Source: Aestuariirhabdus litorea
GTDB lineage: Bacteria; Pseudomonadota; Gammaproteobacteria; Pseudomonadales; Aestuariirhabdaceae
Direction: 5' to 3'
NCBI RefSeq assembly: GCF_003864255.1
Contig: NZ_QWEZ01000001.1
Span: forward strand, 620,001 to 684,000
DNA: 64,000 bases
In this document: positions 1 to 64,000 of the stretch, piece by piece
Layout: every line of letters starts with the position of its first letter
Position numbering within the stretch: position 1 is the first letter of the stretch
Notes under the pieces: model-generated
The model's input: only the letters and a program-made list of their open reading frames with translations
Database searches by the model: none
Told to the model about the DNA's origin: nothing
Made by a program: the position numbers and the translations under genes

Positions 1-479
1 CGCAGGCGGGTAAGCCTAGGTCGCACACCCATGCCCCTTCCTTTCCGCTCCCGGTTTGCCGGTAAGGGCGAGGGGTTCTCTTACCTCCCCACCCTCCCGC
101 TTAACCCTCCCTCGGATAGCCTGAGGCCGCCCTTTTGCAGGCCACGTCCCGGGCTGCGCCAACCCCTTCTCCTACCTTAATTGGGCCCCTGCGGGCACTC
201 CCAATAGCCGCTTTGGTGGGCCCACTGCCGGGGGCGATCTTCGGGTCAGGGATGGTCGCAGTTCCGTTGGACTGGCCCGTGCTCCAGGGCCTCAAAACGC
301 CAGTTGGGGCAGGTTTTTAGTCTTTGCGAGCTGGCAGCATCCGCCTACGGAAAGGTGGTGGTTGCAAAAGCGCTGCGGAGTTCAGTGGAGCTCAGGTAAT
401 TACGGGGATTGGTTGTCTTTTGATCTTTCTGATCTACCTTTAACCATTGTACTAATAGGGATATTGCGAGGTAGGGACG
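1..479. other. No supported gene; leader of the first chemoreceptor gene
   Basis: Only short, low-complexity reading frames occur here and both strands are broken by stops, so I call no protein. The first 120 bases are very C-rich. A weak inverted repeat (GGTAAG at 61-66 against CTTACC at 80-85) has a 13-base loop and no T-run. A GAGG ribosome-binding sequence lies just before the chemoreceptor start at 480. Confidence 0.5.
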
Positions 480-2636
480 ATGAGCCTTGAAGGGATGAAG
501 GTAGCCCACAAGCTGGGGGTTGGATTTGGTGTGTTGCTGGTGCTGATGATGGTCACCAGCCTGTCGGGATACAGCGGCATCCGTTTGCTGGACCGGGCGC
601 TTTTCTCGGTCGGTAGCGAGGAGGCGCCTTTGGTGGAGATGGCTAATGAGATGAAGCTCTCTCTGATGGAGTCGCGCAATGCGCTGGAGGAGTTCAAAGG
701 GGCGACCGCAAGGCTGTCGGCGTCCGATACCGTCGATACCGGTGCGCTGAGAGGCGAGTATGAAAATACCGTAGCCGAGTTTGACCAGCTGGTTTCGGCG
801 GTGCTTGAAGGTGCCGAGTTTGAAAGCGGGCTGCGGGTGATCAAGACCGACAACCCGGAGCTGGCCAAGCTGGTGAGTCAGTCGGACTCGATCCACAATG
901 ACCGCTTCCAGGCGGCGGCCGCGGCCATGCTGGATGCGGGCGAGCGCCTGATGCAATCGGGCAAGCAAGCCTCAGCGGCCATGAGCTCAATGGAGCAGGA
1001 GTTTGATGCCGTGATGGTGGCCGCCGCAGATACCGAGACGGTGGTCAAGCAGCATATGCGCGCCCAGATTGAGCTGGCCCGCAACAGTGGCCTGAGTTCG
1101 TTGGTGGATGAGGATATTCCGCTGCTGGATGCCACCATGGGGATTATGCTTGCGATCGAGCGCAGCCGGATCTATCTGGAAGAGGTGTCGCAGCAAACCA
1201 CCCTGGAGGCGATCGCTGAGTCTGAGGCGGAGTATCTGGCGACGATCAAAACCTTTGACCAGCTGGTCAACGCCGTCCTCAAGGGCGGTGATGTTGAAGG
1301 GGTGCGCATTGCGGCAACCCGCCAGGCGGAAGTTCGACGTGATGTGGAAAAACTCGATGCGGCCCATGCCCTGTTCCAACAGGCGGCTGCGGAGATGATC
1401 AAGCGTCAGCGCGAGCTGGTGGCCGAGACCGATGACTCGGAACAAGCCATGACTGAGCTTGATAAGTGGGGCGAGGAGGCCGCGAACCTGCTGGGGCAGG
1501 TTGAGGTGCTGGCAGGGCAGGAGATGGCCGCGGCCCGCAAGGCGGGAGAGGAAGCCGGTCACTCGGCGGTGTTCTACCTGATTCTGGTGACCTGCATCGC
1601 CCTGCTGCTGGGTATCCTGATGGGCTTTTTCATCTCGCGCTCGATTACCCGTCCCCTCGGCGGTGAACCGGTCGAGATCGAATCAATCGCACGGCAGATC
1701 GCGGAGGGTAACCTGGCGATCGGCTTCACGCGTGAGCCCGGCACCGGTATCTATCGGGCGATGCGGGAGATGACCCTGAAACTTCAGCACCTGGTGGGGG
1801 GGATCGTCAGTGCCTCCAACAGCATCGCAACCGCGGCCGAGGAGGCGGCGGCGATCAGTGAGCAGACCAACGTGGCCCTGCAGGAGCAGAAGGTGAACAC
1901 CGAGCAGGTGGCCACGGCGATGAACGAGATGACCACCAGCGTGCACGATGTGGCGGAAAACGCCAACCGCAGCCACACTTCGGCTGAAGAGGCGATGGCC
2001 AATGCCCTGCGGGGGCGCGATGTGGTGCAGGGGACCATTCAGGCGATCGGTGAGATGGCCGCCAAGGTCAATGAGGCCAATACCATTATGGCCGAGCTGG
2101 AAAAGGGCAGCAGCGGAATCAGCACCGTGCTGGAGGTGATTCGCGGTATTTCGGAGCAGACCAACCTGTTGGCCCTGAACGCAGCGATCGAAGCGGCGCG
2201 TGCCGGCGAGCAGGGCCGGGGCTTTGCGGTGGTGGCCGATGAGGTCCGCGGTTTGGCGCGGCGTACCCAGGAGTCGACGGAGGATATCCAGTCGATGATT
2301 GAAGCCCTGCAACGAGGCACCCAGTCGGTGGTGACCACCATCAACAGCAGCCAGCAACAGGCCGAGGTCACGGTTGAAAAGGCCAAGGAAACCAGTGAGG
2401 CCCTGGCCTCCATTGTTGAAGCCTTTGACCGCATCAACGATATCAATGCCCAGGTGGCCAGTGCGGTGGAGCAGCAGTCGGCGGTGGCTGAGGAGATCAA
2501 CGGTAACGTGGTGGCCATCAGCATGGCTTCCGAGCAGACCTCCAGCGGCTCCCACGAAACCGCCATGGCCAGCCAGGAACTGGCGACCCAGGCTGAAACG
2601 CTGCGCGATCTGGCATCGGAGTTCAAGTTGGCTTAG
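480..2636 (+). CDS. Methyl-accepting chemotaxis protein with a bimodular (HBM-like) sensor domain
   Basis: A 718-residue transmembrane chemoreceptor that would signal to the CheA/CheW array. Membrane segments lie near residues 13-32 and 363-385 and enclose a periplasmic domain of about 330 residues. HAMP follows, then a cytoplasmic signalling domain with the conserved hairpin tip [19 protein letters not shown] near residues 559-577. The periplasmic part is internally repetitive: [13 protein letters not shown] near residue 100 and [13 protein letters not shown] near residue 258. This fits the helical bimodular sensor class known from receptors for organic acids, but the ligand cannot be read from sequence. 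ATG 480 has a GAGG upstream. A strong terminator follows the gene. Confidence 0.95.
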
Positions 2637-2652
2637 CGCGGTCCTGGATCTG

Positions 2653-2686
2653 GTGCAGGGTACTCTGGGTACCCTGCACTTTTTTC
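2653..2686 (+). terminator. Rho-independent terminator after the first chemoreceptor gene
   Basis: A perfect 11-bp stem (2653-2663 with 2669-2679) with a 5-base loop is followed at once by a run of T. It lies 17 bases after the chemoreceptor stop codon. The chemoreceptor is therefore probably a single-gene transcript. Confidence 0.9.
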
Positions 2687-2895
2687 TTGTTCAATCCTTC
2701 GCTTTGTCGCCCATTTCCGCCTTTCAATCCTGCTTTTTGACCGTGTTTCAGGACCATTTTCCGGGTCAAGGGGCAAATCACTCCCCCCTCTTTTCTAATG
2801 CCCAAACGGCCGGGTTTTTCCTGGGTGCGGGATTATTTTGCGCTAAAAGAGCAAACGGTTATATGTGCGCCATCAAGCATAATTAAAGGGTTGTT

Positions 2896-2951
2896 TTAAA
2901 CGTTGGTTGAGTTGACATGTATCACGAGCTTTGGGTTAAACGTTTGTTTGA
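2896..2951 (+). promoter_or_regulatory. Direct repeat around a candidate promoter of the rhodanese gene
   Basis: Two near-identical copies, TTAAACGTTGGTTGA at 2896 and TTAAACGTTTGTTTGA at 2936, lie exactly 40 bases apart on the same strand. A TTGACA hexamer (2912-2917) sits between them. Seventeen bases further on, the second repeat overlaps the expected -10 position. The arrangement looks like a pair of operator half-sites on a promoter. The regulator is unknown. Confidence 0.45.
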
Positions 2952-2989
2952 ATGGAGTTGTTTTTTTGACTCATCAGGAGAGATGTAAA

Positions 2990-3412
2990 ATGAAAAAGTT
3001 GTTCTCTGGCTTGTTGATGGCCGTGGCCATGGTGTTTTCCAATGGAGTGATGGCGGAGGGGGAACAGCCAGCAACCATCCCCGGGGCTAAAACCGTAACT
3101 GCCGAGGAGCTGATTGCTCTGGTCGACGACCTCGACAATTTGGTGATTATTGACGCCCGTAGTCAGTCCGATTACGACAAAGGCCACATTCCCGACGTTG
3201 TCCGCATCAAGAACGACGATGTGACACCCGAGAAACTGGCAGAAGCGATCGACAGCAAGGACTCTCCGGTGGCGTTCTACTGCAACAGTATCACCTGCCC
3301 ACGCAGTGCCGATGCAGCATCCAAGGCCTACGCGGCCGGTTACACCAATATCTACTGGTTCCGCGGTGGTATCGCCGAGTGGCGTGAAAAGGGTTACCCG
3401 GTAGAGATGTAA
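2990..3412 (+). CDS. Periplasmic rhodanese-like protein
   Basis: A 140-residue single rhodanese domain behind an N-terminal signal peptide (Lys-Lys, hydrophobic core, cut near VMA-EG). Rhodanese domains carry sulfur or act as redox/thiol modules. The family fold is supported by DARSQSDYDKGHIP and by the C-terminal FRGGIAEWREKGYPVE. The active-site loop reads YCNSITCPRS, with the usual Cys plus a second Cys five residues later, which differs from the common CRxGxR loop. The ATG at 2990 is chosen over an upstream in-frame start (2903) because it begins the signal peptide and follows AGGAGA. Confidence 0.85.
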   Translation: MKKLFSGLLMAVAMVFSNGVMAEGEQPATIPGAKTVTAEELIALVDDLDNLVIIDARSQSDYDKGHIPDVVRIKNDDVTPEKLAEAIDSKDSPVAFYCNSITCPRSADAASKAYAAGYTNIYWFRGGIAEWREKGYPVEM

Positions 3413-3459
3413 GGCCCTTGTTTTTTGCGTATGTCCGGGGGGATTTTACTACCTCCCAT

Positions 3460-3493
3460 TCAGGTGTTTTTACGCTCGCGTACAAACACCTGA
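3460..3493. repeat. Long imperfect hairpin in the leader of the second chemoreceptor gene
   Basis: TCAGGTGTTT at 3460-3469 pairs with AAACACCTGA at 3484-3493. Inside this stem TACGC (3471-3475) can pair with GCGTA (3478-3482). The whole is a nearly continuous 15-bp helix. No T-run follows, so a simple terminator is unlikely. It ends 35 bases before the chemoreceptor ATG and could be an operator or an mRNA leader structure. Confidence 0.6.
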
Positions 3494-3528
3494 GCCTCGA
3501 TTAACCTGCCTCACCAAGAAGTACGATC

Positions 3529-5385
3529 ATGAATATTAAACAGCTTTCGATTCGATCCGTTACTCTCGGACTCTTGTGTTTCATTGGACTGATGTGCCTT
3601 GCAGCCACCCTGTACGTTAGCCAGAACTTTTTTCAGGCGGCGGTCGATTCGCAAAAGGCGACATTGGGGCGAGTGCTTCAGGTGGCGGTCGAGCAGGTGC
3701 AAGCCGAAGTCGCGGACCGGTCGGAAGAGTTGGCGGCGGGGCTGAGTAAACATAAAGCGGTGAAAAAAGCTGTCAAAGCAGAGGATGGCGGCAAGCTGTC
3801 ATTGCTGATGGATGATTTCTTTTCGCAGAACCTGGTAACGGCCGGGTTGGTTGATCTGGCCAAGATTCGGTTTTATAGCGAGGATGGGCGTTTCATTGGC
3901 GAGTCAGCCAAGGGGCTGTCCGGACTCGGACGTGATATGCCTCTGGCGATGAAAGAAGCCTTCGCAGGCCGAGAAGGAGCGGAACGCTTCAAGCTGATAC
4001 ATGCAACCTGGATTGCAGAGGGAGAGAACTTTCACAGTGTACTGACCCCCCTGGGAGGCTTAAAGCTGGTCGGTTTTGCGGAAATTGTTTTGAGAGTCTC
4101 CCATAACCTGAGTCGTGTTGAAGAGTTGGTGCATGCGCCCATACAGATTCGCAACCTTCAAGGGCGAGAGCTGTATCGGAGTGATCGCTGGCAGCAGACA
4201 CTCGAGGAGGGGCATGCCTTCGATGTTTCCTATGTCCTGCCCTCCGAGAGGGGGGATGCGGGCGTGACCCTGACCACCCTGGAAGACAACCGCGCCTTTA
4301 TCGAACGCGCACGAACCCATGAGCAAGTGGGGGTGGCACTGACCCTGGGGGTCATTGTGCTGGGTGTGCTGCTGGCTATCTGGTTGTTGCAGCGGTATGT
4401 GTTTGCACCCATGACACACCTGCAGGAGCAGATGAAAGCCTGCACGGAGGGTGACCTTACCCTGGAGGTGGTGCCGGAAGGGTTAAAGGATACCCAGGAT
4501 ATGGCTAACTCGCTGCAGCAGCTGGTGTCCATGCTGCGCTCGCAGGTTCTCCTGATCAACCAGAGTGCGGGTGAGGTCTCGACGTCGAGTGGGCATATCG
4601 CAACGGTGGCGGCCCAGACCCGTGCCCACTCCGATATGCAGAAGCAGGAGATGGAGCAATCGGCTGAAGCGATCCACGAAATGACCAGCGCAGCCCAGGA
4701 GATTGCACGCAGTGCCCAGGATGCGGAAACCAGTGCCCATGAAACCCAGCAGGTGGCCGATGAGGGGGCGCTTGTGGTAGCCGAATCGATCGATATGGTC
4801 ACTCAGCTCTCTGAGGAGGTGAATGGCGCCTCGGGCACCATCAGCCAGTTGGCCAGGGATGTGGAAAATATAGGCACCATTCTGGACGTGATTCGCGGGG
4901 TGGCTGAGCAGACCAACCTGCTGGCCCTGAATGCGGCGATCGAAGCGGCCAGGGCCGGTGAGCAGGGGCGTGGGTTTGCGGTGGTGGCCGATGAGGTTCG
5001 TAATCTGGCGGCACGCACCCAGGGGTCCACGGCCGAAATTCAGGGCATGATCGAAAGCCTGCAGGGGGGCAGCCTGGAGGCGGTCAATGCGATGAATGCC
5101 AGCGCTGAGCGGGCACAACGCTGTGTCGAGCAGATTGATAAAGCGGGGGAGGCCTTGAAAAGCATTAAACGCTCAACCGACGATATCTCGAGGGCCAATA
5201 CCCAGATTGCCAGTGCGGCCGAGGAGCAAAGCGCTGTGACCGAGCAGATCAACCGCAGCGTGGATTCGGTCAAGGATGCGGCGATCGACCTGGCGGCGGG
5301 CTGTACACAGATGTCTGGGGCCTCGGGGGAGTTGAATGAGGCCTCTGAGCAGTTGCAGAAACTGGTGGCTCGTTTCAAGGTGTAG
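3529..5385 (+). CDS. Methyl-accepting chemotaxis protein with a Cache/PAS-like periplasmic sensor
   Basis: A 618-residue chemoreceptor. Membrane segments lie near residues 12-34 and 262-285, with about 225 periplasmic residues between them. These contain PAS/Cache-like strands such as [18 protein letters not shown] and a methyl-accepting domain follow, with the hairpin tip [20 protein letters not shown] near residue 460. Its sensor is unlike that of the receptor at 480-2636, so the two probably detect different signals. Ligand unknown. Confidence 0.93.
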
Positions 5386-5508
5386 CCCGAAAAAAGCGAT
5401 GGCGCGGGTTGTTCAAGGAGCGCTGAATAGTGGTATCGTTACTGCTTTCAGCGCTGACTTGTCAGGCTGTATTGCCAATCGACATACCATCAGGATCAAG
5501 GGTTCTCC

Positions 5509-5802
5509 ATGCCGAGCGAAACAGAAAAGCAAAAAATCTACGAAATGGCCGACCAGTTTATTGATGTTGCCAATCGGCTGGCAGCGGAGCCGGGGCAGGA
5601 TCTGGCCCTGGTAGGTGCCGCCATTCGTTATGCGGCGGCGCGCTTTAACGCCCACGAAGCCTCCCTGCAGACCGACGACCTGGCGGCAGAGCAGATGGAG
5701 GTTCTCTCCTGGTTTACCGACCAGTACCAGAAGATGCTGATCGACAATATCGACCAGCACATCGAGATCCAGAAGTCACGCCGATCCAAGGTGGTAAACT
5801 AG
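5509..5802 (+). CDS. DUF3144 family protein
   Basis: A 97-residue soluble protein matching the DUF3144 family: an N-terminal KIYEMADQFIDVANRLA helix, then IRYAAARFNAHEAS, then a C-terminal YQKMLIDNIDQHIE segment. There is no signal peptide or membrane segment. Function is unknown in the family. It stands alone between a chemoreceptor and a convergent DUF3010 gene. Confidence 0.85.
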   Translation: MPSETEKQKIYEMADQFIDVANRLAAEPGQDLALVGAAIRYAAARFNAHEASLQTDDLAAEQMEVLSWFTDQYQKMLIDNIDQHIEIQKSRRSKVVN

Positions 5803-5829
5803 CCCGACCGGAGCGGGGCTGCCACGGCC

Positions 5830-6267
5830 TTACCAGATGGTTTTCGGGCGGCTAAGGCTGGCAAAAGCGGTAATGAACGCCACCTCCTGGAAGGCTTTGA
5901 GCCCGGTGTCTTCGAAGACGATGGGAACCGGGTTCTTGCTGAGGATCTCTTTGGCCTCATGGGGAGAGAGTATCTCGACCTCGATGTCGCTCAACAGTTG
6001 CAGGGCCGCCTCCATCTTGAACCCGATTGCGCCACCGGCAAACTTCCCCTTGGGAGGGCGCTGGCGGATGACGACTCTGTCCACCCGGTAATCGGCCATC
6101 AGTTTGGCGAAGGTGAACTGGAACTCCTGCAGTTTTTCACGACTGTTGATATCGGACAGGCTCAGTCGGCGCGCCCGGCAGTCAGGCAGGTCGAACAGGC
6201 CGTCGGATTTCGACAGCAGGCAGATATTGGCATCGTTGCCCTTTAACTCAACGCCACAGACTCTCAT
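5830..6267 (-). CDS. DUF3010 family protein
   Basis: A 145-residue protein starting MRVCGVELKGNDANICLL, the hallmark opening of DUF3010. The fold resembles an RNase H-like nuclease core (inference from the GVELKGND strand and the VDRVVIRQRPPKGKFAGG segment), but no activity is established. I start at the Met at 6267 rather than the in-frame codon at 6276, because family members begin at this Met. It converges with the DUF3144 gene. Confidence 0.85.
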   Translation of the reverse strand: MRVCGVELKGNDANICLLSKSDGLFDLPDCRARRLSLSDINSREKLQEFQFTFAKLMADYRVDRVVIRQRPPKGKFAGGAIGFKMEAALQLLSDIEVEILSPHEAKEILSKNPVPIVFEDTGLKAFQEVAFITAFASLSRPKTIW

Positions 6268-6416
6268 ACTCAGCACCCCTAGGTTGGACGCGGCGCAGTA
6301 TAGCCTAAAACCGGTAAGATGTGGCTGGCTTTGAACGCAGCCCGGGGGCTGGACTGGATACCGTCGCTAGCCTCCCCGGGTGCGATGGGGCAAGCATCAA
6401 CAGAGGATCGGAACGA

Positions 6417-6959
6417 ATGAACAAACGGGCGGATGAGTGGGTCGGTGTCGGATTGATCAACCCCAAAAGTCCCTCCAACGTCGGGGCCGTGATGCGGGCG
6501 GCCGGCTGTTATGGGGTGGATGCGGTGCACTACACTGGCGAGCGCTATGGTCGGGCGGCTCGCTTTCATACTGACACCAAGGCGGCGGCCCGTAGAATCC
6601 CCCTGACCGCCGTGGTCTCTCCCCTTGATGCCTTGCCTGCGGATACGGCCCTGGTCTGTGTCGAACTGGTGGAGGGGGCTACGGCCTTACCCCAATACCA
6701 GCACCCCGGGCGCGCGCTTTACCTCTTTGGCCCCGAAGATGGCACTATCCCCCAGCGGTTGATCGACCAGGCCGATGCGGTGGTGTACGTGCCCACCCGC
6801 GGTTGCATGAACCTGGCCGCCACGGTCAATGTGGTGCTCTACGACCGTCTCGCCAAACGGGGTAAAACTCCGGCCGATGATGGCTTGATTCTCAATAGCC
6901 GGGATACCAATAATCGGGTTCGGGTAAAACCACGGGCACGGGCCGCGGAAGAGGGCTAA
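6417..6959 (+). CDS. TrmH/SpoU-family RNA 2'-O-methyltransferase
   Basis: A 180-residue SPOUT methyltransferase that would use S-adenosylmethionine to methylate a ribose in RNA. The three SPOUT motifs are visible: [19 protein letters not shown] near the N terminus, [12 protein letters not shown] in the middle and [20 protein letters not shown] near the C terminus. It lacks the extra N-terminal domain of TrmH/RlmB, so it is a compact form and the target nucleotide is unknown. ATG 6417 is the natural start. An upstream in-frame extension to 6321 has no family resemblance. Confidence 0.88.
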
Positions 6960-7071
6960 AGCGGTGCCAGCCCCTCTTCCCGCAGGAGCGCCTACTTCAC
7001 CCCGGTACTGGGTCTGGCCAGGCTGGTGGGCGGGCTGAAGTTCGACTCTCGTGCCGCACACCGGTGGCCGC

Positions 7072-7077
7072 TATAAT
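7072..7077 (+). promoter_or_regulatory. Candidate -10 element of the parvulin gene
   Basis: A perfect TATAAT lies 28 bases before the ppiC ATG, a plausible position for a sigma-70 -10 box. No good -35 hexamer is present at 16-18 bases upstream, so the promoter call is tentative. Confidence 0.4.
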
Positions 7078-7105
7078 GGACCTCCCGTCCCAAGGAGTTA
7101 GCACC

Positions 7106-7384
7106 ATGCCTGTCGCCAGTGCCCGTCACATTCTGGTAAAAACCCAGGCCGAAGCCGAGAAGCTCAAGCAGGAGCTGGCCCGTGGCGTCGATTTCGGCAA
7201 GCTGGCCCGTAAGCACTCGCTCTGTCCGTCGGGAAAGCGGGGCGGCGACCTGGGTGAATTCCGCCCCGGACAGATGGTCAAGGCCTTCGATGATGTGGTG
7301 TTCAAAAAGGCGCTGCTGACCGTTCATGGCCCGGTAAAAACCCGCTTCGGCTACCATCTGATCGAAACCATCTACCGCCATTAA
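7106..7384 (+). CDS. ppiC: Parvulin-type peptidyl-prolyl cis-trans isomerase
   Basis: A 92-residue stand-alone parvulin domain that would catalyse cis-trans isomerisation of X-Pro bonds in the cytoplasm. It has [18 protein letters not shown] at the start, the substrate-binding [16 protein letters not shown] segment, and [11 protein letters not shown] at the end. Size and motifs match E. coli PpiC (93 residues). A GGAG ribosome-binding site precedes ATG 7106, and the nearby TATAAT gives a likely own promoter. Confidence 0.93.
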
Positions 7385-8638
<1,254 letters not shown>

Positions 8639-8646
8639 GGTCCGTT

Positions 8647-9498
8647 ATGGTGCTTGAACCGATCAGCAGCAATTGCAGCTTTGGCGGCTGGCACCGCCAG
8701 TATGGCCATCACTCCAGCGTGCTTAACTGCGCCATGCGCTTTGCTCTCTATTTGCCCCCCGGGGCCAGTGCGGAGGCACCGGTGCCGGTGCTCTACTGGC
8801 TGTCGGGGCTCACCTGTAGCGATGAGAACTTTATGCAGAAGGCCGGGGCCCAGCGGGTCGCGGCCGAGCTGGGTATCGCCATCGTTGCCCCCGACACCAG
8901 CCCGCGCGGTGAAGGGGTGGCCGACGACCCCGAGGGGGCCTATGACCTCGGCCTGGGGGCCGGCTTTTATATCAATGCCACCGAGCCCCCCTGGTCCCGG
9001 CACTACCGGATGTATGACTACCTGCTGGAGGAGCTGCCGGCGCTGGTGGAGGCGGAGTTCCCGGTGACGGGCCAGCGCGCCATCAGTGGACATTCCATGG
9101 GGGGACACGGAGCCCTGGTGATAGGACTCAGAAACCCTGAGCGCTATCGCAGTATCAGTGCCTTCAGCCCCATCTGTAACCCCGTCAACTGCCCCTGGGG
9201 GCGCAAGGCCTTTAGTGCCTACCTGGGAGAGAACCAGCAAGCCTGGCGGGCTTACGATGCCTGCGAGCTGCTGGCCCATTTTGGTCACAGACCCCAGCCG
9301 CCTATTCTGGTGGACCAGGGCGATGCCGATAGTTTTCTGGTCGAACAACTGAAGCCCGACGCCCTCACCGAAGCGGCCCGCGAGGGGAAATACCCGATCC
9401 GTATGAGAATGCAGCCGGGCTACGACCACAGCTACTACTTCATCGCCAGTTTTATTGAGGAACACCTGCGGTTTCACCACTCGTATCTGGTTACCTAG
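8647..9498 (+). CDS. frmB: S-formylglutathione hydrolase
   Basis: A 283-residue alpha/beta hydrolase of the esterase D family that splits S-formylglutathione into formate and glutathione, the step after FrmA. It has the oxyanion region [16 protein letters not shown], the nucleophile elbow [10 protein letters not shown], and a C-terminal [11 protein letters not shown] carrying the catalytic His. ATG 8647 is preferred; an in-frame TTG at 8635 overlaps the frmA stop. No formate dehydrogenase is obvious nearby, although a molybdopterin oxidoreductase of unknown substrate lies at 46.6 kb. Confidence 0.96.
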
Positions 9499-9611
9499 GG
9501 CTGCCGCTCCTCCCCGGTATTTGCCTGCTACGGGGCGAGCGGGTGCTTTTTCTGCCACGGTGAACAGCGTATGATGGGCGCCCGAAATGCCTGTCAGGAA
9601 CGCGTCACACG

Positions 9612-10553
9612 ATGCTCTGGAGCCCCCTCTGGTTGCCCCTAATGATACTTGCCCTGTGGATGGACTGGCGTTGGGGGGAACCCCGCCGTTTTCATCCGCT
9701 GGTAGGGTTCGGGTGGCTGGCCAGCCAGCTTGAGCGGCATCTTAACCGGTTCGCCCTCTCCCCCCTGTCCATTGCGGGTGGTGGTGTTGCCCTGTTGCTT
9801 CTGTTGTTGCCACCCCTGTTGCTGATTGCCGCGCTGCTGACGGTGCCGGTGGTCGGAGAGCTGATGGGCGTGCTGCTGCTTTACCTCTGCCTCGGCGGTC
9901 GCAGCCTGATGGAGCACGGACGCGCTGTGATGGAGCCGCTGGCAGCCGGCGAGCTCGAAGTTGCGCGCCAGCGGGTGGCGATGATCGTCAGCCGCGATAC
10001 CGCCGAGTTGGATGAGAGCGGGGTGTGCCGGGCCACCCTGGAATCGATACTGGAAAACGGAGCCGATGCGATTTTCGCTACCCTGTTCTGGTTTATGGTG
10101 GCCGGTCCCCTGGGGGCCGTTGCCCATCGCCTGGTCAACACCCTGGACGCCATGTGGGGGTATCGAAGCGATCGTTATCGCTATTTTGGTCGCATCGCCG
10201 CGCGGCTGGATGATGTCATGAACTATCTCCCCGCCCGACTCTGTGCCCTCTCCTATGCGGTGGCCGGCGCCTTTGGTGCAGCGATGCACTGCTGGCGTAC
10301 CCAGGCCTCGCAACACGACAGCCCCAACGCCGGGGTGGTGATGGCGGCGGGAGCAGGTGCCCTGCGTTGCCAGCTGGGTGGTCCCGCCCGTTACCGCGGG
10401 CAGTGGCACAACCGTCCCCCGTTTGGCTGCGGGGCTGAACCCCGCCCCGGGGATATTGAGTGTGCGTTGCAACAGGTCTGGCAGGCCCTGCTGCTGTGGA
10501 TTGGGGGGGCACTTTTCCTGTGGGTCGCGTTCTGGGGAGTGCCCGGGTGGTGA
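9612..10553 (+). CDS. cbiB: Adenosylcobinamide-phosphate synthase
   Basis: A 313-residue integral membrane protein of the CbiB/CobD family, which attaches aminopropanol or its phosphate to adenosylcobyric acid in cobalamin synthesis. It begins with a hydrophobic segment and the typical DWRWGEPRRFHPLVGFGWLA. Later it has AMIVSRDTAELDESG, WFMVAGPLGAVAHRLVNTLD and YRYFGRIAARLDDVMNY. Its TGA overlaps the next gene's GTG (GTGA at 10550-10553), so the two are likely translationally coupled. Confidence 0.95.
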   Translation: MLWSPLWLPLMILALWMDWRWGEPRRFHPLVGFGWLASQLERHLNRFALSPLSIAGGGVALLLLLLPPLLLIAALLTVPVVGELMGVLLLYLCLGGRSLMEHGRAVMEPLAAGELEVARQRVAMIVSRDTAELDESGVCRATLESILENGADAIFATLFWFMVAGPLGAVAHRLVNTLDAMWGYRSDRYRYFGRIAARLDDVMNYLPARLCALSYAVAGAFGAAMHCWRTQASQHDSPNAGVVMAAGAGALRCQLGGPARYRGQWHNRPPFGCGAEPRPGDIECALQQVWQALLLWIGGALFLWVAFWGVPGW

Positions 10554-11557
10554 AGCCTCTGCTGCAACATGGCGGTGACCTGCAGCGAGCCTGCCGGGAG
10601 TACGGCACTGACCTGGCGGACTGGGTTGACCTCTCCACCGGTATTAACCCCCTGGGCTGGCCCGTTCCCGAGATCCCAGCGGCCATCTGGCAGCGGCTTC
10701 CCGAGACGCCAGCGTCCCTCTTCGGGGTGGCGGCTGATTACTACGGTTGTACCCCCGGGCAGCTGTTGCCCATCCCTGGCAGCCAGGCACTCATCCAGCG
10801 CTTACCTTCCCTGATCCAGGCCACCCGGGTCGCGCTGCCCGATCCGGGGTATGCGGAACATCGTTTGGCCTGGCAGCAGGCCGGGGCCGATCTGTTTCAC
10901 TATCCGGCGGACAGCGATGCAAAAGCACTCTTTAAGGTAGCGGAGTCGGTGGAGTTGATGCTGGTGATCAACCCCAACAACCCCAGTGGAGACCGTTATA
11001 CCCCTGAGCTGTTGGTTGAATTGGCCCGTTGTATGCGGGACCGCCAGGGTTGGCTAGTGGTGGATGAAGCCTTTATTGACCTCCACCCGGAGCAGAGCCT
11101 GGCCGCCGAGCTGGGGCTGGGTAACCTGATTCTGCTGCGTTCTCTGGGCAAGTTTTTTGGTTTGGCGGGAGCCCGTGCAGGCTTTCTGTTGGGCTCCCCC
11201 GAGCTGCTGGCGCAGGCCGCACAGGCGCTGGGCCCCTGGCCGGTCTCGGCACCGGCGCTCTATGTGTCGGAGCGGGCGCTGGCTGACCGCTGCTGGCAAC
11301 AGGCCGCCCGGCAGCGGGTGCGGATGGCGGAGCAGAGGCTGGTTGAGCAGCTCGGTCGCCTCTGCGCAGGCAGGCTGGGGTGTGGTGGCCTGTTTGTCAC
11401 CCTCTTTACTCCTGAGGCGGCTGGCTATCATAAGCAGTTGGCACAGCAGGCGATCTGGACCCGCTTGCTGGATGGTTCACAAGGGCTGCGCTTCGGCCTG
11501 CCGGGGGACGAAATCCAGTGGCAGCGACTGGAGGCGGCGCTCGAGCCCCTTAGCTGA
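10550..11557 (+). CDS. cobC: Threonine-phosphate decarboxylase (cobalamin biosynthesis)
   Basis: A 335-residue PLP-dependent aminotransferase-fold enzyme that makes (R)-1-amino-2-propanol phosphate for the cobalamin nucleotide loop. It has HGGDLQRACREYG, DLSTGINPLGWP, INPNNPSGDRY and the PLP lysine segment LRSLGKFFGLAGARAGF. The start is a GTG (10550, or 10547) embedded in the cbiB stop. An in-frame ATG further upstream (10460) would run through cbiB and is unlikely. Only these two cobalamin genes are in the window. E. coli/Salmonella naming would be CobD. Confidence 0.93.
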   Translation: MKPLLQHGGDLQRACREYGTDLADWVDLSTGINPLGWPVPEIPAAIWQRLPETPASLFGVAADYYGCTPGQLLPIPGSQALIQRLPSLIQATRVALPDPGYAEHRLAWQQAGADLFHYPADSDAKALFKVAESVELMLVINPNNPSGDRYTPELLVELARCMRDRQGWLVVDEAFIDLHPEQSLAAELGLGNLILLRSLGKFFGLAGARAGFLLGSPELLAQAAQALGPWPVSAPALYVSERALADRCWQQAARQRVRMAEQRLVEQLGRLCAGRLGCGGLFVTLFTPEAAGYHKQLAQQAIWTRLLDGSQGLRFGLPGDEIQWQRLEAALEPLS

Positions 11558-11578
11558 TCTCGAGCGCCTGGCACCCGG

Positions 11579-12316
11579 TTAATTCAGGGTAACCTGCAGA
11601 TACTCGCTGAAGCGGCTCCAGGACTTGGCGTCGGCATCGGCGCGGTAGCGGTCAGAACCAAACACCGTAAAGGCATGGGGGGCACCGCTGTAGGTGATCA
11701 TCTCGTGGTTAACGCCGCTGGCCTCGAGCTCCGTGGCCAGGGCGGCAAACTGGTCCATGGTGATCGCCGTATCAGCCGTGCCGTGCAGGATCAGCAGGCT
11801 GCCAGCGGTGCTGCTGTAATCCTGGCCTTCGGGCGTACCCAGTCCGCCGTGGAAAGTGACAAAGCCCTTCAGTGGGGCGCCGGACCGTGCCAGCTCCAGC
11901 ACAGCGGCTCCGCCAAAGCAGTAGCCGGCGGCGACGGCGTTACCGGTGTTACCTCCCATTTTTTTGGCGCTGGCCAACGCACCGTTCAGCAGCGTCCGCA
12001 TCTTATCCCGGTCCTTGTATAGCTCGCCGGTGTGCTGGCGTTTATCTTCCACCTTGGTGGGGCGAACACCGGCGCCAAACAGGTCGGCGGCAAAGACGCT
12101 GTAGCCCATCTCCGCCAGCATGTGGGCGCGCTTGACCTCATAATCGGTTAATCCATCCCAGTCATGGATTAACAGGATCAGTGGTGCGTTATCGCCGGCG
12201 CTGACGTAGTAGCCCTGATAGGGCTGGCCGTTGATCTCATAATCGACCGCTCCATCCTGGGCCCAGCTGGTGGCTGCCATCAGGCAGGCGGTGAGCGTTA
12301 CAATCAGTGTTCGCAT
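11579..12316 (-). CDS. Secreted dienelactone-hydrolase-family protein
   Basis: A 245-residue alpha/beta hydrolase with a signal peptide (MRTLIVTLTACLMAATSWAQ). It has LILLIHDWDGLTDYEV, the nucleophile elbow AAGYCFGGAAVLEL with a catalytic-type Cys, ILHGTADTAI with the acid, and GAPHAFTVFG with the His, so the Cys-Asp-His triad of dienelactone hydrolase is complete. The export signal is not typical of catabolic dienelactone hydrolases and suggests a different periplasmic substrate. ATG 12316 is chosen because it begins the signal peptide. It converges with cobC. Confidence 0.88.
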   Translation of the reverse strand: MRTLIVTLTACLMAATSWAQDGAVDYEINGQPYQGYYVSAGDNAPLILLIHDWDGLTDYEVKRAHMLAEMGYSVFAADLFGAGVRPTKVEDKRQHTGELYKDRDKMRTLLNGALASAKKMGGNTGNAVAAGYCFGGAAVLELARSGAPLKGFVTFHGGLGTPEGQDYSSTAGSLLILHGTADTAITMDQFAALATELEASGVNHEMITYSGAPHAFTVFGSDRYRADADAKSWSRFSEYLQVTLN

Positions 12317-12540
12317 GGTGTTCTTCTCCCTCTTGGGTAGTGGACTGCTTGGGGGTAAATTCCGTTGGGTTTTATCACTCAAACGGTTCGGAATGGGTGC
12401 ACAGCTGCAATAACCCATTAATGTACTCAGAAATATAGCCGCTGGATCACCCTTTTGCCGTAATGGAAGCCGGGCAGCAAGAGGGGTACTATCGGCAACG
12501 GGTTGATGGGGGTTAAAAGGGGGCGTAAACGTTGGCGGAT

Positions 12541-12945
12541 ATGACTATGGAGATAACCTGGACAGGGGACGCCCGCGCGCGTCTGGATCGTATCCCGGAA
12601 GGGCCCATGCGGGCGATGGTGCACAGGGTGATCGAGACGCTGGCCGGGGAGGCTCGCCTCAGTGTCGTCACTCTGGAGTACGTGGAGCAGGTACTGGCCA
12701 TTTTTCAGCAGGGGGCCTCTGTGGTGGAGGAGCGGCTGCCCTGGGACGACAGTGCCCGCGAGGGGATCGCTCGAGCCCCGCAGATGATTCGCGGTATGCT
12801 GGTTCGGGAGATTGAGCAGCTGGCCCGGGAACGGGGGCAGGAGCGGGTGGATGAGACGGTGGTGAAGCAAGCGAAGGCGCGTTGGCAGCAGGGGGACGCT
12901 TTCCACCTTGATCCGGCTGATCCCCGTTCAAACAGCCAGTGTTGA
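12541..12945 (+). CDS. Tandem PCP-reductase-like small protein
   Basis: A 134-residue soluble protein. The second half (W68 onward: WDDSAREGIARAPQMIRGML, then EIEQLARERGQERVDETVV) resembles the small C-terminal domain of light-independent protochlorophyllide reductase (PCP_red). The first half (W7 onward: WTGDARARLDRIPEGPMRAM, then VIETLA and VTLEYVEQVL) follows the same pattern 61 residues earlier, so the protein looks like two copies of one motif. There is no photosynthesis gene nearby. Function unknown. ATG 12541 is preferred over TTG 12532. Confidence 0.7.
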   Translation: MTMEITWTGDARARLDRIPEGPMRAMVHRVIETLAGEARLSVVTLEYVEQVLAIFQQGASVVEERLPWDDSAREGIARAPQMIRGMLVREIEQLARERGQERVDETVVKQAKARWQQGDAFHLDPADPRSNSQC

Positions 12946-13056
12946 GCCTGGGGCTGGGCACCTGAGACCAATGGCGAGTGGAGTCGGGTAAGTCTTCCCC
13001 CTATAGTTACCCGTCAGGGTGTGAAAGCCACCGACAGGGGCATTGATGGAGGCGTT

Positions 13057-13278
13057 ATGGAGAGCTGCCGGGAGTATTTTTGCTGTCGCCGCACCAACTG
13101 TGTGATGTACCAGCGTGAGGATGGCGTCAATTGCTGGGAGATGGAGGGTACCCTCTGCAACAGTCCTGCGTTGCAGCAGATTGAAGAGGATACCCACAAG
13201 GACAAAGAGGCCAAGTGCGACTATTGCATCTACTATCGCCAGGCGCAAAAGGAGCTGGCCCTCAAGGGCAAACTTTAG
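13057..13278 (+). CDS. Two-CW-type cysteine-rich small protein
   Basis: A 73-residue protein with eight cysteines (4, 9, 10, 15, 26, 34, 54, 57). It includes the signature CRRTNCVMYQ, then NCWEMEGTLC, then CDYCIYY, which I recognise as a two-CW-type module. Such modules occur alone or at the ends of chemoreceptors and sensor proteins. Metal binding is likely but unproven. ATG 13057 has a GGAGG four bases upstream and is preferred to GTG 13021. Its TAG overlaps the stop of the convergent transporter gene by 3 bases (TTAG). Confidence 0.8.
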   Translation: MESCREYFCCRRTNCVMYQREDGVNCWEMEGTLCNSPALQQIEEDTHKDKEAKCDYCIYYRQAQKELALKGKL

Positions 13279-13715
13279 CGGGTCAGCAGCATGACGCCGG
13301 AGAGAATCAGTCCCACCCCGGCCAGCTGTTTCCAGTCAAAGGTGCGTACCGTGCTGCCAAACCAGCCGAAGTGATCGATCAGTGCCGCCAGCAGGAACTG
13401 GGCGGCCAACAGTAAGGTAAAAGCTTTGGTCATCCCCATCCGCGGAATCGTGAAGCCGATGCTGGCTACAATCACCAGCCCCAACAGTCCTGAGGAGAGG
13501 GTATACCAGGGTACGTTGGCGATATTGGTGGCCAGTTGCCCCCCCTTCATCATCAGTATGATCAGCAAGGCGATCAGCGCACCCATGCCGTAGGTGATAA
13601 ATACGCTCTCGGCGGTACCGATCTGGCGATCAAGTTGCCCCATGAACTGGCCCTGCAGGCTCACCGCCACACCGCCGATCAGGGCGACAGCCACCAATAC
13701 TGCTTCGTTACTCAT
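13275..13715 (-). CDS. DMT-superfamily transporter of the YdcZ (DUF606) type
   Basis: A 146-residue membrane protein with about five hydrophobic segments, typical of a YdcZ-family half-size drug/metabolite transporter. It shows GVAVSLQGQFMGQLDR near the start and GVGLILSGVMLLTR at the end. Half-size members usually act as homo- or heterodimers. Only one copy is present here. Substrate unknown. Confidence 0.87.
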   Translation of the reverse strand: MSNEAVLVAVALIGGVAVSLQGQFMGQLDRQIGTAESVFITYGMGALIALLIILMMKGGQLATNIANVPWYTLSSGLLGLVIVASIGFTIPRMGMTKAFTLLLAAQFLLAALIDHFGWFGSTVRTFDWKQLAGVGLILSGVMLLTR

Positions 13716-13888
13716 CTTCGCTTCCCTGGGAAAAGGCCATGCTAGCGGCGCAGCGAATTAAAGGTCAACTCCAGTTGATGATTTTTAGTGACAATCGCCT
13801 GCCGGCTGTTTAGGGGGAGGTGCCTTGCGCAGGCGCGCCATCGCAGCCAATGCCAGCGACGTCTGGCGGGAGAGTCCCGCGTTCGGTC

Positions 13889-14245
13889 CTAGCGAACCGG
13901 TATCCAGCGGGTGTCAGCGGCGCGGCAGGCGGTGTCCCTCCACTGCTGGTAGCGGCCATTGATCGCCAGGGTTTCCAGGTAATCACGACAGTAGGTACCA
14001 TCCTGGCGACGGAAGGTGCGGGTCGGAGTGACCGATCCGCTGTGGTTGTTTTGCGGGTTGAGCCAGGTGCTTCCCTGGCCACTGGGCTGGGTTTCAAGGG
14101 CGCTGTCCAGGGCCTGGTTCGCGAGTGTGACGTCCTCCGGGGTCATCGACTTATAGAGGGGAGGCGACTTCAGGGTGGTGCAACCGGCCAGCAGTAACAC
14201 CAGGCAGCTGTTGGCAATGGGGCTCCGTCGGTATGCCATCGGCAT
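13889..14245 (-). CDS. Outer-membrane lipoprotein, 17-kDa surface-antigen-like
   Basis: A 118-residue protein with a lipoprotein signal ending in the lipobox LLAGC (Cys near residue 22). After a short linker comes TRTFRRQDGTYCRDYLETLAINGRYQQW. That segment resembles the C-terminal domain of RT0821/Lpp0805-type surface proteins (CxEY...G...G). The start at 14245 is supported by a perfect AAGGAGGT (14254-14261) eight bases upstream. Function unknown. Confidence 0.75.
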   Translation of the reverse strand: MPMAYRRSPIANSCLVLLLAGCTTLKSPPLYKSMTPEDVTLANQALDSALETQPSGQGSTWLNPQNNHSGSVTPTRTFRRQDGTYCRDYLETLAINGRYQQWRDTACRAADTRWIPVR

Positions 14246-14283
14246 GGGGATTTACCTCCTTGTGGGCGGCCTGTGGGTACGAG

Positions 14284-14895
14284 CTAGCGCACAACCTTCA
14301 GCGGGTACTCCCGTAGCGGGGTTTCGGGGATCATCTCCTCCGTCGGGCCGTGGACCAGAAACCCACTGGAGATGATGATGCTTTCCCTGTCGAATACCAG
14401 ACTGAACACCCGGGTGGCCGGAGAGGGGTGACGCTCTTCGATGTGATCAATATCGTAGGCATTGAACAGAGGAGCCGCCCGCAGTCCGGGAGCTTTTCCG
14501 GTGGATTTGCGATAGCCGTGGTTCCAGTGTAGTAGACGGCAGCCGCTGAGCAGTGGACCCAGGGTCGGGTACAGGTTACACGCCTCGCCGGGACTTGGTT
14601 TCAGGCAGCGCCAGCCATCGGTAGCCAGAAAGCGCAGCCCTTCAGTAAAGAAGGGGGGATCGGTGTTGAAGCCGCACAGAGCCCGGGGTCCCAGGCGTTG
14701 AACCAGCAGGCTAACCACCCGGGCGATGCCTCCCGAGTGGTTCTGCACCGGGTCGCCCCGTTGCAGGCACCAGATCGGCAACTGACGGCCATCGGCCATC
14801 AGAATGGTGGTGGGGGCAGTAAAGCCGGGGCGTAGTCCAGCCGGTTGGGGCGCGGCTGCGGGAGGCAGTGGTTGGGTGGGATGACGTCCTGTCAT
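14284..14895 (-). CDS. Stand-alone Hint-domain protein with degenerate active site
   Basis: A 203-residue protein resembling stand-alone Hint (hedgehog/intein) domains: GFTAPTTILMADGRQLPIW, then LQRGDPVQN, then DPPFFTEGLRFLATDGWRCL. In active Hint domains the first strand begins with Cys and the middle block has a His. Here those positions appear to be Gly and Leu, so self-cleavage is unlikely. It has no signal peptide. ATG 14895 is preferred because AGGAG lies seven bases upstream; an upstream in-frame ATG at 14925 lacks this. Confidence 0.65.
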   Translation of the reverse strand: MTGRHPTQPLPPAAAPQPAGLRPGFTAPTTILMADGRQLPIWCLQRGDPVQNHSGGIARVVSLLVQRLGPRALCGFNTDPPFFTEGLRFLATDGWRCLKPSPGEACNLYPTLGPLLSGCRLLHWNHGYRKSTGKAPGLRAAPLFNAYDIDHIEERHPSPATRVFSLVFDRESIIISSGFLVHGPTEEMIPETPLREYPLKVVR

Positions 14896-15055
14896 GATGC
14901 AGCTCCTGGTGCACGGTCTCTGCACGGCGGATTAAATGGCCACTGACCCTGTGGCTATGGGTTCTAGTTTGGTTGATTTTTATACGATGCGTGGTGATTA
15001 AAGTCACACAGCGGACGTGAGCAGAGCGCCCCTGTGAACCGGTTCTCCCTATTGG

Positions 15056-15439
15056 CTATCTGGGAATCTCCAGCGTGACTTTTCGGCGTCCGTAGCCATG
15101 CCGGCTGTCATGGACCCGGATGGTCACCTTCTCCAACCCCTGGGGCAGGCGCACGGCGCTGAGGCTGCGGGTGAAGGGTTGCTCATCGACATGGGGGTGT
15201 TGCAGTCGCCGGGTTGCCAACAGGTTGCCCTGCTCATCCACCAGCTCCCAGCGGTCGGCGTAATGGTCCCACCCCTCATCGGCGTGGCGCAGGGTCAGGC
15301 TGATACGGTAAAGGCCTGCGCCCTGGGCACTGATCGTGGCCGCCAGGGGCTCGGGCTCGTTGGCTTGGGAGAGGCCTGCCAGCATGAGGGTTAGCGCCAC
15401 CCAGGCCGCTTGTCGTGTCAGGGGAGGGAAAAGGGTCAT
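15056..15439 (-). CDS. Secreted protein of unknown function
   Basis: A 127-residue protein with a clear signal peptide (hydrophobic AAWVALTLMLAGLSQA, cut before NEPEP). The mature part is mostly predicted beta strand with ISLTLRHADEGWDHYADRWEL and a C-terminal VTIRVHDSRHGYGRRKVTLEI, rich in His, Asp and aromatic residues. I do not recognise a named family. It ends the minus-strand run downstream of the crotonase gene: only two bases separate the two reading frames. Confidence 0.7.
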   Translation of the reverse strand: MTLFPPLTRQAAWVALTLMLAGLSQANEPEPLAATISAQGAGLYRISLTLRHADEGWDHYADRWELVDEQGNLLATRRLQHPHVDEQPFTRSLSAVRLPQGLEKVTIRVHDSRHGYGRRKVTLEIPR

Positions 15440-15441
15440 GC

Positions 15442-16269
15442 CTAGCGACCCCGGTAGTGACCGGGGCGTTTTTCCAGAAAGGCGTTGACCGCCTCCAGGT
15501 GGTCCTCGGTGTTATGGCACATCCCCTGGAAGCTGGCACAGAGGCCCAGGAAGTCTGCCAGGGGCTGGCGCTGGGCCACCTTCAGCAGGCGTTTGGTCAT
15601 TCGCAGGGCCTGGGGGGGCTTCTCGGCCATGGTTCGGGCCAGCTCCAGGGCTCGGGGCAGCAACTGGTCGGCCTCAACCACCTCCAGCAGAATGCCCAGC
15701 TCAAGCGCCTCTTGCGCCTTGACCAGCCGCCCTGTCAGGGTCAGTTCGGCGGCGCGCTGGAAGCCGATCAGGCGTTGCAGGAACCAGGCACCGCCATCGC
15801 CGGGGATGATGCCCAGGTTGATAAAGGTCTCCCCCAACAGGGTGTTTTCGCAGCCGAGGCGAATATCGCACATGCAGCTGAGGTCAAACCCGGCGCCGAT
15901 GGCCGGTCCATTAATGGCCGCGATGACAGGCAGCTCCGCGCTCTCCATGGCCAACGGCATACGCTGGATACCCTCGCGATACTTCTGCTGTACCTCGAAT
16001 ACCGAACCACCAAAGGCACCCCCGCGATGACGGCCTTCGCGCTCGGCCATCTCCTTGATATTACCGCCGGCTGAAAAGGCCGATCCGGCTCCGGTCATCA
16101 CCAGCACCGATACCGCCGGGTTGCGGTTGGCCCATTCGATGGTGGCCACAATGTCGTCAACCAGCGCGGTGCCGGTGAGAGCGTTGCGAACATCGTGGCG
16201 GGCAAAGGTAAGCAGGGCTACGCGTCCATCGATCTCCAGGGTGGCGTCGGTCAGGGCGGGGAGGTTCAT
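15442..16269 (-). CDS. Crotonase-family enoyl-CoA hydratase/isomerase with altered active site
   Basis: A 275-residue crotonase-fold protein. The oxyanion segments SAFSAGGNIKEM and INGPAIGAGFDLSCMCDI are present. The first catalytic Glu of hydratases is Asp (GFDLS), and the second (the PE of LPEVxLG) is replaced in TFINLGIIPGDGG by Phe. The Asp in PGDGG matches an acid used by dienoyl-CoA isomerases. A simple hydratase is therefore doubtful; isomerase or another crotonase reaction is possible. It is the last enzyme of the acyl-CoA module that runs down from 19272. Confidence 0.85.
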   Translation of the reverse strand: MNLPALTDATLEIDGRVALLTFARHDVRNALTGTALVDDIVATIEWANRNPAVSVLVMTGAGSAFSAGGNIKEMAEREGRHRGGAFGGSVFEVQQKYREGIQRMPLAMESAELPVIAAINGPAIGAGFDLSCMCDIRLGCENTLLGETFINLGIIPGDGGAWFLQRLIGFQRAAELTLTGRLVKAQEALELGILLEVVEADQLLPRALELARTMAEKPPQALRMTKRLLKVAQRQPLADFLGLCASFQGMCHNTEDHLEAVNAFLEKRPGHYRGR

Positions 16270-16295
16270 GGTGGCTTGGTCCTTGTTAAAGTGAG

Positions 16296-18452
16296 TCAGC
16301 GGATAGGTTTTTCGGTCAGCAGGATGCGCACATCCAGTATCTCCAGGCCGCTTTGATACAGCATCACCGGGTTGAGTTCCAGCTCGGCGATCTGCGGATG
16401 GGCCTGAAGCAGTCGGGAGAGACTGAGCATCAGCTCGATGAGGGCGTCATGGTCGACCGGTGGCTGCCCTCGCACCCCTTCCAGGATCCTGTGGGCACGG
16501 ATTTCGGTGAGCATGGTGGCTGCATCGGCGGCATCCAGGGGCAGGGCGCGGAAGCTCACATCCCGCAGTACCTCCACGTGGATGCCCCCCAGCCCAAACA
16601 TGATTACGGGGCCAAATTGCGGGTCGCGGGTAATACCCAGAATCACCTCTACCCCACCCGCAGGGGCCATAGGGGTCAGGAGCACTCCATCGATCCGGGC
16701 ATCGTTGCGATAGCGCCGGCTGCTGTCGATAATGCGCTGGAAGGCTTGCAACAAGGCCTTTTCTCCCCTGAGGTTAAGGGCGACCCCTCCGGCATCGGAT
16801 TTATGCACCACCTGGGGGCTCACCACCTTCATGGCCAGTGCTCGCTCCCCGAAATCGCGGGCGGCCGCTCGGAGTGCGGTTTCGTCTTGGATCAGGCAGG
16901 TTTCACCCGTGTCGATGCCATACAGTTTGAGCAGTGCCCGCCCTTTATCCTCGGTGACGACCCGCAGCTGCTCGGCGATCACGGCGTCCAGCATTTCAGC
17001 GGCGGCTTTCAACGGGGTGAGGGCCTCCCGTCTCAGGTTCGGAGCAGGGGATGGACGTTGTTGCACCTCGCCGTACTGACAGAGTGCGGCCATGCAGTGC
17101 ACGGCAACCTCCAGCGAGTCCTGCACCGGAATTCCGCCGGCTTCCAGCCGTTGAAGGGCCTCGGTGTTGTGGTGCTTGTAGAGACTGTGCAGCACCAGTG
17201 GCTTGCCGTATTGCTTTTGCAGCCGGCAGAGGGTTTGTGCGGCCTGCTCTTCGACATCGGCGAGGGTGGTGGAAAAGCGCAGTTGGTAGCCACCAAAGAG
17301 GCCCACCACCAGCAGGCCGTCGACCCCCGGGTCCGCTAGCAGTAGCTCGCTGCAGTCGGCAAACAGGCCCGGTTCGGTATCGCTGGCGCCGGCAAAGTCC
17401 ACCGGGTTATCGACCGGCGCCTGGGGGCCCAGTAATCCACGCAGGCGCTCTCGGGTTGCCGGTTCAAGCTCGGCCAGTTGCAATCCACGATCGCTCATCT
17501 CATCGGCGGTAATCGTGGCGTGCCCCCCGCCATCGGCCAGCACGGCAACCCGATAGCCCCGGGCGCTGGGTTGCGTTGCCAACGATTCGGCGACCGGCAG
17601 CAGGTGGTCGGAACGCTCCACGAGGATGACGCCCGCCTGGCGCATAAGGCCCCGGCACAGGGTAATGTCGCCGGCCAGTGCTCCGGTGTGGGAGCGAGCG
17701 GCGCTTTGGCCGCTGGGGGTACGTCCCGACTTGTAAAGTACCATTGGTTTGCGGGTGGAAAGCGCGCGAGCGCTTTGCAAAAACGCCTCCCCCTGACGCA
17801 CCCCTTCGATGTAGGTTGCGACAACGCGGGTGTCACTATCATGAGCGAAGTAGTCGAGGTATTCGTGCAGCGCAATCTCCGCTTCGTTGCCGACGCCGAT
17901 ATAGGTACTGAAGCCGAGCGTCGGGTGGCGCCGGCTTTCGGTGATCATCGACAGGGCCATATTGCCCGATTGGGAAAGTATTCCGACACTGCCCTGCCTG
18001 AGGTCCTGGAAACCCACCAGGTTGCATTGTCGGGCGGTATTGAACATACCCGAGGTGTTGGGCCCCACCAGGCGGACACCGCTGCGCCGTGCCGCCTCGA
18101 CGGCGGCCTGTTCGAGTCGTTCCCCGGCGGGACCGCTCTCGGAGAAACCGGTGGCCAGCACAATGGCGCCCTGGATGCCGGCTGCCCCGCACTGCTCGAT
18201 AATCTCCGGCACGGTTGAAGCCGGGGTACAGATCAGGGCCAGGTCGACCGCTTCGGGAACCTCGGCAATGGAGGCGTAACAGGTCAGTCCCCTGAGTTCG
18301 GTGAGCTGGGGGTTAATCGGGTAGATCGGTCCATCAAAGCCGTCGGACAACAGGCGGGCGATGGCGTTGTAGCCGCGTTTGGCGGGGTTGGCGGAGGCGC
18401 CGACCACCATGATCGATCGCGGCGATAAAAAGTCGAGGGGGCGGTTTTTCAT
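16296..18452 (-). CDS. ADP-forming acyl-CoA synthetase (acetate-CoA ligase family)
   Basis: A 718-residue protein joining a CoA-binding domain (SPRSIMVVGASANPAKRGYN at the N terminus), a succinyl-CoA-ligase-like middle domain with a histidine segment (SHTGALAGD), and a C-terminal ATP-grasp domain (MKVVSPQVVHKSDAGGV, GVEVILGITRDPQFGPVIM). This single-chain form activates organic or aromatic acids to CoA thioesters while making ADP. FerA, a feruloyl-CoA synthetase, belongs to this superfamily. Flanking crotonase genes suggest the product is an unsaturated acyl-CoA. The start at 18452 begins the CoA-binding domain; upstream in-frame sequence overlaps the neighbouring gene. Confidence 0.92.
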   Translation of the reverse strand: MKNRPLDFLSPRSIMVVGASANPAKRGYNAIARLLSDGFDGPIYPINPQLTELRGLTCYASIAEVPEAVDLALICTPASTVPEIIEQCGAAGIQGAIVLATGFSESGPAGERLEQAAVEAARRSGVRLVGPNTSGMFNTARQCNLVGFQDLRQGSVGILSQSGNMALSMITESRRHPTLGFSTYIGVGNEAEIALHEYLDYFAHDSDTRVVATYIEGVRQGEAFLQSARALSTRKPMVLYKSGRTPSGQSAARSHTGALAGDITLCRGLMRQAGVILVERSDHLLPVAESLATQPSARGYRVAVLADGGGHATITADEMSDRGLQLAELEPATRERLRGLLGPQAPVDNPVDFAGASDTEPGLFADCSELLLADPGVDGLLVVGLFGGYQLRFSTTLADVEEQAAQTLCRLQKQYGKPLVLHSLYKHHNTEALQRLEAGGIPVQDSLEVAVHCMAALCQYGEVQQRPSPAPNLRREALTPLKAAAEMLDAVIAEQLRVVTEDKGRALLKLYGIDTGETCLIQDETALRAAARDFGERALAMKVVSPQVVHKSDAGGVALNLRGEKALLQAFQRIIDSSRRYRNDARIDGVLLTPMAPAGGVEVILGITRDPQFGPVIMFGLGGIHVEVLRDVSFRALPLDAADAATMLTEIRAHRILEGVRGQPPVDHDALIELMLSLSRLLQAHPQIAELELNPVMLYQSGLEILDVRILLTEKPIR

Positions 18453-18486
18453 GACAGTACTCGCTGTGTGCAGTCGGTCGATGCTC

Positions 18487-19272
18487 TTAGTTGCCGGTAA
18501 AGCGGGGAGGGCGCTTTTCAGCGAAGGCATCCACCCCCTCCTGCCAGTCGTGGGTGGTGGCACAAAAGCACATCCCCTCCAGCTCGGAGGCAAGGGCCGC
18601 ATCGATCGACTGGTTTCCCAGCAGGTTGAGGTGACGTTTTGCCAGCGCCATCGACAGAGGCGCCTTTTGAGCCAGTGCCTGGGCATACTCCAGCGCCTGC
18701 TCACGGAAGCACTCCTCGTCCAGGCAGCGGCTGGCGAGCCCCAGCTTGAGGGCGCGTTTGGCGCTGATGCGCTGGCCTCCGAAGATCAGCTCCCGGGCTC
18801 GTGCCAGCCCAACCAGACGGGGTAGCAGATAGCTCACCGCTCCACCGATAAAGGTGCCTATGCTCACTTCGGGCAGCCCGAGCTGGGCCTTTTTGCTCAT
18901 CAGCAGGAAGTCACAGGCGATGGCAAGCTCGGCACCGGCACCGATGGCGTACCCCTGCACCACGCAGACGATCGGTTTTTCCAAACTGAACAGTCGCTTG
19001 CAGAGCTGCTGCTCGGCGGCCAGATACTGGCGTTTTTCGAAGGCGCTGCGCTCGCCACTGGCGTGGGCTTTCATGTCGGCCCCGACGCAGAAGGCACGGC
19101 CTTCGCCAGAGAGCATCAGAACGCGAATGGTCGGGTCCCGCTCTGCTGTTTCGAGGGCGTCGAGCAGCTCATCGTAGAGCGGTTTGATCACCGCGTTGAG
19201 CCGCTCCGGACGGTTGAGCCTGAGCTCCAGGATATTGTCGTGCCTTAGGGTTTGGATAGATTGGTAGGACAT
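18487..19272 (-). CDS. Enoyl-CoA hydratase/isomerase family protein
   Basis: A 261-residue crotonase with both hydratase glutamates visible: GAELAIACD and LPEVSIGTFIGG. The oxyanion segment GRAFCVGADMKAH and CoA-binding AIGAGAELAIA are also present, as is the C-terminal FAEKRPPRF. It is the first gene of the minus-strand module with the ADP-forming ligase (34 bases on) and the altered crotonase. Probable role: hydration of, or retro-aldol reaction on, the CoA ester made by the ligase. Substrate unknown. Confidence 0.92.
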   Translation of the reverse strand: MSYQSIQTLRHDNILELRLNRPERLNAVIKPLYDELLDALETAERDPTIRVLMLSGEGRAFCVGADMKAHASGERSAFEKRQYLAAEQQLCKRLFSLEKPIVCVVQGYAIGAGAELAIACDFLLMSKKAQLGLPEVSIGTFIGGAVSYLLPRLVGLARARELIFGGQRISAKRALKLGLASRCLDEECFREQALEYAQALAQKAPLSMALAKRHLNLLGNQSIDAALASELEGMCFCATTHDWQEGVDAFAEKRPPRFTGN

Positions 19273-19459
19273 AACGCATTCTCGATCGGGTGCGGTCGAA
19301 GGTGGCCACGCGATGGCCTGCGTCGCAGGGTCCCTCTCTGGACAGCGAGGGAGCGAGTGGGAGCAGGTGTCAGCGCACGGGGCGATATACCCACTCTAGG
19401 CGGCGTTTGGGGTTGCTGCAAAGGCGATGCAGCGAGAAAAACGGGGGTGCAGTGGGGGC

Positions 19460-20497
19460 TTATCTCGCCTCGCTGTCAAAGAGCTGGTCCGCATCCACCG
19501 CTTCGGCGATCAGCGCCGCCCGAGCTCCGATCTCGACCTTGGCGTTGGGAAAGATAATGTAACCGGGGCTGCCGCTGAGGGTGTAGCAGCTCTCTTCATC
19601 GCGGCTGATCAGGCTGCCGGGCATAAAACGGCTGAAGTTGGGCAGGTCATCGGGGAACAGCAGCTCGAAACGCTCCCCTTTACGGATGATCTGGTCGCGA
19701 ATGCGAAACAGCCGAAGCGACGCCAGCGCGCCCCGGCTTGGCTGACGCCCCTCAATCAACGCGCTGAGGTTGCTTTCCATTGCCATCAGGCGGCTCCCAT
19801 CGTTCTCTCCAAAGGGGTGCACCTTGCCCAGCTCCAGGGTGAAGCCGTGGGCGTTATGCACCTCGCTGCTGTACCAGGAGAAGGTGGGAGAGTTACGGTC
19901 CTGAAACAGCACCGCCTCGATACCGGCGCCGGCCAGCCACTCAAGCTGACCCCTGTCCCAGTGTGGCGTCCGCTGGTTGTGGGGGTAGACGGCAAACTTC
20001 TCATATTCGCTGCCACGGATGGCGGTGTGCAGGTCGTAGTGCAGGCGAAGCCCTGACGCCTGGCTAAAAAAGCGATCCACCTGATTCATCAATCGCTGTG
20101 CCCGTTGGGGCTCGTAGCCACTTCCCTCGACCCCCTCGGTTTTAAACAGGCGGTTGAGGTTGGTGTCGACATAGCGTTCTGCCCGTCGCATGGCAGGAGG
20201 GTTGCCAAGAATCAGCAGCAGTCGCGCTTTTGGCACCAGCTGGCCCTTGAGCAGGCGGTCGACTAGCCGGTCCAGCAGCTCGATAGGGGCAGTCTCATTA
20301 CCGTGGATACCGGCCGACAGCACAAGGCTGGTGGTGGCCGCCGGCGGCTCGACCAGCAATACCCCCTCGTCGACCAGGGCGATACAGACTCCGTCGCGTT
20401 CCCACCGATCCCGTTGGCTGGCATTGTTTGCAGCCAGGGTGTGGGGTAAAAATCGAAAGTCAGGGGTGCTGAGCAACGGGGTCGAGGTGGCTTCCAT
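19460..20497 (-). CDS. astE: Succinylglutamate desuccinylase/aspartoacylase family protein (AstE-like)
   Basis: A 345-residue zinc deacylase. The metal site is visible as GIHGNETAPIELLD and later HYDLHTAIRGS; a catalytic-type Glu lies in FTLELGKVHPFG. AstE removes succinate from succinylglutamate in arginine catabolism. Length fits AstE (about 330), and the FLPHTL and YIIFPNAKVEIGARAALI segments are AstE-like, but no other ast gene is nearby, so a related deacylase remains possible. ATG 20497 begins the conserved part. Confidence 0.83.
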   Translation of the reverse strand: MEATSTPLLSTPDFRFLPHTLAANNASQRDRWERDGVCIALVDEGVLLVEPPAATTSLVLSAGIHGNETAPIELLDRLVDRLLKGQLVPKARLLLILGNPPAMRRAERYVDTNLNRLFKTEGVEGSGYEPQRAQRLMNQVDRFFSQASGLRLHYDLHTAIRGSEYEKFAVYPHNQRTPHWDRGQLEWLAGAGIEAVLFQDRNSPTFSWYSSEVHNAHGFTLELGKVHPFGENDGSRLMAMESNLSALIEGRQPSRGALASLRLFRIRDQIIRKGERFELLFPDDLPNFSRFMPGSLISRDEESCYTLSGSPGYIIFPNAKVEIGARAALIAEAVDADQLFDSEAR

Positions 20498-20768
20498 AGG
20501 GCTGTTCCAGATAATCTTGCCCGCATTGTAACCATTGCGATTCCCTTTGCGCAGGCATGCAGGGCAGCATGACGGGATTACGGCAGGGATCGGTCGCATC
20601 TGGGCAAGCCAACCACAGGGGGGATAACAGGGGAGGCAATCCAGGGAACAATAACTGAGCGGACTGTTGCGGTATTACGGGGCGATGGTGGTATTATCTC
20701 AGTCGCGAAAGCAGAGAAATGGCTCAGCAGCCCTGGCCACAGAAACACCACGAGGACGCCCTGCTTCC

Positions 20769-21098
20769 ATGGCCACCGGTGAACAAAAACAGTCGTCAAT
20801 GGACGCTGATCGGCAACAGTTTGAACTGTTTGATATCGACTCTCCCTGTCGAGGTATCTGCACCACCAATAACCGTGGCTACTGCGTGGGCTGTTTGCGC
20901 AGCCGGGATGAACGCTTCAACTGGAACCAGATGACCCAGGCGCAACGTGCCCGGGTAATGGCACTGTGCAAGCGCCGTCGCAGCCGCATCAAGGAGCACA
21001 TGGCCCAACGTGAAGAGGTTCAGCTGGACCTGTTGTTGGACAGCCGTCACGCGCCCTTGATTGAGGACCTGTTTGACCCGCTACGCAGGGAGGACTGA
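20769..21098 (+). CDS. DUF1289 domain protein
   Basis: A 109-residue protein with the DUF1289 zinc-finger-like core: DSPCRGICTTNNRGYCVGCLRSRDE, continuing to FNWNQMT and ALCKRRRSR. The four cysteines (CxxxC and CxxC) probably bind metal, and family members are often called Fe-S-like though this is unproven. Possible starts are 20769 and 20799; both leave the domain intact. It is divergent from the AstE gene. Confidence 0.85.
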   Translation: MATGEQKQSSMDADRQQFELFDIDSPCRGICTTNNRGYCVGCLRSRDERFNWNQMTQAQRARVMALCKRRRSRIKEHMAQREEVQLDLLLDSRHAPLIEDLFDPLRRED

Positions 21099-21276
21099 GA
21101 CTCGGCGGCCTGTTAGAGGGTGCTCACCGCGCCTGAGTTGCTCACCTTGTCTGTGTTCTTTCCGACACCTGCTCGCTTGTTGACCCACGTCTATAGTTAT
21201 CAAACCGTTTTGCTGGAAAATTCATTCGTTACCCTGTTCTCAATGCTTCAGGCCCTGGGCCGATAAGTTGTGGTGA

Positions 21277-21609
21277 ATGTCTCGAGTTTTCTCTTACAGT
21301 CGATATGATCCGGTGAGCTGGAATGTGGTCTGCACCGACTGCATGAACCCCCAGCGTATCGTGGCTCGATTCGACATCATGGCGTGTGATGCCCTGGCCG
21401 CCGAAATCGATGCCTACCGGCGGATTGACGCCAATCGCCAACGCTTCGGCATCAATGCCTGTGACGTTGATATCTGCGCCTATGAGCAGGGGGAGGAGGT
21501 CGAGCTGCGCCAGTCGGAATGTGTGGATGCGCTGCTGCATCACCGGGATCCCGGCCAGGAGCTGTTGCAGCACATCAATCAGCTCGAAGGCGCTTTGGAG
21601 CTGGGGTGA
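21277..21609 (+). CDS. Small cysteine-containing protein of unknown function
   Basis: A 110-residue open frame with a CTDC (CxxC) motif near residue 19 and further Cys at about 37, 62, 67 and 81. It is acidic and mostly helical, with no signal or membrane segment. I do not recognise a family. The frame looks more protein-like than the overlapping frames on either strand, but the ribosome-binding site is weak (GTGGTGA) and coding status is not certain. Confidence 0.5.
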   Translation: MSRVFSYSRYDPVSWNVVCTDCMNPQRIVARFDIMACDALAAEIDAYRRIDANRQRFGINACDVDICAYEQGEEVELRQSECVDALLHHRDPGQELLQHINQLEGALELG

Positions 21610-21655
21610 CGGTCTATACTCTGGTTCCCCGTCGCCCATTCACCTGGAGCCAGCC

Positions 21656-22564
21656 ATGGACCTGCTGAGAACCCCCGACAGTCGCTTTTCGGATCTTCCT
21701 GACTACCCTTTCGAGCCCCGGTATGCAGAATTGACCGACCCGGAGGGCAACCATCTACGGATGCACTATGTGGATGAAGGGCAAGGTGACGAAACCCTGT
21801 TGTTACTGCATGGGGAGCCCTCCTGGAGCTATCTTTATCGCCACATGATCCCTCCGCTGGTGGCGGCCGGTTACCGTGTACTGGCCCCCGACCTGATCGG
21901 GTTCGGGCGTTCGGATAAGCCTGCCCGGCGCGGCGATTACAGCTATCCGCGTCACCTTCAGTGGCTGCAGTGCTGGTTGGATCTGCTGCAGCTACAAGGC
22001 ATTACCCTGTTTTGCCAGGATTGGGGGGGACTGCTGGGGCTGCGGCTGCTGGCGTCAGAGCCGGCGCGTTTTGCGAGGGTGGTCACCGCCAACACCTTCC
22101 TGCCAACGGCCGAGCGAGAAGCGAGCGAGGCGTTTCTCGGCTGGCGGCGTTACTCCCAGGAGGTGCACTGCTTCTCCGCCGGGGAGATCCTGCAACGGGG
22201 CACCCAGCGATCGCTCAGTAAGGCGGAGTCTGAGGCCTACGAGGCGCCCTTTCCCAATGAGTCGTACAAACAGGGAGCGAGGCAGTTTCCAATGCTGGTG
22301 CCGGTGGCGGCGGATGACCCCCAGGCGTTGGCTAACCGAGAGGCCTGGCAAAGCCTGATGGCTTTTCAAAGGCCCTGGTTAACCCTCTTTTCCGATGGGG
22401 ACCCGATCACCGCTGGTGGGGACCGGGTGTTTCAGAAATTGATACCGGGCTGTCAGGGGCAGCCCCACCAGCTGATGCCCGGGGGGCACTTCCTGCAGGA
22501 GGATTGCAGTGAGGCGCTCAGTCGGGCCATCATAGACTTTATCAGGCAGAATCCTGTTGGCTAG
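21656..22564 (+). CDS. Haloalkane dehalogenase
   Basis: A 302-residue alpha/beta hydrolase of haloalkane dehalogenase subfamily I. The oxyanion/halide segment is HGEPSWSYLYRHMIPPL, the nucleophile Asp122 sits in CQDWGG with halide-binding Trp123, and His278 lies in PGGHFLQED. The enzyme type hydrolyses carbon-halogen bonds to alcohol and halide. It starts at ATG 21656 after TGGAG. A longer in-frame extension runs across the preceding small gene and is not supported. Natural substrate unknown. Confidence 0.9.
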   Translation: MDLLRTPDSRFSDLPDYPFEPRYAELTDPEGNHLRMHYVDEGQGDETLLLLHGEPSWSYLYRHMIPPLVAAGYRVLAPDLIGFGRSDKPARRGDYSYPRHLQWLQCWLDLLQLQGITLFCQDWGGLLGLRLLASEPARFARVVTANTFLPTAEREASEAFLGWRRYSQEVHCFSAGEILQRGTQRSLSKAESEAYEAPFPNESYKQGARQFPMLVPVAADDPQALANREAWQSLMAFQRPWLTLFSDGDPITAGGDRVFQKLIPGCQGQPHQLMPGGHFLQEDCSEALSRAIIDFIRQNPVG

Positions 22565-22593
22565 TAGCAGGGTCCGCTGTTCTCTGGAGTTAA

Positions 22594-24369
22594 GTGCCGT
22601 TGATTCGCAGTGGGGGAGTCGCTTTGAGCGTTGATCAAAGCAGAATCGAGAAGTTAGTCGCCTGGCTGACCAAGCTGGAGCAGGGCAAGGACGGGCAGCT
22701 GTTGTCCGAAAAGGTGCTGGCGGTTTTCAACCAGCAGAAAGTTAAGCTTGCACCCAGTGAGGAGCAGGCGCTGCGCCTGTGCGCGATGTTTTTCGAATCG
22801 TTGCAGCGGTGGCCAGAGTTGCCTGGCGTAGTTCGGGAACCCCTGCGGCTTCTTGAGCTGCCACTGATGCAGCTTGCCCTGCAGGAGAGCCTTTTTGATC
22901 GCCAGCGGCTGCATCCGGCGATGGTGTTTGTTCGCAAACTCTGTCGCGCCGGTTATGGCATCGATGAAGAGGACAAACGCTCACCGATTGTGGTGCAGTT
23001 GACCCACCTGTGCGCCACCCTGCATGAAAGTGGGATGGCCAGCGCTGGTGACTTTGAAACCATGGGTGCCTTGATCGACCAGCAGCTGGACAGGATCGAG
23101 CAGCGCGCCGACAAGATCGTGCAGCGCATGAGTGACTCCGAGGTGGGGCACGCCCTTGCCCTGCAGGCCCAGCGCACCCTGAGTGAGACCTACAACAAAA
23201 TTTTTTCGGATCGCGAGCTTCCCGCCGAGCTGGCATTGGCGATTGAGGAGCACTGGTGTAACTCCATGCGCCTGATCTGCCTGCAAAAGGGGGCCGCCAG
23301 CCCCGAGTGGACCCGCGGCGTGCGTTACGCCCAGTTTCTTGCCCGCATCATCAGCAGCCGCAACGATCCTGCCAAGAAACAGGCGCTCTACAACACCATT
23401 GACCTGGTGATCAAAAACTCCCACGACGTGTTCGTTTCGCTGCACCGTGACCCGGAAGACCTGGAGGCGCTCTGCGGCCAGATTTCGGACTGCCTGATGG
23501 GCATGCTACGGGGCGAGGCAGTTGAGCTGCAGCCGATGTTTCCCATGGAGGCACAGAGCTGTGATGAGTGGGTTCCCGACACCCTGCACCCCTCCCTGCT
23601 CAAGCAGGTGGATGAGCTGCGCGAGGGTGACTGGGTGAGTATGGCGGATGGGCAGGGCGGTTCGCGCTTTGGCCGCCTGGCTGTGCGTATCAACGAGGGG
23701 CAGCAGCTGATTTTTGTGAATCGCCAGGGAATGCGCATCAAGGATATGAGCCGTATCGAGCTGGCCATCGGCCTGCAGCAGGAGACGGTCACCCTGCTGG
23801 CCGGGATCGCCCGGGTAGAGCAGAACTTCGAGCAACTGCTGGAACACCTTGAGCAGGTTGCCGAACTGCACCAGCGGCGCCTGGCGGAAACCAAAAAACG
23901 GCTCGAGCAGGAGGAGCGTGAGCGTCTGGAGGCGGAGCAGCGACGAAGGGCTGAGCTGATGGCCCAGGCGCGAGCTGAAGCCAAGGCGCGGGCGATTGCC
24001 AAAGCGGAGGAGGAGAAGCGTCTGGCCGAGGAGCGCAAGCGCCAGGCCGCCGAGCAGAAACTCAAGGAGGAGACTGAGCGCCACCAGCGCAGCCTCAATC
24101 TTGCTCGCTCCCTGCCAACCGGATCCTGGCTGGAGCAGCGTTTGGGTGAAAAGCGGATGAAACTAAAACTGGCGGTGATCAACAAGATCGACCAGCAGCG
24201 TATTTTTGTGGACCGGGCCGGCAATAAGCAGCTGAGCCTGAGCGAAGCGGAAGTGGCGCTGGAGCTCCATGAAGGGCGACTGGTGGTGGTCGAGAGCGGG
24301 GGCAATTTCAGCTCCGCACTGGCCACCGTGGTTGGTGGTATCCGAAGCGAACAACAGCGGCGGCAGTAG
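22594..24369 (+). CDS. DUF1631 family protein with long coiled coil
   Basis: A 591-residue cytoplasmic protein. Residues 1-330 are helical and match the DUF1631 pattern. Near residues 342-400 is a small beta-rich section (GDWVSMADGQGGSRFGRLAV, IFVNRQGMRI). A highly charged coiled coil follows at about residues 425-510, then a second beta section beginning SLPTGSWLEQRLGEKRMKL. The two beta sections look alike. GTG 22594 follows GGAG by five bases. A PilZ gene starts 12 bases after the stop, so cyclic-di-GMP-linked signalling is an inference. Confidence 0.85.
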   Translation: MPLIRSGGVALSVDQSRIEKLVAWLTKLEQGKDGQLLSEKVLAVFNQQKVKLAPSEEQALRLCAMFFESLQRWPELPGVVREPLRLLELPLMQLALQESLFDRQRLHPAMVFVRKLCRAGYGIDEEDKRSPIVVQLTHLCATLHESGMASAGDFETMGALIDQQLDRIEQRADKIVQRMSDSEVGHALALQAQRTLSETYNKIFSDRELPAELALAIEEHWCNSMRLICLQKGAASPEWTRGVRYAQFLARIISSRNDPAKKQALYNTIDLVIKNSHDVFVSLHRDPEDLEALCGQISDCLMGMLRGEAVELQPMFPMEAQSCDEWVPDTLHPSLLKQVDELREGDWVSMADGQGGSRFGRLAVRINEGQQLIFVNRQGMRIKDMSRIELAIGLQQETVTLLAGIARVEQNFEQLLEHLEQVAELHQRRLAETKKRLEQEERERLEAEQRRRAELMAQARAEAKARAIAKAEEEKRLAEERKRQAAEQKLKEETERHQRSLNLARSLPTGSWLEQRLGEKRMKLKLAVINKIDQQRIFVDRAGNKQLSLSEAEVALELHEGRLVVVESGGNFSSALATVVGGIRSEQQRRQ

Positions 24370-24381
24370 GGGAGACGAGCC

Positions 24382-24723
24382 ATGAAAACCGTGCAGGAGA
24401 ACAAGCGTTTCCAGGATCGCCTTAACCGCAGTGTTGAGGTTTACGTGGAGTTGCCCGACCATTTGGGGGATGTGGAGATCGTGTTGTGCGAAACCCTCGA
24501 TATATCCCCGGCCGGCTTTCGTATGAATATCCAGGACCCGCTGCCAACGGCGGTGGTGCTGGATGTGTGCGCCGATTTTGACGGCGAGCGCTACTTCCTC
24601 AAAGGCGAGGTCAAATGGCAGCACAAGGTGGGGGACATTCTCGAAACGGGGATGGAGCTGTACGATGCCATCGACAGTGATTTCGACCGCTGGCAGCAGC
24701 TGTTCCAGAACGACACCCCCTAG
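24382..24723 (+). CDS. PilZ-domain protein
   Basis: A 113-residue single PilZ-like domain: RFQDRLNRSVEVYVELPD at the start, ETLDISPAGFRMN in the middle, and FLKGEVKWQHKVGDILETGM near the end. The canonical cyclic-di-GMP signature (RxxxR then D/NxSxxG) is partly kept: an R...R pair precedes, and DISPAG gives the second part. It is in an apparent operon with the DUF1631 protein. Confidence 0.85.
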   Translation: MKTVQENKRFQDRLNRSVEVYVELPDHLGDVEIVLCETLDISPAGFRMNIQDPLPTAVVLDVCADFDGERYFLKGEVKWQHKVGDILETGMELYDAIDSDFDRWQQLFQNDTP

Positions 24724-24892
24724 TCCGGCCGGGCCCGGTTGCTCCGAACCGGGCAGATACCCAATCCCATCTCGTGAGGTTCTTCTGGCCCTGGCCAGGT
24801 CGCCTTAAATTCCGTTTGTCTGCCCCCGTCCCACTTCGATAGACTGTCGCGATAATTATAAACCGACTAATCGACTGTGATGGGAGACCCGG

Positions 24893-26257
24893 ATGACCCA
24901 AACCAAGATTTTACTGGATGAGAGCGAGATACCCCGCCAGTGGTATAACGTGGTGGCTGACCTGCCGACGCCGCCGGCGCCACCCCTGGGACCCGATGGT
25001 AACCCGCTCGACCCCTCTGCCATGTCGGCCATTTTCTGTGACCCCATCATTGAGCAGGAGGTTTCCGCCCAACGCTGGATCGATATCCCCGATGAGGTGA
25101 GAGAGATCTACGGCCAGTGGCGCCCTACGCCGATGTTCCGGGCGCACCGGCTCGAAAAGGCGCTCAACACTCCGGCCAAAATCTATTACAAATATGAGGG
25201 AGTCTCGGCAGCCGGATCCCATAAGCTGAATTCAGCAGTGGCCCAGGCCTATTACAACCGTCAGGCCGGTATTACCCGCCTGACCACCGAAACCGGCGCC
25301 GGGCAGTGGGGCTCCTCCCTGTCGCTGGCCGGGCAGATGTTCGGCATCGATGTGCGCGTCTATATGGTGAAGGTGAGTTACGGTCAAAAGCCCTTCCGTC
25401 GATCCATGATGCAGACCTGGGGAGGCGAGGTGCTGGCCAGCCCCACCGACCAGACTGAGGTGGGGCGCCGGATCCTGGCTAAGGACCCCGAGTGCCAGGG
25501 CTCCCTGGGGATTGCCATCTCCGAAGCGGTGGAGGAGGCAGTATCCCGCGCCGATACCAAGTACTCACTGGGGTCGGTATTGAACCATGTGTTGTTGCAC
25601 CAGACCGTCATCGGCCTGGAGGCCAAGAAGCAGTTTGAAAAGGTGGGCGATTACCCCGACATGATCTTCGCCCCCTGTGGGGGGGGCTCCAATTTTGCCG
25701 GTGCGGCTTTCCCCTTCTTTGCCGATGTCGCCGCCGGCGGCAAGCCGGTGCGTATGGTGGCGGTTGAGCCCAGCTCCTGTCCCAGCCTGACCCGCGGCCA
25801 CTACGCCTATGACTTCGGTGACTCCGAAGGCTTCACCCCGCTGACCCTGATGTACACCCTGGGACACGACTTTATGCCCCCCGGTATTCACGCCGGTGGC
25901 TTGCGTTACCACGGCGCCTCGGCGCTGGTGTCGCAGATGTACCAGGAAGGCTTGATCGAGGCGGTTGCAGTGCCCCAGGTGGCGACCTTCGAGGCGGGGG
26001 TGACCTTTGCCCGAGCGGAGGGGATTATCCCCGCGCCTGAATCCAATCATGCCATTCGCGCTACCATCGACGAGGCGCTTCGCTGCCGCGAGTCGGGAGA
26101 GCAGAAGACCCTGTTCCTGAACCTCTCCGGTCATGGTCATTTCGATATGGCCAGCTACGACCGTTACCTGGGTGGCCAGTTGGAGGATTATGAGTATCCC
26201 CAGCAGGCGATCGAGGAGGCGTTGACGCGCTTGCCCCAGGTGGCCATGGCCGAATAG
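24893..26257 (+). CDS. TrpB2-type PLP-dependent tryptophan synthase beta-like enzyme
   Basis: A 454-residue PLP enzyme of the TrpB2 class, longer than TrpB1 (about 400). The PLP lysine is in [17 protein letters not shown], and the phosphate-binding loop is [16 protein letters not shown]. TrpB2 proteins make tryptophan from indole and serine without a matched TrpA, or act as serine deaminases. No other trp gene is nearby, so the true job here is open. Likely ATG 24893 after TGGGAG. A hairpin terminator follows. Confidence 0.92.
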
Positions 26258-26300
26258 CCATCGCTGCCGGATCCCTCTTAGGGGGAGTGGTGGTTAATGG

Positions 26301-26331
26301 GGGTCACTTCGGTGACCCTTTTTCTCTTTTT
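26301..26331 (+). terminator. Rho-independent terminator after the TrpB2 gene
   Basis: A 7-bp stem GGGTCAC/GTGACCC (26301-26307 with 26312-26318) with a TTCG tetraloop is followed by a T-rich tract. It separates the TrpB2 gene from the next PLP-enzyme gene, which starts 70 bases further on and so should have its own promoter. Confidence 0.85.
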
Positions 26332-26400
26332 CCGACCCACAACCGCCGCCAGGGTAGTGCCCCGGTGGTGGATCGCTAACCTGACCCAGAGAGACAATCC

Positions 26401-27321
26401 ATGAGACCGCTTCATATACAAACGCCTCTGTTGCAATCGCTGCCCTTGAGCCAGCAGCTCGGTACCCGGGTGTGGTTGAAGATGGAAGCCCTGCAGCCGA
26501 GTGGTTCCTTCAAGTGCCGGGGCGTTAGCCTTGCCTGCCAGCACTATGTGGCGCAGGGGGCGCGCTCCCTGGTTTCCTCGTCGGGAGGCAACGCCGGGCT
26601 GGCGGTCGCCTATGCCGGGCGCCAGTTGGGGGTGCCGGTGACCGTCGTGGTTCCTATCACCACCAGTGCCCGCGCCATCGAGCTGATCCGCCAGCAGGGG
26701 GCTGAGGTACGGGTTGAGGGGGCTCGTTGGAATGAGTCCCACGAGGTGGCGCTGGAGCTGGCCGAGCGAGGCGGGGCCTATATCCACCCCTTCGATGATC
26801 CCCTGCTGTGGCAGGGGCACGGGACCCTTATTGACGAGGTGGTCGAGGCGGGCGTGCAACCGGATCTGGTGGTGTTATCGGTGGGTGGTGGTGGGCTGCT
26901 GTGCGGTGCCATCGAGGGGCTGCGCCGCAACGGGGCTGAGCGGGTGCCGGTGTGGGCGGTGGAGACCGAGGGGGCGGCCTCCCTCAACCATGCGCTGGCG
27001 GCTGGGCGGCTGGAGGGGGTCGAGCGGATCGATTCGGTGGCGACCTCGCTGGGGGCACTCTGTGTCGCCGAGCGGGCCTTTGCGCTTTCCAGCCAGCACC
27101 CGGTGACGGCGAAAACGGTCAGCGATGGGCAGGCGATAGGTGCCTGCGATCGTTTTCTTGAGGAACAGCGCCTGCTGGTGGAGCCGGCCTGTGGGGCCAG
27201 CCTGGCGGCGCTGTATGATTTTGATGGGACGTTGCAGCCCTTCAGGGATGTGCTGGTGATTGTCTGTGGCGGCGTGGGGACCAGCCGCCAACAGTTGCAG
27301 CAGTGGTTAGAGCCGGCTTAA
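26401..27321 (+). CDS. PLP-dependent serine/threonine dehydratase-like enzyme
   Basis: A 306-residue fold-type II PLP enzyme. It has the lysine segment PSGSFKCRGVSLACQ, SSGGNAGLAVAYAGRQLG, and the phosphate loop LSVGGGGLLCG. The pattern matches mammalian-type serine/threonine dehydratases, which deaminate serine or threonine to pyruvate or 2-oxobutyrate. There is no C-terminal regulatory ACT domain. Its TAA overlaps the stop of the convergent ferredoxin gene at TTAA (27318-27321). Confidence 0.9.
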   Translation: MRPLHIQTPLLQSLPLSQQLGTRVWLKMEALQPSGSFKCRGVSLACQHYVAQGARSLVSSSGGNAGLAVAYAGRQLGVPVTVVVPITTSARAIELIRQQGAEVRVEGARWNESHEVALELAERGGAYIHPFDDPLLWQGHGTLIDEVVEAGVQPDLVVLSVGGGGLLCGAIEGLRRNGAERVPVWAVETEGAASLNHALAAGRLEGVERIDSVATSLGALCVAERAFALSSQHPVTAKTVSDGQAIGACDRFLEEQRLLVEPACGASLAALYDFDGTLQPFRDVLVIVCGGVGTSRQQLQQWLEPA

Positions 27322-27593
27322 CCGGTCTTGCGCTGGCTTTCGGGGATCTCGATGGTGATATCGCTCCGTGTCCTGCAGCAGCAGGGCAGGATGCGTCCCG
27401 GTGGCACAAAGGCTACCGGCTCCTGTTCATACTCCACTTCACCGGCCAGCAGTTCGACCTGGCAGGCGCCGCAGAACCCCTGCCGGCACTGGTAATCGAT
27501 CTCGACCCGCTCGCTTTCCAGCGCCTCCAGCAGCGTCTGCCCCTCGCGGGGCATAAAGCTGAAGCCGTCCATCACTTTAACGATATGTGTCAT
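27318..27593 (-). CDS. yfaE: 2Fe-2S ferredoxin (YfaE-like), partner of ribonucleotide reductase
   Basis: A 91-residue plant-type ferredoxin with Cys36-x4-Cys41-x2-Cys44 (YQCRQGFCGACQVEL) and a later cysteine cluster (LPCCCRTRSD, one of 71-73 being the fourth ligand). In E. coli YfaE supplies electrons to rebuild the diferric-tyrosyl cofactor of NrdB. Its position 19 bases after nrdB on the same strand supports that role. ATG 27593 begins the conserved domain. Confidence 0.92.
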   Translation of the reverse strand: MTHIVKVMDGFSFMPREGQTLLEALESERVEIDYQCRQGFCGACQVELLAGEVEYEQEPVAFVPPGRILPCCCRTRSDITIEIPESQRKTG

Positions 27594-27612
27594 AGACTCG
27601 GTTTCTGGCCGG

Positions 27613-28746
27613 TTATAGGGCGAAGTCGCCGAAGTCTTCACCATCCACATCGCGGTCGATGGCACCCACCAGGTAGGAGGTGATTTCGGTCTCCTGGGGA
27701 GCTACCTGCACATTATCGCTGACCAGCCAGGTGTTCATCCAGGGCAGAGGGTTGTTGGTCACCTGGTACTTGGGCGTCAGGCCAATCTGCTGCATGCGCT
27801 GGTTGGCAATGTACTCGACGTACTGCTTAAGGATCTCGGCGTTGAGACCGATCATGGAGCCATCCTTGAACAGGTACTCGGCCCAGGCTTTCTCGTCGCG
27901 CACCACCTCGTCAAACATCCGGTAGGCGAGGGTTTCGTTTTCGCGAATGATCTCTGCCATCTGCGGGTCATCCTTGCCGGCGCGCCAGGTGTTGATGACG
28001 TGCTGACCAGCGCTGGTGTGGAGGGCTTCGTCCCGTGCGATCAGCTTGATGATCTTGGCGTTGCCCTCCATCAGGCTGCGTTCGGCAAAGGCAAAACTGC
28101 AAGCGAAGCTGACGTAGAAGCGAACCCCCTCCATGATATTGAGGCTGAGGATGGCGAGGAACAGCTTTTTCTTCAGCTCCGGCAGTGAGATCACCTTGCG
28201 CTCACCGTTGACGGAATGGTTGCCTTCACCGAGCAGGTTGAACCAGCTGCTGTACTCGATCAGGTCGTCGTAGTAGCGGCAGATCTGGGTGGAACGCTCG
28301 ACGATCTCCTCGATCTCGATAATGCCGTTGAAAATTTCGGTCGGATTATCGAAAACGTTGCGGATGATGTGGGAATAGGACTTGGAGTGGATCGCCGACT
28401 CCACCGCTGAAAACAGTTCGTACATCGCCTCCAGCTCGGGCAGGGAAACGGCCGGCAGGGTCGCCATGGCGATCGAGCGGCCAGCGGCTGCATCCGCCAG
28501 GGTCTGGAATCGCAGGTTGGCGAGGAAGATATGGCGCTCGTGCTCCGGCAGGGACTGGAAGTCGAGCCGGTCCTTGGAAACGTCGATCTCTTCCGGGCGC
28601 CAGAAGAAAGAGAGTTGCTTGTCGGTCAGCTTTTCGAAAATCGGGTAGCGCTGCTCGTCGAAGCGCAGCACGTTGACGGGCTGGCCGAGAAACATCGGCT
28701 CTTTCAGCTGGTCGTGCTTCTGGGTATTGAATGTGGTGTAACGCAT
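27613..28746 (-). CDS. nrdB: Class Ia ribonucleotide reductase, beta subunit
   Basis: A 377-residue R2 subunit that carries the diiron-tyrosyl radical needed by NrdA. Iron-ligand helices are visible, including [13 protein letters not shown] (Glu, His and the radical Tyr, equivalent to E. coli E115, H118 and Y122) and [15 protein letters not shown] (equivalent to E238 and H241). The C terminus [11 protein letters not shown] fits the tail that docks on NrdA. It follows nrdA by 74 bases, which contain a hairpin. Confidence 0.97.
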
Positions 28747-28769
28747 GGTTTTATTCCGTTAGGTCGACC

Positions 28770-28790
28770 GGGATGCGCGGGGCGCATCCC
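28770..28790. repeat. Intercistronic hairpin between nrdA and nrdB
   Basis: GGGATGCG (28770-28777) and CGCATCCC (28783-28790) form a perfect 8-bp stem with a 5-base loop. In the nrdA-to-nrdB direction there is no T-run, so it is probably not a terminator. Such hairpins can tune mRNA stability and the ratio of the two subunits. Confidence 0.65.
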
Positions 28791-28820
28791 TTCAATAGGG
28801 CGCGATAGTGACGCTATGGG

Positions 28821-31091
28821 TTAGATCTTGCAAGCCCCGCCCGCGCAACCATCATCCTCTTCGCCGTGGCTGTCCTCGGCACCGTCATGGGTGTTGTGGT
28901 AGTAGAGGGTCTTGACCCCCAGCTTGTAAGCGGTCAACAGGTCCTTGAGCAGCAGCTTCATGGGGACCTTGTTGCCCTCGAAGCGGGCGGGGTCGTAGTT
29001 GGTGTTGGCTGAGATGGTCTGGTCGATAAATTTCTGCATGATGGCCACCAGCTGCAGGTAGCCATCGTTGCTGGGAATATCCCACAGCAGCTCGTACTGG
29101 TTGCGGCAGTTTTCGTAGTCGGGCACCACCTGCTTGAGGATGCCGTCCTTGCTCTGCTTGACGCTGACAAAGCCCCGCGGTGGCTCGATGCCGTTGGTGG
29201 CGTTGCTGATCTGCGAGGAGGTTTCCGAAGGCATCAGGGCGCTCAGGGTGCTGTTACGCAGACCGTGTTGCTTGATGCTGTCGCGCAGGCTCTCCCAATC
29301 GTAGTGGAGCGGCTCGCTGCAGACGCCATCGAGATCCCTCTTGTAGGTGTCGATGGGGAGTACGCCTTCGGCGTAACGGGTATCACTGAACTTGGGGCAG
29401 GCTCCCTGCTCACGGGCCAGCTCGTTGGAGGCCTTGAGCAGATAGTACTGGATCGCCTCGAAGGTGCGGTGGGTAAGGCCGTTGGCGCTGCCGTCGGAGT
29501 ATTTCACCCCGTTCTTGGCCAGGTAGTAGGCGTAGTTGATGACCCCCACACCGAGGGTGCGACGCGCCATGCTGGCACTGCGGGCGGCGGGGATCGGGTA
29601 CTCCTGGTAGGTCAGCAGGCTGTCCAGTGCACGCACGATCAGGTCAGCCAGCTCGCCCAGCTCGTCGAGGTTCTCCAGCGCGCCCAGGTTGAAGGCCGCC
29701 AGGGTGCAGAGGGCGATCTCCCCCTCTTCGTCGTCGACGTGGTTGAGGGGTTTGGTGGGCAGTGCGATCTCCAGGCAGAGGTTGCTCTGGCGGATCGGTG
29801 CCTTCATCGGGTCGAAGGGGCTGTGGGTGTTGCAGTGGTCCACGTTCTGCAGGTAGATGCGGCCGGTGTTGGCGCGCTCGGCAGCAAACATCGAGAACAG
29901 CTCCACCGCCTTGATGGTCTTCTTGCGAATGCTCGGGTCCTGCTCGTACTTAACGTAGAGCTCATCGAACTTGTTCTGGTCCTGAAAGAAGGCGTCGTAG
30001 AGACCGGGTACATCGGAGGGGCTGAACAGGGTGATGTCGCCGCCCTGGATCAGGCGCTGGTACATCAGCTTGTTGAACTGGACCCCGTAGTCGAGGTGGC
30101 GCACCCGGTTCTCCTCAACTCCGCGGTTGTTTTTCAGTACCAGCAGTGACTCGACCTCAAGGTGCCACAGGGGGTAGAAGAGGGTCGCCGCGCCGCCACG
30201 AACACCGCCCTGGGAGCAGCTCTTGACCGCGGTCTGGAAGTGCTTGAAGAAGGGGATACAACCGGTGTGGAACGCCTCACCGTTGCGGATCGGGCTGCCA
30301 AGGGCGCGGATGCGGCCGGCGTTGATGCCAATACCGGCGCGCTGGCTGACGTATTTAACGATGGCGCTGGAGGTAGCGTTGATGGAGTCCAGCGAGTCGC
30401 CGCACTCGATCAGCACGCAGGAGCTGAACTGGCGGGTAGGGGTGCGCACCCCGGACATGATCGGGGTTGGCAGCGATAGCTTGAACAGGGAGACCGCATC
30501 GTAGAAACGGCGGATGTAGGCCATCCGCGTCTCTTTCGGGTAGCTGGAGAAGAGACAGGCGGCGATCAGTACGTAAAGGAACTGGGGGCTCTCGTAGTAC
30601 TGGCCGGTGACCCGGTTCTTGACCAGGTATTTGCCTTCAAGCTGCTTGACCGCAGCGTAGCTGAAGTTCATATCGCGACGGTGGTCGATGAAGTTGTTCA
30701 TCTCCTCGAATTCGTCGGCGCTGTAATCGGTCAGCAGGTGGGCGTCGTAACGCTTCATGTCCACCATCTTGCTGACGTGCTCGAGCAGGGTAGGGGGCTC
30801 GAAGGCTCCATAGGCTTTTTTGCGCAGGTGGTAGATCGCCAGGCGGGCGGCCAGGTACTGGTAATCGGGCGCTTCACGGGAAATCAGGTCGGCCGCCGAC
30901 TTGATAATGGTCTCGTGAATTTCGGAGGTGGTAATCCCTTCATAAAACTGGATGTGGGACTTCATCTCTACCTGGGAGACAGAAACGTTGTTCAGCCCCT
31001 CGGCTGCCCAGTTGATAACCCGGTGGAGTTTCTCCCAGTCGAGGGATTCCTGGCGGCCGTCACGCTTGGTGACCAGTAGTTTGGTATTCAT
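28821..31091 (-). CDS. nrdA: Class Ia ribonucleotide reductase, alpha subunit
   Basis: A 756-residue large subunit that reduces ribonucleoside diphosphates. An N-terminal ATP-cone activity domain (LLVTKRDGRQESLDWEKL) is present. Active-site pieces are RQFSSCVLIECGDSLDSI, SNLCLEIALPT (Asn, Cys and Glu of the radical site) and IALCTLAAFNLG. The C-terminal CAGGACKI supplies the redox Cys pair re-reduced by thioredoxin or glutaredoxin. First gene of nrdA-nrdB-ferredoxin, with a long and site-rich upstream region. Confidence 0.97.
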   Translation of the reverse strand: MNTKLLVTKRDGRQESLDWEKLHRVINWAAEGLNNVSVSQVEMKSHIQFYEGITTSEIHETIIKSAADLISREAPDYQYLAARLAIYHLRKKAYGAFEPPTLLEHVSKMVDMKRYDAHLLTDYSADEFEEMNNFIDHRRDMNFSYAAVKQLEGKYLVKNRVTGQYYESPQFLYVLIAACLFSSYPKETRMAYIRRFYDAVSLFKLSLPTPIMSGVRTPTRQFSSCVLIECGDSLDSINATSSAIVKYVSQRAGIGINAGRIRALGSPIRNGEAFHTGCIPFFKHFQTAVKSCSQGGVRGGAATLFYPLWHLEVESLLVLKNNRGVEENRVRHLDYGVQFNKLMYQRLIQGGDITLFSPSDVPGLYDAFFQDQNKFDELYVKYEQDPSIRKKTIKAVELFSMFAAERANTGRIYLQNVDHCNTHSPFDPMKAPIRQSNLCLEIALPTKPLNHVDDEEGEIALCTLAAFNLGALENLDELGELADLIVRALDSLLTYQEYPIPAARSASMARRTLGVGVINYAYYLAKNGVKYSDGSANGLTHRTFEAIQYYLLKASNELAREQGACPKFSDTRYAEGVLPIDTYKRDLDGVCSEPLHYDWESLRDSIKQHGLRNSTLSALMPSETSSQISNATNGIEPPRGFVSVKQSKDGILKQVVPDYENCRNQYELLWDIPSNDGYLQLVAIMQKFIDQTISANTNYDPARFEGNKVPMKLLLKDLLTAYKLGVKTLYYHNTHDGAEDSHGEEDDGCAGGACKI

Positions 31092-31120
31092 AGGATGTAG
31101 TACCTGCGGTTAAAAATGAA

Positions 31121-31136
31121 ACACAACATATAGTGT
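31121..31136 (-). promoter_or_regulatory. NrdR box next to nrdA
   Basis: The 16-base sequence ACACAACATATAGTGT matches the NrdR box consensus ACACwATATATwGTGT at 15 of 16 positions. It lies 30 bases before the nrdA start codon. NrdR is the ATP/dATP-sensing repressor of ribonucleotide reductase genes. Confidence 0.8.
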
Positions 31137-31316
31137 TGTGAGCTCCCCCTGAAGTGTGCAAGGCGGGGTACAATTCCAGCGTTGCGGGCTGTCACACGGA
31201 AGGTGGCCCGGAAACGGCCTGGCGTGGTCTTTCCCCCGATCATTCCCGCGTAGCGCGGTGGCTGACTTGCTGCACTCCTGCCTGTAAAAAAGCAGCAATG
31301 CACATCGCAAAGGTGC

Positions 31317-31330
31317 TTGACATTTGTCAA
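31317..31330. promoter_or_regulatory. FNR/Anr-like palindrome in the nrdA control region
   Basis: TTGACATTTGTCAA is a perfect 5-4-5 inverted repeat. It matches the FNR/Anr consensus TTGATnnnnATCAA at 8 of 10 fixed positions, with a symmetric T-to-C change in both halves. It sits 16 bases from the perfect NrdR box. Oxygen-dependent control of nrdA is a guess from this match only. Confidence 0.35.
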
Positions 31331-31346
31331 TGATTTTGTGCCAGGC

Positions 31347-31393
31347 ACACAATATATAGTGTTTTAGTGATCAATGGACACAAGATAATAGGG
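31347..31393 (-). promoter_or_regulatory. NrdR box pair (one perfect, one degenerate)
   Basis: ACACAATATATAGTGT at 31347-31362 is a perfect NrdR consensus. Exactly 31 bases further, 31378-31393 begins with ACACAA and agrees with the consensus at about 10 of 16 positions. A spacing of about 31-32 bp, three helical turns, is what paired NrdR sites show in other bacteria. On the nrdA strand the boxes would overlap a possible promoter. Confidence 0.75.
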
Positions 31394-31410
31394 ATTGGTC
31401 TCGAATGCAA

Positions 31411-31452
31411 GGTGGGTAAGCTGGGTGTATCTTGTGGATAAGATGTGGGTTG
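31411..31452 (-). promoter_or_regulatory. DnaA-box cluster upstream of nrdA
   Basis: 31433-31441 reads TGTGGATAA, the exact reverse complement of the DnaA consensus TTATCCACA. Weaker matches in the same orientation lie at 31411-31419 (7 of 9) and 31444-31452 (6 of 9), with another at 31524-31532 (7 of 9). In E. coli, DnaA binds upstream of nrdAB and links dNTP supply to replication. The same link is likely here. Confidence 0.65.
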
Positions 31453-31602
31453 CTGCGCAGGTAAGCGGTTACCAACAGCGCACGGTCGGTGAGGTGGACG
31501 TTTGCGGAAAAAGGGCCAAAACCTGTGGATTGCCGGGCAGGGCCGATTCGGTTGCCCGGGGCCGCATCCCGTAGGGCAGGAGTCGGTCTCTGGCGAAATC
31601 CT

Positions 31603-31618
31603 ATACTATATATTGTGG
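31603..31618. promoter_or_regulatory. Third NrdR-like box, between nrdA and the response regulator
   Basis: ATACTATATATTGTGG agrees with the NrdR consensus at 14 of 16 positions. It is 256 bases from the perfect box and 249 bases before the response-regulator GTG. It could be a distal site for nrdA or act on the divergent transcript. No protein-coding frame between 31092 and 31866 is convincing. Confidence 0.5.
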
Positions 31619-31866
31619 TGTCAGCCCGGGGTGGCCAGCCGTGGTCAAGCCGCAGCGTGGCGCAAAATTCATTTCCTGGCGGAGGACCGTCTACATCGAC
31701 CCGCAGCGTGTTGGCGGGGCTCTCCGCGGGAGTGTGACCGGGGGGGCTGTATGCGACCGCGGGATAGGATAATCTACCCTGCAAGGGGAGAGAGCCCGCC
31801 ATAGCTGTGTCGAGCAACTCGCTAAATACCACTGTCTTCAAATAACTGTCGGGGATACATACGCAC

Positions 31867-32598
31867 GTGGACACAACGGAAACCGGTCGAATTCTGATTG
31901 TCGAGGATGATGAGCGCCTGGCGGAGCTGACCAGGGAGTACCTGGAAAGCAATGGCCTGAGCGTGGGGGTCGAGGGCGATGGTGCCAAGGCGGTCGATCG
32001 TATCCTGGCCGAGCAACCTGATCTGGTGGTACTGGACCTGATGTTGCCGGGGGAGGACGGGGTCTCCATCTGTCGCCGGGTGCGTCAGGACTATCAGGGG
32101 CCCATCCTGATGCTGACCGCCCGTACCGACGACCTGGATCAGGTGCTGGGCCTGGAGATGGGCGCCGATGACTATGTATTCAAGCCCGTGCGTCCCCGGG
32201 TACTGCTGGCACGAGTGCGAGCGCTGTTGCGCCGCAGCAACACGCCGGCGGCGGGCAACGAGCCGGAGGGGAGCGGAGATCAGTCACGCCTCAGCTTCGG
32301 CAAATTGGTGGTCGATAGCGCGATGCGCGAGGCCTGGCTCAATGAGGAGAGTATCGAACTCACCAGCGCAGAGTTCGATCTGCTGTGGCTGCTGGCCAGC
32401 AACGCGGGTCGGGTTCTCAGCCGGGAGGAGATTTTCGCGGCACTGCGGGGTATCGAATACGACGGCCAGGATCGTTCCATTGATGTTCGGGTTTCCCGCA
32501 TTCGCCCCAAGATCGGCGATGACCCGATGCATCCGCGCCTGATCAAGACGGTTCGCAGCAAAGGCTACCTTTTTGTCAAAGAGGCGGCGCCCGTCTGA
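31867..32598 (+). CDS. OmpR-family response regulator, RstA-like
   Basis: A 243-residue two-domain regulator. The receiver has acidic pocket DD at residues 14-15, phospho-acceptor Asp57 in VVLDLMLPGEDG and the conserved Lys in DDYVFKPVRP. The C-terminal winged helix includes LTSAEFDLLWLLASNAGRV and RSIDVRVSRIRPKIGDD. The FKPVRPRVLLARVRALLRRS segment resembles RstA. The start is GTG 31867; no better ATG exists before the receiver domain. The kinase gene follows after 59 bases. Confidence 0.92.
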   Translation: MDTTETGRILIVEDDERLAELTREYLESNGLSVGVEGDGAKAVDRILAEQPDLVVLDLMLPGEDGVSICRRVRQDYQGPILMLTARTDDLDQVLGLEMGADDYVFKPVRPRVLLARVRALLRRSNTPAAGNEPEGSGDQSRLSFGKLVVDSAMREAWLNEESIELTSAEFDLLWLLASNAGRVLSREEIFAALRGIEYDGQDRSIDVRVSRIRPKIGDDPMHPRLIKTVRSKGYLFVKEAAPV

Positions 32599-32657
32599 CC
32601 TGATGACGATCCGTAAGTGATCGCCGTTGCCCTCCTCTCCATAACCCGGGATCCATC

Positions 32658-34247
32658 GTGACCAGTATCTTTCTGCGTATCTATGGCGGCCTGCTGTTTA
32701 CCCTGGTGTTGGTCGCGGTACTGTCGGGCCTGGCGGTAACCATCATCAACGGGGTTCGCCTGGCCGAGTACCGGCAGGAGATGGCCGAGGGGACCTTTAG
32801 CCTGGTGGCGGAGGAGTTGCAGCGGCTGCCTCCCGGTCAGAGGCCCGAGGCACTGGCCAGGCTCGAGTTGGTGCTGGGCATTGAGCTGGTTTTGCTCCCC
32901 CACTGGGAGTCCGGGCTGGATCACGAGCAGCTCGACCGCGCGGAGCGTCAAGGGGTACTGGTCGAGATCGCCCCCGATAACCGGGGACAGATTTTTATGC
33001 CGCTGAATGACGGCATGATGTTGCGCGCCGAGATCAACAGCCTTACCGAACAGCTGGCCTATGGCACCCTGCAGTTGCTGCTGGAACGGCTTTATCCCTT
33101 GCCACCGGAGGCGCGCGGCGGGGTGCTGGCGGAGTTACAGGTACATCGGTTTGGCTATGCCCTGGAGCTGGTCTCGCCTGAACAGTCACAGCTAAGTGAA
33201 CCCCAACTGATCCGCCTGGCCAAGGGGGAAACCCTTACCCAGCTCGGGGAGGGCGCCGGCTCGGTGCTGTTCTTTTCCCCCCTCAAGGATGAGCCCCGCC
33301 TGCTCAAGGTAGGGCCGGTCAGGTTATTTGAGCTCTACCCGTTCAAGCTGCTGATGTCGATTGTGCTCTTTATGTCCACCTCGGTCTCTCTGGCGATCTA
33401 TGTACTGGTGCGCGGACTCGAACGGCGCCTGAGGAAACTGGAGAGTGCAGCCACCCACATATCACGAGGTAACCTGGATGCCCGGGTAGAGGTTCGTGGT
33501 GCTGACTCGGTTGGACGGTTGGCAATGGCCTTCAACGGCATGGCCAGCCATATCCAGCGACTGCTCAGCATCCAGAAGGAGATGATTCGCGGTGTTTCCC
33601 ACGAGCTGCGGACTCCGGTGGCACGCCTGCGTTTCGGGTTGGAGATGGTGGCCGATGCCACCTCCGAATCACAGCGGATGCGGCATCTGGAGGGGATGGA
33701 TAATGATATTCAGGAGCTCGATACCCTGGTGGATGAGATCCTCACCTACGCCAATCTGGAGCAGGGGTCGCCGGTAATCCATTTTCGGCGTGAGGATATC
33801 GATGGCATCCTCGACCAGGTCACCCGGGAACAGAGCCAGACGAACCCGGATATCCAGATTGAGCACCGGCGCAGCCAGTTACCGGAGATGATGCGAAAAG
33901 CGGAGGTTGAACGCCGATACATGCATCGGGCCGTGCAAAACCTTGTGGGTAATGCCTGCCGCTACGCCCGTGGCAGGGTACGGGTCAGCTATCACCTCAA
34001 CGCTGAAAACTGCCGTATTGATGTGGAGGACGATGGTCCGGGTATTCCGGAAGAGCAGTGGGAGCGAGTGTTTACCCCTTTTACCCGCCTGGACGACAGC
34101 CGCACCCGCGCTTCCGGTGGTTACGGGTTGGGGCTCTCCATTGTTCGACGTATTGTGTACTGGCATAACGGCCGGGCTCTGGTAGGACACAGTGATCTGG
34201 GGGGTGCCCGCTTCAGTATTGTCTGGCCCCGCAAGCAGCGTCGCTAG
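32658..34247 (+). CDS. Sensor histidine kinase, RstB-like
   Basis: A 529-residue membrane kinase. Transmembrane segments lie near residues 8-30 and 232-255 and enclose a periplasmic domain of about 200 residues. A HAMP domain follows, then the H-box GVSHELRTPVARL with phospho-accepting His315, N-box NLVGNACRYARG, and the G-boxes DDGPGIPEEQW and GGYGLGLSIVRRI. It pairs with the upstream regulator. The periplasmic signal is unknown. E. coli RstB is shorter (about 430), so this sensor domain is enlarged. Confidence 0.92.
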   Translation: MTSIFLRIYGGLLFTLVLVAVLSGLAVTIINGVRLAEYRQEMAEGTFSLVAEELQRLPPGQRPEALARLELVLGIELVLLPHWESGLDHEQLDRAERQGVLVEIAPDNRGQIFMPLNDGMMLRAEINSLTEQLAYGTLQLLLERLYPLPPEARGGVLAELQVHRFGYALELVSPEQSQLSEPQLIRLAKGETLTQLGEGAGSVLFFSPLKDEPRLLKVGPVRLFELYPFKLLMSIVLFMSTSVSLAIYVLVRGLERRLRKLESAATHISRGNLDARVEVRGADSVGRLAMAFNGMASHIQRLLSIQKEMIRGVSHELRTPVARLRFGLEMVADATSESQRMRHLEGMDNDIQELDTLVDEILTYANLEQGSPVIHFRREDIDGILDQVTREQSQTNPDIQIEHRRSQLPEMMRKAEVERRYMHRAVQNLVGNACRYARGRVRVSYHLNAENCRIDVEDDGPGIPEEQWERVFTPFTRLDDSRTRASGGYGLGLSIVRRIVYWHNGRALVGHSDLGGARFSIVWPRKQRR

Positions 34248-34347
34248 CAGATGAGACTCTTTGACTGGGTTGCCCTTGCCCCGATGCCCCTGCCGCCTAT
34301 AATGCCCTTGGCGCTGTATCACTTCGGTACGGCGGGGTATCAATGGA

Positions 34348-35157
34348 TTGAGTGTAACCCTGTTGAAAATTAGACGATTGAACACAACCCCATTATCGGT
34401 ACGGAGTGCCGGGCTTTCTCTGTGGCTGTGGGGCGGGCTGTATCTGTTGTTCGCGAGTTTGCCCCTCAGGGCTGAGGAGCTGAGGGTGTCGATGGTGGCC
34501 GATACGCCGATGCAGATGATCGCCGAGCGTGTGATGACGCAGGTCTATGAGCGTTTAAATCTGGCCCTGACACCCGTTCCCCTGCCCGCCAAGCGGGCGC
34601 TTCAAGCCGCCGATAGCGGCCAGGTCGACGCCGAGCTGTTGCGGGTGGCCGATATCGTAACCCGCTACACGAACCTGCTACGGGTTCCTGAACCCTACCT
34701 TATGATGCAGGCGATGGCCTTCAGTCGGGCCGGCTTCCCACCCATCCGCCGCTGGGAAGACCTCAAGCCCTACCGGGTCGGTGTGATGCGGGGCGTTCAC
34801 TACAGTGCCCAGGCAACGGAGGGGATGGACCGCCTGATTGCCAACGATATGGAGCAGTTGTTCGACCTGCTGCAAAAAGGGCGCGTTGATCTGGTGGTGA
34901 CGGCTAAACTCAATGGGGCCATAGAGATGCGCCAGCGCAGTGGCCCCCCGCTGATGATGCACCCAACCCCCCTCTACGAGGCGCCCATGTACCATTTCAT
35001 GAACCGCCGCCACGGCGCGCTGGTCGACGCGCTGAGCCGGGAGATCGCCGACCTCAAGGCGAGTGGCCAGTTGCAGCGCTGGGTGGATGAGGCAGTTGTA
35101 GAAACCGCCGTTGAGCTCAGTGCAACTCGGACCAAGGCCTTTGTCCAGCACAAGTAA
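34348..35157 (+). CDS. Periplasmic solute-binding-like protein (SBP family 3 fold)
   Basis: A 269-residue protein with a signal peptide (LSLWLWGGLYLLFASLPLRA) and a type II solute-binding fold: ELRVSMVADTPMQMIAERVM at the start, RRWEDLKPYRVGVMRG in the middle and LQKGRVDLVVTAKLN. No ABC permease or ATPase is adjacent, so it may be a stand-alone sensor-type binding protein, possibly for the upstream two-component system. There is no ATG before the signal peptide; starts are TTG 34348 or nearby GTG/TTG codons. Confidence 0.8.
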   Translation: MSVTLLKIRRLNTTPLSVRSAGLSLWLWGGLYLLFASLPLRAEELRVSMVADTPMQMIAERVMTQVYERLNLALTPVPLPAKRALQAADSGQVDAELLRVADIVTRYTNLLRVPEPYLMMQAMAFSRAGFPPIRRWEDLKPYRVGVMRGVHYSAQATEGMDRLIANDMEQLFDLLQKGRVDLVVTAKLNGAIEMRQRSGPPLMMHPTPLYEAPMYHFMNRRHGALVDALSREIADLKASGQLQRWVDEAVVETAVELSATRTKAFVQHK

Positions 35158-35203
35158 GCTATAGTCAACAGGTTTGATGGCCCCTTTCCCCAACCGCTGG
35201 TCG

Positions 35204-35518
35204 ATGGAGAGCCCCTTGTACGCTGTCATCTTTACCGCCACCCTTAAGTTGGTTGACGCTGATTACCTGAAAACCGCTGCTCGCCTCCGGGAGTTGGCGC
35301 TGTCCCGTTACGGTTGCCTGGCGTTTTCGTCGGTGACCGAGGGGAAACGCGAGATAGCGATCTCCTACTGGGAAACTGAGGCGGCCATCGCCGATTGGAA
35401 ACGCGACCCCGAGCATCGGCAGGCGCAGCTGAGCGGGCGCGATCGCTGGTACGCCTCCTACCGGGTTGAGGTGGCCCGTATCGAGCGACAGTACGAGCAG
35501 AGCGAGGAGGGTGTATGA
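35204..35518 (+). CDS. Antibiotic-biosynthesis-monooxygenase-fold (ABM) protein
   Basis: A 104-residue ferredoxin-like alpha/beta protein: YAVIFTATLKLVDADYLKTA, then GCLAFSSVTEG, then ISYWETEAAIADWKRDPEHR. The pattern is that of YgiN/ABM proteins, cofactor-free oxygenases or heme/quinone-related enzymes. ATG 35204 is preferred; longer in-frame starts exist at 35174-35177. It overlaps the next rhodanese gene by 4 bases (ATGA), so the two are coupled. Confidence 0.85.
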   Translation: MESPLYAVIFTATLKLVDADYLKTAARLRELALSRYGCLAFSSVTEGKREIAISYWETEAAIADWKRDPEHRQAQLSGRDRWYASYRVEVARIERQYEQSEEGV

Positions 35519-35922
35519 AACCGGTACTGAGCAAGGGCTTCTTCGCCCTGTTGGAGGAGGCGGAGCAGGCGGTTGAAAGCCTGACCCCTGAACAGCTGAT
35601 GGAGTCGCGCGGGGATGATAAGGATCTGCTGCTGGTGGATCTGCGGGATATCCGAGAGCTGCAACGCGAAGGCAAGATCCCCGGAGCCTTCCACATGCCC
35701 CGGGGGATGATGGAGTTCTGGATCGACCCCGAGAGCCCGTATTTCAAAGGGATCTTCGCGGAGCATTCACGCTGGGTCTTTTACTGCAACAAGGGCTGGC
35801 GCTCGGCATTGACCACCCATACGGCGATGCAGATGGGGGTGACCCATATCGCCCACCTGGCAGGGGGATTCTCCGCCTGGGTGGACGCCGGGGGGGAGGT
35901 AGAGGAGGTCCCCAAGCGCTAG
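35515..35922 (+). CDS. Cytoplasmic rhodanese-like protein
   Basis: A 135-residue single-domain sulfurtransferase-type protein without a signal peptide. It has LLVDLRDIRELQREGKIPGA, the active-site loop FYCNKGWRSA with catalytic Cys, and HLAGGFSAWVDAGG. It is translationally coupled to the ABM protein and followed by a DUF302 gene 27 bases on. This three-gene set suggests a thiol or oxidative-stress role (inference). Confidence 0.9.
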   Translation: MKPVLSKGFFALLEEAEQAVESLTPEQLMESRGDDKDLLLVDLRDIRELQREGKIPGAFHMPRGMMEFWIDPESPYFKGIFAEHSRWVFYCNKGWRSALTTHTAMQMGVTHIAHLAGGFSAWVDAGGEVEEVPKR

Positions 35923-35949
35923 CACTGGTCGCTCACTCGGGAGGAGCTT

Positions 35950-36423
35950 ATGAAACGCTTTAAACCTGCATCGGCTGGAGTGCTGGCCCTACTGGTCAGC
36001 AGTCTGCTGGGGGCAATCCATGCCCAGGCCGACGATGGGTTGCTTTGGGTCGGTAGCGCCCATAGTGTCGCCACCACCAGCGAGCGGCTGCAGGCGCTGT
36101 TGTCCCGCAAGGGGATTACCCTGTTTGCCCGCATTGACCATGGTGCCGGAGCGCGCTCGGTGGGGCGTAGCCTGCCCCCCACCGAGTTGCTGATCTTCGG
36201 TAACCCTAAACTGGGTACGCCGTTGATGGAGTGCCAGCCCAGTGTGGCGGTGGATTTGCCGCAGAAGATGCTGATCAGCGAGGACGAGGAGGGCAGGGTA
36301 TGGCTCAGCTACACCGCACCCGCCTATCTGGCACAGCGTCACCGGATAGAGGGGTGTGACGCTGTGCTGCAGACGGTGTCCGGCGCGCTGGCTGCCCTGG
36401 CGCGGGCAGCCGCCTCTCCATGA
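35950..36423 (+). CDS. Secreted DUF302 domain protein
   Basis: A 157-residue protein with a signal peptide (residues 1-27, cut after AQA). It is followed by the DUF302 core: VATTSERLQALLSRKGITLFARIDHGAGA, LLIFGNPKLGTPLM and the C-terminal AVDLPQKMLISEDEEGRVWLSY segments. DUF302 structures are known but no biochemical function is settled. It is the last gene of the ABM-rhodanese-DUF302 set and converges with the LysR-type regulator gene. Confidence 0.9.
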   Translation: MKRFKPASAGVLALLVSSLLGAIHAQADDGLLWVGSAHSVATTSERLQALLSRKGITLFARIDHGAGARSVGRSLPPTELLIFGNPKLGTPLMECQPSVAVDLPQKMLISEDEEGRVWLSYTAPAYLAQRHRIEGCDAVLQTVSGALAALARAAASP

Positions 36424-36432
36424 TATCGAGGG

Positions 36433-37350
36433 CTAGCGGGCGCGCTCGATCCCGCTCAGGGTATCGGCCGAAATGTCCTTGGCGGTGAGCAGGAAATCCT
36501 GCATGTAGGGGGTGTCCAGCTGGTCCTCCCTCACGGCGGCGAAGAGGGTGCCGGTCACCCCGTCCCTCCCCAGCGGGCGGGCACTGACGTAACCCTTCTC
36601 CAGATACTCGGCGAGCGCCCAGTTGGGCAGTGCCGATACCCCCCGGCCACTGGCCACCAATTGCATCATCATCACCGTCAGCTCCGAGGTGCGCACCGCC
36701 AGGGGCTCGACCCCGGCAGGATCAAGGAAACGGGTAAAGATATCCAGTCGGTGGCGCTCCACCGGATAGCTGATCAGTATCTCCTTGCTCAGGTCCTCCG
36801 GCTCGATGTGGTTGCGGGCGGCAAGGGGGTGCTGGTTAGCAACCGCCAACAAACTCTCGTAGCGAAACAGGGGAATATAGCTGACGCCCACCAGCTCCTC
36901 GGGGTCGGAGGTGACCACCAGGTCCAGGTCGCCACGCTGCAAGGCCGGGAGGGGGGCAAAATTGAAGCCGCTGGCCAGATCCAGTTCCACATCGGGCCAG
37001 TGGTTGCGAAACTCGTCGATGGTGGGCATCAGCCACTGGTAACAGCTGTGGCATTCGATCGCCAGGTGCAGGCGTCCCGCCTCGCCCCCCGCCAGCCGCT
37101 CCAGGTCCAGCTCGGCGCTGCGTACCATCGGCAGGATGTCGCTGGCCAGGTTGAGCAGGCGCTGGCCGGCGGTGGTAAAACGCAGGGGGCGGGTTTTGCG
37201 GATCACCAGCAGCGTACCGGTACGGTTTTCGAGGTCCTTCAGCTGGTGGGAGAGCGCCGACTGGGTCAGGTTCACACGCTCCGCCGCTTCGGCCATGCTG
37301 GTGCAGTCACGCAGGGCGATCAGGGTGCGCAGGTGGCGTAGCTCTATCAC
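36433..37350 (-). CDS. metR: LysR-type regulator, MetR-like
   Basis: A 305-residue LysR regulator with an N-terminal helix-turn-helix ([34 protein letters not shown]) and a C-terminal effector domain with [18 protein letters not shown] and [13 protein letters not shown]. These details match MetR, the homocysteine-responsive activator of methionine genes. No met gene is adjacent; the divergent neighbour is glpK 143 bases away. The operator cannot be identified with confidence. Confidence 0.87.
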
Positions 37351-37493
37351 TATTAATAAACCTCAATAAAATTGTGCTATTCGTGATTTTTTCTCAATTT
37401 TACTGGGGCTCTATGGCGGCGTCCACCCGGGGGGCGGCGAAGGCCGCCGGGGATGGTATGCTCATGCACAGGAACAGCGAACAGGACGCGAGC

Positions 37494-38978
37494 ATGACCC
37501 AGTATCTGATGGCGATCGACCAGGGGACAACCAGTACCCGGGCCATTATCTACAATACCCAGGGGGTCCCCCTGTGGCAGAGCCAGCGGGAGTTTGGCCA
37601 ACACTATCCCGAGGATGGCTGGGTCGAGCACGACCCCGAGGAGATCTGGGAGACCACCCTGGAGGTATGCCGCCAGGTGCTGAAAAAGGGGCACCTGAAA
37701 GCAGGAGATATCGCCGGCATCGGTATCACCAACCAGCGTGAAACCACGCTGGTGTGGGATCGGGTCAGTGGTGAGCCGATCTACAACGCCATCGTCTGGC
37801 AGGATCGGCGAACTGCGGCCCATTGCGAAGCCCTTAAACAGCAGGGGCGGGAGGGGATGGTCGCTGCCAGGACCGGGCTGTTGCTGGACCCCTATTTTTC
37901 GGCTACCAAGATTGCCTGGATACTGGACAAGGTCGAGGGCGCGCGGGCCCGGGCCGAAGCCGGCGAACTGCTGTTCGGCACGGTGGACAGCTTCCTCCTG
38001 TGGCGGCTGACCGCGGGCAAAAGCCATAAGACCGATGCCACCAACGCCTCGCGTACCCTGCTGTTCGATATTCATCGCCAGTGTTGGGATGAGGCGTTGC
38101 TGGAACTGTTCCGGGTCCCGGCGGCGATGTTGCCGCAGGTGGAGGATTGCTGCGCTGATTTTGGGGTTACCGACGCCAGCCTCCTGGGGGCGGAGATCCC
38201 CCTGGTTGCCATCGCCGGCGACCAGCAGGCGGCGCTGGTGGGGCAGGCCTGCCTGCAACCCGGTATGGCCAAGAGCACTTATGGCACCGGCTGCTTCATG
38301 ATGCTCAACACCGGTGAGGTAGCCGTGCAGTCCAGTAACCGCCTGCTCACTACCGTCGCCTACCGCCTCAAGGGGGAGGTCAGCTACGCCGTAGAGGGCA
38401 GTATCTTTATCGCCGGAGCGGCGGTGCAGTGGTTGCGGGACGGCATTCGCCTGATCCCCCACTCCAGCGTCACTGAGGCCCTGGCCCGCGAGGCACGGGA
38501 GTCGGGGGTCTACCTGGTACCCGCGTTTACCGGGCTGGGGGCACCCTACTGGGACCCCAACGCCCGAGGCGCGATTATGGGGCTGACCCGTGATACCGGC
38601 ATCGCCGAAATCGTTGCCGCCGGATTGCAATCGGTCTGCTACCAGACCCGGGACCTGTTGCTGGCGATGCAGGCCGATGGCGCGCAGAAACCCGGGACCC
38701 TGCGGGTGGATGGCGGCATGGTGGTCAACAACTGGCTGGTGCAGTTTCTGGCCGATATGCTGGACGTTCCGGTGGAACGTCCGGAGGTCACCGAAACCAC
38801 CGCCCTGGGTGTCGCCTACCTGGCGGGTTTACAGCTGGGCATCTACCAGACGCTGGAGGAGATAGGCAGCCTCTGGTACGGGGACCGGCGGTTTGAGGTT
38901 GAGATGGAGGAGCCCCAGCGGAAGGTGCTCTATGAGGGGTGGCTCAACGCGGTGGAGCGGGTGCGTACCAACCGCTAA
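37494..38978 (+). CDS. glpK: Glycerol kinase
   Basis: A 494-residue FGGY-family kinase that makes sn-glycerol 3-phosphate from glycerol and ATP. It has the N-terminal [16 protein letters not shown], the FGGY signatures [16 protein letters not shown] and [15 protein letters not shown], and the ATP-side [14 protein letters not shown] 37494 is the family start and follows AGGA. A longer in-frame frame to 37374 is not supported. No glpF, glpD or glpR lies nearby, so it is an isolated kinase gene divergent from metR. Confidence 0.96.
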
Positions 38979-39020
38979 CCGCCCACTCCAGCGGGCGGGA
39001 TTAACACGCATATTTAGTAA

Positions 39021-40872
<1,852 letters not shown>

Positions 40873-40876
<4 letters not shown>

Positions 40877-41154
40877 ACACGCAAAACCCCCATGACAAGT
40901 TGAAGCACCGGGTGGAGCAGCAGGCGCAGCGTATCCACAAGGCGGAGTCAGAGCGTTCAAGCCTGCTGGCGCAGACGGTGTTTATCGGCACCCTGGGACT
41001 GCTGTTTGTGGTGCCGATGGTGGCCGGTGCCTTTATCGGCGCCTGGATCGATCACCAGTCTTCAGGCTACTCCGCCAGCTGGACACTCAACCTGGTGGTG
41101 TTGGGTACCCTTCTGGGCGGTATCAATGTGTGCCTGTTTATCCGGAGGCATTAG
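40873..41154 (+). CDS. atpQ: N-type ATPase accessory membrane protein AtpQ (AtpI/AtpZ family)
   Basis: A 93-residue protein with a charged N-terminal helix and two membrane segments near residues 34-56 and 69-89, with GTLGLLFVVPMVAGAFIGAWID between charged ends. This matches the AtpI/AtpZ-type protein called AtpQ in N-ATPase operons. The usual next gene, atpR, is absent: atpB begins at the base after this stop codon. Role in assembly of the rotor ring is inferred from AtpI. Confidence 0.87.
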
Positions 41155-42106
<952 letters not shown>

Positions 42107-42118
42107 GGGAGGTTCGCG

Positions 42119-42874
42119 ATGAGCTTTTCATGGACCACCTTCGGGTTCGAACTGCTTAACTTCCTGATCCTGATCTGGTTGCTCAAGCGTTTTCTCTATC
42201 GCCCGGTTCAGCAAGCCCTGCAACAGCGTCGCCAGTCCATTGAGAAGACACTCGAAGCCGCGACCCAAAAAGAGCAGCAGGCCGAGTCACTACTCAAGCA
42301 GTATGAGCAGCAGTGCCAGCAGTGGCGAGAGGAACAGCAGCATCAACTGGAAGCCTTGCAGCTTGAGCTGGAGGAGCGCCGGCGTGATGCCCTTAATGCA
42401 CTGCACAAGGAGATGGGGGTGCTGAGCCAGAAACAGCGGGCGCTGGATGAGCGCCAGCGAGAGATGGAGCGGGAGCGGGAGCAGCAGCAGGCGATGGATA
42501 ACGGCCGGCGTTTTGCCTCGCGTTTGCTGGCGCTCTGCCCTCTGCCCGAACTGGAAGCCCGACTATTGCAGCTGCTGGCGGAGGAGTTGGAGCGAGCCCC
42601 TGAGCCCCTCAAGTCGATGGTGCAACGGGAGCCGGTTGCGCCGTTGCTGCTGGAAACAGCCTTCCCTTTGCCAGCCGCAGCGGGTGGTCGCCTGCGCAGT
42701 GCCGCGGAGGGGGTTATGGGGCGCCCCGTTAGCTGGCAGACGGTCGTCAACCCTGACCTGAAGGCGGGCGGCCGCCTGACCGTTGGCGGTTGGATGCTGG
42801 GTGCCAACCTGGCGGATGAACTCTCCGCTTTCGTGCAGATGGCTCCCCATGAGGAGCTACAAAATGAGCTCTAA
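42119..42874 (+). CDS. atpF: N-type ATPase, b subunit fused to a delta-like domain
   Basis: A 251-residue stator protein: one N-terminal membrane helix ([19 protein letters not shown]), a long Gln/Glu/Arg-rich coiled coil to about residue 130, then a C-terminal domain. The last part, with [20 protein letters not shown] and a hydrophobic end, resembles the C-terminal half of ordinary delta. This explains why the operon has no delta gene. It overlaps atpA by 11 bases. Confidence 0.92.
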
Positions 42875-44351
42875 TCGCTTACTCGAGCAGTCGCAATGGG
42901 TGGATGACTACCACCCCCGGCTGCGATTGATTGAGCGGGGCAAGGTGATCTCCATCGGTGATGGTATCGCCTGGGTCAGTGGGCTGCCATCGGCCGCGCT
43001 GTCCGATATCCTGGAGTTTGATGAGGGCAGCCGCGGAATGGTGTTTGACCTCTCCAGTGAGCGTATCGGCGTGGTATTGCTGCAGCAGCGGGGAGCCCTG
43101 GGAGCGGGTAGCGCCGTTGTACGGGTCCATAGGCACTGCCGTATTGGGGTTGGGGATGAGTTGCTGGGGCGGGTGGTTGATCCGCTGGGGGACCCCCTGG
43201 ATGGAGAATCGCCCCCCCTGTGCCGATACCAGCAACCGCTGGATGGCCTCAGCCCTCCCATTACCGAGCGTGATTTCGTCAACCAGCCGCTTTACACCGG
43301 CAATCGCATTGTCGATACCCTGATCCCCATCGGCCGCGGTCAACGACAGCTCATTATCGGTGATGAGGGACTGGGTCGCAGCTCGCTGGCGCTCGACACG
43401 GTGATTCACCAACGGGAGCAGGGAGTACGCTGTGTCTATGTGCTGATTGGCCAGAAGCGCTCCACGGTGACCAACACTCTGGATATCCTGCGCCGTTATG
43501 GCGCCCTCGATTACACCACGGTGGTGGTAGCCCAGGCGAGGGCCCTGCCCGGGCTGCAATATCTGGCTCCCCTGGCAGGCTGTGCGATTGCCGAACACTG
43601 GATGAGGCGGGGCATCGATACCCTGGTGGTGTACGACGACCTGGGAACCCACGCCCGTCTCTATCGTGAGCTTTCGCTGCTGCTTCGCCGCCCTCCCGGG
43701 CGGGAGGCCTATCCGGGGGATATCTTCTCGATCCATGCCCGGCTGCTGGAGCGCTCCACCCGCCTGGCCAGTGAGCAGGGGGGAGGGAGCATGACCGCGC
43801 TGCCGATTGTCGGCACCCTGCAGGGGGAGATCGCTGCCTATATACCCACCAACCTGATCTCGATCACCGATGGCCAGATCTACCTGACCCAGGAGCTTTT
43901 TGCAGCGGGTATCAAACCGGCAATCGATATCAGCCGCTCGGTGTCACGCATCGGTGGCAAGGCCCAGCATGAGTCGATTAAGCAGCAGGCGGGGCGAATC
44001 AAACTGGATTATCTGCAGTTCCTTGAGTTGGAAGGGTTTACCCACATAGGTGCTCGTCTGGAGGCTTCCATGGAGCGGCAGCTCAAACGTGGGCGGGTGC
44101 TCCGGGAGCTGCTCAAGCAGCCCCTCTTTCAACCGGAACCCATAGGGGTACAGCTGGCCTGGCTGCTGGCCTATAACCAGGGCTGGCTGGACGATTGTGA
44201 ACCGGATCGGGTGAAGGCGGTTATGGAACGTCTTCGAAGTGCGCAACCGCTCAGTCGCCTCACCCTGGATCACCCCCAGAAGAGCTGGTTGCAGGCGGTG
44301 GAGGGCTGGCTAGAGGAGGTAAAGACCGGTGAGCACAGTTCGGGAGCTTAA
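42864..44351 (+). CDS. atpA: N-type ATPase, alpha subunit with altered P-loop
   Basis: A 495-residue F1 alpha subunit that carries the non-catalytic nucleotide sites. It has [18 protein letters not shown] near the start, [32 protein letters not shown] and [14 protein letters not shown] with the arginine finger. The Walker A loop at residues 166-174 reads GDEGLGRSS where ordinary alpha has GDRQTGKT, so the phosphate-binding Lys is Arg172. ATG 42864 follows GAGGAG. The stop lies inside atpG. Confidence 0.94.
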
Positions 44352-45165
44352 GGGCCAGATCCACCGTCTTAACGAGATCGGGGGGATCATGACGGCGATG
44401 AAAAACCTGGCCTTTATGGAACTCAGGAAACTGGAGCGGCACCTCGAAGCGCAGCAGATTCTGGTGGAGCGCATCCGTTACTGCGCCGGCCTCTGTCTCA
44501 GCCATTTTCCAGCAGCAGGGCTGGAGGGTCGACCGCCCCATCGGCTGTGCCTGATTCTGGGTTCCGAGCGCGGGTTTTGTGGAGATTTTAACCAGCAGCT
44601 GATTCTCAAGGGCCAGGCCATGCTGCCATCGGACGCAGCCTGCGGGCTGGTCACCCTGGGTCACCGACTGAACCAAAGGGACCTGGGTGGGCATGAGGTA
44701 CTGGACCAGTTGGCGGGGGCCAGTGCCAGCGAAGAGGTCGAGCCGGTACTGATTGCGCTGGTGCACAGGCTTGGTCGCCTGGAGCAACTACGGGGCCCCT
44801 TTGAATTGACGGTACTGTTTCACCATCCCGAAGCGGGCGAGGTGCGGTTGGGGGAGGTACTCCCTCCCTTCGCTGATCTGGAACCGGACCCTCCTGCGGG
44901 CTCGCCCCCCCTGCTGGGGTTGGGCTTGCCGGAGCTGATGCTGGGGATCGGGGAGCAGTTCCTGATGGCTGAACTGCAGCGTGTGCTCTACTGTTCGCTG
45001 ATGGCGGAGAACCAGCAGCGGGTGGTCCATTTGCAGGGCGCCATCCAGAAACTTGAGCAGCATGTAGAGTCGCTCAACCGACGCTCCAACCATCTGCGCC
45101 AGGAGGCGATCATTGAGGAGATTGAGATCATCCTGATGAACCAGGCGGAGCTGCTGGATCCGTAG
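44329..45165 (+). CDS. atpG: N-type ATPase, gamma subunit
   Basis: A 278-residue central-stalk protein: N-terminal helix [20 protein letters not shown], Rossmann-like middle with [17 protein letters not shown], and the C-terminal helix ending [20 protein letters not shown]. It starts at GTG 44329 inside atpA (23-base overlap) with GAGGAGG upstream, and closes the operon. The short spacing throughout suggests one transcript from upstream of atpD. Confidence 0.93.
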
Positions 45166-45210
45166 CGGCGCCCCCTCCCTGATTGGGGCACCCCTTATTT
45201 CTCTCCGGTG

Positions 45211-46293
45211 TCAGCTCTCTCGGTAGGTACGGAAAAACTCGGGGTTGCCATCGGTGGGGGTGGCAAACACCACCAGGTGATCGGCCTCCACCCGGATGCC
45301 GGTCCTGTCGCCCAGTTTCAGGTCATGGTGGCTGGGGATCAAGGACTCGATGACGCTGCCGGTGGGCAGTTGCAGCTGGTATTGGCTGACCGCGCCCATA
45401 AAGGTCTTGCGCACGACGGTGGCAATGCAGTCGCTGGTTTCATCGAGCACGATATCATCGGGCCGCAAGAGCACCTCCACCGGAGTCCCCTCGGGCCAGT
45501 TGAAGACCCGGTTTCCGGCGAGCAGACCCAGCTCGGTGGTGATGCTCTCGGCATCGTTCATCTGGCCACGGATAAAGTGGCCCTGGCCAATAAAGTTCGC
45601 CACAAACGGGGAGTTGGGCTCGTGGTACAGCTCGTAGGGGGTGTCCCACTGCAGCAGGTTCCCCTCCTTAATCACCCCGACCTTGTCGGAAAAGGCGAAC
45701 GCCTCCTCCTGGTCGTGGGTCACTAAAATAGCGCTGATCTTCTGCTCCTTCAGGATTTCGCGTACCTCCTGGCTGAGGCGTCGGCGAAGATCCACATCCA
45801 GGTTGGAGAAGGGCTCATCGAGCAGCAGCAGCCGCGGCTCTGGGGCCATGGCCCGTGCCAGGGCGACTCGTTGCTGCTGGCCACCGGAGAGCTCGTGGGG
45901 GTAGCGCCGGTCCATGCCAGGCAGGTTGACCATCTCCAGCAGGCGTTTAACGATTGCCCCCTTGTTGCGTTTTTGCTTGATGCCGAAGGCGATGTTTTCG
46001 TAGATGGTCAGGTGGGGGAAGAGGGCATAGTCCTGAAACACCATTCCGATCTGGCGTTGCTCTGGGGGGAGCTGCTCGGTGGCTGTGGAAAGCAGGCGGC
46101 CATCAAGGCGTATCTCGCCGCCCAGCGGGTTTTCAAAGCCGGCGATTGCCCGCAGGGTGGTGGTTTTGCCGCAGCCGCTGGGACCCAGCAGGCTGCAGAT
46201 ATCGCCATCGTTGATATGAAAGCTGAGGTCATTGACGATGACCTGTTGCTGGTAAGCCAGTTTCAGCTGGCTTACCTCAAGCAGTAAATTCAT
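45211..46293 (-). CDS. fbpC: Iron(III)-type ABC transporter ATPase, FbpC-like, without partners
   Basis: A 360-residue ATPase: Walker A LLGPSGCGKTTTLRAIAGFE, Q-loop MVFQDYALFPHLT, signature LSGGQQQRVALARAMAPEP, Walker B RLLLLDEPFSNLD, switch His in LVTHDQEEAFAFSD, and a C-terminal TOBE-like domain from about residue 240. It matches ATPases for ferric iron or similar ions. No permease or binding-protein gene is next to it. ATG 46293 begins the family domain. A Fur-like palindrome lies 78 bases upstream. Confidence 0.9.
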   Translation of the reverse strand: MNLLLEVSQLKLAYQQQVIVNDLSFHINDGDICSLLGPSGCGKTTTLRAIAGFENPLGGEIRLDGRLLSTATEQLPPEQRQIGMVFQDYALFPHLTIYENIAFGIKQKRNKGAIVKRLLEMVNLPGMDRRYPHELSGGQQQRVALARAMAPEPRLLLLDEPFSNLDVDLRRRLSQEVREILKEQKISAILVTHDQEEAFAFSDKVGVIKEGNLLQWDTPYELYHEPNSPFVANFIGQGHFIRGQMNDAESITTELGLLAGNRVFNWPEGTPVEVLLRPDDIVLDETSDCIATVVRKTFMGAVSQYQLQLPTGSVIESLIPSHHDLKLGDRTGIRVEADHLVVFATPTDGNPEFFRTYRES

Positions 46294-46370
46294 GGGACTC
46301 CCGTCACTTGCCCGCTCCGTGCTGCGGGTTCTGGCCAATGAGCGTTATCTTAAAGGCTGCAGCTGTAGTC

Positions 46371-46389
46371 GGCAATGAAACTCATTCGC
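46371..46389 (-). promoter_or_regulatory. Candidate Fur box upstream of fbpC
   Basis: The core AATGAAACTCATT is a perfect 5-3-5 inverted repeat and agrees with the classic 19-base Fur box (core AATGATAATCATT) at about 13 of 19 positions. It lies between the start of the FbpC-like gene and that of the divergent oxidoreductase gene. The iron-type transporter gene makes Fur control plausible. Confidence 0.5.
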
Positions 46390-46393
46390 ATAA

Positions 46394-46407
46394 CTGAGCC
46401 AGATCAA
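46394..46407 (+). promoter_or_regulatory. Weak FNR/Anr-like half-palindrome before the oxidoreductase gene
   Basis: CTGAGCCAGATCAA has one perfect FNR half (ATCAA) and a partial other half (CTGAG for TTGAT), 8 of 10 fixed positions. It lies 159 bases before the molybdopterin oxidoreductase ATG. Many such enzymes are oxygen-controlled, but this match alone is weak. Confidence 0.25.
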
Positions 46408-46565
46408 TACTCTTGGTACGGGCTGGCCATCGAGTCGATTATCAGGTTGGTTAATGCACTGTTATTTGTACGGTGAACCCGGTTGCCCAGCGGGGCGCCG
46501 CAGCGCTAGGCTGGTCGAACCATTAACCTGATCAGAAACCGCCATTGGCGACGAGAGCCCTAACC

Positions 46566-48656
46566 ATGTCGAGCAACGAGCAAACTCACTACCGTGCCTG
46601 CCACCTGTGTGAGGCGATCTGCGGCCTTAAAATCATTACCCGGGGCGAGCAGGTTGTCTCCATCAAAGGCGATGAGCAGGATCCGCTCGGGAGAGGCCAT
46701 ATCTGCCCCAAGGCGGTGGCTTTGCAGGATCTGCACGAAGACCCGGATCGGCTCGTTAAACCCCTCAAGCGCAACGGTGATCAGTGGTTAGAGATCGAGT
46801 GGGAGCAGGCATTCGAAGAGGCCGCCAAGGGGCTGGCAGCGGTACAGGAGCGTTACGGCGCGGATGCCATCGCCACCTATCAGGGCAACCCCAATGCCCA
46901 CAACATTGGCGCCATTACCCACGCCAAGCTGGTGACCAAACAGATCAAAACCCGTAACCGCTACAGCGCCACCTCCGTTGACCAGCTGCCCCATCATCTC
47001 TCCTCGCTGTGGCTTTACGGCCATCAGTTCCTAATCCCTGTCCCCGACATCGACCGTACCGATTACCTGCTGATGCTGGGGGGGAACCCCATGGCTTCCA
47101 ACGGCTCCATCATGACCGTCCCCGATTTTCGCAAGCGGGTCAAAGCCCTGCAGGCGCGAGGCGGGCAGATGGTAGTGGTGGACCCCCGTCGTACCGAGAC
47201 CGCCGAAATTGCCAACCAGCACCACTTTATCCGCCCTGAGAGTGATGCACTGCTGCTGTTGGCGATTCTTAACCAGATGCTGGAGCAGGGGTGCCGTGGC
47301 CGGGGTGAAGTCGGTGAGCGACTTCGGGGGCTGGAGGCAGTGGCCCAACGTATCAAGGCGTTCACGCCGCAGCGGGTCAGCGAGCGCACCGGCATCGCGG
47401 CCACAGAGATCGAAGCGATGGCACGCGCCCTGCGTTCGGAGCGCGCCCTCTGCTATGGGCGCATGGGGGTATCGACCCAGCGATTTGGCGGACTGTGCCA
47501 GTGGCTGATTGCGCTCATCAACCTGGTGGGTGGGAATATCGACCAGCCCGGCGGTATGATGTTCCCGGCCCCGCCGATCGATTTCACTGCCATTGGCCCT
47601 GCGGGACACTACAACCGGCACCAGAGCCGGGTGCGTGGGCTCCCCGAGTTCGCTGGCGAACTGCCGGCTTCAGCCATGGCAGAGGAGATGCTTAGGCCCG
47701 GCGAGGGGCAGGTACGGGCACTGCTGACCATTGCCGGTAACCCGGTGCTCTCCACCCCGAACGGAGTGCAGCTGGAGCGGGCGCTGGACGGGCTCGACTT
47801 CATGGTCTCGATCGACCCCTACCTCAACGAGACAACCCGTTTTGCCGATCTCATATTGCCGCCGGCCTCCCCGCTGGCCCATGACCACTACGATATGGTG
47901 TTCCATCACTTTGCGGTCAGGGATACCCAGCGCTTCAGTGAGGCGATTTTTCCTCCCCGCGAGGGGGCCCTGCTCGACTGGGAGATCTTCAACGGGTTGG
48001 GCAAGGCACTGGCCAAGGCCCTTGATACCACTTTTCAGCCCCTGCCTTCACCTCGCCAGGTGGTGGACCATGGCCTGTCGGTGAGTGGCCTGAGTGTACA
48101 GCAGCTGTTGGAGTCTCCCAGCGGTATCGACCGGGGACCCTTGCGCAGCAACTTGCTGGAGCGGATTAAAACCCCTGATGGCCTGATCCATTGCGATGTG
48201 GCGGAGTGCCTGGCGGATATTGATCGTGTGGACCAGGGACTGCAGCAGCCCCCGACGGATGACCTGCTGTTGATCGGACGCCGCCATGTGCGCTGCAATA
48301 ACTCATGGATGCACAACAGCCAGCGCCTGGTAAAGGGCAAGTCAAGAACGGCTCTGTTGATCCATCCGCAGGACGCTGAGCGTCTGGGCCTCAGTGAAGG
48401 GGCCTCGGCCCGTTTGAGCTCACGCGTTGGGGAGGCGACCGTCACCGTATCGATCACCGACAGCTTGATGGCGGGGGTAGTCAGCCTGCCTCACGGCTGG
48501 GGGCACCAACGCCCCGGTGTTCGGCTAGGGGTGGCGAGCCAGTATTCGGCCCCCAGCGCCAATGACCTGACCGATGACCGATGGCTCGATAGCCTGTCGG
48601 GGAATGCGGCCGTTAATGGGGTGCCGGTCAAGGTGCAGCCGCTCTCCGGGGACTAG
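46566..48656 (+). CDS. Molybdopterin oxidoreductase (formate dehydrogenase/DMSO reductase superfamily)
   Basis: A 696-residue molybdenum or tungsten bis-MGD enzyme. A 4Fe-4S cluster is bound by Cys12-x2-Cys15-x3-Cys19 and Cys47 (ACHLCEAICG, GHICPKA). Pterin-binding stretches include LLMLGGNPMASNGSIMT and VVVDPRRTETAEIANQHHF, and the C-terminal domain has SLPHGWGHQRPG. The metal ligand region NRYSATSVDQLPHH has no Cys or Sec, so a Ser or Asp ligand is likely. There is no Tat signal or partner subunit, so it is a soluble single-subunit type. Substrate unknown. Confidence 0.9.
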   Translation: MSSNEQTHYRACHLCEAICGLKIITRGEQVVSIKGDEQDPLGRGHICPKAVALQDLHEDPDRLVKPLKRNGDQWLEIEWEQAFEEAAKGLAAVQERYGADAIATYQGNPNAHNIGAITHAKLVTKQIKTRNRYSATSVDQLPHHLSSLWLYGHQFLIPVPDIDRTDYLLMLGGNPMASNGSIMTVPDFRKRVKALQARGGQMVVVDPRRTETAEIANQHHFIRPESDALLLLAILNQMLEQGCRGRGEVGERLRGLEAVAQRIKAFTPQRVSERTGIAATEIEAMARALRSERALCYGRMGVSTQRFGGLCQWLIALINLVGGNIDQPGGMMFPAPPIDFTAIGPAGHYNRHQSRVRGLPEFAGELPASAMAEEMLRPGEGQVRALLTIAGNPVLSTPNGVQLERALDGLDFMVSIDPYLNETTRFADLILPPASPLAHDHYDMVFHHFAVRDTQRFSEAIFPPREGALLDWEIFNGLGKALAKALDTTFQPLPSPRQVVDHGLSVSGLSVQQLLESPSGIDRGPLRSNLLERIKTPDGLIHCDVAECLADIDRVDQGLQQPPTDDLLLIGRRHVRCNNSWMHNSQRLVKGKSRTALLIHPQDAERLGLSEGASARLSSRVGEATVTVSITDSLMAGVVSLPHGWGHQRPGVRLGVASQYSAPSANDLTDDRWLDSLSGNAAVNGVPVKVQPLSGD

Positions 48657-48762
48657 TATGGCGTTGCCACTATTTGTTGTAGAATGGGCGATCAAAGCGG
48701 TAACGGGATGCTGGTTGGCAAGCCCTACCGATCACCCCCAGCTGATTTAAAGAGGTAACCTG

Positions 48763-49101
48763 ATGGATATTATGGATCAGATCAAACAGCAGATAGAGAG
48801 CAATACAGTACTGCTGTTTATGAAGGGCACCCCCAACATGCCCCAGTGCGGTTTCTCCTCCAAGGCGGCCCAGGTCGTCATGGCGTGCGGCGAGCGCTTT
48901 GCTTACGTGAACATCCTTGAGCAGCCTGAAATTCGTGCCAACCTGCCAACCTACGCCAACTGGCCCACCTTCCCCCAGCTTTGGGTTGGCGGCGAGCTGG
49001 TCGGTGGTAGTGATATCCTGGTGGAGATGTACGAGTCCGGTGAACTGCAAACCCTGATCAAGGACGCAGTGGCCTCAGCGGCCGAGAAGGAAGCCGAGTA
49101 A
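48763..49101 (+). CDS. grxD: Monothiol glutaredoxin
   Basis: A 112-residue CGFS-type glutaredoxin (Cys29 in MPQCGFSSKAAQV) with the glutathione-binding WPTFPQLWVGGELVGGSDIL. Such proteins carry 2Fe-2S clusters and help distribute iron-sulfur clusters. An AAAGAGGTAA ribosome site precedes ATG 48763. It sits beside bacterioferritin and bfd, which fits an iron-handling neighbourhood. A shared terminator follows. Confidence 0.97.
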   Translation: MDIMDQIKQQIESNTVLLFMKGTPNMPQCGFSSKAAQVVMACGERFAYVNILEQPEIRANLPTYANWPTFPQLWVGGELVGGSDILVEMYESGELQTLIKDAVASAAEKEAE

Positions 49102-49130
49102 GCGCGTTTCCAGGGGCGTTTCCCCCAAAA

Positions 49131-49158
49131 AAGGCCCGTATTGTACGGGCCTTTTTTT
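49131..49158 (+). terminator. Bidirectional terminator between grxD and bfr
   Basis: A 10-bp stem (49131-49140 with 49144-49153) and 3-base loop is followed by seven Ts. It is preceded by a run of As, so it can stop transcription from grxD and from the convergent bacterioferritin gene. Confidence 0.92.
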
Positions 49159-49170
49159 ATGCTGTCCCTC

Positions 49171-49641
49171 CTAGGAAGCGGCGGATTGCAGGTAGTTTTG
49201 CAACCCCATCTTGTCGATCAGTTGCAGCTGGGTCTCCAGCCAATCGACATGCTCCTCCTCGGAGTCGAGTATTTTTTGCAACAGCTCGCGGCTGACGAAG
49301 TCACGCACTGATTCACAGTAAACGATCCCCTCGCGCAGGTCGGGTATGGCCCGCTTTACCTCCATATCCAGATCGCTTTGCAGCATTTCAGGGGTGTTTT
49401 CACCGATATTGAGCTTTCCCAGGTCCTGCAGGTTGGGTATCCCTTCAAGAAAGAGGATACGCTCGACCAGCCAGTCGGCGTGCTTCATCTCATCGATAGA
49501 TTCGTGGTACTCCTTATCCGCCAGCTCGGATAGGCCCCAGTCCTTGTACATGCGAGCGTGCAGGAAATACTGGTTAATGGCGACCAGCTCGTTTCCCAGG
49601 CAGCGGTTAAGGTGCTCAATCACCTTGCTATCACCTTTCAT
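49171..49641 (-). CDS. bfr: Bacterioferritin
   Basis: A 156-residue iron-storage protein that oxidises and stores iron in a 24-subunit shell. Ferroxidase residues are in place: Glu18, Tyr25, Glu51, His54, Glu94, Glu128 and His131. Met52, the heme ligand between subunits, is present in IDEMKHADW. It is followed upstream on the same strand by bfd (72 bases), its partner for iron release. Confidence 0.97.
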
Positions 49642-49713
49642 TGGCCTCCTCCTCTGTATGTGCTCCGGTCTTTCAGTATGGACCAGAGCCTAGAGGGTGC
49701 AAAGCGAGGGAGA

Positions 49714-49920
49714 TCAGAGGGCCGCGTAGTAATCGCACTGGGTGGCGGGCTGCTGGTCGCTGCCAGCCTGTCGCAGCAGGTCAAGGGCGGTGCGTGCACA
49801 TTTGCCGCACTGGGTGCTTACCCCGAGGGTTTCGCGCAGGTCACGCAGGCTGTCGGCACCGGCATCAATGGTTTGCTGGATCTGGCTGCTGGTGATTCCT
49901 TTGCAGAGACATACGTACAT
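49714..49920 (-). CDS. bfd: Bacterioferritin-associated ferredoxin
   Basis: A 68-residue 2Fe-2S protein with Cys4-x-Cys6 and Cys38-x2-Cys41 (MYVCLCKGIT, TQCGKCARTA), the Bfd ligand pattern. Bfd reduces the heme of bacterioferritin so that stored iron is released. ATG 49920 begins the family domain; the frame stays open upstream to 50028, but that stretch holds the Fur box. Located directly upstream of bfr on the same strand. Confidence 0.95.
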   Translation of the reverse strand: MYVCLCKGITSSQIQQTIDAGADSLRDLRETLGVSTQCGKCARTALDLLRQAGSDQQPATQCDYYAAL

Positions 49921-49973
49921 AAAGAGTTCTCGCAAAACGTTTCGATGGATGCTTAAGTAGGCCTTATCATAAC

Positions 49974-49992
49974 TATAACGAGAATCATTATC
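49974..49992 (-). promoter_or_regulatory. Fur box upstream of bfd
   Basis: On the bfd strand the sequence GATAATGATTCTCGTTATA matches the 19-base Fur consensus at 15 of 19 positions. It lies 54 bases before the bfd start. Low-iron induction of bfd by Fur derepression is the known pattern in related bacteria and fits this site. Confidence 0.8.
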
Positions 49993-50027
49993 AATTGAAA
50001 GGTTCGCTATCTGCACTCGAATTACCA

Positions 50028-50064
50028 ATAGTTAATCTCTATAGAGCCAACACATAAAATCAAT
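50028..50064 (+). promoter_or_regulatory. Candidate OxyR tandem site between bfd and the peroxiredoxin gene
   Basis: The OxyR consensus is ATAGnTnnnAnCTAT repeated after 7 bases. Here 50028-50042 (ATAGTTAATCTCTAT) agrees at 9 of 10 fixed positions and 50050-50064 (ACACATAAAATCAAT) at 7 of 10, with the correct 7-base spacer. Peroxiredoxin genes are frequent OxyR targets. It lies 188 bases before the peroxiredoxin ATG. Confidence 0.5.
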
Positions 50065-50251
50065 CGTGATTGGGTGGGATGCAGCTTTTTCGAGGTGTAC
50101 TATGATTACACCAGTTTTGAGGCCCCCTAAGCGTTGAGCCCTCTACACAGGGCGTTTAGCGGGTGCCAAGACCCTTTATGTAATCAATTTCATCACCTGA
50201 ATCGGTTCCCCAGGGACCGGTCTTAATAACTAACACTGGAGAATATTCACC

Positions 50252-50854
50252 ATGGGCGTATTAGTAGGAAAATCTGCACCTGACTTCACTGCCGCAGCCG
50301 TACTGGGCAACGGAGAGATCGTTGACAGCTTCACCCTGTCTGCTGCTATCAAGGGCAAGAAGGCGGTGGTCTTCTTCTACCCGCTGGACTTCACTTTCGT
50401 GTGTCCCTCTGAGCTGATCGCGTTTGATCACCGTATTGAGGAGTTCACCAGCCGTGGCGTTGAGGTGATCGGTGTTTCCATCGACTCCCAATTCAGCCAT
50501 AACGCGTGGCGTAACACCCCCGTTAGCGAGGGCGGTATCGGCCCTGTTAAGTACACTCTGGTAGCGGACGTTAAGCACGAGATCTGCCGCGCTTATGACG
50601 TCGAAGCCGACGCCGGTGTTGCTTTCCGCGGCTCTTTCCTGATCGATGAAGATGGACTGGTACGTCACCAGGTGGTTAACGACCTGCCGCTGGGTCGTAA
50701 CGTTGACGAGATGCTGCGTATGGTTGACGCCCTGGCGTTCCACCAGGAACACGGTGAGGTTTGCCCCGCCGGCTGGAGCAAGGGTGACAAGGGCATGAAC
50801 GCCTCTCCTGATGGCGTAGCCAAGTACCTGAGTGAGAATGCCGACGCGCTTTAA
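50252..50854 (+). CDS. Typical 2-Cys peroxiredoxin
   Basis: A 200-residue peroxidase of the AhpC/Prx1 class that reduces hydrogen peroxide and organic peroxides. Peroxidatic Cys51 is in DFTFVCPSE and resolving Cys171 in HGEVCPAGW. The GGIG loop linked to over-oxidation sensitivity is present, but the matching C-terminal YF motif is absent (ends KYLSENADAL). No ahpF is adjacent, so thioredoxin is the likely reductant. ATG 50252 follows TGGAG, and a terminator follows the gene. Confidence 0.96.
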   Translation: MGVLVGKSAPDFTAAAVLGNGEIVDSFTLSAAIKGKKAVVFFYPLDFTFVCPSELIAFDHRIEEFTSRGVEVIGVSIDSQFSHNAWRNTPVSEGGIGPVKYTLVADVKHEICRAYDVEADAGVAFRGSFLIDEDGLVRHQVVNDLPLGRNVDEMLRMVDALAFHQEHGEVCPAGWSKGDKGMNASPDGVAKYLSENADAL

Positions 50855-50871
50855 TAGGGTGTCGAGAAGAG

Positions 50872-50897
50872 AAGGGGGCTAACAGCCCCCTTTTTTT
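50872..50897 (+). terminator. Rho-independent terminator after the peroxiredoxin gene
   Basis: A 9-bp stem AAGGGGGCT (50872-50880) pairs with AGCCCCCTT (50884-50892) across a 3-base loop and runs into seven Ts. It lies 18 bases after the stop codon. Confidence 0.92.
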
Positions 50898-50946
50898 ATG
50901 CCGCAAGCGCTATTTTTAGGCCCCCGCGTTGTGTCAAATACGCGGG

Positions 50947-51585
50947 TTACTGGAACGGGTTCCAGCCCCCCAGCTCCTGCCAGCGGTTGACGATGGCGCA
51001 GAACAGCTCGGCGGTTTTTTGGGTGTCGTAGAGCGCCGAGTGGGCTTCGCGGTTATCAAAGTCGATATCGGCGGCCTGGCAGGACTTGGCCAGCACTGTC
51101 TGGCCGTACGCCAGACCAGCCAGGGTGGCGGTGTCGAAGCTGGAGAAGGGGTGGAAGGGGTTGCGTTTGAGGTCGCAGCGGTTAACCGCCGCGTTCAGGA
51201 ACCCCAAGTCGAAGGTGGCGTTGTGACCCACCAGGATAGCGCGGCTGCAACCGGTGCTCTTGACGGTTTTGCGCACCATGCGAAAGATCTTTTCCAGCGC
51301 CTCCTTCTCATCGACGGCACCGCGCAGCGGGCTGTCCGGGCGAATACCGGTAAACTCGAGGGCGGCCGGCTCGATGTTGGCCCCCTCAAAAGGGGTTACG
51401 TTAAAGGAGATCGCTTCATCGGGGTAGAGAAACCCCTCCTCGTCCATGCTCATGGTGACGGCGGCGATTTCGAGCAAGGCGTCGGTGGCGGCGTTAAAGC
51501 CCCCGGTTTCGACGTCGATTACTACCGGCAGAAAGCCCCTGAATCGGCCGGCCATCAGGGTTTTTGGCTGAATTTCTTCGTTCAC
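50947..51585 (-). CDS. rnt: Ribonuclease T
   Basis: A 212-residue DEDD exonuclease that trims tRNA and other RNA 3' ends. The catalytic acids are in [33 protein letters not shown], and [14 protein letters not shown]. Its start overlaps the pyrC stop by 4 bases, so rnt is translated from the pyrC transcript; pyrC-rnt is a known gammaproteobacterial pair. Confidence 0.96.
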
Positions 51586-52631
51586 GCGAAGCTCCCCGCC
51601 GTTACCTTCCAGCGCACAGTCTCTCCTGCTTTGAGGGGAACCAGGGGCTGCTCACCAAGCTCCAGTACCTGGGGAACCTGCCAGGGCTGGCGGCTCAGGG
51701 TGATCCGGTCACTGTTGCGGGGCAGGCGGTAGAAATCGGGACCGTTAAAGCTGGCAAAGGCCTCCAGCTTGTCCAGCACTCCCAGCTCTTCAAACACCTC
51801 TGCGTAGAGCTCGATGGCGGCGTGGGCGCTGTAACAGCCGGCACAGCCGCAGCTGCTCTCCTTGGCTGACTGGGCGTGGGGTGCCGAGTCGGTACCGAGG
51901 AAAAAGCGGGAGTCACCGCGGGTCACGACATCGCGCAGGGCTTGCTGGTGACGGTTGCGCTTGAGTACCGGCAAGCAGTAGAAGTGAGGTTTGATACCTC
52001 CGACCAGCAGGTGGTTACGGTTATACATCAGGTGCTGGGGGGTGATGGTGGCCCCCACATTGGACTCGGCGCTGAGTACAAACTGGGCTGCGTCGGCGGT
52101 GGTAATGTGTTCGAAAACGATACGCAGCTGAGGGTAGCGTACCCGCAGTGGCGCCAGCTGCTGGTCAATAAAAGCCGCCTCCCGGTCGAAGATGTCGATG
52201 CTGTCGTGAGTCACTTCTCCGTGCACCAGCAGTGGCATGCCGGTTTCGGCCATCGCCTCCAGTGCCGGGTAGATCCGTTCCAGGGAGGTGACGCCCGAAG
52301 CCGAATTGGTGGTGGCACCGGCGGGATAGAGTTTGGCGGCGGTCACCATACCACTGGCGTGGGCTTCGCGGATGTCGCCGGGGCTGGTGTTGTCGGTCAG
52401 GTAGAGCACCATCAGGGGTTGCCAGTCGCTGCCGTCCGGCCGTTGGGCCATGATCCGCTCCCGGTAGGCCAGTGCTCCCTCAAGCCGGGTGACGGGAGGC
52501 GTCAGGTTGGGCATCACAATAGCACGGCCAAAGTAGCGGGCGGCATCGGCAACGGTGTGCCTCAAGGCCGCACCATCGCGCAGGTGAAGATGCCAGTCGT
52601 CGGGGCGAATCAGGGTGAGTGTGTCGGTCAT
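51582..52631 (-). CDS. pyrC: Dihydroorotase
   Basis: A 349-residue class II dihydroorotase for the third step of pyrimidine synthesis. The metal-binding HLHLRDG near the N terminus, the carboxylated lysine segment [15 protein letters not shown], and [17 protein letters not shown] with the catalytic Asp are present. It is the first gene of the pyrC-rnt operon, and is divergent from motY. Confidence 0.97.
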
Positions 52632-52800
52632 GACGGTGCCTTGGTTTCGATCAGTCAGCTGATGCGCATCCTACCGCAAAGAGGACCATTTCGATAGGCG
52701 CCAGCCGGCAGGGCTAACGTTCCTGGATAATAAAATGCAGGTAAAGTTTTTTTGCCCCAGGCCGATACTCCAGACGATAACAATTTTTCAGGGGTGGGCT

Positions 52801-53691
52801 GTGAGCCGTCACGTGCGTTTTTCTCATTGGTTGGGGGTGCTAGCGATGCTGGCACTGACGGGTATGCCCGCCTACGCTGTCACCTTCAGCGCGCCGATGG
52901 ACAATTCGGTCTGGCGCCTCGAGGCCTCGGTGTTTGAATGTCGTCTCTCCCATGCCATCCCCAACTATGGTGAAGCGGTGTTTTCCCACCGCGCGGGTGA
53001 ACGGGTCAGCTTCTATCTCGACAGCTGGCACCGCCCGATGCGCAAGGGGCGTGCAGAGATGACCTCGGAACCCCCTCCCTGGCGCATTGGTGCAGCGGTG
53101 CAGGAGCTGGGTTCGGTTCCGGTCAGTGGTGGTCGTCAGGCGGTAGCGCTACAGGGCCCCTTGCCGAGCTCCATGCTGGCCCAGCTCTACGGTGGCATGC
53201 AGCCGACCCTGCATAGGCTGGCCTGGTACGACAGTAAGCAGCCGGTTGCGGTGGAGCTGTCGCCGGTTAACTTCCAGCCCGTCTACCAGCAGTATGTGGG
53301 GTGCCTGTCGCAGCTTCTGCCGGTTAACTTCGACCAGATTCAACGCTCGACCGTACTCTTTGATACTGGGAAATCCCAGCTCAGGGATGATGCGCTGGAG
53401 ACCCTTACCAATATTGTGATCTATGTGAAAGCGGACCCTACGGTCAGCACCATTTACATCGATGGCCATACCGACAACCGGGGGCGCCGCCTGGCGAACC
53501 GCGAACTGTCGAAGGAGCGTGCCGAGGCGGTGCGTGACTACCTGCAAAAGCGCGGCTTGCCAACCGATATGATCCTGTTGCGATTCCACGGTGAGCGCTA
53601 TCCGGTTGCCAGTAACAGCACCGCAACCAACCGTGCCCGTAACCGCCGTGTCACCATCCGCCTCGATAAGGAGGAGAGCTTCGACAGCTAA
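52801..53691 (+). CDS. motY: Sodium-type flagellar motor protein MotY
   Basis: A 296-residue exported protein. A signal peptide (about residues 1-22) ends AYA. The N-terminal MotY domain includes SVWRLEASVFECRLSHAIP and FYLDSWHRPMRKGRA. The C-terminal OmpA-like peptidoglycan-binding domain has IYIDGHTDNRGRRLANRELS and NRARNRRVTIRL. MotY forms the T ring of polar flagella that use PomA/PomB. The chosen GTG 52801 begins the signal peptide; an in-frame ATG at 52735 would add 22 residues. Confidence 0.92.
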   Translation: MSRHVRFSHWLGVLAMLALTGMPAYAVTFSAPMDNSVWRLEASVFECRLSHAIPNYGEAVFSHRAGERVSFYLDSWHRPMRKGRAEMTSEPPPWRIGAAVQELGSVPVSGGRQAVALQGPLPSSMLAQLYGGMQPTLHRLAWYDSKQPVAVELSPVNFQPVYQQYVGCLSQLLPVNFDQIQRSTVLFDTGKSQLRDDALETLTNIVIYVKADPTVSTIYIDGHTDNRGRRLANRELSKERAEAVRDYLQKRGLPTDMILLRFHGERYPVASNSTATNRARNRRVTIRLDKEESFDS

Positions 53692-53946
53692 GCGGATCGA
53701 AGCGCCTCCATCGCCGGGCCGGCCTCCCCCCCCCTCGGCCCCCAGTAACAAAAGAAAACCGGGAAAATGGCCCCGAATCCCCTGACGGGCTGGGATTTCC
53801 CGGCGTGGGCGTTTAGAATACTCTGCCTTTTATTGGGTGTTGGCGATCGGTAACCGCCTTATGTGCGCGTTTGGCCGCGGCGGATAGTCGACCCCAGGAG
53901 AGGAGAGAGGCTCGGAAACAAACAGTAGGGAGAGTGGGAAAACTCG
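53692..53946. other. Intergenic region before argG with no recognised site
   Basis: These 255 bases separate motY and argG. A C-run occurs near 53728-53735 and the leader before argG has AGGAGAGGAGAG-type purine stretches that could serve as ribosome sites. I looked for an ArgR-type palindrome and did not find a convincing one. Confidence 0.4.
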
Positions 53947-55167
53947 ATGAAAAGCATTAATAAAGTGGTCCTGGCGTACTCCGGGGGGTTGGATACCTCC
54001 GTTATCGCCAAGTGGCTGGAGGACACCTATCAGTGTGAAGTGGTCACCTTTACGGCTGACCTGGGGCAGGGCGAAGAGCTTGAGCCGGCCCGCCGCAAAG
54101 CAGAGGCAATGGGCATCAAGGAGATCTTCATTGATGACCTGCGAGAAGAGTTTGTCCGAGATTTCGTTTTCCCGATGTTCCGAGCCAATACCATCTACGA
54201 AGGTGAGTATCTGCTGGGCACCTCCATCGCACGTCCCCTGATTGCCAAGCGCCTGGTTGAGATCGCCAATGAGACCGGTGCCGATGCCATTGCCCATGGT
54301 GCGACCGGCAAGGGTAATGACCAGGTTCGATTTGAACTGGGTGCTTATGCCCTCAAGCCGGGTATTCAGGTGATCGCCCCCTGGCGCGACTGGGATCTCA
54401 ATTCGCGGGAGAGCCTGCTGGCCTATTGCGAACAGCACAATATCCCGGTTGAGAACAAGCAGGGCAAAAAGTCGCCCTACTCCATGGATGCCAACCTGCT
54501 GCACATCTCCTACGAGGGTGGTTTGCTGGAGAGCCCCTGGAATGAGCCGGAAGAGGATATGTGGCTGTGGAGTGTATCGCCGGAGGAGGCGCCCAACGAG
54601 CCTACCTACATTGAGCTCGACTACCGTCATGGAGACATCGTGGCCATCAATGGCGAAAAGATGTCGCCTGCCCAGGTGCTGGCGCACCTCAATCAGGTGG
54701 GGGGTGCCAATGGCATCGGCCGTGTGGATATCGTCGAAAACCGTTACGTGGGAATGAAAGCCCGGGGCTGCTATGAAACCCCTGGCGGCACCATTATGCT
54801 GAAGGCGCACCGGGCGATCGAATCGATCACCCTCGACCGCGAGGTGGCTCACCTCAAAGACGAACTGATGCCCCGTTACGCGAAGCTGATCTACAACGGT
54901 TACTGGTGGTCTCCCGAGCGGGAGATGCTGCAGCAGATGATCGACAACTCCCAGCGCTATGTAAACGGTAAGGTTCGCCTGAAGCTCTACAAGGGGAATG
55001 TGATCGTGGTCGGGCGTAAGTCCAAGGATACGCTGTTCGATGAGAGCATTGCGACCTTTGAGGATGATGCCGGCGCTTATGACCAGGGCGATGCCGGTGG
55101 CTTCATCAAGCTGAACGCCTTGCGGATGCGGATTGCCGCCAAGAAGGGTCGTAGCCCCTTGAAGTGA
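53947..55167 (+). CDS. argG: Argininosuccinate synthase
   Basis: A 406-residue type I argininosuccinate synthase that joins citrulline and aspartate with ATP. It opens with the PP-loop [19 protein letters not shown], then [10 protein letters not shown], then [15 protein letters not shown] and [15 protein letters not shown]. It stands alone, with its own terminator 16 bases after the stop. Confidence 0.98.
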
Positions 55168-55182
55168 TTCTCTCCGATACGG

Positions 55183-55210
55183 AAAAAGGCCTCGTAAGAG
55201 GCCTTTTTTT
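55183..55210 (+). terminator. Rho-independent terminator after argG
   Basis: Stem AAAAAGGCCTC (55183-55193) pairs with GAGGCCTTTTT (55198-55208) over a 4-base loop and continues into Ts. Flanking A and T runs make it usable in both directions. Confidence 0.93.
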
Positions 55211-55328
55211 ATGTACAGGATGAACGGGCTGGCCAATGCTCCTGCCAGGCCGGCACTCCCCAAGTCCCTGTGGGTCGCGGTAGCAATCAAAGGATGTGCG
55301 GGCCGTTTTTTGTGCCCGGGAGGTTTCC

Positions 55329-55736
55329 CTACCCCTTTAATCCCTTGCTGGAGGATGAGCTGGCAATCAACTCGATGGCGTAACCATCGGGGTCGCGGAC
55401 AAAGGCGATCTCGGTGGTCCCCCCCAGTACGGGGCCCGGTTCCCGGCTGATCACGCCGCCGGCCTCGCGGATGCGATCGCAGGTCGCATAGATATCATCC
55501 GCCGACAGGGCAATATGGCCGAAGGCGTTGCCGTGGTCGTAGCTGTCGGTTCCCCAGTTGTAGGTCAGCTCAATCACCGCCCCCTCGCTTTCATCACCGT
55601 AACCGACAAAGGCCAGGGTGTACTTGTACTCGGCATTGTCGGATTTTCGAAGCAGTTTCATGCCCAGGATGCGGGTGTAAAAGTCGATGGAGCGATCGAG
55701 GTCGCCAACGCGGAGCATGGTGTGTAAGAGGCGCAT
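55329..55736 (-). CDS. gloA: Lactoylglutathione lyase (glyoxalase I)
   Basis: A 135-residue metalloenzyme that converts the methylglyoxal-glutathione adduct to S-lactoylglutathione. Metal ligands His5 ([10 protein letters not shown]), the Glu of [13 protein letters not shown], the His of GHIALSADD and the Glu of GYAIELI are all present. The start at 55736 is the family start. The C-terminal tail ends in a run of serines ([12 protein letters not shown]). It is followed upstream by a DUF3108 gene on the same strand. Confidence 0.96.
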
Positions 55737-55746
55737 ATGGATCTCC

Positions 55747-56469
55747 TTAGGGGGTGTTGGGGTTGGGGGGTGACAGGTGCGTACCGTCCAGTGTGGCCGA
55801 CTTGAGCTCAATCCGGTAGCCGCTGCCACGTTCGGTGTGCTCGATGCGTACCAGCAGGTAGTCCCATTCGGGGGCAAACCAGAGCAGGGTTTCACGATCC
55901 TTGTCCTTGCCACGAATGCGCTTGACGCGGACCGTATCGACCGCACCCCAGGGGGTTTGCAGTCGCTCAGCCCCCTGACGCTCAAAGCGCAGCAACTTCA
56001 GCCGCTCGGCTTCCTCAACGACAAGGTATTCGAGGGGCTGGTGCCTACGCCTGAGGTCCAGGCGCAACTGCTCCTGGTAACTCAGCTCATCCTGAACGGC
56101 AGCGTTGATCGCTATGCTCCAGCCGGGGTTGCCCTGTTCAACGGCACGCTGCTCTTCCCAGTCAAACCGCAGGTCGTTGACCTCCCTGGAGCGGGTGCCG
56201 CTATAGCGGTAGTGGAGGGGGACCACCTGCTCGCCCTGCAGTTGGAAGTCGGAGCTCTGGTGCTGGTAAAACTTGATAAAGAGAACGCTGATATCGGTAT
56301 TGAAGCGGGTGGTAAAACTGCCGTCCGCATTCCGGGTCAGGCTGCTACTGGCTTCGCCGGTTTGGCCGTAGTAGGTGGCGCTGTAGGTCGCCTCATAGGG
56401 CTGCAGGGCCTGGGCCGTGAGTGGCAGCAGCAGGAGTGGCAGGAGTCGGAGGTGGTTGGCAATGCCCAT
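55747..56469 (-). CDS. Secreted DUF3108 protein
   Basis: A 240-residue protein with a signal peptide ([13 protein letters not shown]). The DUF3108 pattern follows: [40 protein letters not shown] and [19 protein letters not shown]. Members are predicted beta-rich envelope proteins of unknown function. DUF3108 next to purN and purM is a recurring gammaproteobacterial order. ATG 56469 begins the signal peptide. Confidence 0.9.
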
Positions 56470-56547
56470 GGCGGTATCCAAAGCTGGAGAGGGCCATAGT
56501 AGCGCGCAGCGACCAAGCCGCCAAGGCGGCTTGGTCATGGTGCCGGC

Positions 56548-57186
56548 CTAGTCGTGGTACTGATAGCCTTCGGTGGGCAGTGGTGCGCCATCGAGGTAGG
56601 CTCTTCCCTCCTGCAGGCGCAGCCTCCCTTCGGCAAACCACTGGGCTGCGAGAGGGTAGATGCGGTGTTCCACACCATGCACCCGCGCCGCGAGGGTCTC
56701 CTCGGAGTCGCTGCTGTTGATGGCCACCGGGGCCTGGATAATGTTGGCGCCGCCGTCGAGCTCTTCGGTGACGAAGTGAATCGTCGCCCCGTGCCACTGC
56801 TCACCGGCCTCAAGGGCACGCTTGTGGGTGTGAAGCCCACGATACTTGGGCAGCAGTGAGGGGTGGATATTGAGCATCCGTCCCTCGTAGCGGCGTGTGA
56901 ACTCCGGGGTCAGTATGCGCATAAAGCCGGCCAGGATAACCAGTTCGGCCTGCATGCCGTCGATGGTTTCAGCCAGGGTGGCATCAAAGCTTTCGCGCGA
57001 GTCGAACTGGCGGTGGTCCACCAAAGCGGTAGCGATGCCTGCGCGCTGCGCGCGTTGCAGGCCGTAGGCGTCTTCGCGGTTGCTGATCACCCCGCAGATT
57101 TCGATACCGATCTCCTCTGCGCGATCGATCAGGGCTTGCAGGTTACTGCCGCTACCGGAGATGATCACTACCGTTCTGGTTGCCAT
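56548..57186 (-). CDS. purN: Phosphoribosylglycinamide formyltransferase
   Basis: A 212-residue folate-dependent GAR transformylase for the third purine step. It has TVVIISGSGSNLQALIDRA, the catalytic Asn/His segment MLNIHPSLLPKYRG, and GATIHFVTEELDGGANIIQ with the catalytic Asp. It lies 13 bases after purM on the same strand, as in E. coli. Confidence 0.97.
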   Translation of the reverse strand: MATRTVVIISGSGSNLQALIDRAEEIGIEICGVISNREDAYGLQRAQRAGIATALVDHRQFDSRESFDATLAETIDGMQAELVILAGFMRILTPEFTRRYEGRMLNIHPSLLPKYRGLHTHKRALEAGEQWHGATIHFVTEELDGGANIIQAPVAINSSDSEETLAARVHGVEHRIYPLAAQWFAEGRLRLQEGRAYLDGAPLPTEGYQYHD

Positions 57187-57199
57187 GCTTGATGATTCC

Positions 57200-58258
57200 C
57201 TAGAGTCCGCGCAGCTCAACCTGCTCCTCGTCTACCGCCCGCTCGGCGATCTCACCGATCACCCAGGGCGACTCGCCCTCTTCGGCCAGCAGTGCAAGGG
57301 CGCTGTCGCGCTGTGCGCTGGGGACGACAATGACCATGCCCACGCCGCAATTGAGGGTCCGGTACATCTCCCGCTCCTCGACGTTGCCCTGCTCCTGCAG
57401 CCACTGGAACACCTCGGGGCGTTTCCAGCTGCCGGTGTCGATCACCGCCTTGCAGCTGTCCGGCAGTACGCGGGGAATGTTCTCCAGCAGGCCGCCACCG
57501 GTGATGTGTGACAGCGCGTTGACCTGGGACTCGCGAATCAGGCGCAGCAAGGGTTTAACGTAGATGCGGGTGGGCTCCATCAGGGCCTCCGCCAGTGTCT
57601 TGTCGCCCATCGGCTGGCTCAGGTCGCTGTTAGCTACCTCAAGAATCTTGCGGATCAGGGAGTAACCGTTGGAGTGAGGGCCGGAGGAGGGCAGGGCGAT
57701 CAGCAGGTCACCGCTTTTCACCTGGCTGCCGTCGATCAGGCGTGATTTCTCGGCCACGCCGACGCAAAAACCGGCCAGGTCGTAATCCTCGCCTTCGTAC
57801 ATGCCGGGCATCTCGGCGGTCTCTCCCCCAACCAGGGCGCAGCCAGCCAGCTCACAGCCGGCGCCGATGCCGGTTACCACCTGGGCGGCGACCTCCACGT
57901 TGAGGTGGCCGGTGGCGTAGTAGTCGAGGAAAAAGAGGGGCTCGGCACCGGCCACGATCAGGTCGTTCACGCACATGGCCACCAGGTCGATGCCGATGGT
58001 GTCGTGCTTGTTCAGCTTCATGGCCAGCGCCAGCTTGGTACCAACGCCGTCGGTACCGGATACCAGTACCGGCTCCTTATAGCCCTTGGGCAGCTCGCAC
58101 AGGGCACCGAAACCGCCCAGTCCCGCCATCACCTCGGGTCGACGCGTGCGCTTGGCAACCCCTTTGATTCGTTCAACCAGCTGGTTTCCGGCGTCAATGT
58201 CGACACCGGCGTCTTTGTAACTGATGGAGGGCTTATTGGCATCGCTGTGGCTGGTCAT
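57200..58258 (-). CDS. purM: Phosphoribosylformylglycinamidine cyclo-ligase
   Basis: A 352-residue AIR synthetase, the fifth purine step. It has [38 protein letters not shown] and [20 protein letters not shown]. It heads the purM-purN-DUF3108-gloA minus-strand run and is divergent from the DUF2066 gene across 151 bases. I see no convincing PurR operator there. Confidence 0.98.
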
Positions 58259-58409
58259 TCAGGGGCCTGCAAGGTTGGGAGCGGTTGAGGAAATGTGACC
58301 CGGGTCCGGGGCTGCGCTATTTTAACAACAGTTTCCCGTTCCGAACAGGGATGCCTGCCATCGAATCTGTGGCAAAATAGGGCTTTTACTCTCAGGGAAC
58401 TACCTCCTT

Positions 58410-59513
58410 ATGGATCAAACCGTGAAACCCTGGTGCGCGCTCCTGCTGTGGGGGATGCTGGCGCTGGGTTGGCAGTCATCGGCCCGGGCCGAGCTGGTGG
58501 ATACTCTTTACAGTGCGGAGGTACTGGTCCCCGGCCAGGATGCTGAGTTCCGTACCCAGGGCATGCAGCAGGCACTGGTGCAGGTGCTGGGTAAGCTGTC
58601 GGGAGGCCAGCTGACAGCGGACGACGCTCTGCTGGGCCGGATCGGCGATGCGGGTCGCTTTGCCCGTACTTTCGCCTATAGGGACAGCGACAGGACCCTG
58701 CCCAACGAGCAGGGCGAGGCGATTCCGGCCAGCTGGATGCGGGTCAGCTTTGACCCCGCCGGGGTTACCCGCCTGGCACGGGAGCTGGATCTTCCCATCT
58801 GGGGGGCCAATCGCCCCTCGGTACTGGTGTGGTTGGTGGAGGAGTCCCGCGGCAAGCGCCGGATAGTCGCCAGTGGTGGCACTGAACCGGTGATCGAGGC
58901 CTTGAGCGCTGCCGGGGAGTCGCGCGGATTGCCGTTGATGCTGCCGCTGATGGATATCGATGATCGAACCGCAATCAGCGACACCGATCTGTGGGGCCTT
59001 TTTGCGGAGCCGATCAGTGAGGCATCGCAACGCTACAACCCTGGAGCCATCCTCGCGGGGCGCTATTACCGGGCGTCGGCGACCCAGTGGGTGGGCCGCT
59101 GGATGATGATCCTGCGTGGAGAGCGGGTCAGCCTGGATGTGAAAGCCTCCTCCGAGGCAGAGCTGGTCGAACGTGGGGTGGATCTTGCCGTGCGTGAGTT
59201 GGCCAGCCGCTATGCGGTGCGTCTGGGAGAGGCCTCCGAGATTCCTGCCCGGCTGGTGCTGGGGGGAGTCAAGAGTGTTGAGGCTTATGCCCAGGCGATT
59301 GACTACCTGCAGAAGCTGACGGCGGTACGCAGCGCCAAACCGATGGAGGTAAGGGGCGACCAGCTCACCCTTCACCTGACCATCGATGGTAGCCTGCAGC
59401 AACTGCAGGAGGTGATTGCGCTGGAACAGCAGATGCTGCCGGAGGTTGAACGCAATGCCGAGGAACCCCAGGGTAGCCGTTCGCTCTACTACCAGTGGCA
59501 GGTGCGCCCTTGA
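58410..59513 (+). CDS. Secreted DUF2066 protein
   Basis: A 367-residue protein with a signal peptide (ALLLWGMLALGWQSSARA) and the DUF2066 pattern: LYSAEVLVPGQDAEFRTQGM, QALVQVLGKLSGGQL and the mid-protein PSVLVWLVEESRGKRRIVA. Function unknown. A conserved neighbour order with a PerM-type transporter and Hda continues downstream. AGGGAA (58394) is the likely ribosome site. The bases just before the ATG (ACCTCCTT) are by chance the anti-Shine-Dalgarno sequence. Confidence 0.9.
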   Translation: MDQTVKPWCALLLWGMLALGWQSSARAELVDTLYSAEVLVPGQDAEFRTQGMQQALVQVLGKLSGGQLTADDALLGRIGDAGRFARTFAYRDSDRTLPNEQGEAIPASWMRVSFDPAGVTRLARELDLPIWGANRPSVLVWLVEESRGKRRIVASGGTEPVIEALSAAGESRGLPLMLPLMDIDDRTAISDTDLWGLFAEPISEASQRYNPGAILAGRYYRASATQWVGRWMMILRGERVSLDVKASSEAELVERGVDLAVRELASRYAVRLGEASEIPARLVLGGVKSVEAYAQAIDYLQKLTAVRSAKPMEVRGDQLTLHLTIDGSLQQLQEVIALEQQMLPEVERNAEEPQGSRSLYYQWQVRP

Positions 59514-60628
59514 GTGGCAGCGAGGAGACAGCAAATCAGCAGCGGGGAATGACACTCTCCCAGCGCTGGTTTTTGCTGGGTATCCTGGTGACGACCGGCG
59601 GCCTGGTCTATCTGCTCAGCCCGATACTGGCTCCTTTCCTGGTGGCCATGATACTGGCCTACCTGGGTGATCCGGTCGCAGATCGGCTGGAGGCCTACGG
59701 CTGGTCCCGGACCGGTGCGGTGGTCGGTGTGTTCGCTGTGATGACACTCATTCTGCTGGCGGTGCTGCTGATTGTGATCCCCTTGCTGGGGGTTCAGCTG
59801 AAGTATCTGGTTACCAACCTGCCCGACTGGATTCGCGGACTGGAGCAGTACCTGATGCCTCGTTTGAAGGCGTATCTGGGGGCCGACGCCGAGCAGTGGC
59901 AGCTGTCATCGGTGGTCGCCAGCCTTAAGGAAAGCTGGCAGGGGATCGGTAATCTGTTACTGGGTGGGGTGCAGTCGGTCTCCCGCTCCGGGCTCGCCTT
60001 TGCGGGTTGGCTGGCGAACCTGGTGTTGATTCCAGTGGTGGCATTTTACCTGTTGCGGGACTGGGATATCCTGATGGCCAAACTGTCGGATCTGCTTCCG
60101 CTTAACCTGCAACCCGTGGTGGGCAAGCTGGCACTGGAATGCGACGAGGTGCTGGGAGCCTTCCTTAAGGGACAGATGGTGGTGATGATCTGCCTTGGGC
60201 TGATCTACTCCGTAGGCTTATGGTGGGTTGGACTCAAGCTCGCGCTGGTGATCGGCCTGCTGGCGGGGCTGGCCAGTATCGTTCCCTATATGGGCTTTAT
60301 CCTGGGGATTGGCGCTGCCTTGATCGCGGGCCTGTTCCAGTTTGACGGCTACCTTCCCCTGCTGTTGATCGGCGCCGTTTTCATGGTGGGACAGTTGCTG
60401 GAGGGGATGGTGCTGACGCCCATGCTGGTGGGGGATCGCATCGGACTGCACCCGGTGGCGGTTATTTTTGCCATAATGGCGGGCGGGCAGCTGTTTGGTT
60501 TTACCGGCATACTACTGGCGCTGCCGGTGGGGGCGGTGATCGTGGTGTTGTTGCGCCATCTGCATGATCACTACCGGCAAAGCCACCTGTACCACGCGGA
60601 CACCCACGAACGGACCAATGAGAATTAA
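59510..60628 (+). CDS. AI-2E family transporter (PerM-type)
   Basis: A protein of up to 372 residues with about eight membrane segments and the AI-2E/PerM family patterns: YLLSPILAPFLVAMILAYLG, SIVPYMGFILGIGAALIAG and a C-terminal GFTGILLALPVGAVIVVLL. Named for an autoinducer exporter, but members transport varied ions or solutes. The start is uncertain: TTG 59510 overlaps the previous stop, GTG 59495 and ATG 59549 are alternatives. Hda follows 12 bases after. Confidence 0.9.
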   Translation: MSGSEETANQQRGMTLSQRWFLLGILVTTGGLVYLLSPILAPFLVAMILAYLGDPVADRLEAYGWSRTGAVVGVFAVMTLILLAVLLIVIPLLGVQLKYLVTNLPDWIRGLEQYLMPRLKAYLGADAEQWQLSSVVASLKESWQGIGNLLLGGVQSVSRSGLAFAGWLANLVLIPVVAFYLLRDWDILMAKLSDLLPLNLQPVVGKLALECDEVLGAFLKGQMVVMICLGLIYSVGLWWVGLKLALVIGLLAGLASIVPYMGFILGIGAALIAGLFQFDGYLPLLLIGAVFMVGQLLEGMVLTPMLVGDRIGLHPVAVIFAIMAGGQLFGFTGILLALPVGAVIVVLLRHLHDHYRQSHLYHADTHERTNEN

Positions 60629-60640
60629 GCTGCTTCTGCT

Positions 60641-61345
60641 ATGAGCCATCCTGTGCAACTCCCCCTGGGCATTCGCCTGCGCGATGACGCCACTTTCGAT
60701 AACTTTGTCGGGGGGGATAACGGTACCCTGCTGGCTATGCTCGATCCCCGCCGCCAAGAGGCGGGAGACCAGGAATTGCTGTTCTACCTCTACGGCAATC
60801 CTGGAGTCGGCGTTAGCCACCTGCTGGAGGCCGCCTGTCACCAGGCACAGTTGAGTGGGCAAAGCAGTGTCTACCTGCCGCTGGCGGAGCTGGATGATTA
60901 TCCGGCGACGCTGCTGGATGGGCTGGAGAATCTGGATCTGGTCTGTATCGATGACCTTCAGCAGGTCGCCGGCTCCGCCGTGTGGGAGGAGGGACTGTTT
61001 CACCTGTTTAACCGCGTGCGGGAAAGTGGTACCCGGTTATTGATCGGGGCCCGGCAGACCCCCGCCAAGATGGGGATACAGCTACCGGACCTGGTCTCCC
61101 GCCTGGGCTGGGGGCTGGTGTTTCAGGTGCAGCCACTGGACGATGAGCGCAAGTGTGAAGCCCTTATCCTGCGAGCCCGTAACCGGGGGCTCGAGCTGAG
61201 CGAGGAGCTGGCGCGCTATATCCTGTCCCGCAGTGCCCGGGGGATGGGAGCCCTCTTTAACGTGCTGGAGCTGCTCGACAATGCCTCCCTGAGGGATAAG
61301 CGGCGATTGACGCTGCCCTTCATCAAGCAGGTGATGGGCTGGTAA
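60641..61345 (+). CDS. hda: DnaA regulatory inactivator Hda
   Basis: A 234-residue AAA+ protein that, with the DNA-bound sliding clamp, stimulates ATP hydrolysis by DnaA after initiation. The N-terminal clamp-binding motif is VQLPLGI (residues 5-11). The nucleotide loop reads GNPGVGVSHLL (52-62), with Val58 in place of the usual Lys/Arg. The C-terminal domain has ARYILSRSARGMGALFNVLE with the arginine-finger region. It follows DUF2066 and the transporter gene in a conserved order. Confidence 0.94.
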   Translation: MSHPVQLPLGIRLRDDATFDNFVGGDNGTLLAMLDPRRQEAGDQELLFYLYGNPGVGVSHLLEAACHQAQLSGQSSVYLPLAELDDYPATLLDGLENLDLVCIDDLQQVAGSAVWEEGLFHLFNRVRESGTRLLIGARQTPAKMGIQLPDLVSRLGWGLVFQVQPLDDERKCEALILRARNRGLELSEELARYILSRSARGMGALFNVLELLDNASLRDKRRLTLPFIKQVMGW

Positions 61346-61387
61346 GGGCCGCAGTCCCGGCGCGGGGCTTTAGGGTTTGTTGTCGGC

Positions 61388-61909
61388 TTACTGGGTGTAC
61401 AGCTCGATGCGCTCGGCTGTCATGGAGTAACCCGCGCTACCCAGTTCCGAGTCGTAGCCCTGGATGCTGAGCACCCCCTCCACCCAGAAGGGGTCGTAGA
61501 GGGCGTCGGCGGAGAGTCCTTGCGGATAACGGACATGGATGATCTGGTTGGGGGGCGGGGGCGGCACATGGATGCAGGCGCCAAAGTAGGGTACCAGAAG
61601 CAGCTCGCGGATCACCTCGTCGTCACCGAATTCCAGCGGAACCACATAGCCCGGAATGCGAATTCGCTGCTGGTCCAGCTCGGTCACCAGTTGCGGGCTG
61701 CGCTGCAACCCCTCGATACGCGCCTTGGCCTCCTCGATCATCTGTTCGGTCATGGCCTCCAGGTCGTGGTAGTTGGCATTGCGCTCGGCCAGCACCGCTT
61801 CCACCTGGGTTTGCGGAACCAGATCGAGCCAGTCCAGGGTGCGGACATCGGCCAGTGCCAGGGAGGATAGCAGGGTCAGAAGCAGGGTCAGGGTCGGGAT
61901 CGGTTTCAT
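61388..61909 (-). CDS. Secreted DUF3299 protein
   Basis: A 173-residue protein with a signal peptide (PTLTLLLTLLSSLALA). The DUF3299 core is TLDWLDLVP at the front, IRIPGYVVPLEFGDDEVIRE, LVPYFGACIHVPPPPPNQII and YDPFWVEGVL. A Cys-x-His pair in ACIHVPPPPPN could bind metal. It follows the ABC permease gene by 24 bases, a pairing I recognise from zinc-responsive operons such as Vibrio zrg; this assignment is from memory and is tentative. Confidence 0.9.
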   Translation of the reverse strand: MKPIPTLTLLLTLLSSLALADVRTLDWLDLVPQTQVEAVLAERNANYHDLEAMTEQMIEEAKARIEGLQRSPQLVTELDQQRIRIPGYVVPLEFGDDEVIRELLLVPYFGACIHVPPPPPNQIIHVRYPQGLSADALYDPFWVEGVLSIQGYDSELGSAGYSMTAERIELYTQ

Positions 61910-61933
61910 GGTTCTCCGCGGCGTGGGGCCGGT

Positions 61934-63277
61934 TCAGGTGCGAGGACTCAGCCCATCACTGAGGGATTGTCGATAGGCGCGCCAGGCGGGCAAGAGCCCT
62001 ACGATAAGGGCTCCCAGAATAACAGCGGTGAGTATGCCCAGGTCATAGGCCGTAGGCGCGCTGATGGCAATCTCAATGCCATAGGCCTGGCTGATCAGCG
62101 GTTGCAGGGCCAGCAGCATGAGGTAGAGCACTCCAGCCCCCAGCAGGCTACCGGCGCCGGCCAGGAGTACCGACTCGCACAGCATCAGCGAGAAGATGTG
62201 CCGCGGACGCGCACCCAGTGCGCGCAGGATCGCCATCTCCCGGCGTCGCTCATTCAACGAGGTCAGAAGGCTGGTCAGCATACCGATCAAGCCGGCGATC
62301 ACCACCAGGCTGGAGATCAGGAGTAGCGCCTGTTCGACGGCCCCGACCAGACTCCATAGCTGACGGAGGGTGACGCCGGGGATAATGGCCAGCAGGGGCT
62401 CCCCCCTGTATTCGTTGATCTCACGTTGCACCAACAGGGTCGTGGCACGGGATTTTAGCCCCACCAGTGCGGCGGTGATGGAGCCCGGCTCGAGTGCGTG
62501 GTGATGGGCGTGTTCCTTGTCCTGTCCTTTTTCGAGCTCCTGTTCGTGCTCGTGCTCCGTCTCGTGCTGGTGCTCGGCTTCTTGCACGCGCTGGCGCCGC
62601 TCTGTGGATGAGGGAGAGGGGGCGCGGGTTCCGCTATCCCAGTCCTCATGGATCAGTTCGATCGCCTCCAGGGAAACATGAATGGTCTGGTCTACCGGGG
62701 TGCCGGTGGGGGCCAGGACGCCGCTGACCCGAAAGGGTTGGTCGTCGTGGTGGACGAAACTGACGCGACCGGTGCCATGGGCCAGTACCACCGGGTCATC
62801 GATACCGTAGCCCAGCGCGCGTGCGACCTCGGCACCGATCACGGCATCCTGGATATCCTTAAACCAACTGCCCTCGGCCAGCTGCAGAGAGGTACGGTTA
62901 CCATAACGGTAGTACGCCAGGTACTGGTCGTTGGTGCCCAATACCCGGTATCCGCGATGGGAATCCCCTAGGGAAAGGGGAATCGTCCAGGCGACCCGGG
63001 GGTTGGCGTTGATCTGCTCATAACTCTCCCAGGAGATGGAGTTAGTGGCGTCACCGATGCGGAAAATGGAGTAGAGCATCAGCTGGATCGGTCCGGTACG
63101 AGCCCCAACGACCAGGTCGGTACCCGACAGGGTTTGTGTGAAACTGCGCTTGGCTTCGGTGCGCAGCTTCTCCACCCCCAGCAGCAGGGCTACGCTGATG
63201 GCAATAGAGACCAGTGTCAGCAGCGCCGTCGTGCGGCGGTTAAGCAGGCTTTTCCAGGCCAGTGGAATGATGGACAT
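61934..63277 (-). CDS. ABC transporter permease (FtsX/MacB type) with a histidine-rich insert
   Basis: A 447-residue permease with an N-terminal membrane helix (TALLTLVSIAISVALLLGV), a large periplasmic part with MacB-like segments, and three C-terminal membrane helices (from VEQALLLISSLVVIAGLIG). Residues about 236-260 form a His/Glu-rich tract (HQHETEHEHE then HAHHH), a likely metal-binding loop. Together with the ATPase that overlaps its start and the DUF3299 gene after it, this looks like a zinc-linked transport system. Confidence 0.9.
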   Translation of the reverse strand: MSIIPLAWKSLLNRRTTALLTLVSIAISVALLLGVEKLRTEAKRSFTQTLSGTDLVVGARTGPIQLMLYSIFRIGDATNSISWESYEQINANPRVAWTIPLSLGDSHRGYRVLGTNDQYLAYYRYGNRTSLQLAEGSWFKDIQDAVIGAEVARALGYGIDDPVVLAHGTGRVSFVHHDDQPFRVSGVLAPTGTPVDQTIHVSLEAIELIHEDWDSGTRAPSPSSTERRQRVQEAEHQHETEHEHEQELEKGQDKEHAHHHALEPGSITAALVGLKSRATTLLVQREINEYRGEPLLAIIPGVTLRQLWSLVGAVEQALLLISSLVVIAGLIGMLTSLLTSLNERRREMAILRALGARPRHIFSLMLCESVLLAGAGSLLGAGVLYLMLLALQPLISQAYGIEIAISAPTAYDLGILTAVILGALIVGLLPAWRAYRQSLSDGLSPRT

Positions 63278-63981
63278 CAGGCTATGGTACTCCGCGGGTG
63301 GGCCCTATTTAGCTGGGGGAGATCAATCACCCTTGAGAAGAGGGGCTCCAGGCTGCGGTCATGGCTGACAAACAGCAGGGTCGAGTGGGCCGCGGCGCAC
63401 TCATCGAACAGCAGACGCAGGAAGCGCTCTCGGGAGTCGGCGTCCAGTGCCGAGGTGGGCTCATCGGCGATCAACAGCTCAGGGGCACCGATCAGGGCGC
63501 GGGCCGCAGCAACCCGCTGCTGCTGTCCGATGCTTAATGCGGATACCGGTTTGTCCAGCAGGTCGGGGGATCCTCCGAGGCCGAGATGCTCCAGCAGTCG
63601 CAACGCTTCCGCCTGCAGCGAAGGGGCGCTGCCCAGTGCCCGCTCCTTACGGCGGCCACTAAAGCGGGTAGGCAGTACGACGTTCTCGACCAGGGACAGG
63701 TAGGGCAGCAGGTTGAACATCTGGAAGATGTAACCGATGTGGTCGCTGCGCAGGTGATCCCGTTCGGCATTCCCCAGTGTTTCGAGGGGGTGTCCCAATA
63801 CGCTGATCGATCCTTGGTTGGGAAGCAGGACTCCCCCAAGCAGCCCCAGCAGGCTGGTTTTTCCGCTGCCGCTGGGGCCGCGGATCAGGACCCGTTCACC
63901 AGCAGCGATCTCCAGCCGCTCGATATCGAGGAGGCTGGCCTGACCCGGCCACGCAAAGGTCACCCCGGTCATGGAGATCAC
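63277..63981 (-). CDS. ABC transporter ATPase of the LolD/MacB type
   Basis: A 234-residue ATPase. Walker A GPSGSGKTSLLGLL, Q-loop IFQMFNLLPYLSL, signature ALSIGQQQRVAAARALIGAP (with SIG rather than SGG), Walker B LLIADEPTSALD and switch His in LFVSHDRSLE are present. It overlaps the permease by one base. GTG 63981 or ATG 63972 is the start, with little sequence left beyond, so the upstream gene of this operon lies outside the window. Confidence 0.92.
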   Translation of the reverse strand: MISMTGVTFAWPGQASLLDIERLEIAAGERVLIRGPSGSGKTSLLGLLGGVLLPNQGSISVLGHPLETLGNAERDHLRSDHIGYIFQMFNLLPYLSLVENVVLPTRFSGRRKERALGSAPSLQAEALRLLEHLGLGGSPDLLDKPVSALSIGQQQRVAAARALIGAPELLIADEPTSALDADSRERFLRLLFDECAAAHSTLLFVSHDRSLEPLFSRVIDLPQLNRAHPRSTIA

Positions 63982-64000
63982 TGGCGTTGCGTCGCCTTGG

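Follow-up and report, generated by a model that had tools for sequence, protein, structure and literature searches.

The 64,000-nt stretch of Aestuariirhabdus litorea DNA analysed here (hereafter the window; contig NZ_QWEZ01000001.1, positions 620,001 to 684,000) encodes a 137-aa protein made of two PCP_red domains in tandem. The gene lies with a small Cys-rich gene in a two-gene islet, and the features of this region are as follows.

12532..12945, + strand: tandem PCP_red gene, 137 aa, TTG start at 12532, stop codon included (open reading frame and Pfam)
12559..12690, + strand: first PCP_red domain, 39.9 bits alone in the genome search; counterpart of P4 in five-domain USP-PCP_red proteins
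12742..12876, + strand: second PCP_red domain, 42.3 bits alone in the genome search; counterpart of P5, the last domain of USP-PCP_red proteins
12883..12942, + strand: C-terminal tail, W118-x5-FH(125)LDPxDPR (alignments and model)
12419..13274, + strand: two-gene islet, the tandem PCP_red gene plus the Cys-rich gene (comparison with a congeneric genome)
13057..13278, + strand: Cys-rich small protein, 73 aa (open reading frame; weak two_CW_domain match, 16.1 bits against a cut-off of 35)

Alternative starts of the tandem gene are the ATG codons at 12541 and 12550. Pfam PF08369 (PCP_red) matches the 137-aa protein in two stretches (75.2 bits, E 4.2e-21; curated cut-off 32.5 bits), a match far above chance that agrees with the initial annotation, which had described the protein as two PCP-reductase-like motifs. 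That annotation had assigned only the second motif (residues 68-118) to the domain. The assignment holds, and the first motif (residues 7-58) belongs with it, as each half exceeds the cut-off by itself. In a control for the genome search, the profile matched one of 14 control genomes, that of a cyanobacterium. The protein contains a single Cys, which is its last residue, and no Cys-Pro.

NCBIfam models match the window protein at the C-terminal end of BchB models only and far below their cut-offs. TIGR01278 scores 37.7 bits against a cut-off of 490, and its best stretch covers positions 457-510 only. Members of BchB/ChlB are full-length nitrogenase-like subunits that pass this 490-bit cut-off, and the window protein is not among them. 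We identified seven PCP_red matches in the genome, of which the window holds two, a 682-aa frame four and a 450-aa frame the remaining one. None of the seven lies in a BchB-like frame, consistent with the earlier remark that no photosynthetic gene of this kind is present. The PCP_red domain of BchB/ChlB in dark-operative protochlorophyllide reductase (2KRU, 2XDQ_B, 2YNM_D) has the same profile and fold as the window protein, but the latter has no nitrogenase-like part, carries two domains in tandem and comes from a genome in which no BchB was found. We rejected a BchB fragment on the first and last of these grounds. Asr4154 of Nostoc sp. PCC7120 (2L09) is a free-standing PCP_red protein like that of the window; it differs in having one domain of 62 residues and in its cyanobacterial origin. 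The domain and its single free-standing forms were known already, and the tandem form is new.

The AlphaFold2 model of the window protein (mean pLDDT 84.1) shows two three-helix units, with helices at residues 12-19, 25-40 and 48-63 in unit 1 and at 73-80, 84-100 and 108-119 in unit 2; pLDDT is low in the tail from about residue 121. Both halves have the three-helix fold of the solved PCP_red domains: unit 1 aligns to 2L09 (Z 7.9 over 62 residues) and unit 2 to 2KRU (Z 8.0 over 58 residues), and the best Foldseek match of the model is also 2L09. Z values of about 8 are frequent among helical bundles, according to the aligner's own warning, and the PCP_red claim therefore rests on the sequence match. 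When a profile of 45 terminal pairs of USP-PCP_red proteins (described below) was compared with the PDB, Asr4154 (2L09) was the best match (E 1.4e-6), and the ChlB/BchB PCP_red domains 2XDQ, 2YNM and 2KRU were also matched; E values for the BchB/ChlB domains range from 2e-6 to 1.8e-5. Helical lids of AAA+ proteins come close to the PCP_red units in fold as well (RuvB 191-251, Z 7.8, rmsd 1.7; MCM lids), and AAA lid families give weak Pfam hits on the window protein.

The 682-aa and 450-aa PCP_red frames lie together at 1.77 Mb on contig 1 (locus L008), more than 1 Mb from the window gene, in a cluster with the following gene order.

L008, first in the cluster: CxxCH protein, 177 aa
L008:2036-3883: CydA-like bd subunit I (PF01654, 65.2 bits)
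L008, after the CydA-like gene: 245-aa protein, secreted-looking
L008:5350-7365: USP-PCP_red protein, 672 aa, with two USP and four PCP_red domains
L008, after the USP-PCP_red gene: radical SAM/SPASM protein with a terminal PCP_red domain, 416 aa
L008:8627-10042: protoporphyrinogen-oxidase family protein (PpoX; TIGR00562)

With 215.2 bits in TIGR00562 against a cut-off of 97.85, the cluster PpoX is predicted to belong to the HemY/PpoX family. The best curated matches of the radical SAM-PCP_red protein are the heme enzymes NirJ2 (322.7 bits, cut-off 500) and AhbD (296.7 bits, cut-off 500), and NirJ scores 171.2 bits (cut-off 515). Because the NirJ2 and AhbD scores fall below 500, the protein is a relative rather than a proven member of these families. 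AhbD and NirJ are described as acting on heme propionate side chains (PMC7242693). The radical SAM protein is not an ordinary NirJ, as a separate NirJ above the cut-off occurs in 26 of 41 genomes; the source genome offers no better NirJ match than the cluster enzyme, which scores far below the cut-off. Nor is the cluster PpoX the sole protoporphyrinogen oxidase in the 29 of 41 genomes, the source genome among them, that have HemJ. From these two counts, both enzymes seem to be additional to ordinary heme and heme d1 synthesis in most of the genomes, which fits a special purpose without proving one.

A survey of the gene neighbourhoods of homologues, of the kind proposed in the initial annotation, revealed that the USP-PCP_red cluster is conserved. 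Scanning genome contigs with the USP-PCP_red alignment gave at least 588 pattern matches, of which at least 546 were confirmed. For cluster statistics we retained the best 80 of these at least 546 relatives, a best-scoring sample that leans to close relatives of the query. A set of 84 proteins comprises the 80 plus four of eight further stretches, picked for a whole USP-PCP_red gene. Hosts among the best 80 are mostly Gammaproteobacteria (Sedimenticola, Thiodiazotropha, Lamellibrachia/Escarpia symbionts, Beggiatoa-like), with Gallionella-like Betaproteobacteria, Rhodospirillaceae-like Alphaproteobacteria and one Acidobacteriota MAG. Across the 84 loci, the number of PCP_red domains varies from 1 to 5 in the USP-PCP_red protein and from 1 to 3 in the radical SAM protein.

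Neighbours were counted only at those of the best 80 loci that have enough flank. The radical SAM-PCP_red gene lies downstream of USP-PCP_red in at least 68 of 73 loci, a lower bound because at two of the five loci that fail the rule (L093 and L095) the radical SAM gene overlaps the USP gene. PpoX is found downstream in 52 of 58 loci, the bd-like subunit upstream in 37 of 45, and a CxxCH frame nearby in 42 of 45, the last being a count without a background rate. The radical SAM motif CxxxCxxC is conserved in 74 of 76 proteins and the USP nucleotide motif G2xG9xG[ST] in 83 of the 84 USP-PCP_red proteins. Other recurrent neighbours are a cytochrome c/EB_dh membrane protein, a second cytochrome c, a HEAT-repeat protein and a two-component pair. 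At 8 of the 84 loci (L040:10855-12633, L085, L090, L095, L103, L108, L111 and L118; Pfam matches from L090) a protein with lactonase-type propeller, nos_propeller and cupredoxin features lies near the cluster. We take it to resemble a lactonase-type nitrous oxide reductase, a name under which no paper was found in the literature searched.

The cluster seems undescribed in the literature searched, which covers part of the field only. A CydA-like bd subunit I stands beside the cluster together with c-type cytochromes at L041:1017-2837, L008:2036-3883 and other loci. In these components the cluster resembles the enigmatic bd-like cytochrome oxidase system of nitrite oxidisers and anammox bacteria (PMC3578206). 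The two differ in that NXR genes were not noticed among the recurrent neighbours of the cluster.

The linkers between the PCP_red domains carry a distinct signature. In the linkers and tails of the 84 USP-PCP_red proteins, which are related and so do not amount to 84 independent events, 102 of 104 Cys residues are followed by Pro, and in 67 of these 102 cases the next residue is Phe. By shuffling, 8.6 Cys-Pro would be expected (maximum 17 in 200 shuffles). Elsewhere Cys-Pro is scarce: Pro follows 7 of 316 Cys within the USP region, 0 of 92 within the PCP_red domains and 110 of 2968 within the other frames of the loci. Cys-Pro at any position is present in 78 of the 84 proteins. The surrounding linker is highly variable; among 28 aligned proteins, the linker C, P and F are 96%, 96% and 89% conserved, with the other columns of 579-617 at 64% or less. 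In one USP-PCP_red model, the Cys-Pro linker (581-613) has pLDDT below 50 and lies between PCP_red beads. Cys-Pro is the classical heme regulatory motif and serves as an axial heme ligand in bacterial regulators such as Irr (Cys-Pro-Trp-His; PMC11442138); heme transfer from Cys-Pro to a nearby His is described for peptides (PMC10377097). The Cys-Pro in a flexible segment that characterizes heme regulatory motif proteins is absent from the window protein.

On sequence grounds, the window protein is a homologue of the terminal pair plus tail (P4-P5) of USP-PCP_red proteins. Over its full length it is 35-46% identical to the terminal pair and tail in 30 such proteins, and it keeps all 13 residues that are invariant in that alignment. 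Across 45 aligned pairs from both tail classes, eight residues are invariant, including W118 and H125 of the tail; the invariant types are P, G, R, W, A, L and E, with His in the tail only. Compared with 37 proteins of class U5HLDP, half 1 scores best with P4 (mean BLOSUM 71.1; other positions at most 59.8) and half 2 with P5 (117.6; other positions at most 64.4), and half 1 is also best with the next-to-last domain of four-domain proteins, the P4 equivalent. The window protein thus shares the last two domains and the W-x-FH tail with the USP-PCP_red family (L008:5350-7365, L068 and others), but lacks P1-P3, the Cys-Pro linkers and the two USP domains, Pfam finding no Usp match in the 137-aa frame.

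A tree of 72 pairs, taken from proteins with at least four PCP_red domains, places the window protein in the 'FHLDP' tail class and the cluster copy of the same genome in the 'FHS' class, with support of 100/100 for the split. On this basis we reject a recent duplication of the resident cluster gene as the origin of the window protein. Its branch is long (1.67), and the tree does not settle its nearest kin.

A free-standing pair is rare. The samples searched, which overlap one another and the phylum sample so that some genomes are counted under two labels, comprised 293 genomes of the order, 369 of the class and 44 picked genomes (40 from cluster loci and four from the phylum sample). Everywhere except in the window and in genome G439, the full pair lies within frames of 647-816 aa; in G439 the array is cut by an in-frame stop between P3 and P4. 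Ten of the 44 picked genomes gave no full pair at E 1e-10, and no further clear stand-alone pair was found in the order, class or picked samples. The free-standing tandem, which the initial annotation took to suggest a general function, is better described as a rare loose copy of the widespread USP-PCP_red terminal pair. PCP_red does live outside photosynthesis, as that suggestion implied, but the tandem itself is not widespread. At L078:4426-4428 a USP-PCP_red gene is interrupted by an in-frame stop between P3 and P4, and its terminal pair forms a frame of its own; this may show how a free-standing pair can arise, or it may be a sequencing error.

The islet is defined by comparison with the congeneric genome G001, in which the DLH and YdcZ genes that border the islet in the window are adjacent, both islet genes are missing together and PCP_red has no match at all; a second congeneric genome gave no DLH match. 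Third-position GC of the tandem gene (0.75) is like that of its neighbours (0.72-0.76), indicating that by composition it is not a fresh arrival. The Cys-rich gene is present in two of the 369 genomes of the class sample, the source genome counted. The other genome holds all four homologues (32-39% identity) and also has the USP-PCP_red cluster, not adjoining them; no PCP_red gene was seen beside the four. A tie to the upstream cobalamin gene CbiB and the aminotransferase gene (CobD-like by place) was rejected because G001 has these without the tandem gene. Five window neighbour genes were sought in the fetched cluster loci and none was found. Phage or plasmid cargo was also discarded, as searches of phages, plasmids, PHROGs and PADLOC gave no match; 29 viral stretches matched the pattern and none was confirmed.

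We tentatively favour the view that the window protein is a freed terminal pair, which as a soluble adaptor or carrier would dock on the partner of the terminal pair, and that PCP_red joins proteins and a tetrapyrrole. The domain would be a small three-helix module bringing the two together, carried on tetrapyrrole enzymes as the tail of BchB and, by similarity, of AhbD/NirJ2-like radical SAM proteins, and the USP protein would hold PCP_red beads along linkers with heme-regulatory-like Cys-Pro motifs. The window protein would act in trans, on whichever partner the scaffold's terminal pair binds, and His125, invariant in the tail, is a candidate ligand. We regard PCP_red as a tetrapyrrole module because it occurs on BchB, on a radical SAM protein beside PpoX and on a Cys-Pro USP scaffold. 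The protein or cofactor binding suggested in the initial annotation may apply, and the Cys-Pro linkers, together with cluster neighbours of the radical SAM, protoporphyrinogen-oxidase and cytochrome types, point to tetrapyrroles. Several observations count against this: the window protein has no Cys-Pro, PCP_red also occurs on DUF169 and Rieske/VanA_C proteins, for which we could show no link to tetrapyrroles, and as single-domain proteins, the radical SAM scores are below 500 bits, and the window gene is far from the cluster, in an islet and on a long branch. Also, the passages of the DPOR literature that were consulted assign no role to PCP_red in BchB. A broader proposal, in which PCP_red is a general tetrapyrrole module older than or parallel to chlorophyll use, seems rather unlikely; under it, the USP scaffold with heme-binding Cys-Pro linkers, the PCP_red-tailed radical SAM enzyme and the PpoX homologue would make or load a special heme for the bd-like complex in hundreds of non-phototrophic bacteria, and the window protein would be a freed terminal module acting in trans. 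Alternatively, PCP_red may serve in docking or oligomerization only, the USP protein gathering partners for the bd-like complex and the window pair being an extra docking piece, with no tetrapyrrole involved. We consider this somewhat unlikely, and pure docking nearly as likely as a tetrapyrrole module: His and Cys are never invariant inside the PCP_red domains (the invariant His being in the tail), the fold is near the AAA+ lid of RuvB, and the domain is found on the unrelated DUF169 and Rieske proteins and is common to two proteins of one cluster. Docking alone, however, leaves unexplained the near-exclusive linker Cys-Pro and the steady presence of the protoporphyrinogen-oxidase family gene.

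It is improbable, though the rarity and placement of the gene speak for it, that the window gene has no present role, whether as an evolutionary leftover or as a passenger carried by a mobile islet. It is the sole clear stand-alone pair in the sampled genomes, is missing with its neighbour from the congeneric genome, lies far from the cluster and encodes a long-branched protein, but its frame is intact with all 13 invariant residues retained, and its third-position GC is that of its neighbours. Very doubtful is a heme sensor, in which USP-PCP_red, with its ATP-binding USP part and Cys-Pro motifs, would tune the cluster to heme supply and the free pair would be a decoy competing with the terminal pair. 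The conserved USP nucleotide motif agrees with it, as does the disorder of the Cys-Pro linker in one model, which resembles transient heme regulators in this respect (PMC11442138 and PMC10377097), and the window pair belongs to another tail class than its own cluster copy; no DNA-binding or signalling output was seen in the USP-PCP_red protein, however, and the competition would be pure conjecture. The significance lies in the exposed system rather than in the orphan protein, possibly a mere leftover. Although PCP_red is listed as a component of chlorophyll synthesis, here up to five copies are arrayed on stress-protein-like scaffolds, next to heme-type enzymes; the window protein led to this conserved cluster, with its at least 546 confirmed relatives, in non-photosynthetic bacteria. 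If the cluster makes or delivers a tetrapyrrole, PCP_red would gain a function and the bd-like complex would be partly explained.

PCP_red occurs in further settings. In a sample of 398 genomes of the phylum, 37 have the domain, most with two long frames; most of these look like phototrophs with BchB and BchZ, an identity assumed from the frames. Two loci with weak or BchZ-like matches (L044, L045) had no match to a purpose-built PCP_red profile. A DUF169 protein with a C-terminal PCP_red domain (L129:700-1737 by Pfam; L130:1408-2433, similar by eye) is an architecture outside the chlorophyll enzymes. The domain also forms the C terminus of a Rieske/VanA_C oxygenase-like protein (L148:1489-2949, minus strand). 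A stand-alone single PCP_red protein of 58 aa is encoded at L042:5927-6103 (minus strand), where the adjoining frame appears NifX-like by eye.
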